From: Microcyclospora pomicola
Lineage: Eukaryota > Ascomycota > Dothideomycetes > Capnodiales
Length of the DNA: 64,000 bases
Direction of reading: 5' to 3'
Assembly (NCBI GenBank): GCA_002786065.1
Contig: NHNY01000016.1
Coordinates: 124,001 to 188,000, forward strand
Part shown: positions 1 through 64,000 of the stretch, piece by piece
Layout: every line of letters starts with the position of its first letter
Position numbering within the stretch: the stretch's first letter is position 1
Translations under genes and position numbers: made by a program
Notes under the pieces: generated by a model
The model's database searches: none
Seen by the model: the letters and a program-made list of their open reading frames with translations, nothing else
Told to the model about the DNA's origin: nothing

Positions 1-156
1 ATGGAGGTCGGCGAGGTGGCAAGGTTGGACGAGGTGCGGCGGACGTGGGAGCAGGGGACTGCGGAGCTGGTGGCGCTCAAGGCGGGGTTGGGCGGGACGG
101 TGGCGAGGATGGAGAAGGCGCAGGAGACGGTCAATGTGGTAGAGGGGAAGTTGTGA
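1..156 (+). CDS. C-terminal end of an unidentified coiled-coil protein (partial)
   Basis: The first bases form an open frame (frame 1) of 51 residues ending in TGA. The peptide is rich in Glu, Ala, Val and Lys with heptad-like spacing (for example RRTWEQGTAELVALKAG), typical of the last helix of a coiled-coil protein. The frame is open to the window edge, so this is most likely the 3' end of a longer gene; the ATG at position 1 may be internal. The family cannot be recognised from so short a tail. Confidence 0.5.
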   Translation: MEVGEVARLDEVRRTWEQGTAELVALKAGLGGTVARMEKAQETVNVVEGKL

Positions 157-473
157 GAGGAAAATCCATGCTCTTGGTTGGGAGGGTTTTTTTGGCGTTT
201 TCAGGGGTGTCTGGGGAAATCGCATGCATGATACCCGGGGTGACGGCCAAACTGTACATTGACCATAGCATAGAGGACGAATCGGGAGAAAACACGTTCA
301 TGAAGCGTGTTGAGTTTCATACATTACTATCTCGTACTGGTCGTGTTGTTCTCCCCATAGAGAACCCTTTTGGAGGGCGATGAGCCTCTCAAACTCCAGA
401 ACGAAAAAATGCTGCTAATATCAGAACCCACAACCGCTGCCCACATCCACCCCTTTTCCTTACTCCAACACAT
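157..473. other. Intergenic, tail-to-tail gap
   Basis: Lies between two converging genes, so it should hold both 3' UTRs. The overlapping open frame here is a shadow without protein-like composition. No RNA gene or repeat seen. Confidence 0.5.
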
Positions 474-1092
474 CTAGGTGTACTGCCACGCATCCGCCTG
501 GGTGCTGGAGATGGTCTCGACATCGAAGCCCAAGCAGCTGCTCGAGAAGCTGACGCCGGCGAGCGGGGCGAAGACCTGGTAGACGGTCGAGGTGGCGTTG
601 GTTGGGCAGGCGAGGAAGCCGTCGCCGTTCCAGCGCAGGAGGCCGTAGTCGCGGTCCGGGACGGGGTCCCTGGTGAAGCCGGTGCGGATGGCGCCTTCAG
701 GGACGGCGGCCGAGTGGGCTTGCGTGTAGGCGAGAGCGCCGCAGGTGGGGTCGATGTAGACCTGAGGAGGATGTTAACTGAGGATGGACCTAGACAAGGA
801 GATGCGAGGGGAGGTTTACCTGCTGGCCACCGGGGACGATCGCACCCATAGCTAGCGTGTTGTTACCGTCGAGGAAGTTGGTGTCGGTCGAGTTGGGGCA
901 GGCGCCGCCGCGAGCTGCGACGAGCGGGCAGTAGCTGGCCGTGGGTTTGTTGATCCAGATGCGGAAGTCTGATGCTGAGAGGGTGGTGAAGTGGATCGGT
1001 GAGCCGGAGCGGACGTTCAAGGCGCTGAAGAATTGTGCATTGGTGGTGGCGGCCGCGAGGGCGAGGGTGGAGAGGATGCTGGTGGTCTTCAT
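474..1092 (-). CDS. Secreted PhiA-like cell-wall protein
   Basis: Two exons: 1092-821 plus base 820, then 761-474, around a 58-nt intron (819-762, GTAAAC..CTCAG, phase 0). The product is about 186 aa. It starts with a signal peptide (MKTTSILSTLALAAATTNA) followed by a compact domain whose pattern (ALNVRSGSPIHFTTLSA near the N-terminus, DPTCGALAYTQ in the middle, LLRWNGDGFLACP late, ending in WQYT) resembles the fungal PhiA family, cell-wall proteins needed for conidiophore phialide development in Aspergillus and also known as allergen-like antigens. Length matches the family (about 185 aa). The family call rests on remembered pattern similarity, so the role in this organism is inferred. The chosen ATG is the one that begins the signal peptide; longer upstream frames are not protein-like. 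Confidence 0.72.
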
Positions 1093-2386
1093 GATTGGTG
1101 TTGGTGGGATTGTGTTTGGTTGGAAGTGTTGTTTTATGGTTTTCTTGAGAGATTGGTTGTGGATTGTCTTGTTGGATGAAGAGCTGGGAGGATGGAAGAT
1201 GTGACTGAAGAAGAAATGCCATGAAGACAGGAAACACTGTCGCACTTATACCTGCCGGCACGCCCTTGCCCTTACCTACCTACCTTACTAGCGAAGTGAA
1301 GTCGTCAAGGTCAGCCGCGATGGGGTGGGTGTAACGTCGAATCGCCAATCCGTGCTCTGTCGATGACCATCCGCGCCGTCCTCGTCCAGGCGTGCAAGGT
1401 CTACCAGACCCACTCGGCCTCGCATCGACCGACTGGTGCAATGTTATCGACGTCATGCGTCGTATTTCTGTCGCGGAGGTAATGGTATGCAGGTCGATCA
1501 CCCAAGGTCATGTACGGTATGAAGATCGTATTCATGTCTTGGTCGGGCATGATTCGGCCCTTGTCGTGTGATTTCAGCCTCGCTAGCAGGCCATGGCGCT
1601 CGTAACACCCTCGAGCTTGGCGTGGGTCTTTCAATCCGAACGACATTGGCATTACGATGATGATTGGAGCCATTGACGTCGTGTCTGAGGGTTTCGTGAT
1701 AGATGTGTTGCCGGCCTAACATGTACATCGCCCATAGGGCCAACTTGGCGTCGGTCCGTCGGCTGGAGGCGGTAAGTGGCCAGATATAGCTGGTGCAGCA
1801 CTAACCACTGATCTGCGCAAAGAGGTGGAGCGCTCTGCCGAAGATCTTTCTATTCTTTGTTCTCCTTTGCTATCGCGGTAGTTGTGCGTGCATAATAACG
1901 GATGCAGCCAAGCGTCCAAAGACGCCCGAATCCTCCAGAAATAGCGCATGATACATCATCGAGCTCCACTAGATCTCACGGGCCGAACCTTGGGGCCAGG
2001 TATAGAAAGCTTGAGTCGGCCGACTTTTGACGTTACATGCCTCAAAAAGCCGGTACGGGCCTGTCGCATCTACTAACCGTGGTTGTGGGGTGAAGGTCAC
2101 ATCAGTGTTGATTGGCACTGACCAGAAGAGTTTCCTCGTGATGTTATGTGCTCGACTTAGCAGTGTGCAGTGGGAACAGTATATTGGCTCTGAGGTTGTG
2201 GCAACGGTAATGATGATGAACAGCATTGAAGAAATGCTTGCTTTATAGATGGCACCACATGTTATACAGCGTGGTCACTGTCATGATGCTAATTCGAGGA
2301 GAAGTGTCATTTTCCGCTCGTGCCTAGATCTCAATATCATCATCATGACCGTCTATGCTGCCGGATGATCCCAATACCATTCCTCT
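1093..2386. other. Intergenic region, nothing recognised
   Basis: About 1.3 kb between the start of the PhiA-like gene and the 3' end of MAD1. Only short overlapping open frames with no signal peptide, domain or low-complexity pattern. The first few hundred bases should contain the promoter of the PhiA-like gene. Confidence 0.5.
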
Positions 2387-4528
2387 CTACATCTTTTGCG
2401 CACGCGTCGTCCGATCGTAAAATTCCAGCGTGCACGCCGCGAGAAAGCATGGGATCTCCTTCCGGCCCTCCACCCAGAACTCTATCAGACCTTTGATCTC
2501 CCCAGCAAACACACTTTGCGGGCCACCACTGACCTTCATCGTGCCGTTCTCGCCGTCGAACACGATACTGTTCTCCTCCTCGTCCCCATCGACGATGCTG
2601 GTAGGATGCAGGATGGACGTCGCTTTGACACGACCGTTGGGCATGAAGTCGAGTTTCCAGCCGAGAATCGACGCCACGGCTTCGCGGAACTCGAGTGACT
2701 TGGACCCCCAGATCTGTTTCAGTCGGAGGGTTTTCTTGTCTTGCTGTGCCAACGACGTCTGGAGCTCGTCAAGCTGAAGTCGAACGTTGTCAAGCGTGCT
2801 GATTGGAACGACTTTGGTGCCATTCGGTCGACCTTCCAGTTGGGCAAGGAGCGCCGCATTCTCCTTGCGAAGGGTCTTGAGAGTCGTCATCTTGATCGCC
2901 TCAGCTTGCGCTGTGGGATTATTGCGGAACTCAAGCGTCCGGGTCCGCGATGACTCGCGCAGATTCTCAAGCTGCGAAAGGTTTGCTTTGAGTTCCGCTT
3001 CCAGAACTTGATTGCGTTTACGGAGAGTCTCGAGATCGTCTTGCAAAGTGCGTGTCTTCCGTCGAAGTTCACCGAGTCGCTCGCTCTCCTCTTCCTCGTC
3101 TTCACGCGAACGCTTCTTTGGTGATTGTACTGCCGGTGCAGGGGCTTCAGCCTCTAGCTTGGATAGCTCAGCATGTGCAGTTTGTAATTCACTCCGGAAC
3201 TGCTCGACCATATCCTCCAGCTCGTGAATCCGCTTCGACCGCTCTTCGTCGACCTGCTCAGGATGGAATTCCGCCTCCTCCGCTTCGAATGTTTTCATTT
3301 GCGCCCGCAGATATTCCACTTCTTTGGCAACGAGATTCCTCTGGCGTTCCAGTCTCATGCGTGCTTTTCCATCCACAGCAGTAGTGTTCGTCGCTCCACT
3401 TCCTGCAAGGCGCATTTTCTCCAGCTCAGCCTGCAATCTGACTTTATCATCTTCGAGGGAGCGTATGTTCTCATCCCTGACGTTCAGCTCGGGCTGCACC
3501 GCTCCCAATCTATCGACCAGATTCAGACGTTCCAGTCTCTCCTGCATAAATGCCTTTGCCATCTGCTCCGGGGTGTCGTATCGCATTGCCTCATCTTCGG
3601 CAGCTTGGCTAGCCAGATACGACGTCCACCCTTGCTTTTCATCCTCAAGAATGCGCCTTTGAAGCTGAGCCTCCGCAAGCTCCTTCCGCAGATCGTCCAT
3701 CATCCGCACCTTCGCTTCCAATGCCCTCTTCTCTTCTTCCACCACCTCGATACCTTGCTGCTGCTTGCGATACTGCTTCAACTCTGAACTCTGCTCCCGA
3801 TTCATTCCTTCCAGCTTCTTGATATACGTGACCTGCTCTGTCAATTCCTTCTTGATGATGGCTAGCGTTTCCGTGTCGCCAGTCTGTGCTTTCAACCGTA
3901 ACACTTCATTTTCGAGCTCGCCGACTTGCCGCTCTTTCTGCGTGAGCCGTTGCTGCGCGCTCAGCAATGCTGCCACCTTCCCCTCAAGATCCTGCTGTAT
4001 GTCCTCCACCGACCTTTGCAGGGCGGTGAATTTCTGCTCCAGCTCACCATAAGCATGTTTGTTCTGCCTGTCCTGCGATGATAGCTCGGCCTGCGCATCC
4101 TCCAGATCTTCCCTCAGCGATTGATTGTCATCTTGCAGCTTCTTGGCCTTCTTCTCCTGCACTTCTCGCTCGTTCGTGGCTTTCGTCTCGATCCCTTGAA
4201 ACTCTCGCGCAAGGTTGTCGGCTCTCGTCTTCGCGGCCTTGCTCGCGGCTTCTGCTGTCTGTGCACGTTTGAAATCTGCTTCAGCACGACTTTGGATGTC
4301 GCGTAACTCCTGTTGATGCTGGAGAGTATGCAGCTCGCGATCTTGTTTGAGTGAGTCGAGCTCGTATTGTAACGTGTTTAATTGTGCGCGAAGGTTTTCA
4401 TTGTTGATGTCTGGTCGTGGGCCAGCGACTGACCGCTTCAATGGTTCTCGTTGTGGTAGAGCTCGTGGAGGTGATGGTTCGACGCCACCTGTCAGGAAAT
4501 CGTACGTGGGTTGATTGCGATGCGCCAT
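2387..4528 (-). CDS. MAD1: Spindle assembly checkpoint protein MAD1
   Basis: Single exon, 713 aa. Nearly the whole protein from about residue 40 to 600 is coiled coil (heptads of Leu with Glu, Lys and Gln). At residues 530-538 the sequence RTLEFRNNP fits the MAD2-interaction motif (basic-x-Leu, four residues, Asn-Pro region) of MAD1 proteins, followed by the conserved LRKENAALLAQLEG helix. The C-terminal globular domain is recognisable by LKQIWGSKSLEFREAVASIL and GWKLDFMPNGRV, and the protein ends with FLAACTLEFYDR. MAD1 sits at nuclear pores and unattached kinetochores and presents MAD2 for conversion to its closed, APC/C-inhibiting form. Length is close to fission yeast MAD1. One ACGCG element lies about 60 bp upstream of the start codon. 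Confidence 0.95.
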   Translation of the reverse strand: MAHRNQPTYDFLTGGVEPSPPRALPQREPLKRSVAGPRPDINNENLRAQLNTLQYELDSLKQDRELHTLQHQQELRDIQSRAEADFKRAQTAEAASKAAKTRADNLAREFQGIETKATNEREVQEKKAKKLQDDNQSLREDLEDAQAELSSQDRQNKHAYGELEQKFTALQRSVEDIQQDLEGKVAALLSAQQRLTQKERQVGELENEVLRLKAQTGDTETLAIIKKELTEQVTYIKKLEGMNREQSSELKQYRKQQQGIEVVEEEKRALEAKVRMMDDLRKELAEAQLQRRILEDEKQGWTSYLASQAAEDEAMRYDTPEQMAKAFMQERLERLNLVDRLGAVQPELNVRDENIRSLEDDKVRLQAELEKMRLAGSGATNTTAVDGKARMRLERQRNLVAKEVEYLRAQMKTFEAEEAEFHPEQVDEERSKRIHELEDMVEQFRSELQTAHAELSKLEAEAPAPAVQSPKKRSREDEEEESERLGELRRKTRTLQDDLETLRKRNQVLEAELKANLSQLENLRESSRTRTLEFRNNPTAQAEAIKMTTLKTLRKENAALLAQLEGRPNGTKVVPISTLDNVRLQLDELQTSLAQQDKKTLRLKQIWGSKSLEFREAVASILGWKLDFMPNGRVKATSILHPTSIVDGDEEENSIVFDGENGTMKVSGGPQSVFAGEIKGLIEFWVEGRKEIPCFLAACTLEFYDRTTRAQKM

Positions 4529-4857
4529 GGTGGAGGCTTACACAGAAAGAAATATAGAGCGTGCGTGGTGAAGGCTACTTTGAGAGACGCGACAAAACAT
4601 CCTTCCCTTTTCGGTCAAGGTCGGTGTTCGGCGTTCGCCAAATCGGTACGTCAGTCAGCTGCTTGTGATAGATGTACATGTATACAGTATAGATCACAGT
4701 TGCTTTCACTACTTGTGCGAGTCTATCAATGGTAGCCTCAATGGCATTCAATACATGTATCAAGGCTTGTTACAAGAAATTGGTTCCTTGGCCCACTGAT
4801 GCTTCATCCGTCCCTCAAACCGAAACACACTGCAACATCGTCAACACCCTCAAAGCA
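4529..4857. other. Intergenic, MAD1 promoter side
   Basis: 329 bp between MAD1 (start codon at 4528) and the 3' end of the membrane-protein gene. It contains an isolated ACGCG (about 4589-4593) that could be half of an MBF-type site. No gene or RNA recognised. Confidence 0.4.
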
Positions 4858-5626
4858 TCACGACTGTGGACGGTCCATGCGAGCAACCTCGAATGCCACC
4901 AGCTCCCTTCTCAGGTCCGCCAGATTGCGCAATCCTCGCCGTCGAGCGTGAGCCCGTCGAGGATGTCTTCCCTCCGCGCCAGCCAGTGCTTGAAGATGCT
5001 CGCGCTCCATTGTTTCGATCCAAGCATATGTCATGTGTAGACGTGCTGGCGCGAAGAACGGCACGTGTCGGAATATGATGGGCGCTATTGCGGAAGCGCG
5101 AAAGTCGTGGGTGAAAGGCTCGATGGTGTTCTCCTCGTCGCTGTAATCGATCACGGTCTCTGCTATCGACGGCGCAATGGCGACAGGATGCATGTTCGCG
5201 TGTCTAAAGTGATTGGATCTTCCGTGTCCAGGGACTTGTTCCCTACGGCCACCGGCCTCGTGCGCTCGCGGGTGTTCCATATTATGATGAGGGTTTGTCA
5301 CAGTCCCCGGGCGTTGGTCTGGCGTGTCGTTGAGCCACTATGTCCCTCGTTGTCAGTCAAATTGGCGTTTCGTGTTCGACTTGCAGTATGGGGTCACTTA
5401 CATTGCCCCTCCAGTCAATCACCCCCTCCACAAGCCAAGACACGATGCAAATCGCACTGACTCCGACATACGTGAAGAGAAGTGCAATGGTAAGCGTGGC
5501 CCAGCCCTGGTCATACCATGGAGCATTCGCCGGATGGTCGGTGGGTACTTGTGGTGGGACATGACCGTCTCGAACTGTGAGAACGTCAGACAGGTTAGAG
5601 TTGTTGTATCCTCGTAGTATAGCCAT
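4858..5626 (-). CDS. Small single-span membrane protein, unknown
   Basis: Two exons: 5626-5402 and 5337-4858, with a 64-nt intron (5401-5338) beginning GTAAGT, ending CATAG and holding a CTGAC branch site; phase 0. The product is 234 aa. Residues about 45-66 (ATLTIALLFTYVGVSAICIV) form one hydrophobic span, preceded by a short hydrophilic N-terminus. The rest is polar with an HEAGGRREQVPGHGR-type basic stretch, an acidic YSDEEN segment and a C-terminal Arg-rich helix. No family recognised. The gene model is supported by the canonical splice signals and by continuity of frame across the junction, since neither exon alone makes a sensible protein. Confidence 0.65.
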
Positions 5627-6012
5627 GGTCAGAAAGTGGCAGGTGATGTCGTGGTATCTGCTTCGCCGCTGTTGTGTTACTATTCAGTGCGCCATACCAC
5701 CTCAGTCAAGCTGTCAGGAGTAACCATATGAGCAGGGCACTGAAGTGTTGATGTGTAAAGGTAGTTGTCAGGAGCGTTTGATGTATATACACGTCCGTGC
5801 GTGGGAGCAAGCGACGAGTGAACATAACTTGACGAGAGAAGAAACGCAACTAGAGCAAACAGTCAACTTCGCAGGTTTCCCACCTTGAGGCAAGGCCACT
5901 TTATATTCTGCCGAAATGCAAGATCACCGTACGCCGTGCTTACAGATAACATCCCAGATCACGACACAACTCCATTACTATGCAGCACTGTTGAAAGTGC
6001 CAAGCGCGTCAA
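5627..6012. other. Intergenic, nothing recognised
   Basis: 386 bp between the start of the membrane-protein gene and the 3' end of the SHMT gene. Contains the promoter of the former and the 3' UTR of the latter; no other signal seen. Confidence 0.4.
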
Positions 6013-7673
6013 TCACTTCTCGGTCCATGGCAGGGAGAACGTGCCCACCCAGTCTTCCACCTCTCGTCTCAACTCGACGATCTCGACAATCTCCTCACCC
6101 TCCTTCACATACTCCCGGAAAGCATTCATGCTACCTGGGTTCTTCCTGTTTGCTTTCTCGGCGGCCTCCTTCGCCTTCTTGTCAACCGTCTTCGAGATGT
6201 TGACAGCTCGGTGTACGATATCTGCCACCCGGCTGAAGTCGCTGGTCTGGAATCCTCGCGTGGTCATAGCAGGAGTTCCCATGCGCAGACCGCCCGGCTT
6301 CATCGCTGATTTGTCGCCAGGCACTGTGTTCTTGTTCGACGCAACGCCGACAAGTTCGAGTACACGCTCAACACGTGCACCGTCGATGCCCTTGTCTTTC
6401 AAGTCAATGAGAACAAGGTGGTTGTCTGTGCCACCACTAACGATAGTGTAGCCATGTCCACCGCTTTCCTTGCTGTCTCCAAGTCGGCTGGCGAAAGCCT
6501 TGGCGTTCTCCAATACCTGCTTCTGGTAGTCTCTGAACTCCGGCTGCTGCGCTTGTTGAAGCGCGACTGCAAGCGCAGTGATAGTGTGGTTGTGGGGACC
6601 ACCTTGATGACCAGGGAACACGGAGCTGTTGATGGGGCCTTCCAAATCGTATGCAGTCTCAACACCTTTCTTGTCGACACTCCTGACGCCTTTCCGGAAG
6701 AAGATCATGGCGCCTCGTGGCCCGCGCAAACTCTTGTGAGTGGTGGTAGTAACGACATCAGAAAACTCGAAGGGAGATGGAATGACCTTGCCGGCCACCA
6801 GTCCAGAGATATGCGCCATATCACTCAACAGATAGCTGCCTACCTTGTCTGCGATCTTGCGAAAGCGATCATAGTCGATCAATCGACTGTAGGCGCTCGT
6901 GCCAGCGATGATGATCTTCGGTCGATACAGCATCGCGTTCTCCTCGAGCTTGTCGTAGTCAATGAGTCCTGTCTTCTCGTCTAAGCGGTAGGGGAAAGTC
7001 TCGAAGTACTTTGAAATGGCAGAAATCTTCTTGGTGGGAGTTTGGTAGCCGTGGGAGAGATGTCCGCCGTGTGGGAGATCCAAGCCCATGATTCGGTCGT
7101 GCGCGTTGAGCAGTGCAGAATAAGCGTAGAGGTTCGCCGGAGATCCAGACAGCGGTTGCACGTTGACGCCCCACTCCGACTCTTTCAAGCCGAAGGTCTC
7201 CAATGCTCTTTGCTGACACAGCCGTTCGGCCTCGTCGATGTGCTCGTTCCCGCCATAGTATCGTGCTCCAGGGTATCCTTCGGAGTACTTGTCTGCACAC
7301 CACCGTCAGCCTCGACACTCGCCTCCGCTTGCTTCGATGTATGACTCTTACTTTGCATAACACTTCCTAGCGCGTCCAACACAGCTTGGCTGGTGAAGTT
7401 CTCGGACGGGATGAGGTTGATGAAGTGCTTCTGTCTCCGTTTCTCCTGCAATCCTCTTCTGTCAGAGAGGTCCTCTGCTTTCTATTGCCACCACCACACA
7501 GAATCGGTGGGTACGCATTGTAGGCTTATCGTACCTTGCGGATAATGTCGAAGACGGTCGGATCGGCTTCCTCAAGGGGTGAAGCTAGCAACTGTATTCA
7601 ACCATCAGTTTGGCTGGTCGTAAGCTCAACATGCGACCATCTGACCGACCTTGTGCTGAGCTTCCATCGACAT
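6013..7673 (-). CDS. SHM2: Serine hydroxymethyltransferase, cytosolic type
   Basis: Four exons: 7673-7650, 7591-7535, 7445-7352 and 7292-6013, with introns of 58, 89 and 59 nt, all GT..AG. The joined protein is 484 aa and matches the family throughout: [37 protein letters not shown], the PLP-binding segment [16 protein letters not shown] with the Schiff-base lysine at about residue 245, and [18 protein letters not shown]. The enzyme transfers the serine C3 carbon to tetrahydrofolate, giving glycine and methylene-THF for purine, thymidylate and methionine synthesis. The N-terminus is short (MSMEAQHK) with no mitochondrial presequence, which points to the cytosolic isoenzyme. The start was chosen because it lies in frame in the first small exon with a good context and matches cytosolic homologues. 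Confidence 0.93.
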
Positions 7674-8139
7674 TGCCCGCCATGTCGAGATCTTGGTTTG
7701 TTGCGCGCAAACTGTCCCAAGCACGGGACGTCTGCACGCGCGACTTGTCAAGGAGCTCAATGCCCTTGGGGTCGAAGTGAGCGACGCCATGACTGTGGCT
7801 GTCGTGTGGGCTATCTATTGAAGCATGCAAGACACCAAAGTCTGGCCAATCTCTGATGTGTATGATGCGGGCACTATTCATTCAAGGGGTCCGTGCGTGG
7901 CTGGTTGCGCATTGATCTGGGTACAAAAAATGGGACGCATGGACTCTGGTCCTAAAGCAACGACTGGAATATGTCTTGTCGTGCAAGATCACTGGGAAAT
8001 ACTTTACTCTCACGCTACTTGATCAGTAAATGAGACCATACTGGTCGATGTTGACATATGAGTGCTGCGAGTGATCTCGGATGACATCGTTGTTCATCGA
8101 CCCTCTCAGCAAGGAGGCAAACAGCCATCTACAGCACAC
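7674..8139. other. Intergenic, SHMT promoter region
   Basis: 466 bp upstream of SHMT and downstream of the unknown gene at 8140-8829. Overlapping open frames here read through SHMT introns and are not separate genes. Confidence 0.4.
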
Positions 8140-8829
8140 TCATCCTCCAACCCTGCACATCGCCAGCGCTACCTTCACGGTGCCATCTTCGTTATTGACG
8201 TCCCCCAGGTATCCCACGTATCCCTGACCGAGTCTAGCAAAGACTGCTGGTGACTGAGTGCGGTCCCCCACTAGATCGGGTGGAAAGACGGCCGACTCGA
8301 CTCGTGAACCAGAGGTGGGCAAGTAGACTGCATCAGATGGCGCGACGTTGGCAAGATGTACAGCCTTTTGACTGTAGCTCGATGCCAGTCCCGCGGTCTG
8401 TATCTGTGTCATGGCCGGATTCAGATGAAGTGTCGATCGATGGTAATCGCCCGTGCTCCATGGCAGATCGATGTTGTTGAACAGAGCGGTGATGTCTGGT
8501 GGACGTGAGAAGGACAAGAACAGACCCATGAAGATAAGCAGGCCGCCGGAACGGACGTAGCTCGCAGCCTCGTGAACTAAGGACAGTCGAGTGCTGACCG
8601 TGAGCGACTCGTCCACGGCAAGAATGGCGGATGGCTTAGGGGTGCGCTGGAACGCAAGTCTGGCGTCGCTGGGCGTGGTGATGTGCTCCACTTCCGCCTG
8701 TTCACTGAGCACGGCGTTGAAGTTCTCGTACATGTCGTTGTAGAACCCGATCTTGTCCAGTGCCAGGATCATGATCAAGGGCTTGGAGCCGACCGGCTCG
8801 GAGGCTGGATTGCTGGTAGAGGCAGACAT
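8140..8829 (-). CDS. Conserved-looking protein of unknown function, 229 aa
   Basis: The open frame extends upstream to 9018, but the first part is not protein-like; the ATG at 8829 (MSASTSNPASEPVG) is the likely start. The protein has an alpha/beta look: a first strand LIMILALDKIGFYNDMYENF, a variable middle with AILAVDESLTVS and SYVRSGGLLIFMGLFLSFSR, and a C-terminal QGYVGYLGDVNNEDGTVKV. The order of strands (a hydrophobic strand after Lys-Pro, then a GGLLIFMG strand) is reminiscent of class I glutamine-amidotransferase-like folds, but no Cys-His-Glu triad can be placed. No signal peptide. I do not recognise the family. Confidence 0.6.
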   Translation of the reverse strand: MSASTSNPASEPVGSKPLIMILALDKIGFYNDMYENFNAVLSEQAEVEHITTPSDARLAFQRTPKPSAILAVDESLTVSTRLSLVHEAASYVRSGGLLIFMGLFLSFSRPPDITALFNNIDLPWSTGDYHRSTLHLNPAMTQIQTAGLASSYSQKAVHLANVAPSDAVYLPTSGSRVESAVFPPDLVGDRTQSPAVFARLGQGYVGYLGDVNNEDGTVKVALAMCRVGG

Positions 8830-9343
8830 ATTTGTGTTCCTATCCCGAGCTCTGGATATGTTGCGTTGTTCGTGAGGACGATGGTTTTGGCAGAGGGATG
8901 ACCCCCAGACATTTGCGGGTGCTATCAGACATATTGCATCACGTGGGATCGAGCGATTTTGCACGATTGCCTGCAACTGCAAGGGCGATGCTGCATAAAC
9001 CCCCCCTGCGTGAAGCATGCGGCCCAGCTGCGCCTGCCTCTCATACTTTGAGGTCTGCCAGCAGTGATCAAGAACATCTGCGCACTGCGAGTCCCTGGCG
9101 ATGAATGACAGGTGAACACAGCTTCACATCATGTATGATTCAATCGTGACATGATAGCCGGTATAGTAATCATTTCATACATGAAGCCAAAAGCATCGGG
9201 AATGGACCACCCGGTAGAGTGGAGACTCATGTTCGGCCAGCTACATGCTACCTAGTCTTGATATGCTCCTGCTCCTGAGACATCACAGCTGAGATTGCTT
9301 CATCACGTCTCTTGCTACAATGCTGCAACACCGTTTCGCTGCC
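8830..9343. other. Intergenic, nothing recognised
   Basis: 514 bp holding the promoter of the 229-aa gene and the 3' UTR of the chitin-binding protein gene. No repeat or RNA gene seen. Confidence 0.4.
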
Positions 9344-10507
9344 TCAAGTTGTTTTATCAAAAGTGCACGACGAAGCACTTATGGACTCGGACCAGCCGAG
9401 CAGTCGGTTCGCGATGTCCGAGACATAGCAATGGGTCGCAACGCCGTCCTCGAGCTTCCCCGATGGCGCGACCGAGCCGCTGTTGTACGATCTCGCACCA
9501 CGGTAGTAGCTGAGGCAAGTATCGTTCGCAGCCCCTGAAGTGGCGATGGTCTGCTGTAAGCCGTCACCGCTTGCCGTCCCGCATACGCCGTCGTGCACCA
9601 TCTGCGTGATCTCGGAAGCTGGACATGGGTCTTGAACCTGACCTGTCCCAGCGTTACAGGTACCGGTGCCTTCGTGGGATTGGAAGAGACCTGGGTTCTG
9701 AACGCTACCTGTTGTGGTGGGTGTACGGACGCAACCCTTGGACTCTTGCATCATGATGGCGGTGATGAAGCGGCTGTCCACACCTGCGGCAGCAGCCTCG
9801 TCAAGGATGGCTGTCTTCAGGTTCGAGATCTCAGAGTCGGCGTTGTTGGTCTGGTCGAATTGCGTGCAGGATATCTGCAGAAGATGAAGGTTGTTTGCCC
9901 AGACGACTTCGAATGGAGCCCATGCATCCATGGACGGCCAACCTCCCGCTTCGGTCCCGTCGCCAGAGAAGACCTTGTAGTTGATACTACCCGATGCGGC
10001 AGGAGCGGCAGAGGAAGAGCCTGCCGAGGGCTCAGAAGTGGTCGACGATTTTTGAATCGCAGAAGTGCTGATGCTAGTCGAGACACTTTGAGTAGTGCCT
10101 GTGGCACTGTATGCCGTCGGTGCCGGTGCCCCAGATAAAGTATATGACACTGTCATCCAAACAGTAGTCTCCTCGACCATCGACGTTGTGACTGTGACCG
10201 TGGTCGCACAACTGTTCATGTACACTGAAGCCACCGTTCCCGTACTTGCGCTTGTCGAGTCGTCACTGCATTGTCCATACGCAGCCTGGCACCCAGCACC
10301 AGAGTACGCCTCGGTTGATCCACACCAGCCCCATTGCGAACACGACTGTCCTGCAAGTGAGCCTAAACACATGTGCCCTGCCGCACCTCCACAGCTTCCG
10401 TCCGAGGAGATCGAGGTGCCGTTCCCATGGGAGACAAGGGGAACGCTATGGACGGTTGAGACGGCGGTGAACAGTGTCAAGAGCAGGATCCGAGAATCGC
10501 CAAACAT
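9344..10507 (-). CDS. Secreted chitin-binding protein with a lysozyme-like (GH23-type) domain
   Basis: Single exon, 387 aa. Residues 1 to about 21 form a signal peptide (MFGDSRILLLTLFTAVSTVHS). Residues about 37-80 are a hevein-type chitin-binding module (ChtBD1) with the usual Cys spacing and the QSCSQWGWCGSTEAYSG core. A Ser/Thr-rich linker (about 82-172), probably glycosylated, leads to a C-terminal domain (about 175-385) with DSRFITAIMMQESKGC, NPGLFQSHEGTGTC, a run of conserved Cys and a late SYYRGARSYNSG. The ES pair near residue 255 is the expected catalytic Glu-Ser of lysozyme/lytic-transglycosylase folds (GH23-like). The enzyme likely cleaves chitin or bacterial peptidoglycan outside the cell; which substrate is not decided by the sequence. 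Confidence 0.78.
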   Translation of the reverse strand: MFGDSRILLLTLFTAVSTVHSVPLVSHGNGTSISSDGSCGGAAGHMCLGSLAGQSCSQWGWCGSTEAYSGAGCQAAYGQCSDDSTSASTGTVASVYMNSCATTVTVTTSMVEETTVWMTVSYTLSGAPAPTAYSATGTTQSVSTSISTSAIQKSSTTSEPSAGSSSAAPAASGSINYKVFSGDGTEAGGWPSMDAWAPFEVVWANNLHLLQISCTQFDQTNNADSEISNLKTAILDEAAAAGVDSRFITAIMMQESKGCVRTPTTTGSVQNPGLFQSHEGTGTCNAGTGQVQDPCPASEITQMVHDGVCGTASGDGLQQTIATSGAANDTCLSYYRGARSYNSGSVAPSGKLEDGVATHCYVSDIANRLLGWSESISASSCTFDKTT

Positions 10508-11689
10508 CGTATCTGACCAAACCGCTTGAAATAGCTTCGTCGAGGGTCGTCAATATAATCCAAACCCACGATGTTGCATTCCAGTCGCTGTGAAGAATGC
10601 GAAGGAGCCGGAAATACAGTCCGGAATGAACTTCTGAGCCAGCCAAAAGTCCGATGAAGGGAAGTGAAACAGAAAGGCCACCCGAAACGCAGGAGTAAGT
10701 ATGTGAAGATAACCTGCTCGACAATGCTCTGAATGATCGCTGTACCGGGGCCAACCTGATTTGGCAGAAAGTAGAGTTCTTATAGGTGTGTAACGTGAGT
10801 CAAAGATCGAATATTGCGGCATTCACGCCTGAGAAAATATCCTTTGTCGCTCTTCGTGTGTTGTTTGTTGTTCAAGGTGAAGAGGCCGGGGATCCGGCAT
10901 AGCGTAGCGGAGGGCTATCAACGCGTTGCAACGCCAGAAAGCGGTTGATACGCCACACCAGCATGGACAGTCTTCACAAGATAGCACGCGGGCCGAGAAG
11001 TACCATGTGTCTTTGTCCTGCCATTGTGCGCTCGCGGTCAGCGATTGATCGCCGATGCGTGCATGCGGCATAGTAAGGAGTGCGTAGCGAGCATGTCCAT
11101 TCTGGTGGTATTGCTACCCGCGATTGCTTGATGCTATTAACATGGGCAACCTTACCTGCTCTCTTGGTCAACGTGCAATTGAATCATCCGTGGATCTGAC
11201 TTAACGCTGCAACCGTGGATATGCGTCACTCTCGTATAGATGCCGATCGAAATTGAGCAGTGCTCATCGCCGTGGAAGGAACTCGTAACTTTCATACTTA
11301 TCATATATTCATCCAATCGTAGGTTTCGGGGTCACGTTTCATCGACGCTCGGAGTCCCCAGCCCAATGGCCATTTGGCGACCATCATATGGCGAAATGCT
11401 GCCCACCATTGTGGACAGCGCCGAGCGGTCGTGGTAACGCAATGTAGATGCTGTGAATCACACACTGAGTTTTAACGTTGAGGACTTGATACGAGGACGC
11501 GATCGTGAAGAATGGATTGGTGGTACACACTGGGAGAGAAAAGCATAGGCACATGGCATAAATGCGATCGAGAAAGAACACAAAGCAGACAAATTAGGCA
11601 GAGAGACTGGTTTCGCAAGAGCTCTCTACAAGTTCTGCCTGCAAAGGTCGGGGTGCATGAATGTCCTGGGAATGAGAAGTAAGAGTGAC
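10508..11689. other. Intergenic region, nothing recognised
   Basis: 1.2 kb between the start of the chitin-binding protein gene and the 3' end of the F-box-like gene. Short open frames lack protein-like composition. Confidence 0.45.
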
Positions 11690-13834
11690 TTACTCGTCAT
11701 CATCGGTTTGAGGCCATACCGGCGGGAGACTGGGATCTCGACACGGCGGTGTAGTATTGCGGTGGAGCGCGAAGTCCAGCACTTCAGAGCGAGGCTCGAC
11801 GTATTGCCGTAGGCACCAACCGATCGGTGTGGCGTGGACTTGGGGTTTGCCCAGACAATCGAGCGCGGTAGAGCGGAGGAAGAGCATCTGGTTCTTGGAA
11901 TCCCTGAATGACGAATGGTGATTAGCTTGGGGGAACTGTCCTCGACTGGAGTTGACGATGCCGAAAACTTACTCTCGCTCATAGATCTTCTCGGAAATGC
12001 CGAATGCGATCAGTCGGAGCTTGTGCACAGTCTCCTCCTTGGATGTAGCAGTATCGGTCTCTTCCTGATCTGTCTCGCGAGCCGGTGATGTGGCAGCTGC
12101 GGAAACAGACGTGGGACCACCAGCAAGCTCAAACATACATTGCGCCACTCCCCGTACAAGCTGTTCGTAGATCTGACGAGGCAGCAAGGTGCCACCGTGC
12201 GGTCCTTTATTGGCTGGCCATGTGGAGATGTGCAAGGTGGCCATGTTCCGTAGTTTCATGCAGCTTCGCTCAAATGACGTCCAAAGATCATCGTCCTCGG
12301 GCGTCTTGAGAATGCTCATCCCCGGCCATGCACACGAAAGCTGCTCCAGGATTGTACAGGAAGTGCAGATCTTCTCGAAGTGCTCGCGATCCCACACGAG
12401 CTCACCATGGTCCAGGTCTCGGCTGCTTGATAGGACAGATTCCAGGGAACCCGAACCATGCACATTGAGAAGCTCGAGCGTCTTGCCGTGACGCGCAATG
12501 CCAGCTGGAGCTGGAAGGGTTTTGATGTTCTCCATATCGATGACCAGGTCCCGAATTCCTGATACCAAACACAGAAAGCCGTCCAATGCGATAAGTGCTT
12601 CATTTTCGGAATTGTCCTTGTGTTGGACCTCGAGCGTCTTAAGCTGCTTCGGCAAGTTACTTGCTTTACACAGCTGCCCAAACAATGAATCGACGCCAGG
12701 ACACTGGTAGACACGCAGTTGCTCGATCTTGGTGAAGTCCACGAGCTTGCACCACGTATCTGCACAATATCGGAGACTGATTCCATGCAGTCTCAACGAT
12801 TTAAGGTTCTGGAGTGGTTTGCACGTGTCGAAAGGCATCATATGGCTGAAGATGATCCGACAGATGAGTCCCGGCCCCGTGGCCGTATCGTTCAGCTCAC
12901 GAGGATCAATCGCATCGTCGTTCTCTGAGGAATCAGACGCATCGAAGTTAGCGTGTAGAATGAGTTCCTCGAGCACGTTGTATGTGTTTGCAACGTAATG
13001 TTGACACAACTCCATCGTCAGTCGATTCTCCGGGTACAAGGCTAGTTTCCTCACGGTCTTGAATAGGTGATCAGTCAAACTTGGTGACTTCTTGACCTTC
13101 TGAAGCGCGTTCGGCGGATCGAGGTCCATCACCTCGAGCCATTTCATCTTCCGTTGCCGCTTATACAGGAGGATCAGGTTCTCGGTCGAGAATGGCTCCC
13201 ACGGGCACCAACTATTGCAACCTATCATTAGTATACCTGTCTGTTTGCTACTTGCCCAGACTTCGACTGACCTGAATTCCTCTAATACATCCTCCGGTAG
13301 GAACTCCAAGAGCATCCTGGTTGCGAAATCCGCTTGTTGCTTCTGAATGCGCCCGGACGAGCCATTGGCCAGATACAAGCGTATCCGTCGAACATGCTTC
13401 AACCCGATGTTTCTAGGATTGAGGAAAGCAGACAGGCGATTGTCATTTGGCGAGCCGAGGTCCAATGCGACTTGTCGGTAGAGCGGTTTCACCGCGAGTT
13501 CGTGGAGTTGCTGGTTGACGAGGCAGACGTTCTTGAGATCCGTTGGACGGATCAGCTAGATGGCAGACTTGTCAAATTCCACGTTCTGACGGACTTGAGA
13601 ATTGCGTAGTACCTTGTCAACGATCAAAGCCTTCAGCTCTGTCCCCAGGTCGTCAAACTCCAACTTCTTATCTCTCCGTGCGGGTGATTGATGTATTGGC
13701 TTGACCTCCTCTTCCTCTCTACCCTCAATCTTGATCTTCTCATGCTCGGCATGATGCTGCCCGTTGATTGTATTTGCAGCAGTAGGTGTCTCAGCGCTCG
13801 GGGTCGCTTCGTCCGCCATCTCAACCGATCCCAC
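11690..13834 (-). CDS. F-box-like protein with a leucine-rich C-terminal region
   Basis: Four exons: 13834-13613, 13555-13272, 13211-11973 and 11903-11690, giving 652 aa. Introns are 57 nt (13612-13556), 60 nt (13271-13212) and 69 nt (11972-11904), each GT..AG. The N-terminal 45 residues are low complexity. From about residue 60 the text LGTELKALIVDK-LIRPTDLKNVCLVNQQLHE has the shape of an F-box (Leu-Pro/Gly-x-Glu start, DL in the middle, Cys/Val-rich helix). The body repeats Leu-rich units (for example LQNLKSLRLHGISLRY and KQLKTLEVQHKDN) as in LRR substrate receptors of SCF ubiquitin ligases. The second intron is 60 nt without a stop, so the unspliced frame is also open; it is accepted because of its ATACTAATGATAG branch region and because splicing joins EEF to SWCPWEPFS. 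Substrate unknown. Confidence 0.68.
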
Positions 13835-14808
13835 CAGCCTGCAGCACTGGTTGCGGTCCCGCCCTGCTCTTCAATCCTGTCGGGTCTTGTCCCACCAATC
13901 GGCTAACTCGAAGTCCGACCTCTTGTAGGAGCCGGTGAGTGTGGGAGTACGGAACAGGGGACGCAGTGGTGTAACCCAAGGGTTTCCTATGGACGACAGA
14001 GTGATCAAGTGGCCCGGCGTTGAGCACCAGCTTGGTGGAGCGAGAAGCTGAAGCTTGTGTTGAACAAGAAACAAGAAAGGCACGATCGCACGAGTAGTGT
14101 AGACCTTGGTGGCATAGATGAATCGCTGTGAATGTTACTACAGTAGGTTTCGCGAGTCGATCTACGGAAGAGTCACGATTCCCGCGTGAAGGTATAGGAT
14201 ACGGCGCGGGATGGCCCAAGAATCGAGGCGTTGAGAGCTAAGAAGCTGCGCAGTGCGGTGGTGCTGTACTCAGCCTTGCACAATGGATGCTACGCTGTGC
14301 ATGCACGTCTACAGCGCGATGCATCGCTGAACATCGCATACATACATGTACCTTCCATCTCACGAGACCACATGCGTTCATTCGCCTGCCAGGTGTGCCC
14401 CGCGTGGCGACAGCGGTGGCATTGCGGGCAGTGCAGCACTCCGGTGAAGACGTGTGCAGGCCCAGCGATCGACCATTCAGAACGTCGCTCATGCGGACGT
14501 CGACTAGTCTGCCCTCCGTGTGGTTGGTGAGTTGCAATGGCGGATTTGCAGTGACGAGATAGGAGGGGAGGATGGAAAAGCAGCACGGAAACAATACGCG
14601 AATGTCTACAATACATGAGATTTGCTACTGGTACAGACACTCGCTATATATCGGTGATACATCAAAGCAATTGATAGGTATTCTATATCCGGAGACCAGC
14701 ATCATGGCCATGCGCGCAGGGGCGGGCATGGAGGCCTACGCACGGAAGAACGCAGTGCTACCACACAAATACCCACGGATACATCGTGCACGTCGACGTA
14801 TCGAGACC
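13835..14808. other. Intergenic, nothing recognised
   Basis: 974 bp between the F-box-like gene start and the 3' end of FCP1. It holds the promoter of the former; no RNA gene or repeat recognised. Several overlapping short frames around 14230-14640 are shadows of one another. Confidence 0.45.
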
Positions 14809-17328
14809 TCACTCGTGGCCGGTGGCGTCTTGCTCTTCATCCTCGTCTTCGTTGCTCTGTCGCTCCATCTCCGCTGCCAGCGCTGCCTCGAGATCGTCGT
14901 CCCCCTCGTCCTCCTCAGTATCAGCCGCGCCGCCGCCCGAATCCTCAAAAGGTCTACTTTCGGGGCTGCCATTGACAGCGACGACACTTGCAACGTTGGT
15001 CAGACTGGTGGTTCGCGCGAGAGCTTCGCGCTTTCGTTTTTGTAACCGACTACCCGCGTCTTCAATCATCTCATCGCCACTATCGCCATCGCCGTCGAGA
15101 GCGTCTCGCTTGCGCTTCATTCCGTTTGACGGCGTCGCGGTACCCTCTCGCTCGCTCTCACTATCGTCCTCATCCCAATCTGAACCCAATTCATCTTTGA
15201 GTTCGTCGTTGAGGTCATCCCAGTAGTCGGGCTGTTCGGTTTCTGTCGGACTGCCATTCACGCGCTCATCTTTCGGTGCGTACTTCTCCAACTCTGCTTC
15301 GATATCTGTATCGATGTCAGTGGAGGTCATCGCAGTTCCGCCGTCGGTGCTTTGCGTCCCGCCCAGATCGAACTCATCCTCCGTCTGTGCAGCTTCATCG
15401 TCCGAGGATGAGAGCATCGCGAAGTCCTGACTCTCGACACTACCCGGGAGACCGCCAACACCGTTGCTTGCCATGTCGAGGTGGATTCGATATGGATTCT
15501 CATCGACGTGCTTCCACATGCCTAGGCACGCGTGCAGCCAGTCGACACCAACAATCGAGATGCGGTCGGGTTTCTTCGCCGCTTGCCGTACCTTGGCAGT
15601 TCGACGCTCGGGTGAGGCGACGAGATGTGTGGTCTGCCGCGTGATGTTCTCAGTGACCGTAGCCCCAACGCTCTTGGCCCACAATACCAAGTCATACGAC
15701 CAGAATGGATGACCGAGCGGAATGATGCCCGAGAATACGATGTGAATGTCTTTCATCGCGCTCTGCTTCATGTTCCTCATCACTACCGCAGCATCCGGTA
15801 TTGTGCTAAGATCGTCAATCGGTCGCTTTTTGCTTGGCCCGACTTTGAGCTCCGCAATACGGCCACCTTTCGACCCAGCTGATATCTTGTCAGCCTCGTC
15901 ATAGTAGGCTGCATGAATGTTTCGCAGGTTCTCATCCAGATAGCCAAGAAAGACATCATCATCCTCGAGTAAATTGTGACGGTACTTCTTCGGCGACGAA
16001 GACTCTGCTGGCGCGTCTGCCTGGTTGTCCGCGTTCTCCGACAACAGCTCAGCCGTCGCCTCGACAGCTGGTGATGCTTTTGCTTCTTCCTCTCCAGCCG
16101 CTTCTAACATCTTCTGCTTCTGCAATAGTGGTCGATCAGCAATCTGCGCTGACACAGCACGACCCTGCTCTTCTGACTTCTCTTGCATGGTGCCCTCATC
16201 CTGATTGCCTGCCATATCCACTAGGCGATCGACTGGTGACACATTGCTTTCAGCCACCGACGCTGAAGCCGTATTCGAACCCGCGTTGTCCACCTCAAGC
16301 TTCAGTCTGGATCCGCCATCGATACCAGGTCGTTTGGGAAGGAAACTGCCGTTGATATCGCCAATGCCGACAAAGAACTCGTATGGTTTGACCTTGACAA
16401 GGTTGGGGCTCCACGACCACACATCTCCTCGATCGTCAATGATAACCACCATTTTCGTGTCCACCGGGAACAGCCTCCCCAGGTTCTTCGAGCTCATGCT
16501 GCCGTTTTCGTCTCGGGACAGTATGCGATCTGCGAAATACTTGTGGTCTGGGTCGATGATGGCTGCAATATTCTCCGCGTACGTCCGCGTAGCCATGGTG
16601 TAGATGTGAAGCTCGAAGTACTTCGAGATGGTCGCCAAGAAAGCCTCCAACCCTGGCCGCAGCTTGATGTAGTACCAATTCCACTCCACTCTACCATTGT
16701 TGGGGTTTTTATCCAAAAGCTTGAACTTGCGCACGTGTCTCAAAGCTTCATGATTCGGGCTGGCGGGATCCTCTTGCCAGTCACCAATCGTGGGATCGTT
16801 ACATGCTTGAATGACGGTCATATCGAGGTCCACCACCAGACTGAGTTTCCGCGAGTCGAGTAACCTCCGTTTGCTCTCTTCGCTCAACCGGCCAGCTTCC
16901 GATTGTGACACTAGCAGATTGAGACTCCCGTGCGCGGTATTGAGTGTTGCCCGGTCCGTGTTCATGGCAGTGGAGTTGTAGCCCTCAATCTCCGTCATGT
17001 CTCTGCCGCATTCTGCGCAGATCCCGCCGAACTGGATATCATGCTTGCAAGGCTCTTCTATCTCTGCCACCGCCGTCCGCTTATCGAGGACCTGACCGAC
17101 ACTGACGCCTAATGTTGTGATGGTCCCCTCGACCTCGCTCTCAAAGTTGGAATAGTAGGACTCCTCCCGATCCACATTCTCACGCGTGTCCTCATCGTAG
17201 ACATTGTTGATGGCCTTGTACCGGTAGGCGAACAGCGGCGCATTGCGGTCGATGGTATCGCCAGCTTTCTGGAGGAGCTGCGTGACAGTGACCGGATACG
17301 CGAGGCTCTGGGAGGTGTACAGGCGCAT
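14809..17328 (-). CDS. FCP1: FCP1, RNA polymerase II CTD phosphatase
   Basis: Single exon; the frame opens at 17427 but MRLYTSQSLAYPVTVTQ at 17328 is the likely start, giving 839 aa. Residues 161-340 are the FCPH catalytic domain with the DxDxT signature DLDMT at 167-171 (phosphoryl-accepting Asp167), the TMATRTYAENIAAIIDP segment and the downstream IIDDRGDVW (DDR at about 298-300). Residues about 520-618 are a BRCT domain (FSGIIPLGH, THLVASPERRTAKV, VGVDWLHACLGMW). The tail is acidic, as in other FCP1 proteins that bind TFIIF. An N-terminal lipoyl-like segment (residues about 70-92) and a CKHDIQFGGICAECGRD zinc-knuckle-like stretch precede the catalytic domain. FCP1 removes Ser2/Ser5 phosphates from the CTD to recycle polymerase. 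Confidence 0.95.
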   Translation of the reverse strand: MRLYTSQSLAYPVTVTQLLQKAGDTIDRNAPLFAYRYKAINNVYDEDTRENVDREESYYSNFESEVEGTITTLGVSVGQVLDKRTAVAEIEEPCKHDIQFGGICAECGRDMTEIEGYNSTAMNTDRATLNTAHGSLNLLVSQSEAGRLSEESKRRLLDSRKLSLVVDLDMTVIQACNDPTIGDWQEDPASPNHEALRHVRKFKLLDKNPNNGRVEWNWYYIKLRPGLEAFLATISKYFELHIYTMATRTYAENIAAIIDPDHKYFADRILSRDENGSMSSKNLGRLFPVDTKMVVIIDDRGDVWSWSPNLVKVKPYEFFVGIGDINGSFLPKRPGIDGGSRLKLEVDNAGSNTASASVAESNVSPVDRLVDMAGNQDEGTMQEKSEEQGRAVSAQIADRPLLQKQKMLEAAGEEEAKASPAVEATAELLSENADNQADAPAESSSPKKYRHNLLEDDDVFLGYLDENLRNIHAAYYDEADKISAGSKGGRIAELKVGPSKKRPIDDLSTIPDAAVVMRNMKQSAMKDIHIVFSGIIPLGHPFWSYDLVLWAKSVGATVTENITRQTTHLVASPERRTAKVRQAAKKPDRISIVGVDWLHACLGMWKHVDENPYRIHLDMASNGVGGLPGSVESQDFAMLSSSDDEAAQTEDEFDLGGTQSTDGGTAMTSTDIDTDIEAELEKYAPKDERVNGSPTETEQPDYWDDLNDELKDELGSDWDEDDSESEREGTATPSNGMKRKRDALDGDGDSGDEMIEDAGSRLQKRKREALARTTSLTNVASVVAVNGSPESRPFEDSGGGAADTEEDEGDDDLEAALAAEMERQSNEDEDEEQDATGHE

Positions 17329-18095
17329 TGGAGATGGATATTCTGGTTGATGGCGCGGGACTTGGATCACATGTTTCGCTTTCAAGTGTGATGGTTGGAT
17401 GGCAGGTGGGAGGATGCAGCACGGCACTAACTACACGTTCACGCAAGAGGCCCGATCATCTACGAAGGTTCGCGTGAATCACAACTGCCAGATGCTACAA
17501 GAAAGGTAGAGTGCTGAGTCGCGAGGGAACGCGGCTTGGCGCAAGTCGGGTGAGAAGGGATGAGTCAATGTTGGCGGGACAAGAGACTGTTACCTGACGC
17601 GATGCTTCGGTAGGTCCAGGGAGGTTCGCGAGATGGAGGTGTTTGCGGGATATGTGGTGGATGTTGACGTTGTCTCAAGAAACCGGATCATCTATAAATC
17701 TAACAGCTCCCGAGCAGCATATGTGGGGAGCAGGTTAGCTTATTTATGTTCGCTGGACGCATGGCGCACGGACGCTTTGGCGACATCGGATCGGCACGCG
17801 AGAAGCTCGTGACATGGGGCAGAGCTTTGACGACTGGCGCTGGAATGGACGTTGATCGATGAGAGTACACGGAATCCTGGAGATAGCATTCCTCCCGTCC
17901 ATACTGCATTCATCATTACTCCTGAATGGCATCAACACAATTCCCAGCAAACATTGACACTGCGCGTCATTAAAGGTTGGTCATTTAACACATTACGGGG
18001 ACGTTACGTGGAGATATCTGCGGGCACCCCTCATATCTAATGAACCAAAGATATGGGGAGCGCCATGTAGCGATGTTCATAACGCAACGACGAAC
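17329..18095. other. Intergenic, FCP1 promoter region
   Basis: 767 bp between the FCP1 start and the 3' end of PRI1, which lies in the same orientation upstream. Nothing but promoter and 3' UTR sequence is apparent. Confidence 0.45.
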
Positions 18096-19628
18096 TTAGA
18101 ACTCCATGCCCTCAGCACCAACATCGTCGTCCCTCTCACGCTTACTCCTGCCTTCGTCTTTCATTAGGCCGGCAACATAGCCACGGAAATACTCGACATA
18201 TGGCTTAAGACTGGTCTTCTGCCAATCAAGGACCTTCACTCTTTCCTCCTCCACCATCTCCTTGTGCTCGTTGTCCCATTCGTCGATTTCTTCAAGCAGA
18301 TCTGTCACGGTCGGTACGGTGAAAGGATCGAAACTCTCCAGGTTTCTGGTGTCGATCGGCACACATACTCGTCCCGTGCCAGGATGGATGACGAATGGAG
18401 ATTTGAGCAAGTGGTTCAGCTTCTTCGAGACTTCAGCGTCAAGTCGGGGATATGTGTATTCCAACCGGATCTCCTGCTTTGCTTCTACTAGTTGTTTGGC
18501 GTTCATGCTGGATAGGTGACCGGCTTCTGCCATCGCATCGATGTCCGACCACTTTTGATTTGACGATCGGTCCGGCATGCTGTCCCACTTCTTCTGGAGT
18601 GCGGTTGTCAGAGTCTTGTCTGGCAGTAGGTCGAGAAGTTTCTCTGCTCGCTCAGAAGATTGCCAAGGGTCTTGGTCGGCGAGCACCTCAGTCTGAAAAT
18701 ATGCATTCAGAATCTTGAGACTGCGATCAATGTGAGGATGTAGCGGTCTCCGCAGTGCAGTCTTTTTGCCTCCATCGCTGCCAGAAATGAGCACAAGATA
18801 ATTGGCGATCGCCTTGCGTTTGCTGTCATCCATCTCTCGAGCTCTCTTATCGCTGACCCAAGCATGGGCACCTCTTCGTCCAGAGTACACCCACAGGATG
18901 TGCTGGAAACCGAAATCCTCTCTCAACGCAACATCCACCACTTTCACAGCCATGACGATGAATTGCCAGCATTTCGTACATATAGCTGCGCCGGAACAGC
19001 ATGTTCTAATGGGATCATAATCCGTCATATCAATATCGAACACCAGCTCTTTCATGACCGGACGGAATGCGCTGGCCTTTCTCACACTCTTCCGATCGCG
19101 TGGGTTCACACTATACTGCGGTCCAATCTCGAATCGTTCTGGTGTCATCTGCACGCACTGTTTCCGGAACAGATCTGCTGTTGCAAATGATTGGTACCGC
19201 ACGTAACCTCCACCTGGAAGAGTAAACGCGAACTCGCGGTGTTGGAAGTCTGGTTGGGGAGTGGCAGCGTGATTCAGCCATTGAAACAGCTGCCTGAACG
19301 GCAGCAGACGTGAATAGTACTGTCGCAAAACATCCGGCTCGCAGTATCTAGGCTTCGTGGAAGCTGTAGTAGGCTCCGGTTGCGAGGAACCTTCGGGTTT
19401 CGTAGGTGCACTGGAGGAGAACTCGTCATCGTCGGAATCATCGTCGAACATGTCTTCCAGGGTAGTCTTGGTTGATTTCGGTTGTGTTGGTGTCGTGTGG
19501 TCCTCGGACATTGGGACATCTTCCTGGCTCTTGCTGTCTATCGACTCTTCAGGTGCGTCCGACAATCTCTCATCTTCCATAATTTCGACTTGCTTGCTTT
19601 CAGAAGACGGAGACGTGGCGTGCGGCAT
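18096..19628 (-). CDS. PRI1: DNA primase catalytic (small) subunit
   Basis: Single exon, 510 aa. Residues 1-92 are a disordered, acidic extension (LEDMFDDDSDDDEF) of a kind seen in filamentous-fungal primases. The catalytic core follows: QWLNHAATPQPDFQHREFAF, YQSFATADLFRK, and the metal-binding triad region ELVFDIDMTDYD with Asp198 and Asp200. A zinc site is visible as CCSGAAICTKCW (Cys210, 211, 217 and 220). VYSGRRGAHAWVSDKRAR is the nucleotide-binding SGRRG segment, and VDTR-type PIDTRNLESFDPF lies near the end. The enzyme makes the RNA primers extended by DNA polymerase alpha. A cluster of three ACGCG elements sits 58-94 bp upstream of the start codon and suggests G1/S control. Confidence 0.95.
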   Translation of the reverse strand: MPHATSPSSESKQVEIMEDERLSDAPEESIDSKSQEDVPMSEDHTTPTQPKSTKTTLEDMFDDDSDDDEFSSSAPTKPEGSSQPEPTTASTKPRYCEPDVLRQYYSRLLPFRQLFQWLNHAATPQPDFQHREFAFTLPGGGYVRYQSFATADLFRKQCVQMTPERFEIGPQYSVNPRDRKSVRKASAFRPVMKELVFDIDMTDYDPIRTCCSGAAICTKCWQFIVMAVKVVDVALREDFGFQHILWVYSGRRGAHAWVSDKRAREMDDSKRKAIANYLVLISGSDGGKKTALRRPLHPHIDRSLKILNAYFQTEVLADQDPWQSSERAEKLLDLLPDKTLTTALQKKWDSMPDRSSNQKWSDIDAMAEAGHLSSMNAKQLVEAKQEIRLEYTYPRLDAEVSKKLNHLLKSPFVIHPGTGRVCVPIDTRNLESFDPFTVPTVTDLLEEIDEWDNEHKEMVEEERVKVLDWQKTSLKPYVEYFRGYVAGLMKDEGRSKRERDDDVGAEGMEF

Positions 19629-20193
19629 GTTTCTGGATGTAACAACCTGACAATCCGTGATGTTGGGATCTTGCTCTATCCTACCACGCGTAAAGTGGTG
19701 GAGAGACGCGCTTCCTGACGCGCTGGTCTGTGCGTCGTTATCTCGCTTGTCGCCTTCTCACATGTGTCTCTCTCACGGTGCACAGCATCCGCCATGCCAA
19801 CGTCACCTCCTTACCTCAACTGCACAAAAGACTGTGAATTGAGCCGACTTTTCCCCATCTGCACTTCAGAGCTTATTGAGTATCAAGCGAGGCATCATGC
19901 AAAGTGGAGAAGGGTGGCTCTCAGACGAATCAGAGTTCTATGGTAGGTATATTTGACGCCTTCGGATGCCAGACCCGACCTGATCGATGAACCTCAGGTG
20001 ATGTACAGACTCGAGACACTCTTGAGGAAAGAGTCCAGCGGCCTTTACAAGCTTCATCTGTATTGATGTATGGAGTTGGTAGAACGAATGTGAGACAACA
20101 ATCTCGAAAGGTTCGATCTACAGCAGTGCATCTCTTCATATCATCCGTTTTCGCAAAGTCTACCTTGAATCTCGGATTGCTGATCCTGAGTAG
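19629..20193. other. Divergent promoter region between PRI1 and the DUF1917 gene
   Basis: 565 bp separating two divergently transcribed genes. The PRI1-proximal end carries the ACGCG cluster; nothing specific seen on the other side. Confidence 0.45.
19686..19722. promoter_or_regulatory. MCB (ACGCG) cluster upstream of PRI1
   Basis: A perfect palindromic ACGCGT at 19686-19691 is followed by ACGCG at 19706-19710 and again at 19718-19722. The three lie within 37 bp and 58-94 bp upstream of the primase start codon. ACGCGT is the binding site of the MBF/DSC1 factor that drives replication genes at G1/S in budding and fission yeast; primase genes are known targets there. Function here is inferred. 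Confidence 0.55.
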
Positions 20194-20958
20194 ATGGATC
20201 AGCCGGCGGCAGCACAATCGCCCTCGCTGCAGGCTCAAGGCGATAGCACTATGCAAGACCTTGTCAAGGTTGACCGCTTCAGAGGCCAAGCTGGCGCATG
20301 GCAACAATCGGAGACTGTTCTCGAATTCTTGCGACGTATGCCAGTCTCGGACAACAAGACCTCTACCACTGATGGTTGGCTTTGGGTAGCGAGCCCAATA
20401 CTCCCCCGTGCACAAGATGATCAAATGCGTGGTCAAGATTTGACATCTTTCGTCGCTGGTGGAATTGACTTGTTGAAATGCTTTGAAGCAAAGCGGTCCG
20501 CTATAGAACAGGAGAATCCTGGGAAGACACAAATGGCGATCTCCCGGAAAATCACGCCGCATCGGCAACAACTCGAAAAGGACTTGCTCGACTTGGCTGT
20601 AAAGACCAAGACAACTTGCGGTAAATGGATGCTGTTTCCTGGAAAGAATGATCTTCCTCGCTACTGGCGCGTGGTCGCCGAAGCTACAGCATCGGGTAAA
20701 CTTGGCCCTTTGTCAAAGGTCGCTACACCCGACCCTACAAGTAGCAACAACGGGACTTTGATATGCGTGTACACCTATAGCTTCTCCGACATGGCTGACA
20801 TGCAGAGAGTGTTGCGTGAATTGCGTTGTCTTGGCCTTGTCCGCGAAAACGAGAAACCTATATACTGGAAGGCAGATGCGTACACCTATCTCGACCTCAA
20901 CTCGGGCAATCGATTTAACATTCGTGCCAGCTTACACTCAAGCAAAGATCTGTTCTAG
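20194..20958 (+). CDS. DUF1917 / BLES03-family protein
   Basis: Single exon, 254 aa. The C-terminal half matches the DUF1917 (BLES03, human C11orf68) family: CGKWMLFPGKNDLPRYWRVV, ATASGKLGPLSKVATPDP, TLICVYTYSFSDMADMQRVL, IYWKADAYTYLDLNSGNRF, and a terminal ASLHSSKDLF. Members have a fold related to eIF4E and no firm biochemical role. Residues 1-60 are variable, with WLWVASPILP just before the conserved part. Start chosen as the first ATG of the frame; a later Met at residue 20 is possible. The gene is divergent from PRI1. Confidence 0.8.
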   Translation: MDQPAAAQSPSLQAQGDSTMQDLVKVDRFRGQAGAWQQSETVLEFLRRMPVSDNKTSTTDGWLWVASPILPRAQDDQMRGQDLTSFVAGGIDLLKCFEAKRSAIEQENPGKTQMAISRKITPHRQQLEKDLLDLAVKTKTTCGKWMLFPGKNDLPRYWRVVAEATASGKLGPLSKVATPDPTSSNNGTLICVYTYSFSDMADMQRVLRELRCLGLVRENEKPIYWKADAYTYLDLNSGNRFNIRASLHSSKDLF

Positions 20959-21250
20959 CGCTATTGAATGTTAGAAGCACGCAGAATAAGTATGTGAACA
21001 CGGATTGTCGAGTTTCAACGCAATGCGCTCATCTATAGCTAGCATACATAGCCTGGACCATGGTCTCACATAATTTTACATTGACGGTTCTGGTCCATTG
21101 CTTCGAGAGTACTTGTAAATCTTCTGATATTCAGGGACAGTCTTACCCCTTGAACGAACACTTGCCCGGCAATTTTACCGGGTGCAGACGGACCGGTACA
21201 CATACGTGTTGACTCGATAAGTCGACGAGATTATTGTGCTTGTAGACCCT

Positions 21251-21271
21251 ATCGAGTAATGATTACTCGAT
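21251..21271. repeat. Perfect inverted repeat, 10-bp arms around one base
   Basis: ATCGAGTAAT, then G, then ATTACTCGAT: two exactly complementary 10-base arms. The half-site ATCGAGTAA recurs about 375 bp downstream, at about 21626-21634. Such dyads often bind dimeric transcription factors; no known fungal factor is assigned. Confidence 0.6.
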
Positions 21272-21597
21272 CGGAACTCGTTAGCCTCTTCAAGCTCCGG
21301 AAGAGTCGGACTGCGTTGAGCAGTCCATGACGGGCATCAAGAACCGGCACGGCAACAGACACGTTCAGAGACTTCCAACATCATGCTGTTTGAGCATCAT
21401 CCGAACCTCAGCACATCGTATCAGCGACTGAACATTTATACCGTCGAGGCGCAGTGTCAGGTTGGCGACGTGAGCGGTCGACCACGGACTTAGCCCTCGG
21501 CAGCTAGCGCTCTAGCCGGCGTTCTTATCTGAAGCCCACACTTCGTTCCATCGTGGGCTTCCACAGACGATCTCAACCGCTTCTGCGGCACGGCCAC

Positions 21598-21969
21598 TGA
21601 TAACGCACGCTGACGCGCCTATACACATTTCTATCGAGTAAATCAAGCCTCTAGGACGGCCGGAGATCGCCTGTTATCGGGTACTTGACGCGGGTTCACC
21701 GCGAGTGGGGAATTGGCGTGAAGTATGACCAGAAAAGCCGCAGGAAGCGATTCTTCAGAACGACAGTCGGGTAGGTTGCGTGGGAGGTATGGTCCTGATC
21801 CCCAGCTACGGCATATGCTTCATGTACCCCAGATGGGGTCCAAGGCATTCTCTGGGGAGGTTTATAGGTCCCAGTCCCCAGTCTTTCCTTTTTCTGTCAC
21901 ACTCAACTTCTTTCAAAACTCTCTTTCAGCATTGCTAAGCTTACCAATACGAGATCTGTACTCTTATCG
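21598..21969. promoter_or_regulatory. Candidate GATA-factor sites upstream of allantoinase
   Basis: HGATAR matches at 21598-21603 (TGATAA, plus strand), 21674-21679 (CGATAA on the minus strand) and 21964-21969 (CGATAA on the minus strand), all within 420 bp of the start codon. Purine-catabolic genes in fungi are activated by the GATA factor AreA/Nit2 under nitrogen limitation. Such short sites arise often by chance, so this is only suggestive. Confidence 0.35.
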
Positions 21970-22016
21970 TTCAACTTTCACCTAGATACCCCATTCATAC
22001 TACTACTTCAACAGCC

Positions 22017-23576
22017 ATGGCGCCTTTCGCGACTGGTACAACCACACCCCATTCGGTTGATTGGACAGCAGAGGTCGTGTCTGACGACAGTATTGTACTT
22101 GTCTCTTCGAGAGCCGTCTTACAACAAAGAATCACTCCAGCAACCATCGTCATCTCGACAAAGACTGGTAAAATCACATCCATACACGATTCAGTGCTCT
22201 CTGCGTCAGCTTTCCCAGCGGGAACCCAATACCGCGATCATAGCCCGCATGTCCTTCTCCCAGGTTTAGTCGATGCACACGTACACTTGAACGAGCCTGG
22301 AAGAACAGAATGGGAGGGCTTCTGGACTGGCACAAGAGCTGCCGCATTCGGAGGTGTCACAACCGTGGTTGACATGCCGCTGAATGCGATCCCCCCAACG
22401 ACTACAGTTGCGGGTATGAAGGAGAAGATCGCGGCTGCTCAAGGCAAATGCTGGGTAGACGTTGGATTCTATGGTGGGATCGTCCCGGGCAATGTCCACG
22501 AGTTGAAACCATTGATCGAGCAAGGTGTGCGGGGATTCAAGGGCTTTCTGATCGACAGTGGAGTGGAAGAGTTCCCGGCGGTCTCCTCGGCAGACGTTTC
22601 TCGTGTGTTCAGAGAGCTCGCCGACGAGCCCACCACGGTCATGTTTCACGCCGAGATGATCCCGCCGATCTCTGCCTCAGTAGGAGACGACGTTCAGTGG
22701 TCGTTGCCTCCTTTGGAGCCCAGTGGTCCGCTCAACCAGTACCAGACCTTCCTCGACTCCCGGCCGTCATCATTCGAAGTCTACGCCATCCTCCAGATCC
22801 TCAGTCTAGCGCACCTCGCACCAAATCTCCCGTTGCACATCGTGCATCTATCGGCTGTTGAGGCGATACCCATGCTTCGCGAGGCTCGCGCACTAGGTAT
22901 CAACATCACAGCAGAGACATGCTTCCACTATCTGAGTCTGGCCGCGGAGAAGATCCAAGACGGAGATACCAGACATAAATGCTGCCCTCCAATTCGCAAT
23001 CAATCGAACCAGGATGGCCTGTGGGAGGATATGCTCTCCACAAGTGACGATAGCGTCATTCATACCGTCGTTTCCGACCACTCACCATGCACGCCCAATC
23101 TCAAACTGCTACCGGCGCATCTTCCTGGCGCTGTCAACTCCATGAAGACCAACGCAAGCACTCACGGCGACTTCTTCAGTGCTTGGGGTGGCATCTCTTC
23201 GGTCGGTCTCGGTCTCAGTATCCTATGGACCGAAGCGAGACGGAGAAACCTGCCGGTCGAGGCCACACTCCAGAACGTGGTGAAGTGGTGCTGCGAGAAC
23301 ACAGCGAAGCAAGTCGGTCTCCGGCATCGCAAGGGCGAGCTGAAGGTCGGACTAGACGGCGACGTCGCCGTTTTCAATGACGAAGGCCAGTTCGAGGTCC
23401 AGCACGACAGCATGCTGTTCCGCAACAAGTGCTCGCCCTACCAAGGCAAAGTGTTGACGGGATTGGTGTCCCACACGTACTTGCGCGGCAAGCTGGTGCA
23501 CAGTCGGGAAGGCGGATTCGGCGAGAAGGGCGCACCCGTCGGAGAGCTGCTGTTGGAGAAGAGGACCGTGGCATAG
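22017..23576 (+). CDS. DAL1: Allantoinase
   Basis: Single exon, 519 aa, a cyclic amidohydrolase with a TIM-barrel metal site. Visible ligands and motifs: VDAHVHLNEPGRTEWEGF (HxH metal ligands), RGFKGFLIDSGVEEFP with the lysine expected to be carbamylated, MFHAEM, LHIVHLSAVEAIPMLREA, and VSDHSPCTPNLK with the catalytic Asp. These distinguish allantoinase from dihydropyrimidinase. It opens the hydantoin ring of allantoin to allantoate in purine degradation, so the cell can use purines as nitrogen source. Length fits family members (about 460-520 aa). The start lies just behind a Thr/Ser-rich 5' leader and a good context (CAGCC before ATG). No other uricolytic gene lies in the window. Confidence 0.95.
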   Translation: MAPFATGTTTPHSVDWTAEVVSDDSIVLVSSRAVLQQRITPATIVISTKTGKITSIHDSVLSASAFPAGTQYRDHSPHVLLPGLVDAHVHLNEPGRTEWEGFWTGTRAAAFGGVTTVVDMPLNAIPPTTTVAGMKEKIAAAQGKCWVDVGFYGGIVPGNVHELKPLIEQGVRGFKGFLIDSGVEEFPAVSSADVSRVFRELADEPTTVMFHAEMIPPISASVGDDVQWSLPPLEPSGPLNQYQTFLDSRPSSFEVYAILQILSLAHLAPNLPLHIVHLSAVEAIPMLREARALGINITAETCFHYLSLAAEKIQDGDTRHKCCPPIRNQSNQDGLWEDMLSTSDDSVIHTVVSDHSPCTPNLKLLPAHLPGAVNSMKTNASTHGDFFSAWGGISSVGLGLSILWTEARRRNLPVEATLQNVVKWCCENTAKQVGLRHRKGELKVGLDGDVAVFNDEGQFEVQHDSMLFRNKCSPYQGKVLTGLVSHTYLRGKLVHSREGGFGEKGAPVGELLLEKRTVA

Positions 23577-24000
23577 AGAAAAGTTTTGGACATGAAAGCG
23601 TTGTTTGGTGATTCCCCATTTGGCGAGGAACTTGGAAATTTTCAGCATAAGTAATGAGAAATGACACTACATGATACTCATAATCCTCCAAACTCTATGT
23701 GCGGGGAAAATGACCTGAGTTCCTTGCAGCACGCTGTTAGATTTCAATAATTGTGTTCTCGTGTAGGGCGTCCTCGTCCAAGCAGATGTCCACCGACACG
23801 AGTGACGAGTAGGGTTTTTAGCACACCGTTTACAGAGGAAAACCATTCTTGAGCAGTAGTACAGTGGTGAAACATGGGCATCACAGTATGTTTGATGTAT
23901 CATGTATAATCGCCATTTTTCCCAACACAGTGTATCGTTGGTCTCTTCAAGCACACCAGAACCAGAAATGCTCACATGGTACAGTTTCATCAAGGTCAAG
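23577..24000. other. Tail-to-tail intergenic region
   Basis: 424 bp between the allantoinase stop and the stop of the convergent F-box-like gene. Only 3' UTR sequence is expected; nothing else seen. Confidence 0.45.
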
Positions 24001-25140
24001 CTACGGGTCCTGCAGGTCAAGTAATCTTTTAGCATCCTCAAGCGAGCTGCCGCTGCCTATGAGCAGTCCTTTCAAGCATGAGGGGTCATGAAACTGCTTC
24101 AGGTGTTGAACGAAACCCGCGGGACGCCAGGCACGATCTGCCATCCAGAGTAGATATGAGCTTGGGTAGCGGTCCCTAGGGCCGTTGACCGGTATTGAGA
24201 TGGAGGCTGACTCGTCGTACATGTCTGGCAGGAAGACCGATCTGCACGCCCAACACCACACACCTTGGCGGATCTGGCCATCAAGCTGAGGGGGAAAGTA
24301 GACGGAGCCCATTCCAGAGTAAGGGTCGTCAGGTGGAGTAAGCTCAGTGTGCTTGAGCATGGGATCTGGCTGGAATGGTGGCAATGGCGCTTGTCGATAC
24401 CAGGTCCAAGTGGTGACCCTGAAGGCCGGGCTGGCATCAGTATCTGAGGTGTCAGCGTTTTGTAATGCGTCTATTGATCCATGTACCTCGAGGGCCTTGA
24501 GCTTCGCAGCTCGAACGCTGGTCAGCCGGATGCGCTGCGTATAGGCCTTGCGGTACGGTAGACTGTGCTTTGTAGGAAGAATCCACATGCTGGGCAGGGA
24601 TTCGAGGTGCTCCTTTGTAAGGTGAAAGCACTTCCCAGCCTCTGCTACCGAGATCATCCACATGGATTGGTTGAGGTTCTGGCAGATGTAGCAGCATCTT
24701 TCAGCGGAGAGGAGGTGTAGGGAAGGTGCGAACTCGCCACAAGAGACACACCACTGGGATTGCAGAGCGGTACGTAGAGTGGCAAGAGAATGAAGTCCAA
24801 GAATCCGCGCCTGGGCCAGTATCGTAGGCAGATCTTCGCTCGCTTTGAGAAAGTCTGTCAGAGGCAGGAACGAGTGGACGGCTGCCATCCCACGGAGAGA
24901 GACGCGTGCGAGATGCGACAACGATTCTAGGTCTAAATCGGCCATGCAGAGGTGCAGAATTTCCAAGGGCAGGACGTTCATCTGACCCAGTGAGGATGAG
25001 GCGTTATGCCGAGGAACGGATGGAACGCTCCATCGAGAGGTGCCAGTCGCAGTAATGAGATTGTCGAAGACGGCGTAAGGACGGTAAAAGAGTCCTTTGA
25101 GGCAGGCGACTTCTTGTGTTGACACGTCCATCGATCGCAA
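24001..25140 (-). CDS. F-box-like protein, 379 aa
   Basis: Single exon. After a short N-terminus the segment MNVLPLEILHLCMADLDLESLSHLARVS (residues about 54-81) has F-box form. It is followed by LPTILAQARILGLHSLATLR and a Cys-rich region with two CxxC pairs (WCVSCGEFAPSLHLLSAERC and CYIC), then SVAEAGKCFHLTKEHLESLPSM, a combination that recurs in many short filamentous-fungal F-box proteins of unknown target. A second CxxC (WCWACRSVF) lies near residue 297. The C-terminus contains a His-Leu-Lys-Gln-Phe-His element. No family name can be given beyond this. The ATG at 25140 is the first in frame; an internal start at residue 54 is possible. Confidence 0.65.
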   Translation of the reverse strand: MRSMDVSTQEVACLKGLFYRPYAVFDNLITATGTSRWSVPSVPRHNASSSLGQMNVLPLEILHLCMADLDLESLSHLARVSLRGMAAVHSFLPLTDFLKASEDLPTILAQARILGLHSLATLRTALQSQWCVSCGEFAPSLHLLSAERCCYICQNLNQSMWMISVAEAGKCFHLTKEHLESLPSMWILPTKHSLPYRKAYTQRIRLTSVRAAKLKALEVHGSIDALQNADTSDTDASPAFRVTTWTWYRQAPLPPFQPDPMLKHTELTPPDDPYSGMGSVYFPPQLDGQIRQGVWCWACRSVFLPDMYDESASISIPVNGPRDRYPSSYLLWMADRAWRPAGFVQHLKQFHDPSCLKGLLIGSGSSLEDAKRLLDLQDP

Positions 25141-26109
25141 TTGTTACGGAAGTTTGGGTGCTTTGTCGCGCTGCATCCCCGAGCTGACGAGGGCGTGACG
25201 TTGATGACTGCCGATACGATGGACGGCCAGGAACAGATATCACAATGGACTGACTTGGTGAATTCGTCTTCGGTATTGAAGTGCGCTCAGCTGTTCATGC
25301 GTTACGCCTGAGTCATCGTGCCAGGCTGCCTTTGAACGATCGCAAACATGCCAAGGAGATCCGCCGCGGGTCCCTCTGAGCCTTGGACGTCGTATTCCTG
25401 TGTCTGGGCGATGCTGAGATGACTGTGGCATGAGTCCTGCCATCCTCAGCCAAAGATACACCGAGGTTTGCTGGGTGCTCTGACATCAGGTGGTGTCCCG
25501 CATGTACAAGTGGGAGGTACAAGAACGATATTATCGCGGCCAAGATAATAATCGGCGGGAGGGGTCGTCCATAAGGTAAGGTAGGTCTACATAAGACAGT
25601 GTAATGCAAGGTACTTCACTGTGCTGTGCTGTAATAACCTATCCTGGCGTTGGCAGTAACCTGATGTCGACGCCATGGCAATCGCAATCACATGTTTCGC
25701 CCTAAGATCGTGGTAGTGGACAACGACCACGCTCCCCTGACGCTGGGTGGGTCAGTCGTGCCGGCCAGCAGCTCTCGCAGCCACTCGTACCAACGTCCCT
25801 TTGTCTGCCATTCACACCACCTCATATCCCCATTGACCTGTTATATGTTCGTTGTCCCAACTCGCCCCGAGATCTGCGTATAGCATCAGCCTTGTCGCAC
25901 GGTGACCGATCTTCGATCTCCCCATCTACGCCTATCCTCACCGCATACAGCAATCGTCTCCGCTCGCCGAGTTTCAGGGCCCTGTTTCATATTGGCTGGC
26001 TTGGTCCCCTGCTTGGCTGCTGGCCTGCATGCCCGCGCATACGTAGGGACATCCTTCAATCGCACGCGCGAGAGCGGCGCAGACGACTGCTGCGACTCTA
26101 CATAACACC
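25141..26109. other. Divergent intergenic region
   Basis: 969 bp between the F-box-like gene and the coiled-coil gene, both transcribed outward. It must hold both promoters. The short frames here have no protein-like features. Confidence 0.45.
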
Positions 26110-28290
26110 ATGTCCTCTTCGACGCCGCCCCCGAAGAAACCTGTCGCGACCAACACTGCTGCCCGCCGGCCACCTGCTGGCAATCCTCCCACAACCACCA
26201 CCTCCCCAGCGCCTACTAGAAGTCCGTCCAGGATGGCTCCGACCAGCACAACCACAACGACGATAAGCTCAACCCCCAACGGTCTCAATCGGGTCAGGTC
26301 AGTGAGGTCAGGCGGTGTGGTGTCCGCACGGGCGGCGGCGCGCAAACCCGTCGAAAGTGATGCGGCGCTGGACGAGGTGAAGGCGGAGATGCAAGCGAAG
26401 CTGGACGAATTACACGAGAAGCTGCAGCAAGTGGAACAATCGTGGGAAGACTCGCAAAAGACGGCTAGCATCCTGCAGGCCAAGCTCGATGAGGCGCGCA
26501 AGGAGCAGGGGGTGCTCGAAGAAAGTGTACACGAGCACACGGAGCGTGTGGAGGAATTGGAGAATGAGAAGCGAGAGAGTCTACGAGCACGGCGAGAGTT
26601 CGAACAGATCTACGAGGCAGAACGTGCGTCAACGATGCGGGAGAAGGAGGAAGCGCAATTGCGCGAGGAAGAGATGCAAAGCAGCCTCCAGCGTATGAAG
26701 GAGGCTCTGGCACAGCGTGAGATGAGGGCAGGCCTAGATGATGAGCGACGACCCAGCATACCGCGAGCATCGAGCTTTGCGCGGAGTCCCGGGGGTGGAT
26801 CCCCGATCGCAGATGCTGGCCAGTTCGCGCCGCCATCATCCCTCCAGCGTAGCGACTCGCGAAGCAGCTCGAAGTTGGTCATGCAGAAAGACAAGATCAT
26901 CGAATCGTTACGCATGGAACTGGCAGAAGCGCAATTCAAGATTGTAGAGGTGGAGAACATGGGCGGTGGACAGCTACAAGAACTGCAACGACAAATGTAT
27001 GAGACCAAAATTCAGAACGCACGTCTGATGGAGGAGAACGAGAGTTTCCAGCTGCTGCTTAGCGAAAAGACACTGAACGGCGATTTCGCACAAAGTGATC
27101 TCTTGCGACCCCGATCGAATGGAGATTCACGGCCACCCTCGCGCCAACCACGTGGGACGAGCTTGGCAGATGAGCTGGAAGCGCACAGTGACGAAGAAGG
27201 CGGCAGCGACGATAAACGCAGACTTCAAACCCAAGTCGACAGCCTCAAGGACCAGAACAAGGCGCTGACGCTGTATATTAACAATATCATCTCCCGCCTT
27301 CTGCAGCACGAACAGTTTGAACAGATCCTTGATAAGACCCCTGATCTTATGGCGGGCCCAGCAGCATATAGTCGACGCCTGGCCAGCGAAAAGGCTTTGG
27401 ATACGGACAAAGAACTGCCACCACCGCCACCACCTAAAGATGATGACGACAGCGAGAAACAGGAACAGCCTACCGGCCTCTTGCAGCGAGCACGAAGTGT
27501 GATGGGTGCGAAGAAACCGCGACCTGTGAGTCAAATTTTCGGCTCTGCAACAGGAGCAGCAATCCAAGCAGAATCCGCCGACGAACCCAAGTTGAATGAG
27601 AACCCCGACACAGCTCCTCGAGTACCGATTGGCAGAGCCACTTCTGTGCGTGGTGGCCACCGACGAGCAAATTCGGAATGGGCTGGAGCGGCGTCCGTGG
27701 TAACTAGCATGTATCGCGGTCCCCAAGCTGGGTTCACCGGTCCAGTCAGTCCGGGGTTGGCCACCGCTGGTAACAGAACCTCGTTCTTCGCCACGTCACA
27801 GCCACTTGGTCTCGGTTCTCGCTCAACCTCGGGCAACATCGCGACCCTTCCCTCAGGCACTGACCAGCGGAAAGAGAATGCGGATCCCGCTGTCACCTCA
27901 CAGCGAGACAGCAAGGTGTTGAACCCCAACCGCAACAGCGTGGTGTCATCAGCCGCCGACCCCGATTCGCAGTCCCACGCAGACTCTAGCTCCACGCCCG
28001 AACTCCTCTCCAACCCTTCATCGCCACCACGCAGCAACGCCAGCAGCGGCGAAGGCGCCCGCAATCCCGGCGGCGCAATCATGATGGGCTCGAAGATGCG
28101 TCCACTGCGTCTAGTGCAGGAGGCCAACACACAAGATGAAGCCGCAAAGAAAGCCGCTGCAGGCAACCGCACGAGCTGGTTTGGCTGGATGGGCAAGGCT
28201 GGAGCTCCACCCCCCTCCACGCCGACTTCGAGCGCCTTGCCCAGCAGCTCAGCCGGCAAAAGCGAGTCGAGTTCTACGCCAGGCGTATAG
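26110..28290 (+). CDS. Large coiled-coil protein of unknown function
   Basis: Single exon, 726 aa. Residues 1-75 are Pro/Thr/Ser-rich (MSSSTPPPKKPVATNTAARR). Residues about 85-215 form a long coiled coil (EVKAEMQAKLDELHEKLQQV and following), broken by a Ser-rich hinge, with a second coiled coil at about 255-330. The stretch KDQNKALTLYINNIISRLLQ near residue 385 looks like the best conserved part. It is followed by a Pro run (PPPPPP, about residue 440) and an acidic patch, then a Ser/Pro-rich tail that ends near the short hydrophobic TSWFGWMGKAGAPPP. I cannot name the family; a cytoskeletal or polarity scaffold would fit the architecture, but that is only inference. Its promoter lies in the divergent region with the F-box-like gene. 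Confidence 0.8.
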   Translation: MSSSTPPPKKPVATNTAARRPPAGNPPTTTTSPAPTRSPSRMAPTSTTTTTISSTPNGLNRVRSVRSGGVVSARAAARKPVESDAALDEVKAEMQAKLDELHEKLQQVEQSWEDSQKTASILQAKLDEARKEQGVLEESVHEHTERVEELENEKRESLRARREFEQIYEAERASTMREKEEAQLREEEMQSSLQRMKEALAQREMRAGLDDERRPSIPRASSFARSPGGGSPIADAGQFAPPSSLQRSDSRSSSKLVMQKDKIIESLRMELAEAQFKIVEVENMGGGQLQELQRQMYETKIQNARLMEENESFQLLLSEKTLNGDFAQSDLLRPRSNGDSRPPSRQPRGTSLADELEAHSDEEGGSDDKRRLQTQVDSLKDQNKALTLYINNIISRLLQHEQFEQILDKTPDLMAGPAAYSRRLASEKALDTDKELPPPPPPKDDDDSEKQEQPTGLLQRARSVMGAKKPRPVSQIFGSATGAAIQAESADEPKLNENPDTAPRVPIGRATSVRGGHRRANSEWAGAASVVTSMYRGPQAGFTGPVSPGLATAGNRTSFFATSQPLGLGSRSTSGNIATLPSGTDQRKENADPAVTSQRDSKVLNPNRNSVVSSAADPDSQSHADSSSTPELLSNPSSPPRSNASSGEGARNPGGAIMMGSKMRPLRLVQEANTQDEAAKKAAAGNRTSWFGWMGKAGAPPPSTPTSSALPSSSAGKSESSSTPGV

Positions 28291-29378
28291 TACGCGCGCC
28301 AGACCTCCTCGCAACACCTGCAGCGGACGACTCTCGAGCGGGTGTGGATCTGACTGCTCGGCTTTTCGTTGCTAAAGACGCGTCATTTCATCATTCTCGG
28401 CCACCATTTTTTCTCTTCCAGCATCTTGCGTGACACATAAACCGTCCAACATCATTCAATATATCCATTGTCTTTCTTCGATCACGAACAGGCTTTTGAC
28501 AGGACCGTGGACTGAGCGGAGCGGTGCAGTGCAGGGACGCAACGGAGATATATACCCCCCTTTCACCCGGATCTTGTAGCCATGACATAGATGCATTTAT
28601 TCTTCGACAGTCTTCTCTGATCGTGACAGTGCTGTTTTATGTGTGATGACTGCTGCAGGTGTGACAACGGCACTCGTATGCCTCTTTCTTGCCCGCCAAT
28701 CGACTCGATATTGTGAGTGCCATGGACCAAACGTGCCCTCGGTACGAGTCTCTGAATGCCTAAATTACTCACATACACATTGAACCATGCTACGATTGTG
28801 AAGTTTTGCCCCTGCTTGCTTGTGTCCTCCTACATAAGCCATAGACGTAAACCAATCTTCTTGCTGCAACTCCAGCGGCTCTCATCGGATCTCCCGTCAT
28901 CTGAAGAGGCTCAAAATAGGAAACGCCGCGCAAGTCTGAGGCGAGATACAGGAGAGAAGGCTGTTGACAACCAATGGCACAACTGATGGCACAAGGCTTG
29001 TATACATTGCCTTGCCCTTGAATGCAATATGAGGAGCACGAGTTTCCAAGGTCTTCTAACGACTCCTCACACGTAGGTTGAAAGCATGCAGAGTGACCAT
29101 GACAGCCAGGTGAGCGTTTGCATACGCATCTGTGCGTGTCTACACAATTGACAGGACGCGAAGAGAGGCATGGATCTGAACAGAGGTGATGTATCTAACG
29201 CACGTTCATCACTACACCATGACAATACATCACGTTCTCACTTGGAGTCATTGATCGATAGATGCATGTGATGTGAAGGTGAGAATCTAGTCACGTGAGC
29301 AGAGGCGGTGACTGAATCGCGCAGGCGGCAGTATTCTCGCTAAACGTCGGCCCGCCGCCCACTAGCGTCAACACACGA
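28291..29378. other. Intergenic region upstream of U2
   Basis: 1.09 kb holding the 3' UTR of the coiled-coil gene and the upstream region of the U2 snRNA gene. No further gene recognised; many TGATGT/GATGT-like words around 29180-29280 were looked at for box C/D snoRNAs without a convincing C/D pair. Confidence 0.4.
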
Positions 29379-29385
29379 TATATAT
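29379..29385 (+). promoter_or_regulatory. TATA element of the U2 snRNA gene
   Basis: TATATAT lies about 48 bp upstream of the inferred U2 5' end, followed by a pyrimidine-rich stretch. Position and context suit a polymerase II snRNA promoter. Confidence 0.5.
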
Positions 29386-29432
29386 TCTTTCCACTTCGTC
29401 GACCTGTTCCTCGATTTTCCTTTCTCCTTTCC

Positions 29433-29680
29433 AGCTCTCTTTGCCTTTTGGCTTAGATCAAGGTACGTTCCCACCACAACCACCTCCACCTCCTTCGACG
29501 ATCATCCGCTGACCCCCCTCCAGTGTAGTATCTGTTCTTTTCAGTTTAATCTCTGAAACGTCACTACGGTGACATTTATTGATTATCCTCATTTTTGGAA
29601 CCGGTCGGGAGGCCGCTGGGCTTGCTTATGTCTCCTGGCACTGTGTCGCTGGTATCGCACTACCTCCAGCTGACGCGAAC
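29433..29680 (+). ncRNA. U2 spliceosomal snRNA, interrupted by an intron
   Basis: Exon 1 is 29433-29462: CTCTCTTTGCCTTTTGGCTT then AGATCAAG, nearly identical to the 5' end of fission yeast U2 and including the U6-pairing segment. Exon 2 is 29524 to about 29680. It begins TGTAGTATCTGTTCTTTTCA, containing the branch-site recognition sequence GTAGTA (29525-29530) and stem IIa, and continues through CAGTTTAATCTCTGAAACGT, the Sm-protein site ATTTTTGG (29591-29598), stem-loop III, and stem-loop IV with the universally conserved loop region CTGGTATCGCACTACCTCC (stem GTGTC/GACGC closing at about 29676). The joined RNA is about 187 nt, the usual U2 length. The two ends are accurate to a few bases. U2 snRNP binds the intron branch point during prespliceosome assembly. 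All diagnostic elements are intact, so this does not look like a pseudogene. Confidence 0.93.
29463..29523 (+). other. Spliceosomal-type intron inside the U2 snRNA gene
   Basis: 61 nt, starting GTACGT directly after ATCAAG and ending CCCTCCAG directly before TGTAGTATCTG. A CTGAC branch element (29509-29513) lies 10 nt from the 3' end, as in the mRNA introns of this window; the eL18 gene here also uses a GTACGT donor. Removing exactly these 61 nt restores a contiguous canonical U2 sequence with no base lost or gained. Confidence 0.9.
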
Positions 29681-31581
29681 TCATCATCACTTTTTCATCA
29701 GTCCTGCTTGCTATCTTCAGCAGCAGCCTGGAGAAGAAGATTTAGTTTCTTATCCTCCCTTGCTTTTGTGCCTTGATCCAAACAGCTGGTGGAGTGTTGG
29801 GAGCATACAGGAAGGATGTCTAGTGTCACATCTATGCTGCTGGTTCACTTCACGCAAAGCTGATTGAATACATGTTCAGACAGATTGTGTCGTCCCATCA
29901 AGCCTGTCCTCAGAGCAGAGGTCTATCATGAGGTATGCTGATTGAGCAGCCTCAACCATCAACCCAGATGCCGAGCGACTGCCACCGAGGATCCACACTC
30001 CACCATGTCTACTCGAAAGCCACCGGCAGTGCTGCCGTACTAACTTGCCTCCACGTTGCAGGCCTGCACTTGATCCTCCCGTGGTTTCCTTCTTGCCCGA
30101 AGAAAAGGCTTTTATCATACTCCAAGTCTCTCCACTATCGGCGGATGCCCCTCCATCCACTCGAACAGTAGGAACACGACACGCATCTATGGGAGCTGAC
30201 TGTTTCCCGCACACCCGAAACTTGCGTTCCTGCTGAGCGCCTACACGGAAGACATGCAGGTCTTATAGTCATAGCGTCGAGGAGGCAGAAGGACATCACA
30301 GGCACACATGGTATAAGCACAGAGTACAGAGGGAAGATAAGAGCCGCATATAGCGGAAAGCTGAGGGTCGCTGGACACAGATACAAATCATTGCGGTTCC
30401 CATTCGTCCATCCAGGAAGGAAGCCGTCGCACCTTGAGCCAGCTCACACGCAGCAGCGTGGAGACAAAAGCGGCTTTCCAGTCACATCAGTTGTTCATTC
30501 ACATGCCGCCCACAGTTTCTCCATTCATGTAGTTGGTCCTGTTAAAGTGAAGTAAACAGCAGTCCCACCGCACGCTTATACTCCAACAGCTAGAGGAATG
30601 ATGGCATCCAGATCATGTGAGTACAAAAGCATTCGAGGGGCTGATTTCCTAAAAGCATCGATAATGCGTGCTTTTGTAATGGAGCAACCGCGCTGCTGGA
30701 ACGATACAAATGATTTATGGAAATCTACGTGATAGCAATGACACAGAAGTCGCAAGGTTATAGTCGAAGATCAGGCAGGTGATGGGTGACCCGCTGTCCT
30801 TCGATTCTGAGACAGGTTGGACGCGAATGTTCATTTTGCGGTGGCATGATGCGTGCGGAGACATAGCTAGGACTCTGAAAACTGTCGCTGATCGACCTTG
30901 TCGTTGTTCAAGGAGAGGTCTATCAAAGAAACCCGAGACCACTGAATCTAGTCAAGACGTACCAGATGACACGCATGGCTTCAGGATATGCACTCTACAC
31001 TTCGATTCGAGGAGGGAGGTCAAGGTGGGGTCCTCGCAATCGAGAGCTGAAGCTGGCAGCTTGGTTGGACCGCGCTGGACGAGCACGTCTGGAGGAAGTA
31101 CGTCGAGCGTAGTGGCCGGTAGATCGAACACGCTGCTGAACGTTGAGGACTCCATGGCAAGCCCGACGAGGCATCCTGACAAGCGTACCTTGAGCATACA
31201 AGATCCCGACTGCGAGTTCTCGGGCGTTGATCATCTGAGGCCTATCGTAAGAAAAACGTCATATACGCCAGCTGGTCGCCTATATACATAAGGACCGTAT
31301 TCCCATTCTCCTCGCGCGTGAGTGCCACAGTGAGGATGGCGCACAGGATACACATCTGATGCATATGGGACGTGAATCGTGTTGGGCGAAAATGTACCTA
31401 AGCTAGCGTCTATCATTTTCAGCCAATGATGTCCTCCACATCAGCTTGTGGAAGCTAGACGGCTGCTGCCGCCTTCGCAACGCCATGTTTATCAACATCA
31501 CAACGTGCGACATCTCGCATTACATCGACACTCACTTTCGCAAATTTCCCTCCTACCTTGAGGCGAACACTCGACGACACG
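29681..31581. other. Gene-poor region between U2 and BUB1
   Basis: 1.9 kb. The longest frames, 30779-31291 on the plus strand and 30952-31197 on the minus strand, overlap each other; neither shows a domain, signal peptide or codon pattern I trust. The last 100-200 bp should be the BUB1 promoter. No tRNA-like structure was recognised. Confidence 0.45.
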
Positions 31582-34500
31582 ATGGCGGCAGCGGAGGATC
31601 TGATCGACTTCAATGTGATCGAGGCACAAAAGGAGAACATTCAAGCTCTACCGAGCGGTCGCTCTGCTAAAGCACTCGCGCAACTCTACTCACCTGCGCT
31701 CGGCGCCCAACCTTCGCCAGCTTTGGCTCAAGACGCACACTTCAAGGATCGAGCGGTGTTTGAGAAGGAGCTTGAGGAGATTGACGAGGCCGACGATCCC
31801 CTCGAAGTCTATGATCGCTATATAAAGTGGACATTGAACGCATATCCATCCGCGCAAGCAACACCACAATCACAACTCCGGCCACTGCTGGAGCGCGCAA
31901 CACAAACATTCCAAAAGACGGCGCACTACAAGAATGATCCTCGATATCTCAAGATCTGGCTCCACTACATTCGCTTGTTCTCAGACGCCCCGCGCGAAGC
32001 CTTTGCATTCCTGGCGCGTCATGGCATTGGAGAAGGCCTCGCGCTCTATTATGAGGAATTCGCCGCGTGGTTGGAGAACTCTGGCAGATGGACGCAGGCG
32101 GAAGAAGTGTACAAGATGGGCATAGAGAAGGACGCAAGACCAGTCGAAAGGCTCCTGCGCAAGTTCAATGAGTTTGAGCGCCGGCTGGAAGTCAGACCAC
32201 AGGACACAGCAGAACCTACGAGCCCAGCACTCCCCAGCGCACGACCTGCCTTGGCTGCGAAACTTGACCCCTTTGCGGCCTCGTCCCCAGCTACCAACCA
32301 AGAGCAACAGAGCAGATCGACGGCGCCGAAGAAGAGCAAGAGCTCCAAGATGGCGATCTTTTCCGATGCAGATGAGCAGCCACGTCCAGATTCAGGGAGC
32401 AGCAGCAAAGGTTGGGACAGCATTGGCTCTATTGCGGAACGGAAGAAGGAGAACACGATGAAAGCTGAGCCATGGGCTGGCACGAAGCTCAAGGGAGGCA
32501 AGACGAACGGCGGCATGCCAAAGCTGATGGTCTTCAAGGACGGGGTAAGTTCTGTCCCCTCATAACATTCTCTACCGCATATTTACGAATGCAGGACTAA
32601 AACTCGCCGTTGTACAATAGTCACGATCATTACCCAAGCATATCCAACGAACTTTATCAAGTAGTAATGGTGGATCCCAGTGCATGTTGAACCCCAAGAC
32701 TGGTAGGATGGAATGCGTCTTCGTGAATCTTGAAGCTGTCTATCCGGAATCGGGGAGACGGCCGAAGGAGTATTGTTTCGAAGAATTGAGAGCACGAGGG
32801 GTGAGTAAGCGAGAACGACCGTGGGACATGCCAATCTTCCGGAACAGAAGAAAAGTAGACGAGAGCTCATTGAACTTGAGCTTGGATCCACCACATCAGC
32901 CTGAGCTATGTGTAGCCGACATACAGCAGCAAGTTCACGACCTGAGTATGAACGTCACAGCACCGACGACTGCCAAGAGGCAACGTACCTTCGCTATCTT
33001 CGAGGACATGCCGCCTCCGCAGTCGCCCGAGCAGTCACGAGCAAAGCCCAAGCAGCGAGGTTTCGCTATCTTCGAGGACCAACCTGCACAAGCCACGCCG
33101 CCAGCAGTCGAATCCGATGAAAAAGTTACGACAGAGATTGCTGTTCAAACGATTGCATTGAATGACGAGAATGACGAGAACGCCCCTCCCCAGACACAAA
33201 AGGATATCGAGAAACAGCTGCGACGTGAACAACGACGAGAAGAACGCGCAAACCGAACACGAAAGATCCAGGTCATGGACGTGAAACATATCAAGAACGA
33301 GACCAAGACCATTCAGCTCAATTTAGACTCACCAACCGGGCCTAAGATTCGGAGGAAGAAGTCCAGCGATCGCAATGCCGAGCCGACTATGACCATCAAC
33401 ACGAAAGAGGCGATGGATGAGATTTATGGCATCTTCAACCAGCCACTACCATCACAAGCACAAGAGTCCGAGGCGGAGGAAGACGAGAGCGATGACGACT
33501 ACACGACGGGTGATGAGAGCACAGGCACCGGCAAACTTTCGGGACCACCCAGCGAATACGGTGACGACACTCGGAATGAACTTCTCGTGTCCCAGAAATC
33601 AGCTGAAGCTGGCGAGGACGGGCGAACAGAAGAGACCGGACGGTCCGACTTCACGACCAGCAAACATGTCCCGAAGGAAGCCAGTGAGAGTGCGGAGCCA
33701 ACCACGCAAAGCACAAGCTGGGAGGTCTATGAAGATGGCAAGCAGAACGGCGATCTGATCGATCCGACCACGCCAGACGAATCCCATGCGGACGATCCCC
33801 AGACTAGATATGTGCCCCTGCCACCGGAGGACTACGAGCCTCCTCGAGGGCAGTACCGCGACATGGCCGTCATGGCGAACAATAGGCTGCCGTTCATGAC
33901 CCCCATTGTTGAGCACACGGAGACGTCTCTCGGAGCCAGTACCGTGCGCACAGCCAATAAGGACTATTTCCACGTCAAGACTCCAAGCAGGAAGAATGGC
34001 TCTATCGGCTCACTCGCAGAGGACTCAGAGCCCGGCAGCAGCCCTTTCCAGGAAGTCACTGCAGAGATCGATGTGGACAAACGAAAGGTGCTGCAACCGA
34101 TCAGGACGAAGTCGACCAAGGGCACCATCTCTTTAGGTCAGGGGTCGGCCAAATCGCAGATCGCGGCGCAGATTCCGGAGATGTTCGTCGCCGAGCCAGT
34201 GCAGAAGGGCCCGATCATCAAGGAGTTACAATGTAATCCCATGGACCCGCAGATCAGAGAGACCATTCTGTCACAGATGAAGCCTTCACTCTCCTCATTT
34301 GATGGCTACTTCGAGCATCTTGACCAGAGTTCAAATCGGACCAACGAGATCAGGAAGTACATCAAGAACGTTGTAAAACCTGGAAAGAGCAGTAGCGGTC
34401 CTGACAAGACGGCATCGACGCTTTCATTACCTCCGATGCTATCACTTGAAGGTGCACAGGGTAAGTATGCCGTCAGGAAGCAGCTTGGTGCTGGCACATT

Positions 34501-35533
34501 CGCACCAGTATACCTGGTTGAGAACCATGCCATCATGGCTCGCGAGGAGGAGGAAGATATCACTAGTGATGAGCAACATTCTTCGCGCATCGGCAAACTA
34601 GCCCACCGCAAAGCCCTCGAGGCGATCAAGATGGAGGACCCACCTAACAGCTGGGAGTTCTACATCCTTCAGCTCTCGCATCGCCGGCTGGGCGTCTCCA
34701 GAGCTGCAGACTCCATCGTGCGCGCACACGAAATGCACCTCTTCCGCGACGAATGCTTCCTCGTCGAAGAATACCGCGATCAAGGTACGCTGCTCGACCT
34801 CGTCAACCTCGCGCGCCTCGACAGCGGCAACGGCGGCGGCATGGACGAGATGATGGCCATGTGGTTGACGGTCGAACTGCTCCGCACGACTGAAGCCCTG
34901 CACGCGAAGCACCTCATCCACGGCGACCTCAAAGGCGACAACGTGCTGGTGCGCTTCGACGACCCGGGCAGCGAGACGGACTGGTCGCCGACGTACTTCG
35001 CCAACGGCGCGCACGGCTGGGCCGCCAAGGGCATCTGCCTGATCGACTTCGGCCGCGGCATCGACACGACGCACTTCGACCCGCGCGTCGGCTTCATCGC
35101 CGACTGGAAGACGTCCGAGGCCGACTGCGCCGAGATGCGCGAGCTGCGGCCCTGGACGTTCCAGATCGACTACCACGGCCTGGCCGGCATCGTCCACAGC
35201 ATGCTGTTCGGCAAGTACATGGAGACGCTCGGCGAGAAGGGCGGCGCGATCGGCCAGGGCGCGACCAAGACCTACTGCATCCGCGAGGCGCTGAAACGCT
35301 ACTGGCAGACGGAGATCTGGGGTGAAGTGTTTGATCTCCTGCTCAACCCGCTCGCGCATCTGGAGGCCGAGGAGGGCCATCGCATGCCCGTGTTGAGGAG
35401 CATGAAGACGTGTCGCGAGCGGATGGAGAGTTGGCTGGAGGAGAACTGCGAACGCGGCGTTGGGTTGAAAGGCATGATTGCGAAGATGGAGAGCGCGATC
35501 CGGGAGCGGCGAAGGAGAGTGGTCAAGGGTTGA
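31582..35533 (+). CDS. BUB1: Checkpoint kinase BUB1 (MadBub type)
   Basis: Two exons: 31582-32544 and 32621-35533, joined in phase 0 across a 76-nt intron (GTAAGT, branch-like ACTAAAAC, end ACAATAG); 1291 aa. In order: KEN box at 17-19 (AQKENIQALPSGRSAK), Bub1/Mad3 TPR domain (about 50-195, with YLKIWLHYIRLFSDAPREAF), second KEN at 289-291, LVNLEAVYPE-type segment VFVNLEAVYPESGRRPKEYC after residue 350, two identical FAIFED motifs at about 445 and 469, the Bub3-binding GLEBS motif TKEAMDEIYGIFNQPL near 580, and a C-terminal kinase: glycine loop KQLGAGTFAPVYLVE near 940, catalytic loop HGDLKGDN near 1087, LIDFGRG near 1129. BUB1 loads checkpoint proteins on kinetochores and phosphorylates histone H2A. 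The start follows the common MAAxxDLIDF pattern; an ATG 24 nt upstream is also in frame. Confidence 0.95.
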
Positions 35534-35672
35534 GGATCTCGCTTGTTTTCTGTTGGTTTCATTCATTGGGCTTTCATCCGTCGCCTGGCTAGGCGGCATT
35601 CCCAGCATTTCGTACGTTTCGTCTACGGGAGGAGGGAGTTTTTAGGTCATCTGGCATCACCATACAATGAAT
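35534..35672. other. Short tail-to-tail spacer
   Basis: Only 139 bp separate the stop codons of BUB1 and the convergent LENG1-like gene, so their 3' UTRs very probably overlap as antisense transcripts. Confidence 0.5.
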
Positions 35673-36686
35673 TCATGACTTCGTTCGTTGATATTCACTC
35701 CGCTCCCTCGATCGGCTACGACGTCGATGTCTTCGTGATCGATGCCTCTCACGATCTCGACCTCCGTCATCACCAGGTGCATCCAGACTGAACCCATCGA
35801 GACTATCTCTATCCCTTCGATGCCGTCTATGCTTTCTCTCTCGACGTCTAGCCTCTTCATCGCCACGACTCAGCTCCGCCAATTCCTTCGCGCGCTGCTG
35901 CTGCCACTGCTCCCGATCGACTTCCTTCCGCTTCAATTGACTCTGCGCCTGCTGCATGACGGCGAACGGATCGCTGGACGTGATCCGATGCTGCTCGCGC
36001 GCTTTTCGTCGTGGGTCCTCGTTCCCCCACACGTCTTTCTCCGGCACGTTGGCAAGGACGAGAGTTTTTGTTTCAGGCGTCTCGCTGGCGGGCTTCGCAT
36101 GCTTGTTGGAAGCATACCAAGGCTGGTTGTGCTTGTTGCTGTCGTTGTTGTTGTAGCCGGCAGCATGGCTTAGCCGTACCTTGGAGACGTCTTCTTCTCG
36201 CTTGCGCTTCCTCGCATCAGAGCTGGTACGGTGCCCATCATCTGGTTCAGCAAAGAGGCGTATGTGCCCATTCTCATCCACTATAGGTGCTTCGTTTTTA
36301 CTTCTATCCTTTCCTGTATTGCTGCTCACTGCCAGTGTCTCCTTTGCCTTAAGACCGGCCTCTGCATCTTCACGTGCGAAGCGGATCTCGCGATCTGTAT
36401 CATCCTCACCTTTCAGCCGGCGACGCGGACGCTTGTGATCCGCTTCTCTACCACCACGTTTCACGTATCCATCGTCCTCGTCTTCATCGGCAAGCGACAA
36501 CATTGTAGGCTTGATCGGGTCCTCACCTCGCAACAGCGCGGTCCGATACGCGGCGTCCTCGGCCTGCATCCGCTGCTCGGCAGCTTCGCGGCGACTCTGC
36601 GCATCGGCTTCATCCTGTCGTACGCGCGAGACGTTGTCGGCGTTGTAGACGTGCCAGCTCTTCTTCCCAAGCAGGTGAAGAGGCAT
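35673..36686 (-). CDS. LENG1-like protein with N-terminal Cir_N domain
   Basis: Single exon, 337 aa. The start MPLHLLGKKSWHVYNADNVS followed by RVRQDEADAQ is the Cir_N motif found in CIR, Cwc25 and LENG1 proteins; the MPLHLL-KKSWHVYN form and the overall length fit LENG1 rather than Cwc25 (which begins MGGGDLNLKKSW). The rest is charged and disordered: a KRPRRR cluster, PWYASNKHAK, KDVWGNEDPRRKAREQ, then a long Glu/Arg helix and an RS/RD-type tail (RHRSRRHRRRSRSRERS). Family members associate with the spliceosome in proteomic work, so a nuclear RNA-processing role is plausible but not shown by sequence. The gene converges on BUB1. Confidence 0.8.
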   Translation of the reverse strand: MPLHLLGKKSWHVYNADNVSRVRQDEADAQSRREAAEQRMQAEDAAYRTALLRGEDPIKPTMLSLADEDEDDGYVKRGGREADHKRPRRRLKGEDDTDREIRFAREDAEAGLKAKETLAVSSNTGKDRSKNEAPIVDENGHIRLFAEPDDGHRTSSDARKRKREEDVSKVRLSHAAGYNNNDSNKHNQPWYASNKHAKPASETPETKTLVLANVPEKDVWGNEDPRRKAREQHRITSSDPFAVMQQAQSQLKRKEVDREQWQQQRAKELAELSRGDEEARRRERKHRRHRRDRDSLDGFSLDAPGDDGGRDRERHRSRRHRRRSRSRERSEYQRTKS

Positions 36687-38199
36687 GGCCGGGGGATGGC
36701 GGGTAGAACGTGGATGTGGTTAACTACACGATGGCGAACTTCTGGAAGCATCCGCGAGTCAGGCAATCAGTCGCATTGTGCATCTGAATGGTCGGGTGTC
36801 ACGGTGTCAGTGTCATGCCAGAACTAGAGTGTGCATGTGGATAATGACAAGATGGAAAGTTGAGGCGGCCGCATGCTTCCGCTTGCCGCGCGACAGGTCG
36901 TCAACGGCTTTTCCATTTTCATAACGTTGCCTAGCAGAAACCCTGCGATGAGGGGAAAAGCATTCCTCGTCGATTCGATCCGGTATCATTATTTTCGAAG
37001 CGAGCATCGTCGGCGACACATCCTAAGAATAGCGGACGTGGCTGTCAGCTGGAACCATGTCGCCGGGGCCCCTGGTGCCTGGATCCTGGCTGGACCAGCA
37101 TGTTCCGGACGTTCCATACCGAACCCATGAAGGGGACTGACTGGGTGTGCTGATTGGCGATGGACGTCTCAACCGTTCGGACATCCTCCAAACCCGCACA
37201 TTCTCCACAAGATCTGCCGAGCGACTTGTGCAAATGACAGCATGACCAGGCGCCTCAATCATCTCAGCCAGCCACTACGAATCTAGTGCGAATCGTGGTG
37301 GTGGTTCGACTGCTCACTAGAACGCAGCGCAGGGATGATGGACGTGTCACGGATCACGACACTCCGACAGGCACATTGCATTTCTTGCTGGTTCGTTGCG
37401 GAGAAAAGACGATGAGCTGCAGCCTGCAGGTGATATGCACCTTATCCAATGATTCACCCGGGGAAGCCAGGCGCGCTAGGTCAATACCTGCATTGCTGCA
37501 ATCGCCCTGGAACCCGGAGTTTCGACCGGCCAAATACCAGGTTTTCGGCGATATGCCATTGCATGTGATTATCTGGACCGTCCGAATCTCTTGGTATACT
37601 CGGCATCACGCAGTGTTCGAGCAAGGTTGGGCGAATGCACCGGACCTACGAGCACTCCAGCAAAACTAATGGCCGTTCGACTCGAGCCAGCACAACCTAA
37701 AAGTCACCACTAGCGAGCTCTGACGGAAGAGGCATACACACTGGGTCAGTGCTCGTCGGCTCTCCATGTCATGATTCTTCCTTTCTTGCTCGCGAACTGA
37801 CAGCTCTGGAACCCAGCGCTTCGTCTACCCAGAGCGCTTTGAGATGACTGGCCTCCGATGTTGGGTGCCGTGTCGTGCTACTTGATCGACTGGACCTCAT
37901 ACACTCGTGTTCGCAGTTGCTGGACTTGATGTACCTTTTCGGCATACCCACCACAATCACACTCCGCTAAATCCGCTTGTCAGCGAGCTACAGCACAACT
38001 AGTCAAATCGATCGTCATTACTCAGTTGGGTCGGATTTATAGATCTGCGGTACCGATCAATCGCACGCGACCTACTACAGTTTACTGCTGCTCCAAGTAT
38101 TTGCTTCCTTTCGAAGAGCTGCTCGCACCATCTTGTCGTTCGCAGCCCGGGCGAATCTGCCGGATCGAGATCAACAACGACTGCGTCTGGACATTTGCA
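36687..38199. other. Intergenic region, nothing recognised
   Basis: 1.5 kb between the divergent LENG1-like gene and the gene at 38200. The longest frame (37286-37669) shows no domain or signal peptide. A frame running into the next gene from 38026 encodes no plausible N-terminus before the Met at 38200. Confidence 0.45.
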
Positions 38200-40033
38200 A
38201 TGCCTACCTATCTTCTCCACGGGTTTCGCTGGCCGCGACCCTTGATCCGAATTCATGTCATCCTCCAAAACCTTGACGACGTTGCTGCCGAATGGCTTGT
38301 TGCGCCGGGCACGACGAACGCACTGCTGAGCAACTTCCACGACATCTACCCTGACATCATGCACCATCTCGACCGATTACGTTTCGTCGAGCAATACGAT
38401 CCAGCCGACGAGTCCGCTGGGTCGGGTACCCAACCTCATGCGTATGTCGCGGACATTGTGCACGAAGTCAAGCTTGGGGTCGCCGTGGACGACGTTGTGA
38501 GCGCAGGACTTGGTAACGAACAGTGGAACTCGATGATGGAGTTGCGAGATAAGCTGGCGCCAGAAGAGAAGGTTTCGTGGTATATCGTGGTCTGTGGAGA
38601 CGAGGAGAGATGGGTCCCACCAAGCGATGAGACGCTTCAAACGGACATTCCCTCTGGTGCGGAGCAAACGAGCGACAGTGACAACGATTCTCATAGCGGG
38701 GATGTAAGTGGGCTTCCGCTGTATGTGTACAGACAGCGTGGCTAACAATAATGCAGGCCGATGAATCACCACCGGATGCGCCAGAACCGAAGGGATTCAG
38801 GAAATTCTTCGGCTCCGGCAGATTTGGTCGCAGATCGAGGTAACTTCTCCTGCCGTGTACCGTAGGTGGCGTGCTGCTGACTAGAGTTATAGTCGTCAAC
38901 CGCTTCCAGACTCGATGAAAGCTTCCCAGTCATCAGCCTCAGATAACCATCCCTCCGGCCCGACCGACCACGACAGCGAGACAAAGTTCCAAGACCATGA
39001 CCCGTGACAACGACAGTCGCCGGGCGGCACCACTGATGAAATGAATACCGGCAGCAATTCCAGTGGACAGCTCAGCGTCGGTTACACCAGCATAACAACA
39101 TCTTTCAACGGATCTCGGGAAGCCCTGTCATCAGTCAGATCCACATCTCCATACGACCCGCGCACAAGTCGAAGAGCCAGTCATAGCGGGTTATACACAA
39201 ATGTGGGATACGACCAAATTGCCACAAGGTGGAATCCCAACGGTATCGAACCAGCGCTCGACAGCAAATTCTCGTCCCGTCGGAACTCCTCGGCTCGTCG
39301 GAACTCGGTGATCAACGGCCTTGCTCTATCTTCTCGTGGCGTCAGTCCAGATGGCTTCCGGTCTTACAGTCCTGTGTCCATGCTGCAAGGTAGTACTTCA
39401 TCCGACCACCTTGGCGTCAACCATAGTCCGGTCTCTGCGGTTACCAACACCAGCAACTGGAAAAGCAATGACTGGAAAAGCACTGTTGGCACACTCCGGG
39501 GGCGAAACAGCTACAGATCGTCCTCTCCGTTGCGGGTTCCCTTCCCGACTAACGATGTGAACAACGTCTCACGGACCGTAAGTCCAGCACGAAGCTCTTT
39601 CAGCGCACACAATGCACAGCCACAGCAGCACCAAGCAACTCTGGCCGCGCTGCAAGCTGGTGATGCCAATCAATCTCAAGCCGATCCCGCAAAGTTCAGC
39701 GATCCACTCCCGAAACAACGGCAACGTCTCTCCTTGATGACACAATTACCTGGTCCTGCCCCAGTGCCAGAAGAAGAAGAGGATGGAGACGGGGAAATTG
39801 TGCAAGAGATCATCGCCATGAGTCCTGCGGTGCGGACGAACAATGGCTACACCCGCTTTCGACAGTCCGTACGCAGTTCTCAGGTCTTCTCGCCTCTAAC
39901 GGCAAAATCGTCGCAAGTCAGCCTGGCTATGAACCCGCAGGAAAAAGACATCCCAGCTTTCGGGCAGGATATCAACCCGAACGATCTCATCGCGACGGGG
40001 ATCGAGAACGCCTTGACGAGACTCGGCGCCTAA
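38200..40033 (+). CDS. Fungal conserved protein (possible PH-like domain) with Ser-rich tail; uncertain splicing around an in-frame TGA
   Basis: Exon 1 is 38200-38703 (168 aa: MPTYLLHGFRWPRPLIRIHV, NLDDVAAEWLVAPGTTNALL, YPDIMHHLDRLRFVEQYDP, ELRDKLAPEEKVSWYIVVCG). The first intron is 38704-38756 (53 nt) and exon 2 is 38757-38839. The second intron starts at 38840 (GTAACT). The nearest acceptor (TTATAG at 38892, with a CTGAC branch) gives an exon that ends at TGA 39005-39007 and a 233-aa protein. Beyond this TGA the same frame stays open to 40033 and encodes a Ser/Arg-rich tail (RRNSSARRNSVINGLALSSR, RVPFPTNDVNNVSRTVSPAR, FGQDINPNDLIATGIENALT). An acceptor at 39054 (GGCAG) instead skips the TGA in frame and yields 521 aa. 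The N-terminal pattern recalls PH-domain-like proteins conserved in filamentous fungi; function unknown. Confidence 0.6.
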
Positions 40034-40713
40034 GCTGTCCCTGTCTCCGACCTTTCCTCCTCACCAACCTCTCAGCCAAAGTGATGGCATGGTTCCCCTC
40101 ACATTTCCCTCCACGCTCAACGATTTTGCAGCGAATACCTCCGTACAGCGTTTCTTCTTGTCTGGCGTCTGGTTGTTTTATAGCATTGGGACACATCATG
40201 GAAGCGATGGCGTACTCTATCTCCTTGTAGCGAAGTATGTCACGGTCGCGAACACGTAGTGCTAAGACTCTTCTGAGAAGCGATCCTGGTCTGATCAAGG
40301 CTTGTGACATGCATACAAGTATACATATCACCGAGAAGTATATCCTTGGAGATCTAAGGAACGATCAATCAGAGCACCCTTCGAGGTTCATTCCATGATC
40401 CGAGACTGCGCTGCTCTTCCATGGACGACTCCAAATCACACCAGTAACCCCCCTCCATCATTGGGGAGATATGAGAGAATTGGGCGCTCGGTGCAATGCT
40501 ATTGGATGCCTGAGGCAGAAGGTGGGATGATCGGCCGCGTTACCAGAGCCCCGCCATGATGAACCATCCATGCATGCCTAGAACTGCAAGTTACGTGTGT
40601 CGTAGACATTGTTGGTGCAATTACTCCTTCAAAAATACCTCAAGCCCAAATCAATCTTCCTAAGCTTTACATCTTCCGAACCCCCTGCAGCCCCTCCACT
40701 TCCCCTCCCCACC
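40034..40713. other. Intergenic, IST1 promoter region
   Basis: 680 bp between two genes in the same orientation. The last 60 bp are C-rich (ACCCCCTGCAGCCCCTCCAC style), typical of fungal 5' leaders. Nothing else recognised. Confidence 0.45.
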
Positions 40714-41601
40714 ATGCCACCCACCAACACCTTCCTCAACAAGCTCAAAGTGCAGCTGAAGCTGTCCATCACGCGGCTGCGCATGGTGCAGCAAAAGGAC
40801 ACGGCGCTGGCCAAGCAGCAGCGGCGGGTGATGGCGGCGCTGCTGGAGACGGGCAAGATCGAGAGCGCGCGCATCCGCGTCGAGAACATCATCCGCAGCG
40901 ACCTCAACACGGAGCTGCTCGAGATCGTCGAGCTGTACTGCGAGCTGCTGGCGGCGCGCGCGGGCCTCCTGGACGCGAAGGAGTGCGATGCGGGGCTCGA
41001 GGAGGCGGTCAAGAGCCTCGTCTACGCGGCGCCGCGCATCGAGGGCGTCAAGGAGTTGACGGTCGTGCGCGGCTTGCTGGCGGAGAAGTTCGGGAAGGAG
41101 TTCGTGCTGGAGGCCATGGAGGGGAAGGGCGTGAGCGCGCGCGTGGTGGATCGGTTGAAGGTGGAGCCGCCGGAGAGCAAGCTGGTGGAGGATTACCTCG
41201 CGGCGATCGCGGAGGCGTACGGGATCGATTGGCCGAAGGGTGCGAAGGCGAAGCGAGAGGCGGAGGCGGCTGCTGCAGTAGGAGGAGGAGACGACGACGA
41301 TGACGATGACCAGCCAGGGGATGGACAGAAAGTCAAGCTGCTCGAGGCGGAGCTGGAGAACGAGGAATTGAGCCGTGCGACGCCGCCGCGAGATCTGGGG
41401 CCGAAGAGTCCGGTGTCCGTGATGCCACCCTCACCGAGCACGGATAACGTGCGACCCAAGGTCAACCTGCCGGGCCCGCCGGACTTGAAACCGAGCAAGA
41501 AGATGGTGGATGCAAGTAAGCCCAAGCCGAGTGGTGGGCCTGGCGGCAAGATCCCGGATGTGAACGAGCTCGCGGCACGATTCGCTCAGCTGAAGAGGTG
41601 A
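40714..41601 (+). CDS. IST1: IST1-like ESCRT-III-associated protein
   Basis: Single exon, 295 aa. Residues 1-185 form the IST1 helical domain: MPPTNTFLNKLKVQLKLSIT, RLRMVQQKDTALAKQQRRVM, ALLETGKIESARIRVENIIR, NTELLEIVELYCELLAARAG, then a conserved ARVVDRLKVEPP segment. An acidic run (seven Asp, about residue 195) and Pro/Ser-rich linker follow, and the last residues DVNELAARFAQLKR fit a MIT-interacting motif that binds Vps4. IST1 regulates Vps4 and ESCRT-III during multivesicular-body sorting. The start is the ATG in ACCATGCC; the frame is open 35 codons upstream, but that part is not protein-like. The region is very GC-rich at third positions compared with neighbouring genes. Confidence 0.93.
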   Translation: MPPTNTFLNKLKVQLKLSITRLRMVQQKDTALAKQQRRVMAALLETGKIESARIRVENIIRSDLNTELLEIVELYCELLAARAGLLDAKECDAGLEEAVKSLVYAAPRIEGVKELTVVRGLLAEKFGKEFVLEAMEGKGVSARVVDRLKVEPPESKLVEDYLAAIAEAYGIDWPKGAKAKREAEAAAAVGGGDDDDDDDQPGDGQKVKLLEAELENEELSRATPPRDLGPKSPVSVMPPSPSTDNVRPKVNLPGPPDLKPSKKMVDASKPKPSGGPGGKIPDVNELAARFAQLKR

Positions 41602-42757
41602 GGCCTGGGCTTCATCTCTAGCTGTGAATTTACATGTTTGCTCGAGTATCTTGCCATGCCTAGGGAGAAACAGCCTCTTATCTCAGCGCTAATGCCCAAA
41701 GATCTCTGCTCCAGTCGACGAGATTGTCTGTAGGGGCGAAACCACGAGGCTTATACTCTGCATCGCATTGGCGACTACAACAGCCTCGTCCCTGCGGCCA
41801 AGCCATATTCGTCACTTGATCTTCAAAAGCAGCCACAGACTTCTCACGCTTGAGTGGTCTCGAATAGCCCCCATGATCGGACTCGAGCGGATCTTGTGAT
41901 ATGGACGGCCACGATAGCACTATGTTTACCGCAACAACTGATATGGACCCATGACTTTCAATGACCTAGTCCATTCACAGACGGCTAGATGAAGGCTATA
42001 GTGGCTACCGCTTGAGGACCGACACGCAGCAGAAAACGTTTCTGTGGTGGGAAGACTGCAGGCGAGTCCAGACTCGAGTTTTGTAATCTGCAGTGGTGCT
42101 TGAGCAGGTCAATGGGAGCGAGAAGAAGTGATGTTCAGCAACATCATCTTCTCCGTCGATGTGGTATCTGCGTTTCGCGATTAGGACATCATCTACAAGG
42201 AGGGAAGTGTTCGTCTACATGGCCCGAGTCACAGTCACATATATGGAGGCAAGGAGCACATTATGCATGAGATCCGGAGAGTTAGCATTCATCACGGAAC
42301 GCATTCAATGCACGGACTCGTTAACATCATGGACAGGAAAGCAGAGATGACTGTCACGAGTATGGGCAAGGAAATATCTCGTCTCGAATGCTTTCTCTTT
42401 GATTGTTTCTTGTCTCTCCCTTCCAAAACCTCTCTGTACGATGACAGAGTGTCTGGACTTGTTCATGGAAAGGAAATGCAGAAAAGAAGACACATTCAGC
42501 CGAGAAGGCAAAAGGCACAAGGCAGAACGCAAAGTCGTAGAAAAGCCGTGTCCCATGAATCCCAAGCCACGCATCCTCCTGTCATCTTCTTCTTCCCCTT
42601 CTGTTCGTAGAGTCGTGCTTGAAAGCTGCAGCTCGTTGTTGTTGCTACGGCTACTGCCTTGCCTCATCACATGTCCCTGGCTTCCTCGAGATAGACCAGT
42701 CTAGTGCTTCGTCCTTGTCGAGGCCTTCCTTCACAAGATCATCCGGTTGCGAGCCGT
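41602..42757. other. Tail-to-tail intergenic region
   Basis: 1.16 kb between the stop codons of IST1 and UBC4. Both 3' UTRs lie here; no gene, repeat or RNA recognised. The overlapping frames at 42263-42704 are mutual shadows. Confidence 0.45.
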
Positions 42758-43427
<670 letters not shown>

Positions 43428-44359
43428 GATGAGTGTGTTGGGCGGTGTTGAGTGGGTGTGTCGAGTGAAAGTGGTGGTGGTAGAGGAGGATGGTGGAGCA
43501 GGATGTTAGTGAGGCGAAGTGTGTCGTGTGTGGGATGGGTTGGTGACAAAGAGGGCGTTGTTCAGAAGAAAGGGCACAGCCAACGTCAGAACCTGACGCT
43601 AGTGGTGTACGACGGCGGATTTCACACTTCGGGTGACAAAACATCCAGCGGAATCTGCTGGAAGGACGTGCGGTTGAAGGTGGAAACAAATGCTTGTATT
43701 TCCTCGGCAATCGCCCTACGGTGAAATCGTCTTCTACATTACCGCTGGTCGAGCCGCCGTGAATGCGTGAAGCGCCTTGGTTGAGCGGCTGCGTACAATC
43801 TGTTCTAAGATGGTCGTCAGGCTGTGAGGCTGGGCGCCAATTGCGGCGGCTATGGGCATGCATTCCACAAGAGAACGAGTTTACGCAGGATCAGGGAATC
43901 ATAGTGTATGCTGGCTACATATCGAGCGGACTCGAGTGCATACGCACACGCCCTTATGAACATGTGACTTCGATGATATGATCAATGGGCTTGGTAGATT
44001 TCACATCAGATGCTGCCGGTATGTAGCTACCCATGACCAGCATCGAAGGGAATATGAGGCTGTCAAGCAGCGCCACCCGAGGAGTTGTTTGAGGAAAAGT
44101 CTGCCATTTGTAGACCTCACAAGGGTACTGCTTGAGACCCAACGACACCGGTGATGGCAAGCCCAAATTGCTTCGGTCCCTGAGCGACTTGGAAACTTGG
44201 AAGCAGCTCGATTGTGGTGCAGGATATATCAAGCAACAGGAGAAGTGACGAAATTTGGTTTGAAGACGTTCGTTCGAGCTCAAGCACTATGTGATCATGC
44301 TACATCGCGAGCTCAATCCCATCTCGAACCACCCATACGCCGAGAAGTATGCGACACAC
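43428..44359. other. Intergenic between UBC4 and RPL42
   Basis: 932 bp: UBC4 promoter (proximal to 43428) and RPL42 3' UTR (proximal to 44359). The first 100 bp upstream of UBC4 are rich in CAC/CCA repeats. Nothing else recognised. Confidence 0.45.
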
Positions 44360-45140
44360 CTAGAACACGAGCGCGGCACCCTTGGTCTTCTTGTCACCAC
44401 TGTGAATATCGTCAGCATTCTGCTCCACCGACATATCCGATCGATATCAACATACCCCAACTCGAAGTGCTTGCAGCGCTTCAACGCGAGTTGTGCCTTG
44501 GTCTTGCATTGTGTGCATTCTAATCGGAGCACGACCTTCTTGGTCGTCTTGGCCTTCTTGTGGAACACAGGCTTTGTTTGACCACCGTAACCGGATTGCT
44601 TGCGGTCGTATCGGCGCTTTCCCTGAGCGAAGAGAGAGGCCTGGAATGCGTGTCAATTGGTGTTGCGTCGATGCGTAGGATCTGGATTGCGATGCATACC
44701 TTGCCAGCCTTGTATTGAGTGACCTTGTGCTGGGTGTGCTTCTTGCAGTCCTTGCCCTTGCAGTACGTGCGGCGCGTCTTGGGAACGTTGACCTGCGTGA
44801 CACCATCGTCAGTTTTGTTACTGTAGATGATCCGTTGGGCCTTTTCCATTTTCCAATATCCATGCTCTTCTCAAAAGTTTGCGATTGTGTGCTGCAGACG
44901 GCTCGACTCCCGACACTTCTCGAAGGGCGACATCTCCACAACTCTCGTATATATTTTCTCCAAATCCTTCGCAAGCAGTGTTCTCAACACTTGCTGTTCC
45001 TTTCATGATCTTGACCAGTCCAAGCATTGCCTCCATCTTGCTCAACCTCTTCCAGCCATCCGCAGCACAGACAATTCGAACATTCGAGGTATACAATCGC
45101 AATATATTTCCGAGTCGATCGCAAAGAGTGATCTTACCAT
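44360..45140 (-). CDS. RPL42: Ribosomal protein eL42
   Basis: Four exons: 45140-45138 (only the start codon ATG), 44792-44700, 44640-44456 and 44399-44360. Introns are 345 nt (GTAAGA..ACGCAG, branch CTGAC), 59 nt and 56 nt. The joined protein is 106 aa, exactly the family length: [89 protein letters not shown]. The two CxxC-like pairs form the zinc site. eL42 sits at the E-site of the large subunit. In the exon containing KPVFHKKAK the codon after KP is where cycloheximide-sensitive species carry Pro; here the text is TKPVFHKK, with Pro present. The first intron is far longer than any other in the window. Confidence 0.95.
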
Positions 45141-45584
45141 CGTGACGGTGTTTGTGGGTGTCGTTGATCGTTAGGTGTGACTTCGAATCTGTGATGTCGA
45201 CGTCTGAATATTGAGGTGTGTTCGTGGAGGGTCGCGCCAAGGCTTTCTGTCCTGAGGCATCCACATCTGAAAGTAGGACAGCACCTCCATGCTACACACA
45301 ACCATACATGTCTGTATACTCTGCCACGATCACTGCTCGTATCCACAATATGGTTGTGTCCGTATTGAAACACGCATTCGAATCGTGTTCTTCTATCGCG
45401 GCTACTTCACATATGCAATCGCCGACGTTGTAGGCAACAGTCCCATAGTAGACCTTACATTCGAGCAAAGCGATTCGTCCCAAGTCGTCCACATACATAA
45501 GGTACATACCTGTACAGCACATCCAACATCGCCGAAGTGACTAGGCAAACAAATCGTGATATACCGTAACGAGCACCTCCATGT
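45141..45584. other. RPL42 upstream region / DUF1772 gene 3' side
   Basis: 444 bp between the RPL42 start codon and the stop codon of the DUF1772 gene. Promoter and 5' UTR of RPL42 are expected; no specific motif is convincing. Confidence 0.4.
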
Positions 45585-46196
45585 TCAAAACAGCGCCATC
45601 GCCGCAGCCCCCACCACCGCCGCCGTCCCCGTGAACCCAGCACGCACGTAGTTCATCCCCATCCACGTTCCCACCTGCTCGAGCACCTCACTCCGCCGCG
45701 CCACCGCCGCGCCCCCAGCAACCGCGCTCTCCGCCTGGGCTGCCCAAGCGAGCAACGGCCTGTTCGGCCCGGGCTCCATGACCAGCACGGTGAACGGCAC
45801 GATCAGCGGACACGCCACCGCGGCCGTGAGGTAGAGCGACGACTGCGAGAGGCCCAGCCGGCGCTTTGGCGAGTCGTACGTCGCGAACGCCAGGACGCCG
45901 AAGCACGTCGAGGCTAGCAGGGCGAGCGGCGGCATGTTGCGCCGGCCGGTGGCGTAGAGGGCTGCGAATTGGCGGAGGAAGAGGTCGGTGGGCGCGAGCG
46001 CGGCGGCGGGCAGACTGATGAGGTTGAAGCTGGCGATGAGACCTTGGGGATTGATGGGTTAGCTCAGTTTGTTTAGGAAACCCTGTTCGGCAAAAGGGGC
46101 TGGTTTCGAGAGGGAGAGATCTCTACCTGAGAGTGCTGCGGCGCTGGTGACGCCGAGGACCTTGACGATGGGTAGGAGAGAACTTGTGGTCGCCAT
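45585..46196 (-). CDS. DUF1772-family membrane protein
   Basis: Two exons: 46196-46127 and 46042-45585, with an 84-nt intron (46126-46043; GTAGAG donor, CTAACC branch region, CCAAG acceptor). The product is 175 aa with about four hydrophobic segments: LLPIVKVLGVTSAAALSG, the early LIASFNLISLPAAAL, the central PPLALLASTCFGVLAFATY with VACPLIVPFTVLVMEPGPN, and the C-terminal YVRAGFTGTAAVVGAAAMAL. The pattern TVLVMEPGPNRPLLAW is characteristic of DUF1772 proteins, a family that includes anthrone oxygenases of polyketide pathways. No polyketide synthase or other cluster gene is nearby, so a metabolic role cannot be assigned. Confidence 0.78.
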
Positions 46197-46669
46197 CGTA
46201 GATTGTGTGTTTATCAAGTCCCGTAGATGTTGTCCGATTCGTATCGATACAGTCGTTGAAGATGTGAACGTTATATAAAACCAATCTGTTCCTTGCTGCT
46301 TGTCGATCGTAGGCAATCTTTCTGATGTGAGATGCTTGGGGAATGACGCTGAGGTAGGATCCTTGAACGACAATCTACAGCTACGCGAGGTATATATGGG
46401 ACCTGGTCTGGCAATGTCTACATGGATGTTGTAACAGCGGACTCTGAATGAGTTCCATAATCACCGATTCTGCGTCATGGCGATGGATTGTGTGCCCTCC
46501 ATGTCGAGCGGTCGGAGTCGGGTCCTCGGGTTCTGGAATCTGGAGTTTGGGATCTGCGCGACTCATGACGCTGGTCATTGGCCCACATCACATGGCGAAT
46601 GTAGACATCAACGCATTGTGAAGTATTGGAAATGACATTTCGGATTGCTAATGCAACAGCTATTCATTT
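46197..46669. other. Intergenic, nothing recognised
   Basis: 473 bp between the start of the DUF1772 gene and the stop codon of RQC2, both on the minus strand. Promoter of the DUF1772 gene; no other signal. Confidence 0.4.
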
Positions 46670-49600
46670 CTACCGCCGTTTGCTTCCCTTCCCACCACGG
46701 CCACTTTTACCGCCTTTACCCTTGCTGTCGCGTGCACCACCTCCACCACCACCGCTCATCATAACCCGCACCATCTTCACAGGGATGACACCAACGATTT
46801 CCGCCTCCTTCCAGCCCTTGATCAGTTCTGCCTCGCGAGGCCAGATCCGCTCACTATCCTCGGAGTTTGAATCGATCTTCTTCGCGTCGCTGCAATCCTT
46901 CTGCCACTTCCCAAGGATCTCCCGCGTGGCTTTTCCCTTCTTCTGCTGGCCTGGCTGAATCTTAGCCTTGTACTTGTACTTGGTCAAGGCGTTCCATGGC
47001 GCACAGATAGGGATTGCTTCGAGGATCACATCGTCAGGCAAAGGTGTGCCGACGAGAGTGTCTAAGATGGCCAGTGAAGAGCCTTCCGCATCGTCCACGC
47101 CGTCCTCAAGATGAAGCCGTCTCATCTCCTCAGCTTCCAGACCTTCCTTCTGAGCCTTTTCGTGCTGTGCACGGCGACGCGCCCGAGTCTCCTCAACACT
47201 TTCGGTCTTGGATGCTTTGGCGGCTGCTTCTGCCTCGCGCTTCTCCTCGGCGGCGCGCGACCCGAGCAATTTCATGGCTAGCTCACGATCCTCTTCATCT
47301 TGATCCGCATATTTGGTGGCGGCTTTCTTGGCTTTACCACGTTTGCCACGAACTTTGGGTGCAGCTTTAGGTCCAGCCGCCTTTGATTGCTTTTCTGGTG
47401 CAGAAGAAGTCGTAGGCTTTGCTGCGTTCCCGTTCCCTTCTGCATCTACACTGCGCTCGTTCTCACTTGTATCATTAACATGCTGATCAGTCTTGTCCTC
47501 GTCATCCTCTTCGTCTTCTTCGTCACTCTCCTGCTCGTCAACTGTGCTAGCCGGGCGGTTTGTTCCATTAGACTGCAACGGATTGCTTCGTTGGACCTCG
47601 ACATCTTGCGCCTCTTCATCGTCTGAAGCATCTATGTCAACATTTTTCGTATTGACATGCGCACCGTGTCCAGCATCGCCAAAGTCATCGTCATCGTCAT
47701 CATCCTCGTCATTATTACCAGCACCGTTACCCGACACAGAATGAGCACTGTGGCCAGCATCACCAAAAGCATCATCATCATCTGAATCGAGACCATCATT
47801 CTTCGCCACCGGGTCGACATTCGACTCGGCATTTGTCTCACCCGATGACTGTGCCGTGGTCTCGGGCTCTCGTAGTCGATGCTTTACGTGGTTGGCTTTG
47901 CTCTCTTCACTAATTTGGAAAAGCACGGCGAAGCCAAGCAGCAATTGTGCCGGCGGAAGATAGTTCTTCTTTCCTTTGATAAGGAAGCCACCAGTCGTCA
48001 GATACTCCCCGTTCGGTGCTGTCTTTGACACCTGATCTGCCGTCACCCACCAAGCTGACATCACCGCTTTGTTATCCCATGCTTCACTTGTACAGACTGA
48101 CAGATTCCCCGCTTGACTTAGAGTGGAAGGCGGGATAGGAGCACCCGGAGTCGCCGGGTTATTCTTGATCACCACGCTCGCTGCGCCATTAAGATCCGCG
48201 TTGACATAGACATCGCCCTTCTTGAGATATTTGCGATAGAGGATCTCATTCTGCTGGATGTCCTTCCCAGCGAGAACGAGATAGCCATCCGAGGAGACGA
48301 AGTAGATGAACTTCTCGAACCAATGTTGCATCCTCACCGGTCTTAAGATGTCCTTTTCTTGCTTGAGACCCTTCTTGAGATCCGCAAGCACTTTCTGCTC
48401 CGTACTCTTCAGCGCCTTCTCGGACGCCTGCGCCGTTCTCTCCTGCTTGACGATGGCTGTCCGTCTTTGGTCGTAATATTGTCGGGCGTTAGACCATGCT
48501 GAGCTTGCCAAGTCGATGTCGACAGTCAATCGTTTGTCAGTCACCATACTGGCAGACTTTTTGATAGCTCCAGCACCTTCGTCCTCACTATCGGAAGCCT
48601 CGCTATCAGTCTCGTCGGCCAGGATTTCGTCCTCGCCTGCGTCACTATACTCGGAGAGAAGTAGTGTGACCGTATTCTCATGCAATTTGAGCGGCATCTT
48701 GATCATCTCGGCAACTGCATTATGTCTCTTCTGCTCGTTCTCGATCAGCCGACCTATATCTACCCAGTCCATACCCTGAGCAATCAGGCCATTCACAGCC
48801 TCTACAGCTTCCTCGACACGTTCTGCATTCGCCTCGATGGCTTGCGCTTTACGGATGTTTAGCTCCTGCACTTGCTGCAACCCGTCGATCCGCTTCGCTT
48901 GCTCCTCTCGTGCTGCGTCGATCCTCCGCTTGGCGTTCTCCTCGCGTTCCTGCAATTTTGACTCGAGCTTCTGCCCCTCGATGGAGGAGAAGAACTCATC
49001 GGCCGTTTTGTTGAAGCCGTCGTACTCGAGAAACACGATCGAGTCGTCCGTCGCAAGCTGGGCAGGCTTAAAGGGATGGAAGTCATCATACATCAGGCCG
49101 CGTCTAGCATCTCCAGCTTCTTCCGAGTCCGTGCTCCTAGATGCGATCTTGTCGTTGCGTTTCGCCAGTATATATCCCTTTGCCGTCTCTGCACTCTTGA
49201 TCTCGTTGATGACGTCCTGTGCCTCTTTCAAAGAAGACAAAAGCTTCTCCAGCATCTCATCGCTCTGAATGACTTGCTCGGGCTGGGCTTCGCGATCGTA
49301 GCCCGTGACATGCAAAGCATGATCGATCAAGATCGGAGGGAACTCATGTGTAGTCACAGCTAGGGCTTTCCTCAAAGCATCTCCAGTCTTCTTCTTGATC
49401 TTTTTGCCTGGTTTGTTCATCTGCTGCTCTTGCCGATCCACCGCCTTCTGCAAACCCTCCTTGATCCGTTCCTTCGTAAGAGGAGGGACACCACCATAGT
49501 TCTGCCGCAATGAAAGGTCATACTTCAATCCCGAACGGTACTGCTCATGCTCGGCGCCCTCGCTGACGTTACGGAGAAGGGCCAGGATTGTCAGATCGGC

Positions 49601-49972
49601 ATCTGTGAGAACGATGTTGCCTCCAGCGTAGAATTCGAGAAACAGCCGGTAGGCCCCATCGGAGAACTGCAACTCGATCACGCGATCAGTCCCAATCTGC
49701 TGTACCGCGGTGCATCGTCGGGTCCTCAAGAACTTCCTCAGACGAGTTACGAATGGCGAAGGGGCGGCGGCAGTGGCTCGTGCGAAGCTGGTGAGGTGAC
49801 AACGAAAGCCTGAGTCGATCAGGAGCTGTTCACGATGATCCGGCTTCTGGAATTTGAGCAAGAAGATGCGGGAGGATAGATCGTAGACGTTGGAGAGTCG
49901 TAATGAAACGAGGCTGTTGGCCAGCTCATGGGCGATGATCTGCACGTCCAGGGACGAGAAACGCTGCTTCAT
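46670..49972 (-). CDS. RQC2: RQC2 / NEMF, ribosome quality-control subunit
   Basis: Single exon, 1100 aa. The N-terminal NFACT domain is clear from MKQRFSSLDVQIIAHELANS, LVSLRLSNVYDLSSRIFLLK and GGNIVLTDADLTILALLRNV. Middle coiled coils (about 330-400 and 500-545) follow. The NFACT-R domain at about 545-680 carries HWFEKFIYFVSSDGYLVLAG, KDIQQNEILYRKYLKKGDVY, VYVNADLNGAASVVIKNN and TSEAWDNKAVMSAWWVTADQ. A long acidic, repeat-bearing linker (about 715-880) and a basic glycine-rich end (GGGGGGARDSKGKGGKSGRG) flank the C-terminal domain. The protein binds the peptidyl-tRNA-blocked 60S subunit, recruits the E3 ligase Ltn1 and directs C-terminal Ala/Thr tailing of stalled chains. Length agrees with fungal orthologues (about 1000-1100 aa). 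Confidence 0.95.
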   Translation of the reverse strand: MKQRFSSLDVQIIAHELANSLVSLRLSNVYDLSSRIFLLKFQKPDHREQLLIDSGFRCHLTSFARATAAAPSPFVTRLRKFLRTRRCTAVQQIGTDRVIELQFSDGAYRLFLEFYAGGNIVLTDADLTILALLRNVSEGAEHEQYRSGLKYDLSLRQNYGGVPPLTKERIKEGLQKAVDRQEQQMNKPGKKIKKKTGDALRKALAVTTHEFPPILIDHALHVTGYDREAQPEQVIQSDEMLEKLLSSLKEAQDVINEIKSAETAKGYILAKRNDKIASRSTDSEEAGDARRGLMYDDFHPFKPAQLATDDSIVFLEYDGFNKTADEFFSSIEGQKLESKLQEREENAKRRIDAAREEQAKRIDGLQQVQELNIRKAQAIEANAERVEEAVEAVNGLIAQGMDWVDIGRLIENEQKRHNAVAEMIKMPLKLHENTVTLLLSEYSDAGEDEILADETDSEASDSEDEGAGAIKKSASMVTDKRLTVDIDLASSAWSNARQYYDQRRTAIVKQERTAQASEKALKSTEQKVLADLKKGLKQEKDILRPVRMQHWFEKFIYFVSSDGYLVLAGKDIQQNEILYRKYLKKGDVYVNADLNGAASVVIKNNPATPGAPIPPSTLSQAGNLSVCTSEAWDNKAVMSAWWVTADQVSKTAPNGEYLTTGGFLIKGKKNYLPPAQLLLGFAVLFQISEESKANHVKHRLREPETTAQSSGETNAESNVDPVAKNDGLDSDDDDAFGDAGHSAHSVSGNGAGNNDEDDDDDDDFGDAGHGAHVNTKNVDIDASDDEEAQDVEVQRSNPLQSNGTNRPASTVDEQESDEEDEEDDEDKTDQHVNDTSENERSVDAEGNGNAAKPTTSSAPEKQSKAAGPKAAPKVRGKRGKAKKAATKYADQDEEDRELAMKLLGSRAAEEKREAEAAAKASKTESVEETRARRRAQHEKAQKEGLEAEEMRRLHLEDGVDDAEGSSLAILDTLVGTPLPDDVILEAIPICAPWNALTKYKYKAKIQPGQQKKGKATREILGKWQKDCSDAKKIDSNSEDSERIWPREAELIKGWKEAEIVGVIPVKMVRVMMSGGGGGGARDSKGKGGKSGRGGKGSKRR

Positions 49973-51843
49973 CGTGCGGGACAGAGGGAGAGACGAGTGA
50001 CAGCCGATCTCAACTGACGATCACGAGATATGGCTTGGAATTGTTGTATGCACTTATTTCATGATGTCTAAGGTAATTACTCCTACCACCGTACCGCAGT
50101 TCTTCCCCCAGGAACAAAATATCGCGGTAGTGATGCACGTCATGACGAGGGTGGGGTTTGGTGGGAGAAGTTCATAGTGCTGAATTGTACGTAGCAGTAT
50201 GTCGCATACACAGGTTCGCTATACCAAGGTAAGATGTATTGATGTTGGCACAATATGTTACATTGGAGATTCATCTATAGTTTCTCTGCATAGAAACCTA
50301 TTCCATCATCTGTATCTTCGGTAAACACCAAATGACGTTTGATGAGAGCCTGACAAAGGGATGCGAAACCATAGCGAAACATGATCTAGTGCCTGCATTT
50401 CCACATACATATCGCTGTCCTGATTTCTCACCTGTCGGGCTGGTGCTAGCTGCCACGCTCTCGTGTCTTATAGACCATAGTAAAGCACTTGAACGTCCAT
50501 CTACATATCTCGACAAATGCCAGGTGAAAGATGAAGAAACGCCTGACCAGAGTGAATGCCGTCTTCCATGTCATATCGTGCTACCTACGACGAAAGTACA
50601 TTTCTTATAGCCGAAAGAGGCGCGAGCCTCCTACGTAGGAATGGCGGTCCGTAGTAGTGTCCGACACCATCGTGGCGATCAGGTACCATCATCATGTCTT
50701 CCACATGCACCACATCTGAGGCAAAGCTGGGCTCGGCACCACGCAGGAACGAGATACCCGGGTTTGTCACCTTGACGTTGTTTATGATTGATGGTTTCGG
50801 AGACAGAGACAGCCGTGCATATACGATACGGAACGGAATGTTCTTGTTCCTTGCGAAACAATGCGTGACTTTGAGACAGGCACCCACTGGCCTTGTCCAC
50901 ATTGGGAGAACGCAACTCCGCACTTCACTTGGCAAGTATTACTCTGGATGTACCCGACTAGGTAGAGGTCACCGACAGCAAGAACACTCAGAGAAACGTA
51001 ACGATTTGCCAGCGCGCAACTCATACTCCGTACAGTAAGGAAGAGAACCACGAGTGCGACATGGTCATGCTTCGAAGAGGCAAGTCGAAGCGGACGGATG
51101 GGCGACCCATGTCATCCATTTGAGGTTCTGGCCGTTGGGCAAAACTTGGAAACGAGATCGACTCTTTATGCATATTGCATAGACGTTGTCTCATCGGCTT
51201 GGGCATAGGACTCAGGAGCCCCAGAGCAAGGATGTATCGGCTGTTTTTACACTCTGATGTGCCCGAGCTGCACTCCACATTCAAGTCAACAAATGAGACT
51301 TAAGCATGCCTCATACAAGGCGTCCAGCTCGTTTGAGCTAAGGACAGAAGGCAGCCACCTGCGGGCCACAATAGTCATCTGGTAAGAAAAACAAGAAACG
51401 AGCCAGCCCAGACTGCAGTTGGCCAAATTCTCTGCAATGCGGGCGGTACTGCCTTGGGGTGTGGTTGCTACGGCTTGGCGTGAGAAGATGGAAAAGTCAC
51501 TGAAGCAAACGTCGCACCGAGCGTCGATCAGCCTCTGACATCGCCGATCACCTGCACGACTTCATACTCTTGCCCCGGATTTGAGCATTGTCGACACTTC
51601 GTTGCATGGGTCCCTTCCCACTGCGACCGCTCGGTCTAGCGGCGCTCCAACTGGAGACTTCACACGAATCATGATGCCGAACATGATCATGCTAGACCTG
51701 GGTGTGTCTGGGGCTTTACCATTTGCAGCGGCGATCATCGTAGAACAGAAGGATTGCAACTGTTTGAATTCTTGATATAAAGATCCGACTTCGCGTGATC
51801 CTCCCTCGATCCTTGTCATCGATCCACACCATCTCCACCAACG
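49973..51843. other. Long intergenic region with an uncertain frame
   Basis: 1.87 kb between the divergent RQC2 and GMC-oxidoreductase genes. A minus-strand frame at 50585-50935 (116 codons, containing VTHCFARNKNIPFRIVYARL) has somewhat protein-like composition but no identifiable start exon, signal peptide or homologue; a plus-strand frame at 50694-51038 overlaps it. I do not call a gene. Otherwise nothing seen. Confidence 0.4.
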
Positions 51844-53962
51844 ATGATGTTTTCCAAAAGTTGGACCGCCTTTGGCACTCTGGCCTTGAGTGCCTTGACA
51901 TCTGCCAGGTGAGTGTTCTACCGTAATCGTCTTGACAGCGTTAGCTAATGGACCTTGCCAAAGCGTACTATTGCCTCGCGTCGAAGCTACCGCTCTTGAC
52001 TACGAATACATTGTCATCGGCTCAGGCGCTGGTGGAGGACCGTTGGCAGCTCGCCTGGCGCTCGCAGGCCACAAGACGCTTTTGATCGAAGCTGGCGATG
52101 ACCAAGGAAGCAACGTCAACTACACAGTCCCAGCTTACCAAGCCAAGTCGACCGAGGATAGACTGATCTCCTGGGACTTCTTCGTCCGCCATTACTCGTC
52201 CGACGCCAGACAGAAGCTGGATTACAAGCTGACCTACAACCTGCCTGACGGCAATGAATACACTGGCCTCAACCCCCCAGCCGGTGCGACCATCAAGGGT
52301 GTGCTCTACCCACGGACGGCCACTCTGGGTGGTTGCACCGCCCACAATGCCCTCGTCTTCATCTACCCTGATGAGAGCGACTTCCAGTACATTGCTGACC
52401 TCACCAACGATTCGTCATGGGCACCTGACAACGTCCGCAAGTACTTGGTCAAGCTTGAGCGCAACAACTACCTACTACCTGGCACACTCGGCCACGGCTT
52501 TTCTGGTTGGTTGGGTGTTTCGACCGCCCCTCTCACTCTTGCCCTCAAGGACAGCATGCTCTTTGGCATGATCAGTGGTGCAGCTGCCGCACTTGGAGGA
52601 GGAGCCGCTACTCTGACCAACTTCCTCAGTGTGCTCCTTGGCGATGCTAACGGCGACAGCAAGATTCGCGACCAGACCCAGGCTCTCTACCAGATACCCA
52701 TCTCGACCCAAAATGGCGCACGTAACGGCGCCCGCGAGTTCATCGTGAGTGTGGCTAACGCAACGTTCTCCAACGGCACCAAGATGTACCCCTTGGACGT
52801 CAGACTTAACTGCCTGGTCACCAAGGTCACCTTTGACAAGAGCGTGTCCCCACCCATGGCTACAGGTGTCGAGTTCCTTGACGGCAAGGCTCTTTACCGT
52901 GCTGACTCTCGATCCAACACGTCTGCTCCTGGTGTTCCTGGCAGCGCATCCGCCAGCCGCGAGGTCATTGTCGCTGGAGGCTCGTACAACAGCCCTCAAA
53001 TCCTCAAGCTCTCTGGTGTGGGTCCTGCCGCTGAGCTCAAGTCCTTCGGCATCCCTGTCGTCGCCGACCTTCCTGGTGTCGGCACGAACTTGCAGGATCA
53101 CTACGAGGTTGTCGTTCAAGGCAAGACCACCAACGGCACCGACTTCCCTGTTCTCAAGGGTTGCAACTTTGGTTTCGCGAGTGAAGGACACCCCATTCCA
53201 GCCACTGACGACCCTTGCTACAACACTTGGCTCGCTGCCGGTCCCAATGGTGATCGTGGCACATACGCTAGCAGCGGTTTCGCTGCAGGCATGTTCGTGA
53301 AGACCACCGAAGCCCCTGACAACAACTACGGTCTGCTGGCTTTTGGTGGACCCGTCAACTTCCGCGGGTACTTCCCAGGCTACTCCTACAACGCGACCGA
53401 GTACCACAACTACTGGTCGTGGGCCATCCTCAAGTCACACCCGCGCAACAACGCCGGCTACGTCAAGCTGCGATCCGCTGATCCGCTTGACACCCCGGAC
53501 ATCTTGTTTAACTACTTCGACACCGGCTCCGGCGACTATCAAGCCGACCTTGACCAGATCTACCAGGCCATCGAAGTGTCCCGCTACGCCTTCGGCAACC
53601 AGAGCACTGCCTTCACTGAGGTCCTGCCCGGCGCCCAAGTCAAATCCAAGGCCGACATCGAGACCTACGTCAAGAACACCGCCTGGGGCCACCACTGCTC
53701 CAGCACCTGCCCCATCGGTGCCGACAACGATCCCATGGCCGTGCTCGACTCCAGCTTCCGCGTGCGTAAAGTGCAAGGTCTGCGTGTCGTTGACGCTTCC
53801 ATCTATCCTCGCATTCCAGGTAAGTCACCCCACCTCCCATGTACTTACTACAGACGGACTCTCAATATGCTGACTTTGTACTCAGGGACCTTCACCGCCG
53901 CGTCGACATATGTCATCGCCGAGAAGGCCGCCGATGTCATCCTCGCGGGACTGAAGAAGTGA
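51844..53962 (+). CDS. Secreted GMC-family oxidoreductase
   Basis: Three exons: 51844-51908, 51964-53819 and 53886-53962, around introns of 55 nt (51909-51963) and 66 nt (53820-53885, GTAAGT, branch CTGAC, end CTCAG). The product is 665 aa. Residues 1-22 form a signal peptide (MMFSKSWTAFGTLALSALTS). The FAD-binding loop VIGSGAGGGPLAARLALAG starts at about residue 39, with LLIEAGDD behind it. GMC signature segments are LYPRTATLGGCTAHNALVFI and EVIVAGGSYNSPQILKLSGV. The catalytic region AWGHHCSSTCPIGADNDPMA lies near residue 595 and the end is GLRVVDASIYPRIPGTFTAA. Several N-glycosylation sequons suit secretion. GMC enzymes oxidise alcohols or sugars with O2 or quinones; substrate (glucose, aryl alcohol or other) cannot be read from the sequence. 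The second intron keeps the frame if retained. Confidence 0.92.
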
Positions 53963-54531
53963 GACCGCAGCATGCATCGTTCATGTATGGTTCTGTAAAC
54001 ATTACGAAACGTCAAGAATGATACAACGATTCGCTATTCAATGCTATAAAACGTTCACTATTTCCTGTCTCCTTCTGCTGGTCGTCCAACAGATCTGAGC
54101 ATGGCTTATGAAGGTTCAGCAAGAGCAGGCAGACTTGGTTTGTAGCGTGCGCGCAGTATCTATCACGACACTCGCGCGTTGAGATCGAATAACGTGAGCA
54201 GGTTGTAGTCAGTACACATACATAAGCACAATGGACGTGACGTATCCTTGACAGCTTCGATGCGGCTCTGGAACGTATGAGAATGAAGAAAATGAATGCG
54301 CAACATCGTCATAATGACTAGACAAATGCTCGTATATGTATGCCGATGTCTCATTTAAAGTTGGCGATCTCGGGCGGTGACGCGGAGTCCGCCCCGGCCG
54401 CACACGTGATGATTATGTCAGCCGTGCAGCCTGGAGAATGGAATCTAGCATGTGCAATGGGTACCGACCTCTCTTTGTGTCGCCTCGTCCACAACGGAGG
54501 AGCTGCAAGTGCTGTATTTCCCGTCGTGATC
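53963..54531. other. Intergenic, nothing recognised
   Basis: 569 bp between two plus-strand genes. The open frame leading into the next gene from 54340 is not protein-like before the Met at 54532. Confidence 0.45.
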
Positions 54532-55347
54532 ATGGCGTACAACTACAGCAACCCGCCGTATGGTAATGCTGGCTACGAGCAGATCCCCCCTCAGATCCGC
54601 AATCCATTTGCACCTCCGCCCCCAGCACAATCCGCCTACACTCCCCAGAACGCCACCTATGATCCGGAACACGAAGCACAAATCGCCCAGTGGCAGTCGG
54701 CATATCTTCCACAGGACCAACTGGATAAGGGCAAGAAGACTGGCAGGAACGAGAAGGTCGACAATCCCAACAGCACGCCTATTGGCGTACAAGGTCCTGT
54801 CGCCCCAGAGGGTAGCGCGACGGTGATCAGAGACGGCAAGGAGTTGACGGTCAAGCGCAAGGGCGGTGGTGAACAGTGGGAGGACAAGACGTTGCTTGAG
54901 TGGGATCCTACACAGTTCCGAATCCAAGTGGGCAACCTGGCTGGAGAGGTGACAGATGACTCGCTCGCGAAAGCTTTTGCTAGTTATGGCGTCGCGAAAG
55001 CGCGTGTAATTCGTGACAAGCGGACGACGAAATCCAAGGGATACGGGTTCGTCTCGTTCACGGATGCGGAGCAAGGCTTCAAGGCAGCACGAGAGATGGT
55101 CAACAAATACATCGGCAGTCATCCGGTCACGATCGCAAGAGCAAAGACCGATGTGAAGCCGACGGTGCTCAAGGACAACAGACACCCGAAAAACAAGAAC
55201 AACCGGAACAAGAATAGGAAGACCGACGGCAAGAATAAGGACCAGCCGGCTAAGCAGGATGACCCGCTGCGCGCACATACCGGTGCTCATATCGAGAAGA
55301 AGCCGGTGCGGAATCCGAACGCGCCATCGCTGAAGATGCTGGGCTAG
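54532..55347 (+). CDS. RBM42-like RNA-binding protein
   Basis: Single exon, 271 aa. Residues 1-60 are Pro/Tyr/Gln-rich (MAYNYSNPPYGNAGYEQIPP). Around residues 95-125 lies TVIRDGKELTVKRKGGGEQW, then EDKTLLEWDPTQFRIQVGNL enters a single RRM (about 137-215) with RNP2 RIQVGNL and RNP1 KGYGFVSF; the helix AKAFASYGVAKARVIRDKRT lies between. The WDPTQFRIQVGNL-type lead into the RRM is characteristic of RBM42. The C-terminus is basic (NKNNRNKNRKTDGKNKDQ) and ends with RNPNAPSLKMLG. The protein is probably nuclear and associated with splicing factors, as RBM42 is in animals; that role is inferred. Confidence 0.88.
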   Translation: MAYNYSNPPYGNAGYEQIPPQIRNPFAPPPPAQSAYTPQNATYDPEHEAQIAQWQSAYLPQDQLDKGKKTGRNEKVDNPNSTPIGVQGPVAPEGSATVIRDGKELTVKRKGGGEQWEDKTLLEWDPTQFRIQVGNLAGEVTDDSLAKAFASYGVAKARVIRDKRTTKSKGYGFVSFTDAEQGFKAAREMVNKYIGSHPVTIARAKTDVKPTVLKDNRHPKNKNNRNKNRKTDGKNKDQPAKQDDPLRAHTGAHIEKKPVRNPNAPSLKMLG

Positions 55348-56267
55348 ATGCTGCGGTTTCGTGAGCAAGCAGCGCCAAGATCTGAAGCGGCTGAAGTGCA
55401 AGTCCATTTTTGAGGAACCTGACCAGCAGACCATATGCCGATGGCCTCGAGCTACGAGGATTTCACACCAAGAGTAAGCTCTAGACACTGCCAATCGATT
55501 GCTTTGGAGCTCTTCGCTAACATCACAAACCAAAGTCGTACGTCCATGAGTGTTGGCTGTGACGTGTTCTCAGAATTTTTGATGTTGCGTGTGTTGTCCT
55601 AGCAGGTCTTCACAGATTGACACCGATCACGTCACTACCGCGATGAACATCACAGGAAATAGACTGCTTGATCGTGATGAAAGCCCATGTGACCATCGAT
55701 CTTATTACACGATATGATTGCTGGCGGTAAGTTATAACATTCATTCTCTTGGCGAAGGACTGCTTGGCGAAGGACTGCCTGGCGAAGGACTGCCTGGCGA
55801 AGGACTGCTTGGCGAAGTCTATTTATTAGACGCCAAACGCCCATTCGCTGTCGAGCGCGATGAGACTAAACCGCACGCATGGCACACGTCACATGCACAA
55901 CTGTCGAGCGTTTGATGGCAGGTTCTGGACGACCATCTCGCGCGCTCTTAACAGCCTCGCGCAGTGATCTTCCTATCATCACACCACTAAGCGCAGTCGT
56001 CACAAACCCCGCCTCTTTGCCAAGTGGCTAAACCAACAAGATCATGGAGATCTTCCGCTCATGACCTCGAAAAAGCAACATGACATTGTGCGCTGTCCAG
56101 ATGGGTGCCATTGCCTGGAATGTGTGCTTGACCAGAGGATCGTCTATACGAGTGGTCCCATGTCATCGGTAATCATACATACAACATCATATAAATAATG
56201 TCCTGCTGCAGAGCAGCGCAAATGGCATCGTTACCTACTTCCATCATATCCAACACACATCTTCGAC
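55348..56267. other. Intergenic with a 15-bp tandem repeat
   Basis: 920 bp between two plus-strand genes. Apart from the minisatellite at 55748-55817 no feature was recognised. Confidence 0.5.
55748..55817. repeat. 15-bp minisatellite, about 4.6 copies
   Basis: Unit CTTGGCGAAGGACTG; copies two to four differ only at the second base of the unit (CTT or CCT), and the last copy is cut after GGCGAAG. As the period is a multiple of three, each frame is open through it, giving spurious short ORFs on both strands (a repeated LRQAV peptide on the minus strand). Confidence 0.9.
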
Positions 56268-57115
56268 ATGGCTGGTAAGGCAGTCCCTGCAATTGTCGGA
56301 CTTCTTTCCTTCCTATGTTTTGCCCTCAGCATTGCAGACCTAGCTCTTGTCGGCTATGCAGAGAGCAAAATGCAAGGCGAGGAGGAAGATGCCTCGTTCT
56401 GGCCACCAAGCTATGACATCTCCACCTCGTACCAAACTGTCCCGAATTTGCCAACATGGTTGCTTGTCCTGCGTGTCGACCAGACAATGCTTGTCGCCGC
56501 CGCCTTCAGTGTGGTCGCGGGCTTTTGCTGCATCGTCGCCACTACACCGCTTCTCACGAGTGCAATACGAAAACCAACACGGATGGTCTGGCCGCTCATC
56601 TGTTTCGTGACCAGCTGCATCGCCATGATTATCACGCTGGCCATGTTCGTTTACGTCTTTACCGAGCACTACACCAGTCTGCAACTCCCGGTCGACAGCG
56701 CGCTTCTCGGACAGTATCTCACCCAGCTTCGCGGAGGCTACGTTCGTCGCGGCCGCAGCAACCATATGACCGCGGAGGCTTACATGTGTCAATTGACCCC
56801 GGCATTCTCAGCGGGAGTCGCGGAGTTCCACATTGACGATAGCTATTGGGTGGACAACTGCAAAACCTTGGTAAGTCGTCTACGCGTCCTGATTCACCTC
56901 CTTGTCTAGAGGTGTCGCATAGCACATACTGACCTAGGTCTTTTTCTACATCACAGAAAGCAGCACGATGGATCATGCTTCCCAATTTGATCTGCCTCAT
57001 CGGTCTTGTGTTCGCTAGCTCTGTGCTCGTGTTTCGCTGTGTCGTTGCTCGGAGAAAGCAAGGCACTAACACCGGGTCAAAGGAGGTGTATAATGCATCT
57101 GTTTCGACCGCATGA
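56268..57115 (+). CDS. Four-span membrane protein, unknown
   Basis: Two exons: 56268-56870 and 56957-57115, with an 86-nt intron (GTAAGT, branch CTGAC, end TCACAG); phase 0; 253 aa. Four hydrophobic spans: VPAIVGLLSFLCFALSIADL (residues about 6-28), MLVAAAFSVVAGFCCIVATT (about 73-96), VWPLICFVTSCIAMIITLAM (about 106-128), and, in exon 2, LPNLICLIGLVFASSVLVFR (about 209-230). Loop 1 is acidic with PSYDISTSYQTVPNLPTWLL; loop 2 holds a Cys-containing segment (EAYMCQLTP and DNCKTL), perhaps a disulfide. The layout resembles fungal tetraspan (MARVEL- or SUR7-like) proteins, but no family signature is seen. Confidence 0.75.
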
Positions 57116-57505
57116 GGCTGGGATGAAGATTCGCGAAACGCAGCATCTACTCTGTTGGGTGAACATGTCATGAAATTTCGAGTATCACGGTCTACTTGGT
57201 GGCGTCATTTCATGACAGCAGTACATTGACCTCTGCCCGTAGCGTCATACCAACGCTCTTGGGTTACAGCATTCAGTCGTCTACACGTCATGTCATCATG
57301 CCACAGTATTTGAAGACGTCCAGAATTCAATACATGATGCTTCACCGATCGACCGATCAGCTTTCCCTCCCTCTCCATCAAACAATACATGAAACCCACG
57401 AGATGCGCCACGTTGATTGACTCCTATTTCCCTCCCTCGTGCATCCTTCATCATACCCACCGACCACTAAACCTCCGCCATCCCCCATCCCCCCACATTA
57501 CTGAA
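57116..57505. other. Tail-to-tail intergenic region
   Basis: 390 bp between the tetraspan gene and the small minus-strand gene. No signal other than pyrimidine-rich stretches near 57420-57500. Confidence 0.4.
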
Positions 57506-57862
57506 TCACCTCACCACCCTCTCTCCCTCCGGCATCCCCTTACCAAACCACCCTCTCAACAACTCCAAATCCCGCTCGTCCAACCCTGGCTCCTCCGTCC
57601 CATACCGCGCGACCAACAGTCCCACCAAACTTCCCTGGCGCGCCGCCCGCGTGCCCGGGACATCGCCAGGCGCGTCGACCCAGTCGTGCTGACGTAGCAA
57701 CCCGTCGCGCTGGGATGCTGGGTCGGTGCAGAACTGCTGGAGGAGTAAGAGGTTGGGCGCGTCGAAGACGGCGGTGTCGGGGAGGTTGTGGTTGTTGATT
57801 ATGGAGGGGGTCAGTTCGTGTGTGCGTAGTTGGTCGGCGGTTGACCAGCCTGGTGGCGCCAT
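57506..57862 (-). CDS. Small hypothetical protein, 118 aa
   Basis: The first ATG of the frame is at 57862 (MAPPGWSTADQLRTHELTPS). The text continues IINNHNLPDTAVFDAPNLLL, LLQQFCTDPASQRDGLLRQH and ends RGWFGKGMPEGERVVR. Composition looks like a soluble, helical protein without signal peptide. An upstream exon is possible because the frame stays open to 57916 and a CATAG acceptor-like word precedes it. No family recognised; it may be a lineage-specific gene or part of a longer one. Confidence 0.45.
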   Translation of the reverse strand: MAPPGWSTADQLRTHELTPSIINNHNLPDTAVFDAPNLLLLQQFCTDPASQRDGLLRQHDWVDAPGDVPGTRAARQGSLVGLLVARYGTEEPGLDERDLELLRGWFGKGMPEGERVVR

Positions 57863-58559
57863 TGAGTTGGGTGGTGGCAGTGGTGAGTCGGGGTTGCAGT
57901 GTGGAGTAGACTGCACTATGGAACGCTGAAGAGGGAGGGGGAGTGGAGTCGAGGGATGGATGGAGAAGAGGAATGGGGTACATGGTTGCCTGGTGCGGCA
58001 CAGTGGCTTTCTTATCTACCTCATACTGGTTTTGGTCGGAGGTGGGGTTTGGTGAAAGGGGCGGCATGAGGTACTGAAGGCATATCAATGAATGATGTAT
58101 CGATACGCTCCTCTTCATGCTGATAGTAGTCTACCTATTCCGAAAGATGGACGGCTCCTAGATGCTGCATCTTACTAAAAGCAGCGATTTGTGGCACAGG
58201 CCCAGATACATGTAGGTTGCTGAAAACAGAACTGCCTGGAAGGGCAAGGCATAGTGCAAGAATGTCGAATAATCAAGACACTGATCCAGTAGAGTATCAA
58301 TGAACCGGTAATGTCCTTCCACCTTGGACTGCTTAGCGAAAACACGCGATATGGTAGTGTAGACACACGAGCAAGCTGAAGTGTGGTCAACGGGTAGTCA
58401 GCACAAATGCGCCGGACACTCGACTGGCGCGCGGCTCTTCCCGTCCTTCGCCGCCAAGAGTTTGTCCGCCCACGGAATTTGCTTCACGAAGTCTTTCTCG
58501 AACGACGTCGCAGTCAAGACTCAACTAACCACACAGCACAACTCGTCAATACCGCCGCA
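57863..58559. other. Intergenic, eL18 promoter region
   Basis: 697 bp separating divergent genes. Nothing specific recognised; the overlapping frame 57540-58118 is in another phase and lacks protein character. Confidence 0.4.
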
Positions 58560-59335
58560 ATGGGTATTGATTTGGACGCACACCAGTACGTACACGTACA
58601 TGGATCCCCGCAAGTGTCCAGAGCATCAGCTCTGGATGCGATTTGAGAGCGGTTGATACTGACAGGATGTCTATAGCCAGAGGTCGGCCCACAGGAAGGC
58701 ACCTGTGAGCAAGAACCCATACCTGAGCATCCTGAACAAGCTGTTAGCCAACCCCGTAAGCCCTTCGATCACATTGGCACGACTGACGTGGCCCTCCCTA
58801 GCTACTCGTTCCTTGCCCGCCGTACCGACTCCAAGTTCAACAACACCGTCCTCCGCCGCCTGCGCGCCTCCCGCATCAACCGCGCCCCGATCTCCTTGAG
58901 CAAGATCGTTGGTGTCACCACCAACGAGCACTCCGCCTCCGCCTACGAGGGCAAGATCCGCGCCATCGTGGCCACCGTCACCGATGACAACCGCCTCTAC
59001 GAGGTCCCCAAGATGACCATCTGTGCGCTGCGCTTCACTGCGACCGCTCGTGCCCGGATCGAGAAGGCTGGCGGCGAGTGCATCACTTTCGACCAGCTCG
59101 CTCTCCGTGCTCCTACTGGCACCAACGTTGTTCTCCTCCGTGGTCCCAAGAACGCACGTGAGGCCGTGAAGCACTTCGGCTTTGGTCCTCACCAGCACAA
59201 GGTGCGTAAAATTGCATCGCAAGAGGTTTCCAACACCACAACTGACACCCGTTACAGAAGCCTTACATCGAGAGCAAGGGCCGGAAATTCGAGAGGGGTC
59301 GTGGACGCAGGCGGTCCAAGGGTTTCAAGGTTTAA
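58560..59335 (+). CDS. RPL18: Ribosomal protein eL18
   Basis: Four exons: 58560-58585, 58677-58742, 58802-59201 and 59258-59335, introns 91, 59 and 56 nt. The product is 189 aa: [100 protein letters not shown] and the basic end [12 protein letters not shown]. Length and every block match eL18 of the 60S subunit. The second donor is GTTAGC (58743), required to make NKLYSFLARR; a stronger-looking GTAAGC 13 nt further on would shift the frame. If the last intron is retained, the frame runs on into intergenic sequence, which explains a long spurious ORF here. Confidence 0.96.
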
Positions 59336-59870
59336 ACGCTTTCTGCAGATTTACGATCAAATGGCTGGAAGAACAGACAAGACAACATGCAGGCGTACTG
59401 GAATCATAACCGTATGCTTTGTGGAGTGTCTATGGGGCTGTGTTTGGCGCTGGGCAATATCTGTGGTGTCACTTCATAGGCATTGCAAACAGCGTTTGAA
59501 CGTCTCATGTTTCGTGTCGAGAATTTGTCCTTGTATCGTGACTACGTCGTATTATCACTCCCGATGGAAACCACAAAAATGCAGACGAACACGGTCTGGG
59601 TCGTTCGTTGATGAGATGACCAGTAAAGCAAATTATCCTTGCACCACTGTATCTCTCTGCGGTTCATGTTGTCGCAACCCCCTTGTGAAGTCATAATTTT
59701 CCGGGTTCAAAAAGTTTGGACTTCACCTCCCCATTGAGTCTTGTGACATAACTTTCTTGCCTTTCTCATACTTTATAATCGAACATCTGTACGACTTGAT
59801 CATCGTTGCTTCTGTGCAAATCTCATACAAGAATAACATGCTTCCCGCCTAGAAAAGAAAAAACAAAATC
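59336..59870. other. Intergenic, ADE2 promoter
   Basis: 535 bp between two plus-strand genes. A TATAAT-like element (TTTATAATCG, around 59771) lies about 100 bp upstream of the ADE2 start codon, and an A-rich stretch (AAAAGAAAAAACAAAATC) directly precedes the ATG. Confidence 0.45.
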
Positions 59871-61562
59871 ATGGACAAGACTGTTGGCGTGCTCGGTGGG
59901 GGCCAACTCGGCCGCATGCTCGTCGAAGCGGCCAATCTTCTCGACATCAAGATCAACTTCCTCGACGCTGGGTTGTCGTCCGCAAAACAAGTCAGCAACC
60001 ACGACGGGCATGTGGACGGCTCGTTCAAAGACCCGGCGAAGATCAAAGAGTTAGCCGCCACCTCGGACGTCCTCACGGTCGAAATCGAACATGTCGACAC
60101 GCAGATTCTAGAGCAGATCGCCTCGTCGGTCGATGTGCAGCCGAGCTGGAAGACGATCCGCACCATCCAGGATAAGTATCTCCAGAAGGAGCATCTACAG
60201 AGTCATGGGGTGGCGACGGCGCAGTCGCTCCCGCTCGCGCAGGCGACAGAGGAGGAGTTGAGCAAAGCTGCCGCGGCGCTGGGATTGCCACTCATGCTCA
60301 AGTCGCGACGAGAAGCGTACGATGGCAAGGGCAACTTCCCCGTCAAGACAAAGGACGACTTCAAACCCGCACTCGAAGCACTAGGTGGCAACCGCGACTT
60401 GTACGCCGAGAAATGGGCCGAGTTCAGGATGGAGCTGGCGGTGATGGTGGTCAAGACGAAAGACGAGGTGCTCTCCTACCCGACCGTCGAGACGATCCAC
60501 GAGAACAGCATCTGCAAGCTCGTGTACGCGCCCGCGCGCGGCGTGTCGGCGGCCATCAACGACCAGGCGCAGGCGCTCGCACGGAAAGCCGTCGACGCCT
60601 TCTGGGGCAAAGGCGTGTTCGGCGTGGAGATGTTCCTGCTCGCCGACGACACGCTGCTGATCAACGAGATCGCGCCGCGGCCGCACAATTCCGGCCACTA
60701 CACCATCGAGGCCAGCCCCGTGTCGCAGTACGAGGCGCATCTGCGCGCCATCCTCGACCTCCCGCTGCTCGCGCGCGACCTCCGCCTGCGCGAACCCGCC
60801 ATCATGCTCAACATCCTCGGCGGCGACACCCCGGACTCGCATCTGCGCTTCGCCCAGGAGGCCATCCGCCAGCCCAGCACCAAGATCCATCTCTACGGGA
60901 AAGGCGCCGCGCGCAAAGGCCGCAAGATGGGCCACATCACCGTGTTCGCGCCGACGATGGCCGAGGCCGAGACGCTGATCGCACCGATGATCGCCTTCGT
61001 CGACGGGACCTCGCCCTCCACCACCCCAGCACCCGCCACCCCGCTCGTCGCCGTCGTCATGGGCTCCGACAGCGACCTGCCGGTGCTGCAACCCGGCCTC
61101 GCGATTCTCGACCAGCTCGCCATCCCCTACACGACGCGCATCACGTCCGCCCACCGCACGCCCACCTGGATGGCCGACTACGCCTCCAGCGCCGCGGCGC
61201 GCGGCACGAAAGTCCTCATCGCCGCGGCCGGCGGCGCCGCGCATCTGCCCGGCATGGCGGCCGCGCACACGCCGCTGCCCGTCATCGGGATCCCCGTCAA
61301 GCCGAGCGTGGGCGACGGCACCGACAGCGTGCTGAGCATCCTCAACATGCCGCGCGGCGTGCCCGTCGCGACCGTCAGCGTCAACAACAGCACCAACGCG
61401 GCGCTACTGGCGGCGCGGATCTTGGGCGCCGGCGACGCGGGCGTGCGGGAGCGCGTCGAGGCGTACATGCGCGCCGCGGAGGAGGAGGTGCGCGGGAAGG
61501 ATCGCCGGTTGCTGGAGATGGGACCGCAGCGGTATTTGACCGAGGTGTTGGGGAAGAAGTAG
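59871..61562 (+). CDS. ADE2: ADE2, phosphoribosylaminoimidazole carboxylase (PurK-PurE fusion)
   Basis: Single exon, 563 aa. Residues 1-380 are the PurK-like ATP-grasp half: [80 protein letters not shown] and [10 protein letters not shown]. After a Pro/Thr linker (about 383-392), the PurE half starts with [20 protein letters not shown] at about 391 and holds [34 protein letters not shown] and [20 protein letters not shown]. It carboxylates AIR to CAIR in purine synthesis; loss causes the red pigment of yeast ade2 mutants. The PurE-proximal half has extreme GC at third positions, so several long shadow ORFs appear on both strands. Start chosen at [11 protein letters not shown], standard for the family. 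Confidence 0.97.
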
Positions 61563-61825
61563 AGGGGAAAGTGAAGGGATTTATGTTACGGATGAGGTAC
61601 ATGGGATGTCTACGTAGGAATGAGGAGAGGGCGAGAGGAAGCGAAGAAGAAGGAGGAAGAGTTGGATTGCTCGCTAAATGTAAATGCTACGCAACACACG
61701 CCGGATCACCGTCCATCATCGTCATCGTCATCGGCGTCGTCTTCGTCAATATCTTCGTCATGTTCGTGCAGTGAAGGGGGCATTGGCTATAGTGCCACCG
61801 AATGGTGCGAGCTATAAACTCATCT

Positions 61826-63628
61826 TCACACCTCGCCCCAGCCGCCCAGTCCCGAGCTGATGGCGGGTCCACTGCCACTGCCCACACTCCCTCCCAGATC
61901 CCAATAGTGCCGCGAACTGCCACTGCGACTGTGGCGGCTGCGGCGTGTGCTCTGACTCGCGCAGCTGCTGCCACCAGGCCGCTTCTGCAGGAGCGTTTGC
62001 ATGTGGTGGCGCCGGAGCAGGCTGTCTCGGCGACGTTGCTGGGCATTGGCGGCGGCGCGTGAGACGAGCGGGTGTTGGCGGCGGATGACTTCGGCGCGAC
62101 GCAGGTTTTCTGGTGAAGTACCCAACGCGGAGGCTGTGTTGTTGGCGGGGCTGACCCAGGACGGAGGGAGTGGTCCGTTGGGTGGCGGTGCGGTTGAAGA
62201 TTGTGGCGGCGGGGGCGATGTGGAGGTGGAGGAGCCAGAGGAGAAGCGCGACTTGAGGTATTGGAAGATCACGTTGACGTCTACATCACGTTCCCAGTAT
62301 TCGCGCTGCTGATCCAGGCGGTTGGCTTCGGTGCTTGGTTGAGCGGGCTCCTCTTCGATGCCCCAAAGGGAAGTATCGGTTTGGTCTGTAGGTGAAGCGG
62401 GCGCTTGCGCTAGAGTTGGGGCGAATACAGGATCGGAAGAACGGCGGGCAAGTGGTAACCGTCGCTGCAAGCGTGAGGGTGTTGGCTGAGGCCGGGTATA
62501 TGAAGCAGGAATGCCTGCATAGTCGAGTTCCTGTTGTGCAGCACGTACATAAGTTGAAAACGCGCCAGAAGGGTGCTCGGAGAATTGGTGAACCAGAATG
62601 CCAAGCTCACGGGCAATCCGTTCGATGAGCTTCGTCTCCCAGCCCGGGGCTTGATCTCGAAAGGTGACTCGCGATTCATTCGAGACAGCAGCCGCGATGG
62701 GTGAAGGTTGTGTAGGCGTGGGAGATGGATCATCGACAAGCTGTTCACCGAAAATGACAGACAATGTGGTTTCGTCCAATCCGATCAGGTCTTCGATCAC
62801 GCGGCGTGTGATGCGCCGCCAGAACGACTCGCTGGGTTGCTGCCCGTCGCCGAACTTGTCGTGCTCGGATCCTCCAGCGTACACGCTGTTGGTCTGCCGA
62901 CCAGCAGCAGTAGTCTCTCGCACGCTCGGGAGTGTCCCGATCGAAGCACCCATCCTACTCATGTGCCTCCGCCGTCTCCTCGCGTCGCGCTCGATCTCCT
63001 CCAACACAGCCTTGCTCTGCTCCATCCGCCATTGCTCGATCCGAGCCGTACGTTCGTCGGCCGGATCGATGACAGCTTCTTGCTCCTCCTCCATCACACC
63101 CAGCTGTGGCTGCCCACTACTTCGCCGATACCTCCCCCGTCGCCGATGTGGATTGTGGCGTTCAAACTGCCACAACTGCTCTTGAAAGCCGTCGGAGGAT
63201 GGAAAGGCTCCCAGGCCATCATGTGTGGGGAGTATTGCGCCGCCGCTTTGGTCGATGTGGTTGGAGGAGGTGGAGAAAGGGTGGTGGAATGCGTGCAGGC
63301 CATCGTCCAGACTGTCAAGCTCCGCGCCGTCGTCATCGTAGTCGGTCCCTAAACCGGCAGCATCTCCTTCGCCACCATCTGTGACAGCTTGCGATCGAAT
63401 GTGCGTCTCCAAGGAACCAAAGTCGGAGAGGTGTGTGGCGGTGCGCGGGGTTTGGGATGTTCGCGAGCGGTCTTCATCGGTCTGGGGAGAGAAGAGGATC
63501 CATTCCTGGCTTTCCGCGAGCGATCGTTTGCGCCCGGGGACTACAGCTGGAGCAGCATCGACGGTGGGTTGTGGGAGCGAGTGCAGGCGTGAGACGGTCG
63601 GGCGTTGTTGTGGTTGTTGAAACGCCAT
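61826..63628 (-). CDS. Hypothetical protein, 600 aa, mostly disordered
   Basis: Single exon. It begins MAFQQPQQRPTVSRLHSLPQ and has low-complexity Ser/Pro/Gln-rich stretches throughout. The most structured parts are an Arg/Glu helix at about residues 185-225 (ERTARIEQWRMEQSKAVLEE), SFWRRITRRVIEDLIGLDET near 270-290, and WETKLIERIARELGILVHQF at about 325-345 followed by SEHPSGAFSTYVRAAQQELD. A second helical segment REYWERDVDVNVIFQYLKSR lies near 445-465. No signal peptide, no transmembrane span and no catalytic motif. These blocks look conserved enough for a real gene, and the frame is long in a GC-rich strand, but I do not recognise the family. Confidence 0.72.
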   Translation of the reverse strand: MAFQQPQQRPTVSRLHSLPQPTVDAAPAVVPGRKRSLAESQEWILFSPQTDEDRSRTSQTPRTATHLSDFGSLETHIRSQAVTDGGEGDAAGLGTDYDDDGAELDSLDDGLHAFHHPFSTSSNHIDQSGGAILPTHDGLGAFPSSDGFQEQLWQFERHNPHRRRGRYRRSSGQPQLGVMEEEQEAVIDPADERTARIEQWRMEQSKAVLEEIERDARRRRRHMSRMGASIGTLPSVRETTAAGRQTNSVYAGGSEHDKFGDGQQPSESFWRRITRRVIEDLIGLDETTLSVIFGEQLVDDPSPTPTQPSPIAAAVSNESRVTFRDQAPGWETKLIERIARELGILVHQFSEHPSGAFSTYVRAAQQELDYAGIPASYTRPQPTPSRLQRRLPLARRSSDPVFAPTLAQAPASPTDQTDTSLWGIEEEPAQPSTEANRLDQQREYWERDVDVNVIFQYLKSRFSSGSSTSTSPPPPQSSTAPPPNGPLPPSWVSPANNTASALGTSPENLRRAEVIRRQHPLVSRAAANAQQRRRDSLLRRHHMQTLLQKRPGGSSCASQSTRRSRHSRSGSSRHYWDLGGSVGSGSGPAISSGLGGWGEV

Positions 63629-64000
63629 GGGGGTTGTTGTTGTGATCGGGGGGCGGTCGCGAAGTCACGCGAGGGGAGGGGCCAGGTCGATGATGCCCAG
63701 TTGTGCCAGCCAAGGGGGACAACAAGCAGCTGGAACTGGACGCAGGCGGGTGATATGGTATACAGATGCTTTGTTAGGAGTCTGGCGTATTCGTTATTGT
63801 TGAGAGTAGAGTAGAGTGTGTATTGTAGACGTCGACGACAAAGAGATAGCGGTAGCGGAATGTCGATGTCAAGATGAGGTGCTCTGGCGTTATCGGCGGG
63901 TGATGATGAGCTCGACTTGTCTAGTATGGGGCGTAGTATGCTGTTGGCGCCCGCTCCTGTTAATCACACCGACGAGCCTCTGATAATGTTTGCTGGATGA
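63629..64000. other. Promoter side of the last gene, window end
   Basis: 372 bp upstream of the minus-strand gene, G-rich near the start codon. Nothing else recognised before the window edge. Confidence 0.4.

Follow-up and report, generated by a model that had tools for sequence, protein, structure and literature searches.

The window, a 64,000-nt stretch of the Microcyclospora pomicola genome, very probably carries a working U2 snRNA gene that contains a 61-nt spliceosomal intron and is spliced to canonical U2. According to the proposed scheme, a precursor would be transcribed from an snRNA-type promoter, and pre-existing spliceosomes would splice it. With ATCAAG ligated to TGTAG, the product would be a canonical U2 of about 187 nt, whose supply from this locus would thus require U2 made earlier. 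From the sequence we infer both the transcription and splicing of this locus and its role as the main source of canonical U2 in the cell. Introns in spliceosomal RNAs bear on whether excised introns can reinsert into the RNAs of the active centre, and on how a cell copes when the splicing machine itself needs splicing. This genome is a natural test case: its two U2 paralogs are interrupted at sites separated by 6 nt, one insert having intact splice words and the other a GG end, and a divergent intron-free copy is present as well.

Layout of the interrupted U2 gene

Read from the sequence, the U2 snRNA gene occupies positions 29433-29680 of the window and is split into two blocks by 61 nt; this gene and its flanking elements lie on the + strand. 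The 5' exon (AGCTCTCTTTGCCTTTTGGCTTAGATCAAG, 30 nt, 29433-29462, ending in GGCTTAGATCAAG) contains the helix II segment and stem I, with two candidates for pairing with U6, GCU (29451-29453) and GAUC (29456-29459), picked by eye for their complementarity. The intron follows at 29463-29523, with a GTACGT donor, a GCTGAC branch word (29508-29513, its A 11 nt from the intron end) and a CCAG acceptor. The 3' exon begins with TGTAGTATCTG at 29524 and ends at approximately 29680, as judged from the Rfam U2 model (RF00004) and the fold of the spliced form, which also place stems IIa/IIb and stem-loops III and IV within it. It contains the branch-site recognition sequence GUAGUA (GTAGTA in the DNA, 29525-29530) and the Sm site ATTTTTGG (29591-29598). 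The intron is thus one base upstream of GUAGUA and after the U2/U6 helix Ia segment (GAUC).

A covariance model search of the window with RF00004 returned a match at 29505-29684 scoring 110.6 bits (gathering score 46), and this was the sole match at its gathering score within the whole window. The 5' end of the model falls inside the insert because the insert interrupts U2. Once the 61 nt are omitted, a complete U2 of 187 nt is obtained, in which GAUC (U6 helix Ia), GUAGUA (branch site), the Sm site and stem-loops III and IV follow in order. The sequence-only reading of this DNA had held that the two blocks join to a complete U2, that the 61 nt between them bear intron marks, and that the junction separates the U6-pairing segment from GUAGUA. 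The order of the blocks and the score of the unspliced locus agree with the first of these claims, the positions of the end of the 5' block and of GTAGTA with the third, and the splice words described below bear out the second.

For the spliced form, the predicted fold (-55.5 kcal/mol) has a GCC/GGC stem I together with stems IIa, IIb, III and IV. Stems I, IIa, IIb and IV also form in the unspliced RNA (-64.1 kcal/mol), and the folds by themselves neither decide nor demand splicing. By eye, GCU and GAUC of U2 are complementary to AGC and GAUU in the single U6 found, as is CUCUUUG of U2 to CAAAGAG close to the 3' end of U6. Helix I was absent from the output of U6-U2 duplex folding, and the U6 pairing is therefore read from complementarity by eye.

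The sequence marks of the insert support its assignment as an ordinary GT-AG spliceosomal intron of the U2 type. Counting both strands, the window has 127,878 61-mers, and a single one combines GTNNGT, a YAG end and an RCTRAC whose A is 6-36 nt from that end; as the insert satisfies this test, it is that 61-mer, and with one qualifying 61-mer in so many a chance splice motif was rejected. The tubulin genes (alpha, beta and gamma) of the same genome provided ten introns for comparison, with boundaries derived from reading frames; translation confirmed eight of the ten joins, those of gamma 1 and alpha 1 being unconfirmed. Seven of these introns have an RCTRAC word whose A lies 10-19 nt before the intron end (in alpha-tubulin intron 1 the word was read by eye), and beta 4, gamma 2 and alpha 4 lack such a word; nine of the ten, all but alpha-tubulin intron 1, are 53-120 nt long. 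The insert thus resembles introns of the same genome in its branch word and branch distance. A point against it is the donor, GTACGT, which is one position off GTRWGT, the pattern of 88 of the 136 canonical U3 donors in PMC5832005. An introner-like element was also considered for the insert; its DNA has one match in the 23.4-Mb genome, itself (E up to 10, simple repeats and very common words skipped), and at that sensitivity, with no near-identical copies, this candidate was rejected.

Flanking elements and the other small RNA genes

Three elements surround the gene in the window. An upstream element, GCTAAACGTCGGCCCG (29339-29354), was recovered in a scan of small-RNA upstream regions, a TATA-like stretch (29380-29386) lies about 47-53 nt before the presumed 5' end of U2, and a downstream box, CTGGAGAAGAAG (29728-29739), is common to several small-RNA loci. 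When the 300 nt before each of 11 small-RNA loci were scanned, the upstream element was found within two mismatches in five: it is exact at the window U2, at a second U2 locus (L001) and at one U1 (L009), inverted with one mismatch at one U4 (L012), and present with two mismatches at U3 (L066). At the remaining loci (U2 L003 and L004, U1 L010 and L011, U4 L013, and U6) the best site has 5-7 mismatches, equivalent to absence. Genome-wide there are eight exact places, and 17 at two or fewer mismatches; since the reversed control has 21 at this tolerance, a mismatched place carries weight only next to a small RNA. Three of the eight exact places precede U1 or U2. The other five (L039, L042 twice, L044 and L045) have no Rfam match at E up to 0.1, so the element is not exclusive to small RNAs. 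The downstream box, as YTGGAGAAGA, was present at the window U2, L001, L004 and U4 L013 (four of ten loci scanned), and also 3' of U3 L066. That the window gene shares its upstream element with other small-RNA genes suggests that it is a live U2 gene.

Some places outside the known small-RNA loci are of interest in themselves. L042 has two exact copies of GCTAAACGTCGGCCCG in tandem, at C23:239750 and C23:239789, which stand 258 and 219 nt before an ATG that, by eye, opens a reading frame, so protein genes may use the upstream element too. L047 (C1:2195134 onward), about 2.3 kb from L004, has the upstream element with one mismatch and a TATA-like stretch, with a CTTGGAGAAGAAG box about 330 nt further along, and is possibly an unknown small RNA gene. 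Neither L047 nor the other mismatched place, L048, has an Rfam match at E up to 0.1.

The matches to U1 (three loci), U4 (two), U6 (one) and U3 (one) contain no intron. The U1 matches (52.7, 37.0 and 32.5 bits) are all under the gathering score of 69.5, the absence of an intron from U4 was judged solely by how the model is covered (positions 1-138 in loci of 133 and 130 nt), and the U3 match fits its model without an intron. Among the spliceosomal and other small RNAs found, only U2 is interrupted. RF00020 (U5) had no match in the genome and was also silent in 14 of 14 control genomes; a U5 loop pattern occurred at 11 places, with the loop word in four of them and none, by eye, in a U5-like context. 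U5 may be divergent or interrupted, or the searches may have been too weak.

Other U2 copies and the supply of canonical U2

A genome search with RF00004 gave four U2 matches, three of them above the cut-off; as 46 of 206 first-look candidates were scored, the genome has at least four U2 loci. The closest to the window copy is L001 (C10:378817, 112.7 bits). With its own insert omitted, its 5' exon is identical at 30 of 30 positions, and its 3' exon at 148 of 155 aligned bases (two gap columns). The L001 insert, 54 nt long, follows CTTAG, 6 nt upstream of the window intron site and inside the helix Ia segment. It starts with GTATGT and has an ACTGAC branch word, and it ends in CCCACGG, with GG in place of AG. 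In the sequence the next AG comes 17 nt beyond the branch A, within ATCAAG. A CAAG acceptor, confirmed by the reading frame, is also used in this genome by intron 3 of the alpha-tubulin gene, so the CAAG site of L001 could work, and its use would remove AUCAAG, the helix Ia segment. Splicing of L001 at this AG, to a U2 that binds branch sites but lacks AUCAAG and so is unable to pair with U6 in helix Ia, is a possibility of rather less than even odds; such an RNA would serve as a decoy or simply be degraded. Use of the rare GG acceptor would instead leave a normal product, and a GC-GG intron is on record for U3 of Nadsonia fulvescens (PMC5832005); an assembly base error at the acceptor would likewise leave the product normal.

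The third copy, L003 (C10:704336-704564, 53.4 bits), has no insert and keeps both GAUCAAG and GUAGUA. Its GUAGUA is flanked on either side by additional bases (AAGUUGUAGUAACCUG as against AAGUGUAGUAUCUG), and it has the Sm-like AUCUUUGG in place of AUUUUUGG, and other stem sequences. A TATA-like TATATAA and strong stems, including a perfect 7-bp stem IIb, are present; the minimum-energy fold is without stem I, and the upstream element and the downstream box are both missing from the locus. These features bear on an improbable reading, in which L003 is the U2 in use and the two copies with introns, that of the window and L001, are in decay. The lack of an insert, the two conserved words, the TATATAA and the strong stems speak for it; the bases added around GUAGUA, the altered Sm site, the modest score, the missing stem I and the missing flanking elements speak against it, as does the canonical 5' and core sequence kept by the window copy. 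Being divergent in the most conserved segment of U2 and without the upstream element, L003 is probably no replacement for canonical U2. An Sm-like ATCTTTGG in place of ATTTTTGG is common to L003 and the divergent U4 L013 (C58:531847-531976). Both are without the upstream element, L013 keeping the downstream box, and the two may belong to a separate set of divergent snRNAs or have decayed in parallel.

The fourth match, L004 (C1:2192702-2192790), scores 36.8 bits, below the cut-off, and consists of a 3' half only (stem-loops III and IV and the downstream box); a 5' half, a branch-recognition segment and a stem II region could not be recognised in it, and it is likely a pseudogene or a chimeric RNA gene. 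A U2 core 19-mer, with up to three mismatches, occurred at four genome places as opposed to 11 in the reversed control; the window copy and L001 were exact, the other two places had three mismatches, and L003 was missed because it has indels. The 5' word GCTCTCTTYGCC occurred at 21 places as opposed to five in the control, and among the 20 inspected three were the window copy, L001 and L003, the other 17 having, by eye, no U2 sequence behind the word. Neither the exact 19-mer places nor these 20 inspected places thus held any U2 beyond the loci listed.

On these sequences, the window copy is the only locus found that would yield canonical U2 by canonical splicing, and a loop in which U2 is needed to make U2 is therefore likely. 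Such a loop had been proposed, together with a search for an uninterrupted U2 elsewhere in the genome. The search did find an intron-free copy, L003, albeit a divergent, low-scoring one without the upstream element, and the proposal stands insofar as the window holds the sole canonical source found. It does not hold in its strict form, since L003 may serve, and the dependence on prior U2 is not closed. Dependence on prior splicing is common to every spliceosome gene with introns; the U2 loop is special only in that branch-point recognition is the task of the RNA it yields.

Origin of the introns and comparison with known systems

The U2 exons of the window copy and L001 are alike and their introns dissimilar, so the exons are conserved and the introns free. 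Aligned against each other, the intron interiors score 10.0, with a shuffle mean of 8.8 and 590 of 2000 base shuffles reaching the score, and the parts before the branch word score 6.5, with a shuffle mean of 7.1 and 1301 of 2000 reaching it. This test is neither support for common descent nor proof against it.

Both insertion sites flank AUCAAG, that of L001 after CTTAG and that of the window after ATCAAG. This position in the U6-pairing segment of the active centre invites the idea of reverse splicing, an origin that has been proposed for U6 introns. Separate gains at the catalytic core, with an excised intron each time reverse-spliced into U2 and the product then reverse-transcribed and recombined, would account for sites that lie inside and just after the U6-pairing segment, and for introns not alike above shuffles. 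They nonetheless appear unlikely: no donor intron was found for the window insert, the only one searched, which has a single genome copy, and similarity is quickly lost in short introns. A bolder version, in which the catalytic and branch-recognition segment of U2 is a repeated intron target, with two reverse-splicing insertions flanking AUCAAG and canonical U2 wholly splicing-dependent, is decidedly doubtful.

A single ancestral U2 intron that predates gene copying and whose boundaries, in one of the copies, then shifted by 6 nt through sliding or conversion with an intron-free U2 has a chance only somewhat below even. Both introns are in the same 5' region of the same RNA, both are C-rich with CTGAC near the end, and sliding has been reported for dothideomycete U3 introns (PMC5832005). 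Shifting ATCAAG across the intron would require two coordinated changes, however, and the lack of similarity above shuffles also weighs against this history. One slid ancestral intron is ranked ahead of two gains, with low certainty.

Titles and opening lines of abstracts among the matches listed from the open-licence literature, which lacks most subscription papers, contained no report of an intron in an ascomycete U2. Exact U2 words had no match in prokaryote contigs and three in viral contigs, none of them, by eye, amid U2 sequence; as these collections comprise viruses and prokaryotes, the result says nothing about fungi. Among the best 120 of 6745 matches, the ADE2-type protein encoded at 59871-61562 of the window is closest to a record labelled Quercus suber (83% identity; probably from a contaminating fungus) and to a second record (83%); of the named fungi Acrodontium crateriforme comes first (79%), with Vermiconidia, Lecanosticta, Hortaea and Zymoseptoria further down, which points to a dothideomycete, probably one of the Mycosphaerellales. 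The nearest known system is the basidiomycetous yeast Rhodotorula hasegawae, whose U2 gene contains an mRNA-type intron (Takahashi et al., 1993, by its title as cited in PMC2586383); the kinship suggested in the sequence-only reading is upheld by that title, the likeness being an mRNA-type intron in a U2 gene. Unlike that system, the present genome has a further U2 copy with an interruption, placed elsewhere in the RNA. The R. hasegawae intron is said to be about 60 bp long and to lie beside the branch-site recognition region, reportedly downstream of it, in a basidiomycete host, whereas the window intron is upstream of GUAGUA, by one base, in an ascomycete.

U6 snRNA introns are reported for S. 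pombe and other fungi (Tani and Ohshima, 1989; Canzler et al., 2016). They too interrupt a catalytic snRNA gene, although the RNA differs, and the one U6 found in the present genome is intron-free. PMC5832005 gives U3 and U6 as the only small structured RNAs known as often interrupted; fungal U3 has normal GT-AG introns with RCTRAC branch words near its 5' end, paralogs occur with and without an intron, and the intron position varies slightly in dothideomycetes. The U2 case described here shares with fungal U3 an intron with GT-AG ends and an RCTRAC word near the 5' end, the coexistence of interrupted and uninterrupted paralogs, and slight variation in intron position, whereas the one U3 found in this genome fits its model without an intron. 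U3 acts in rRNA processing, so its introns involve no self-dependence. As far as we have seen, the phylum, the position of the intron, and the interruption of two U2 paralogs at different sites are new.
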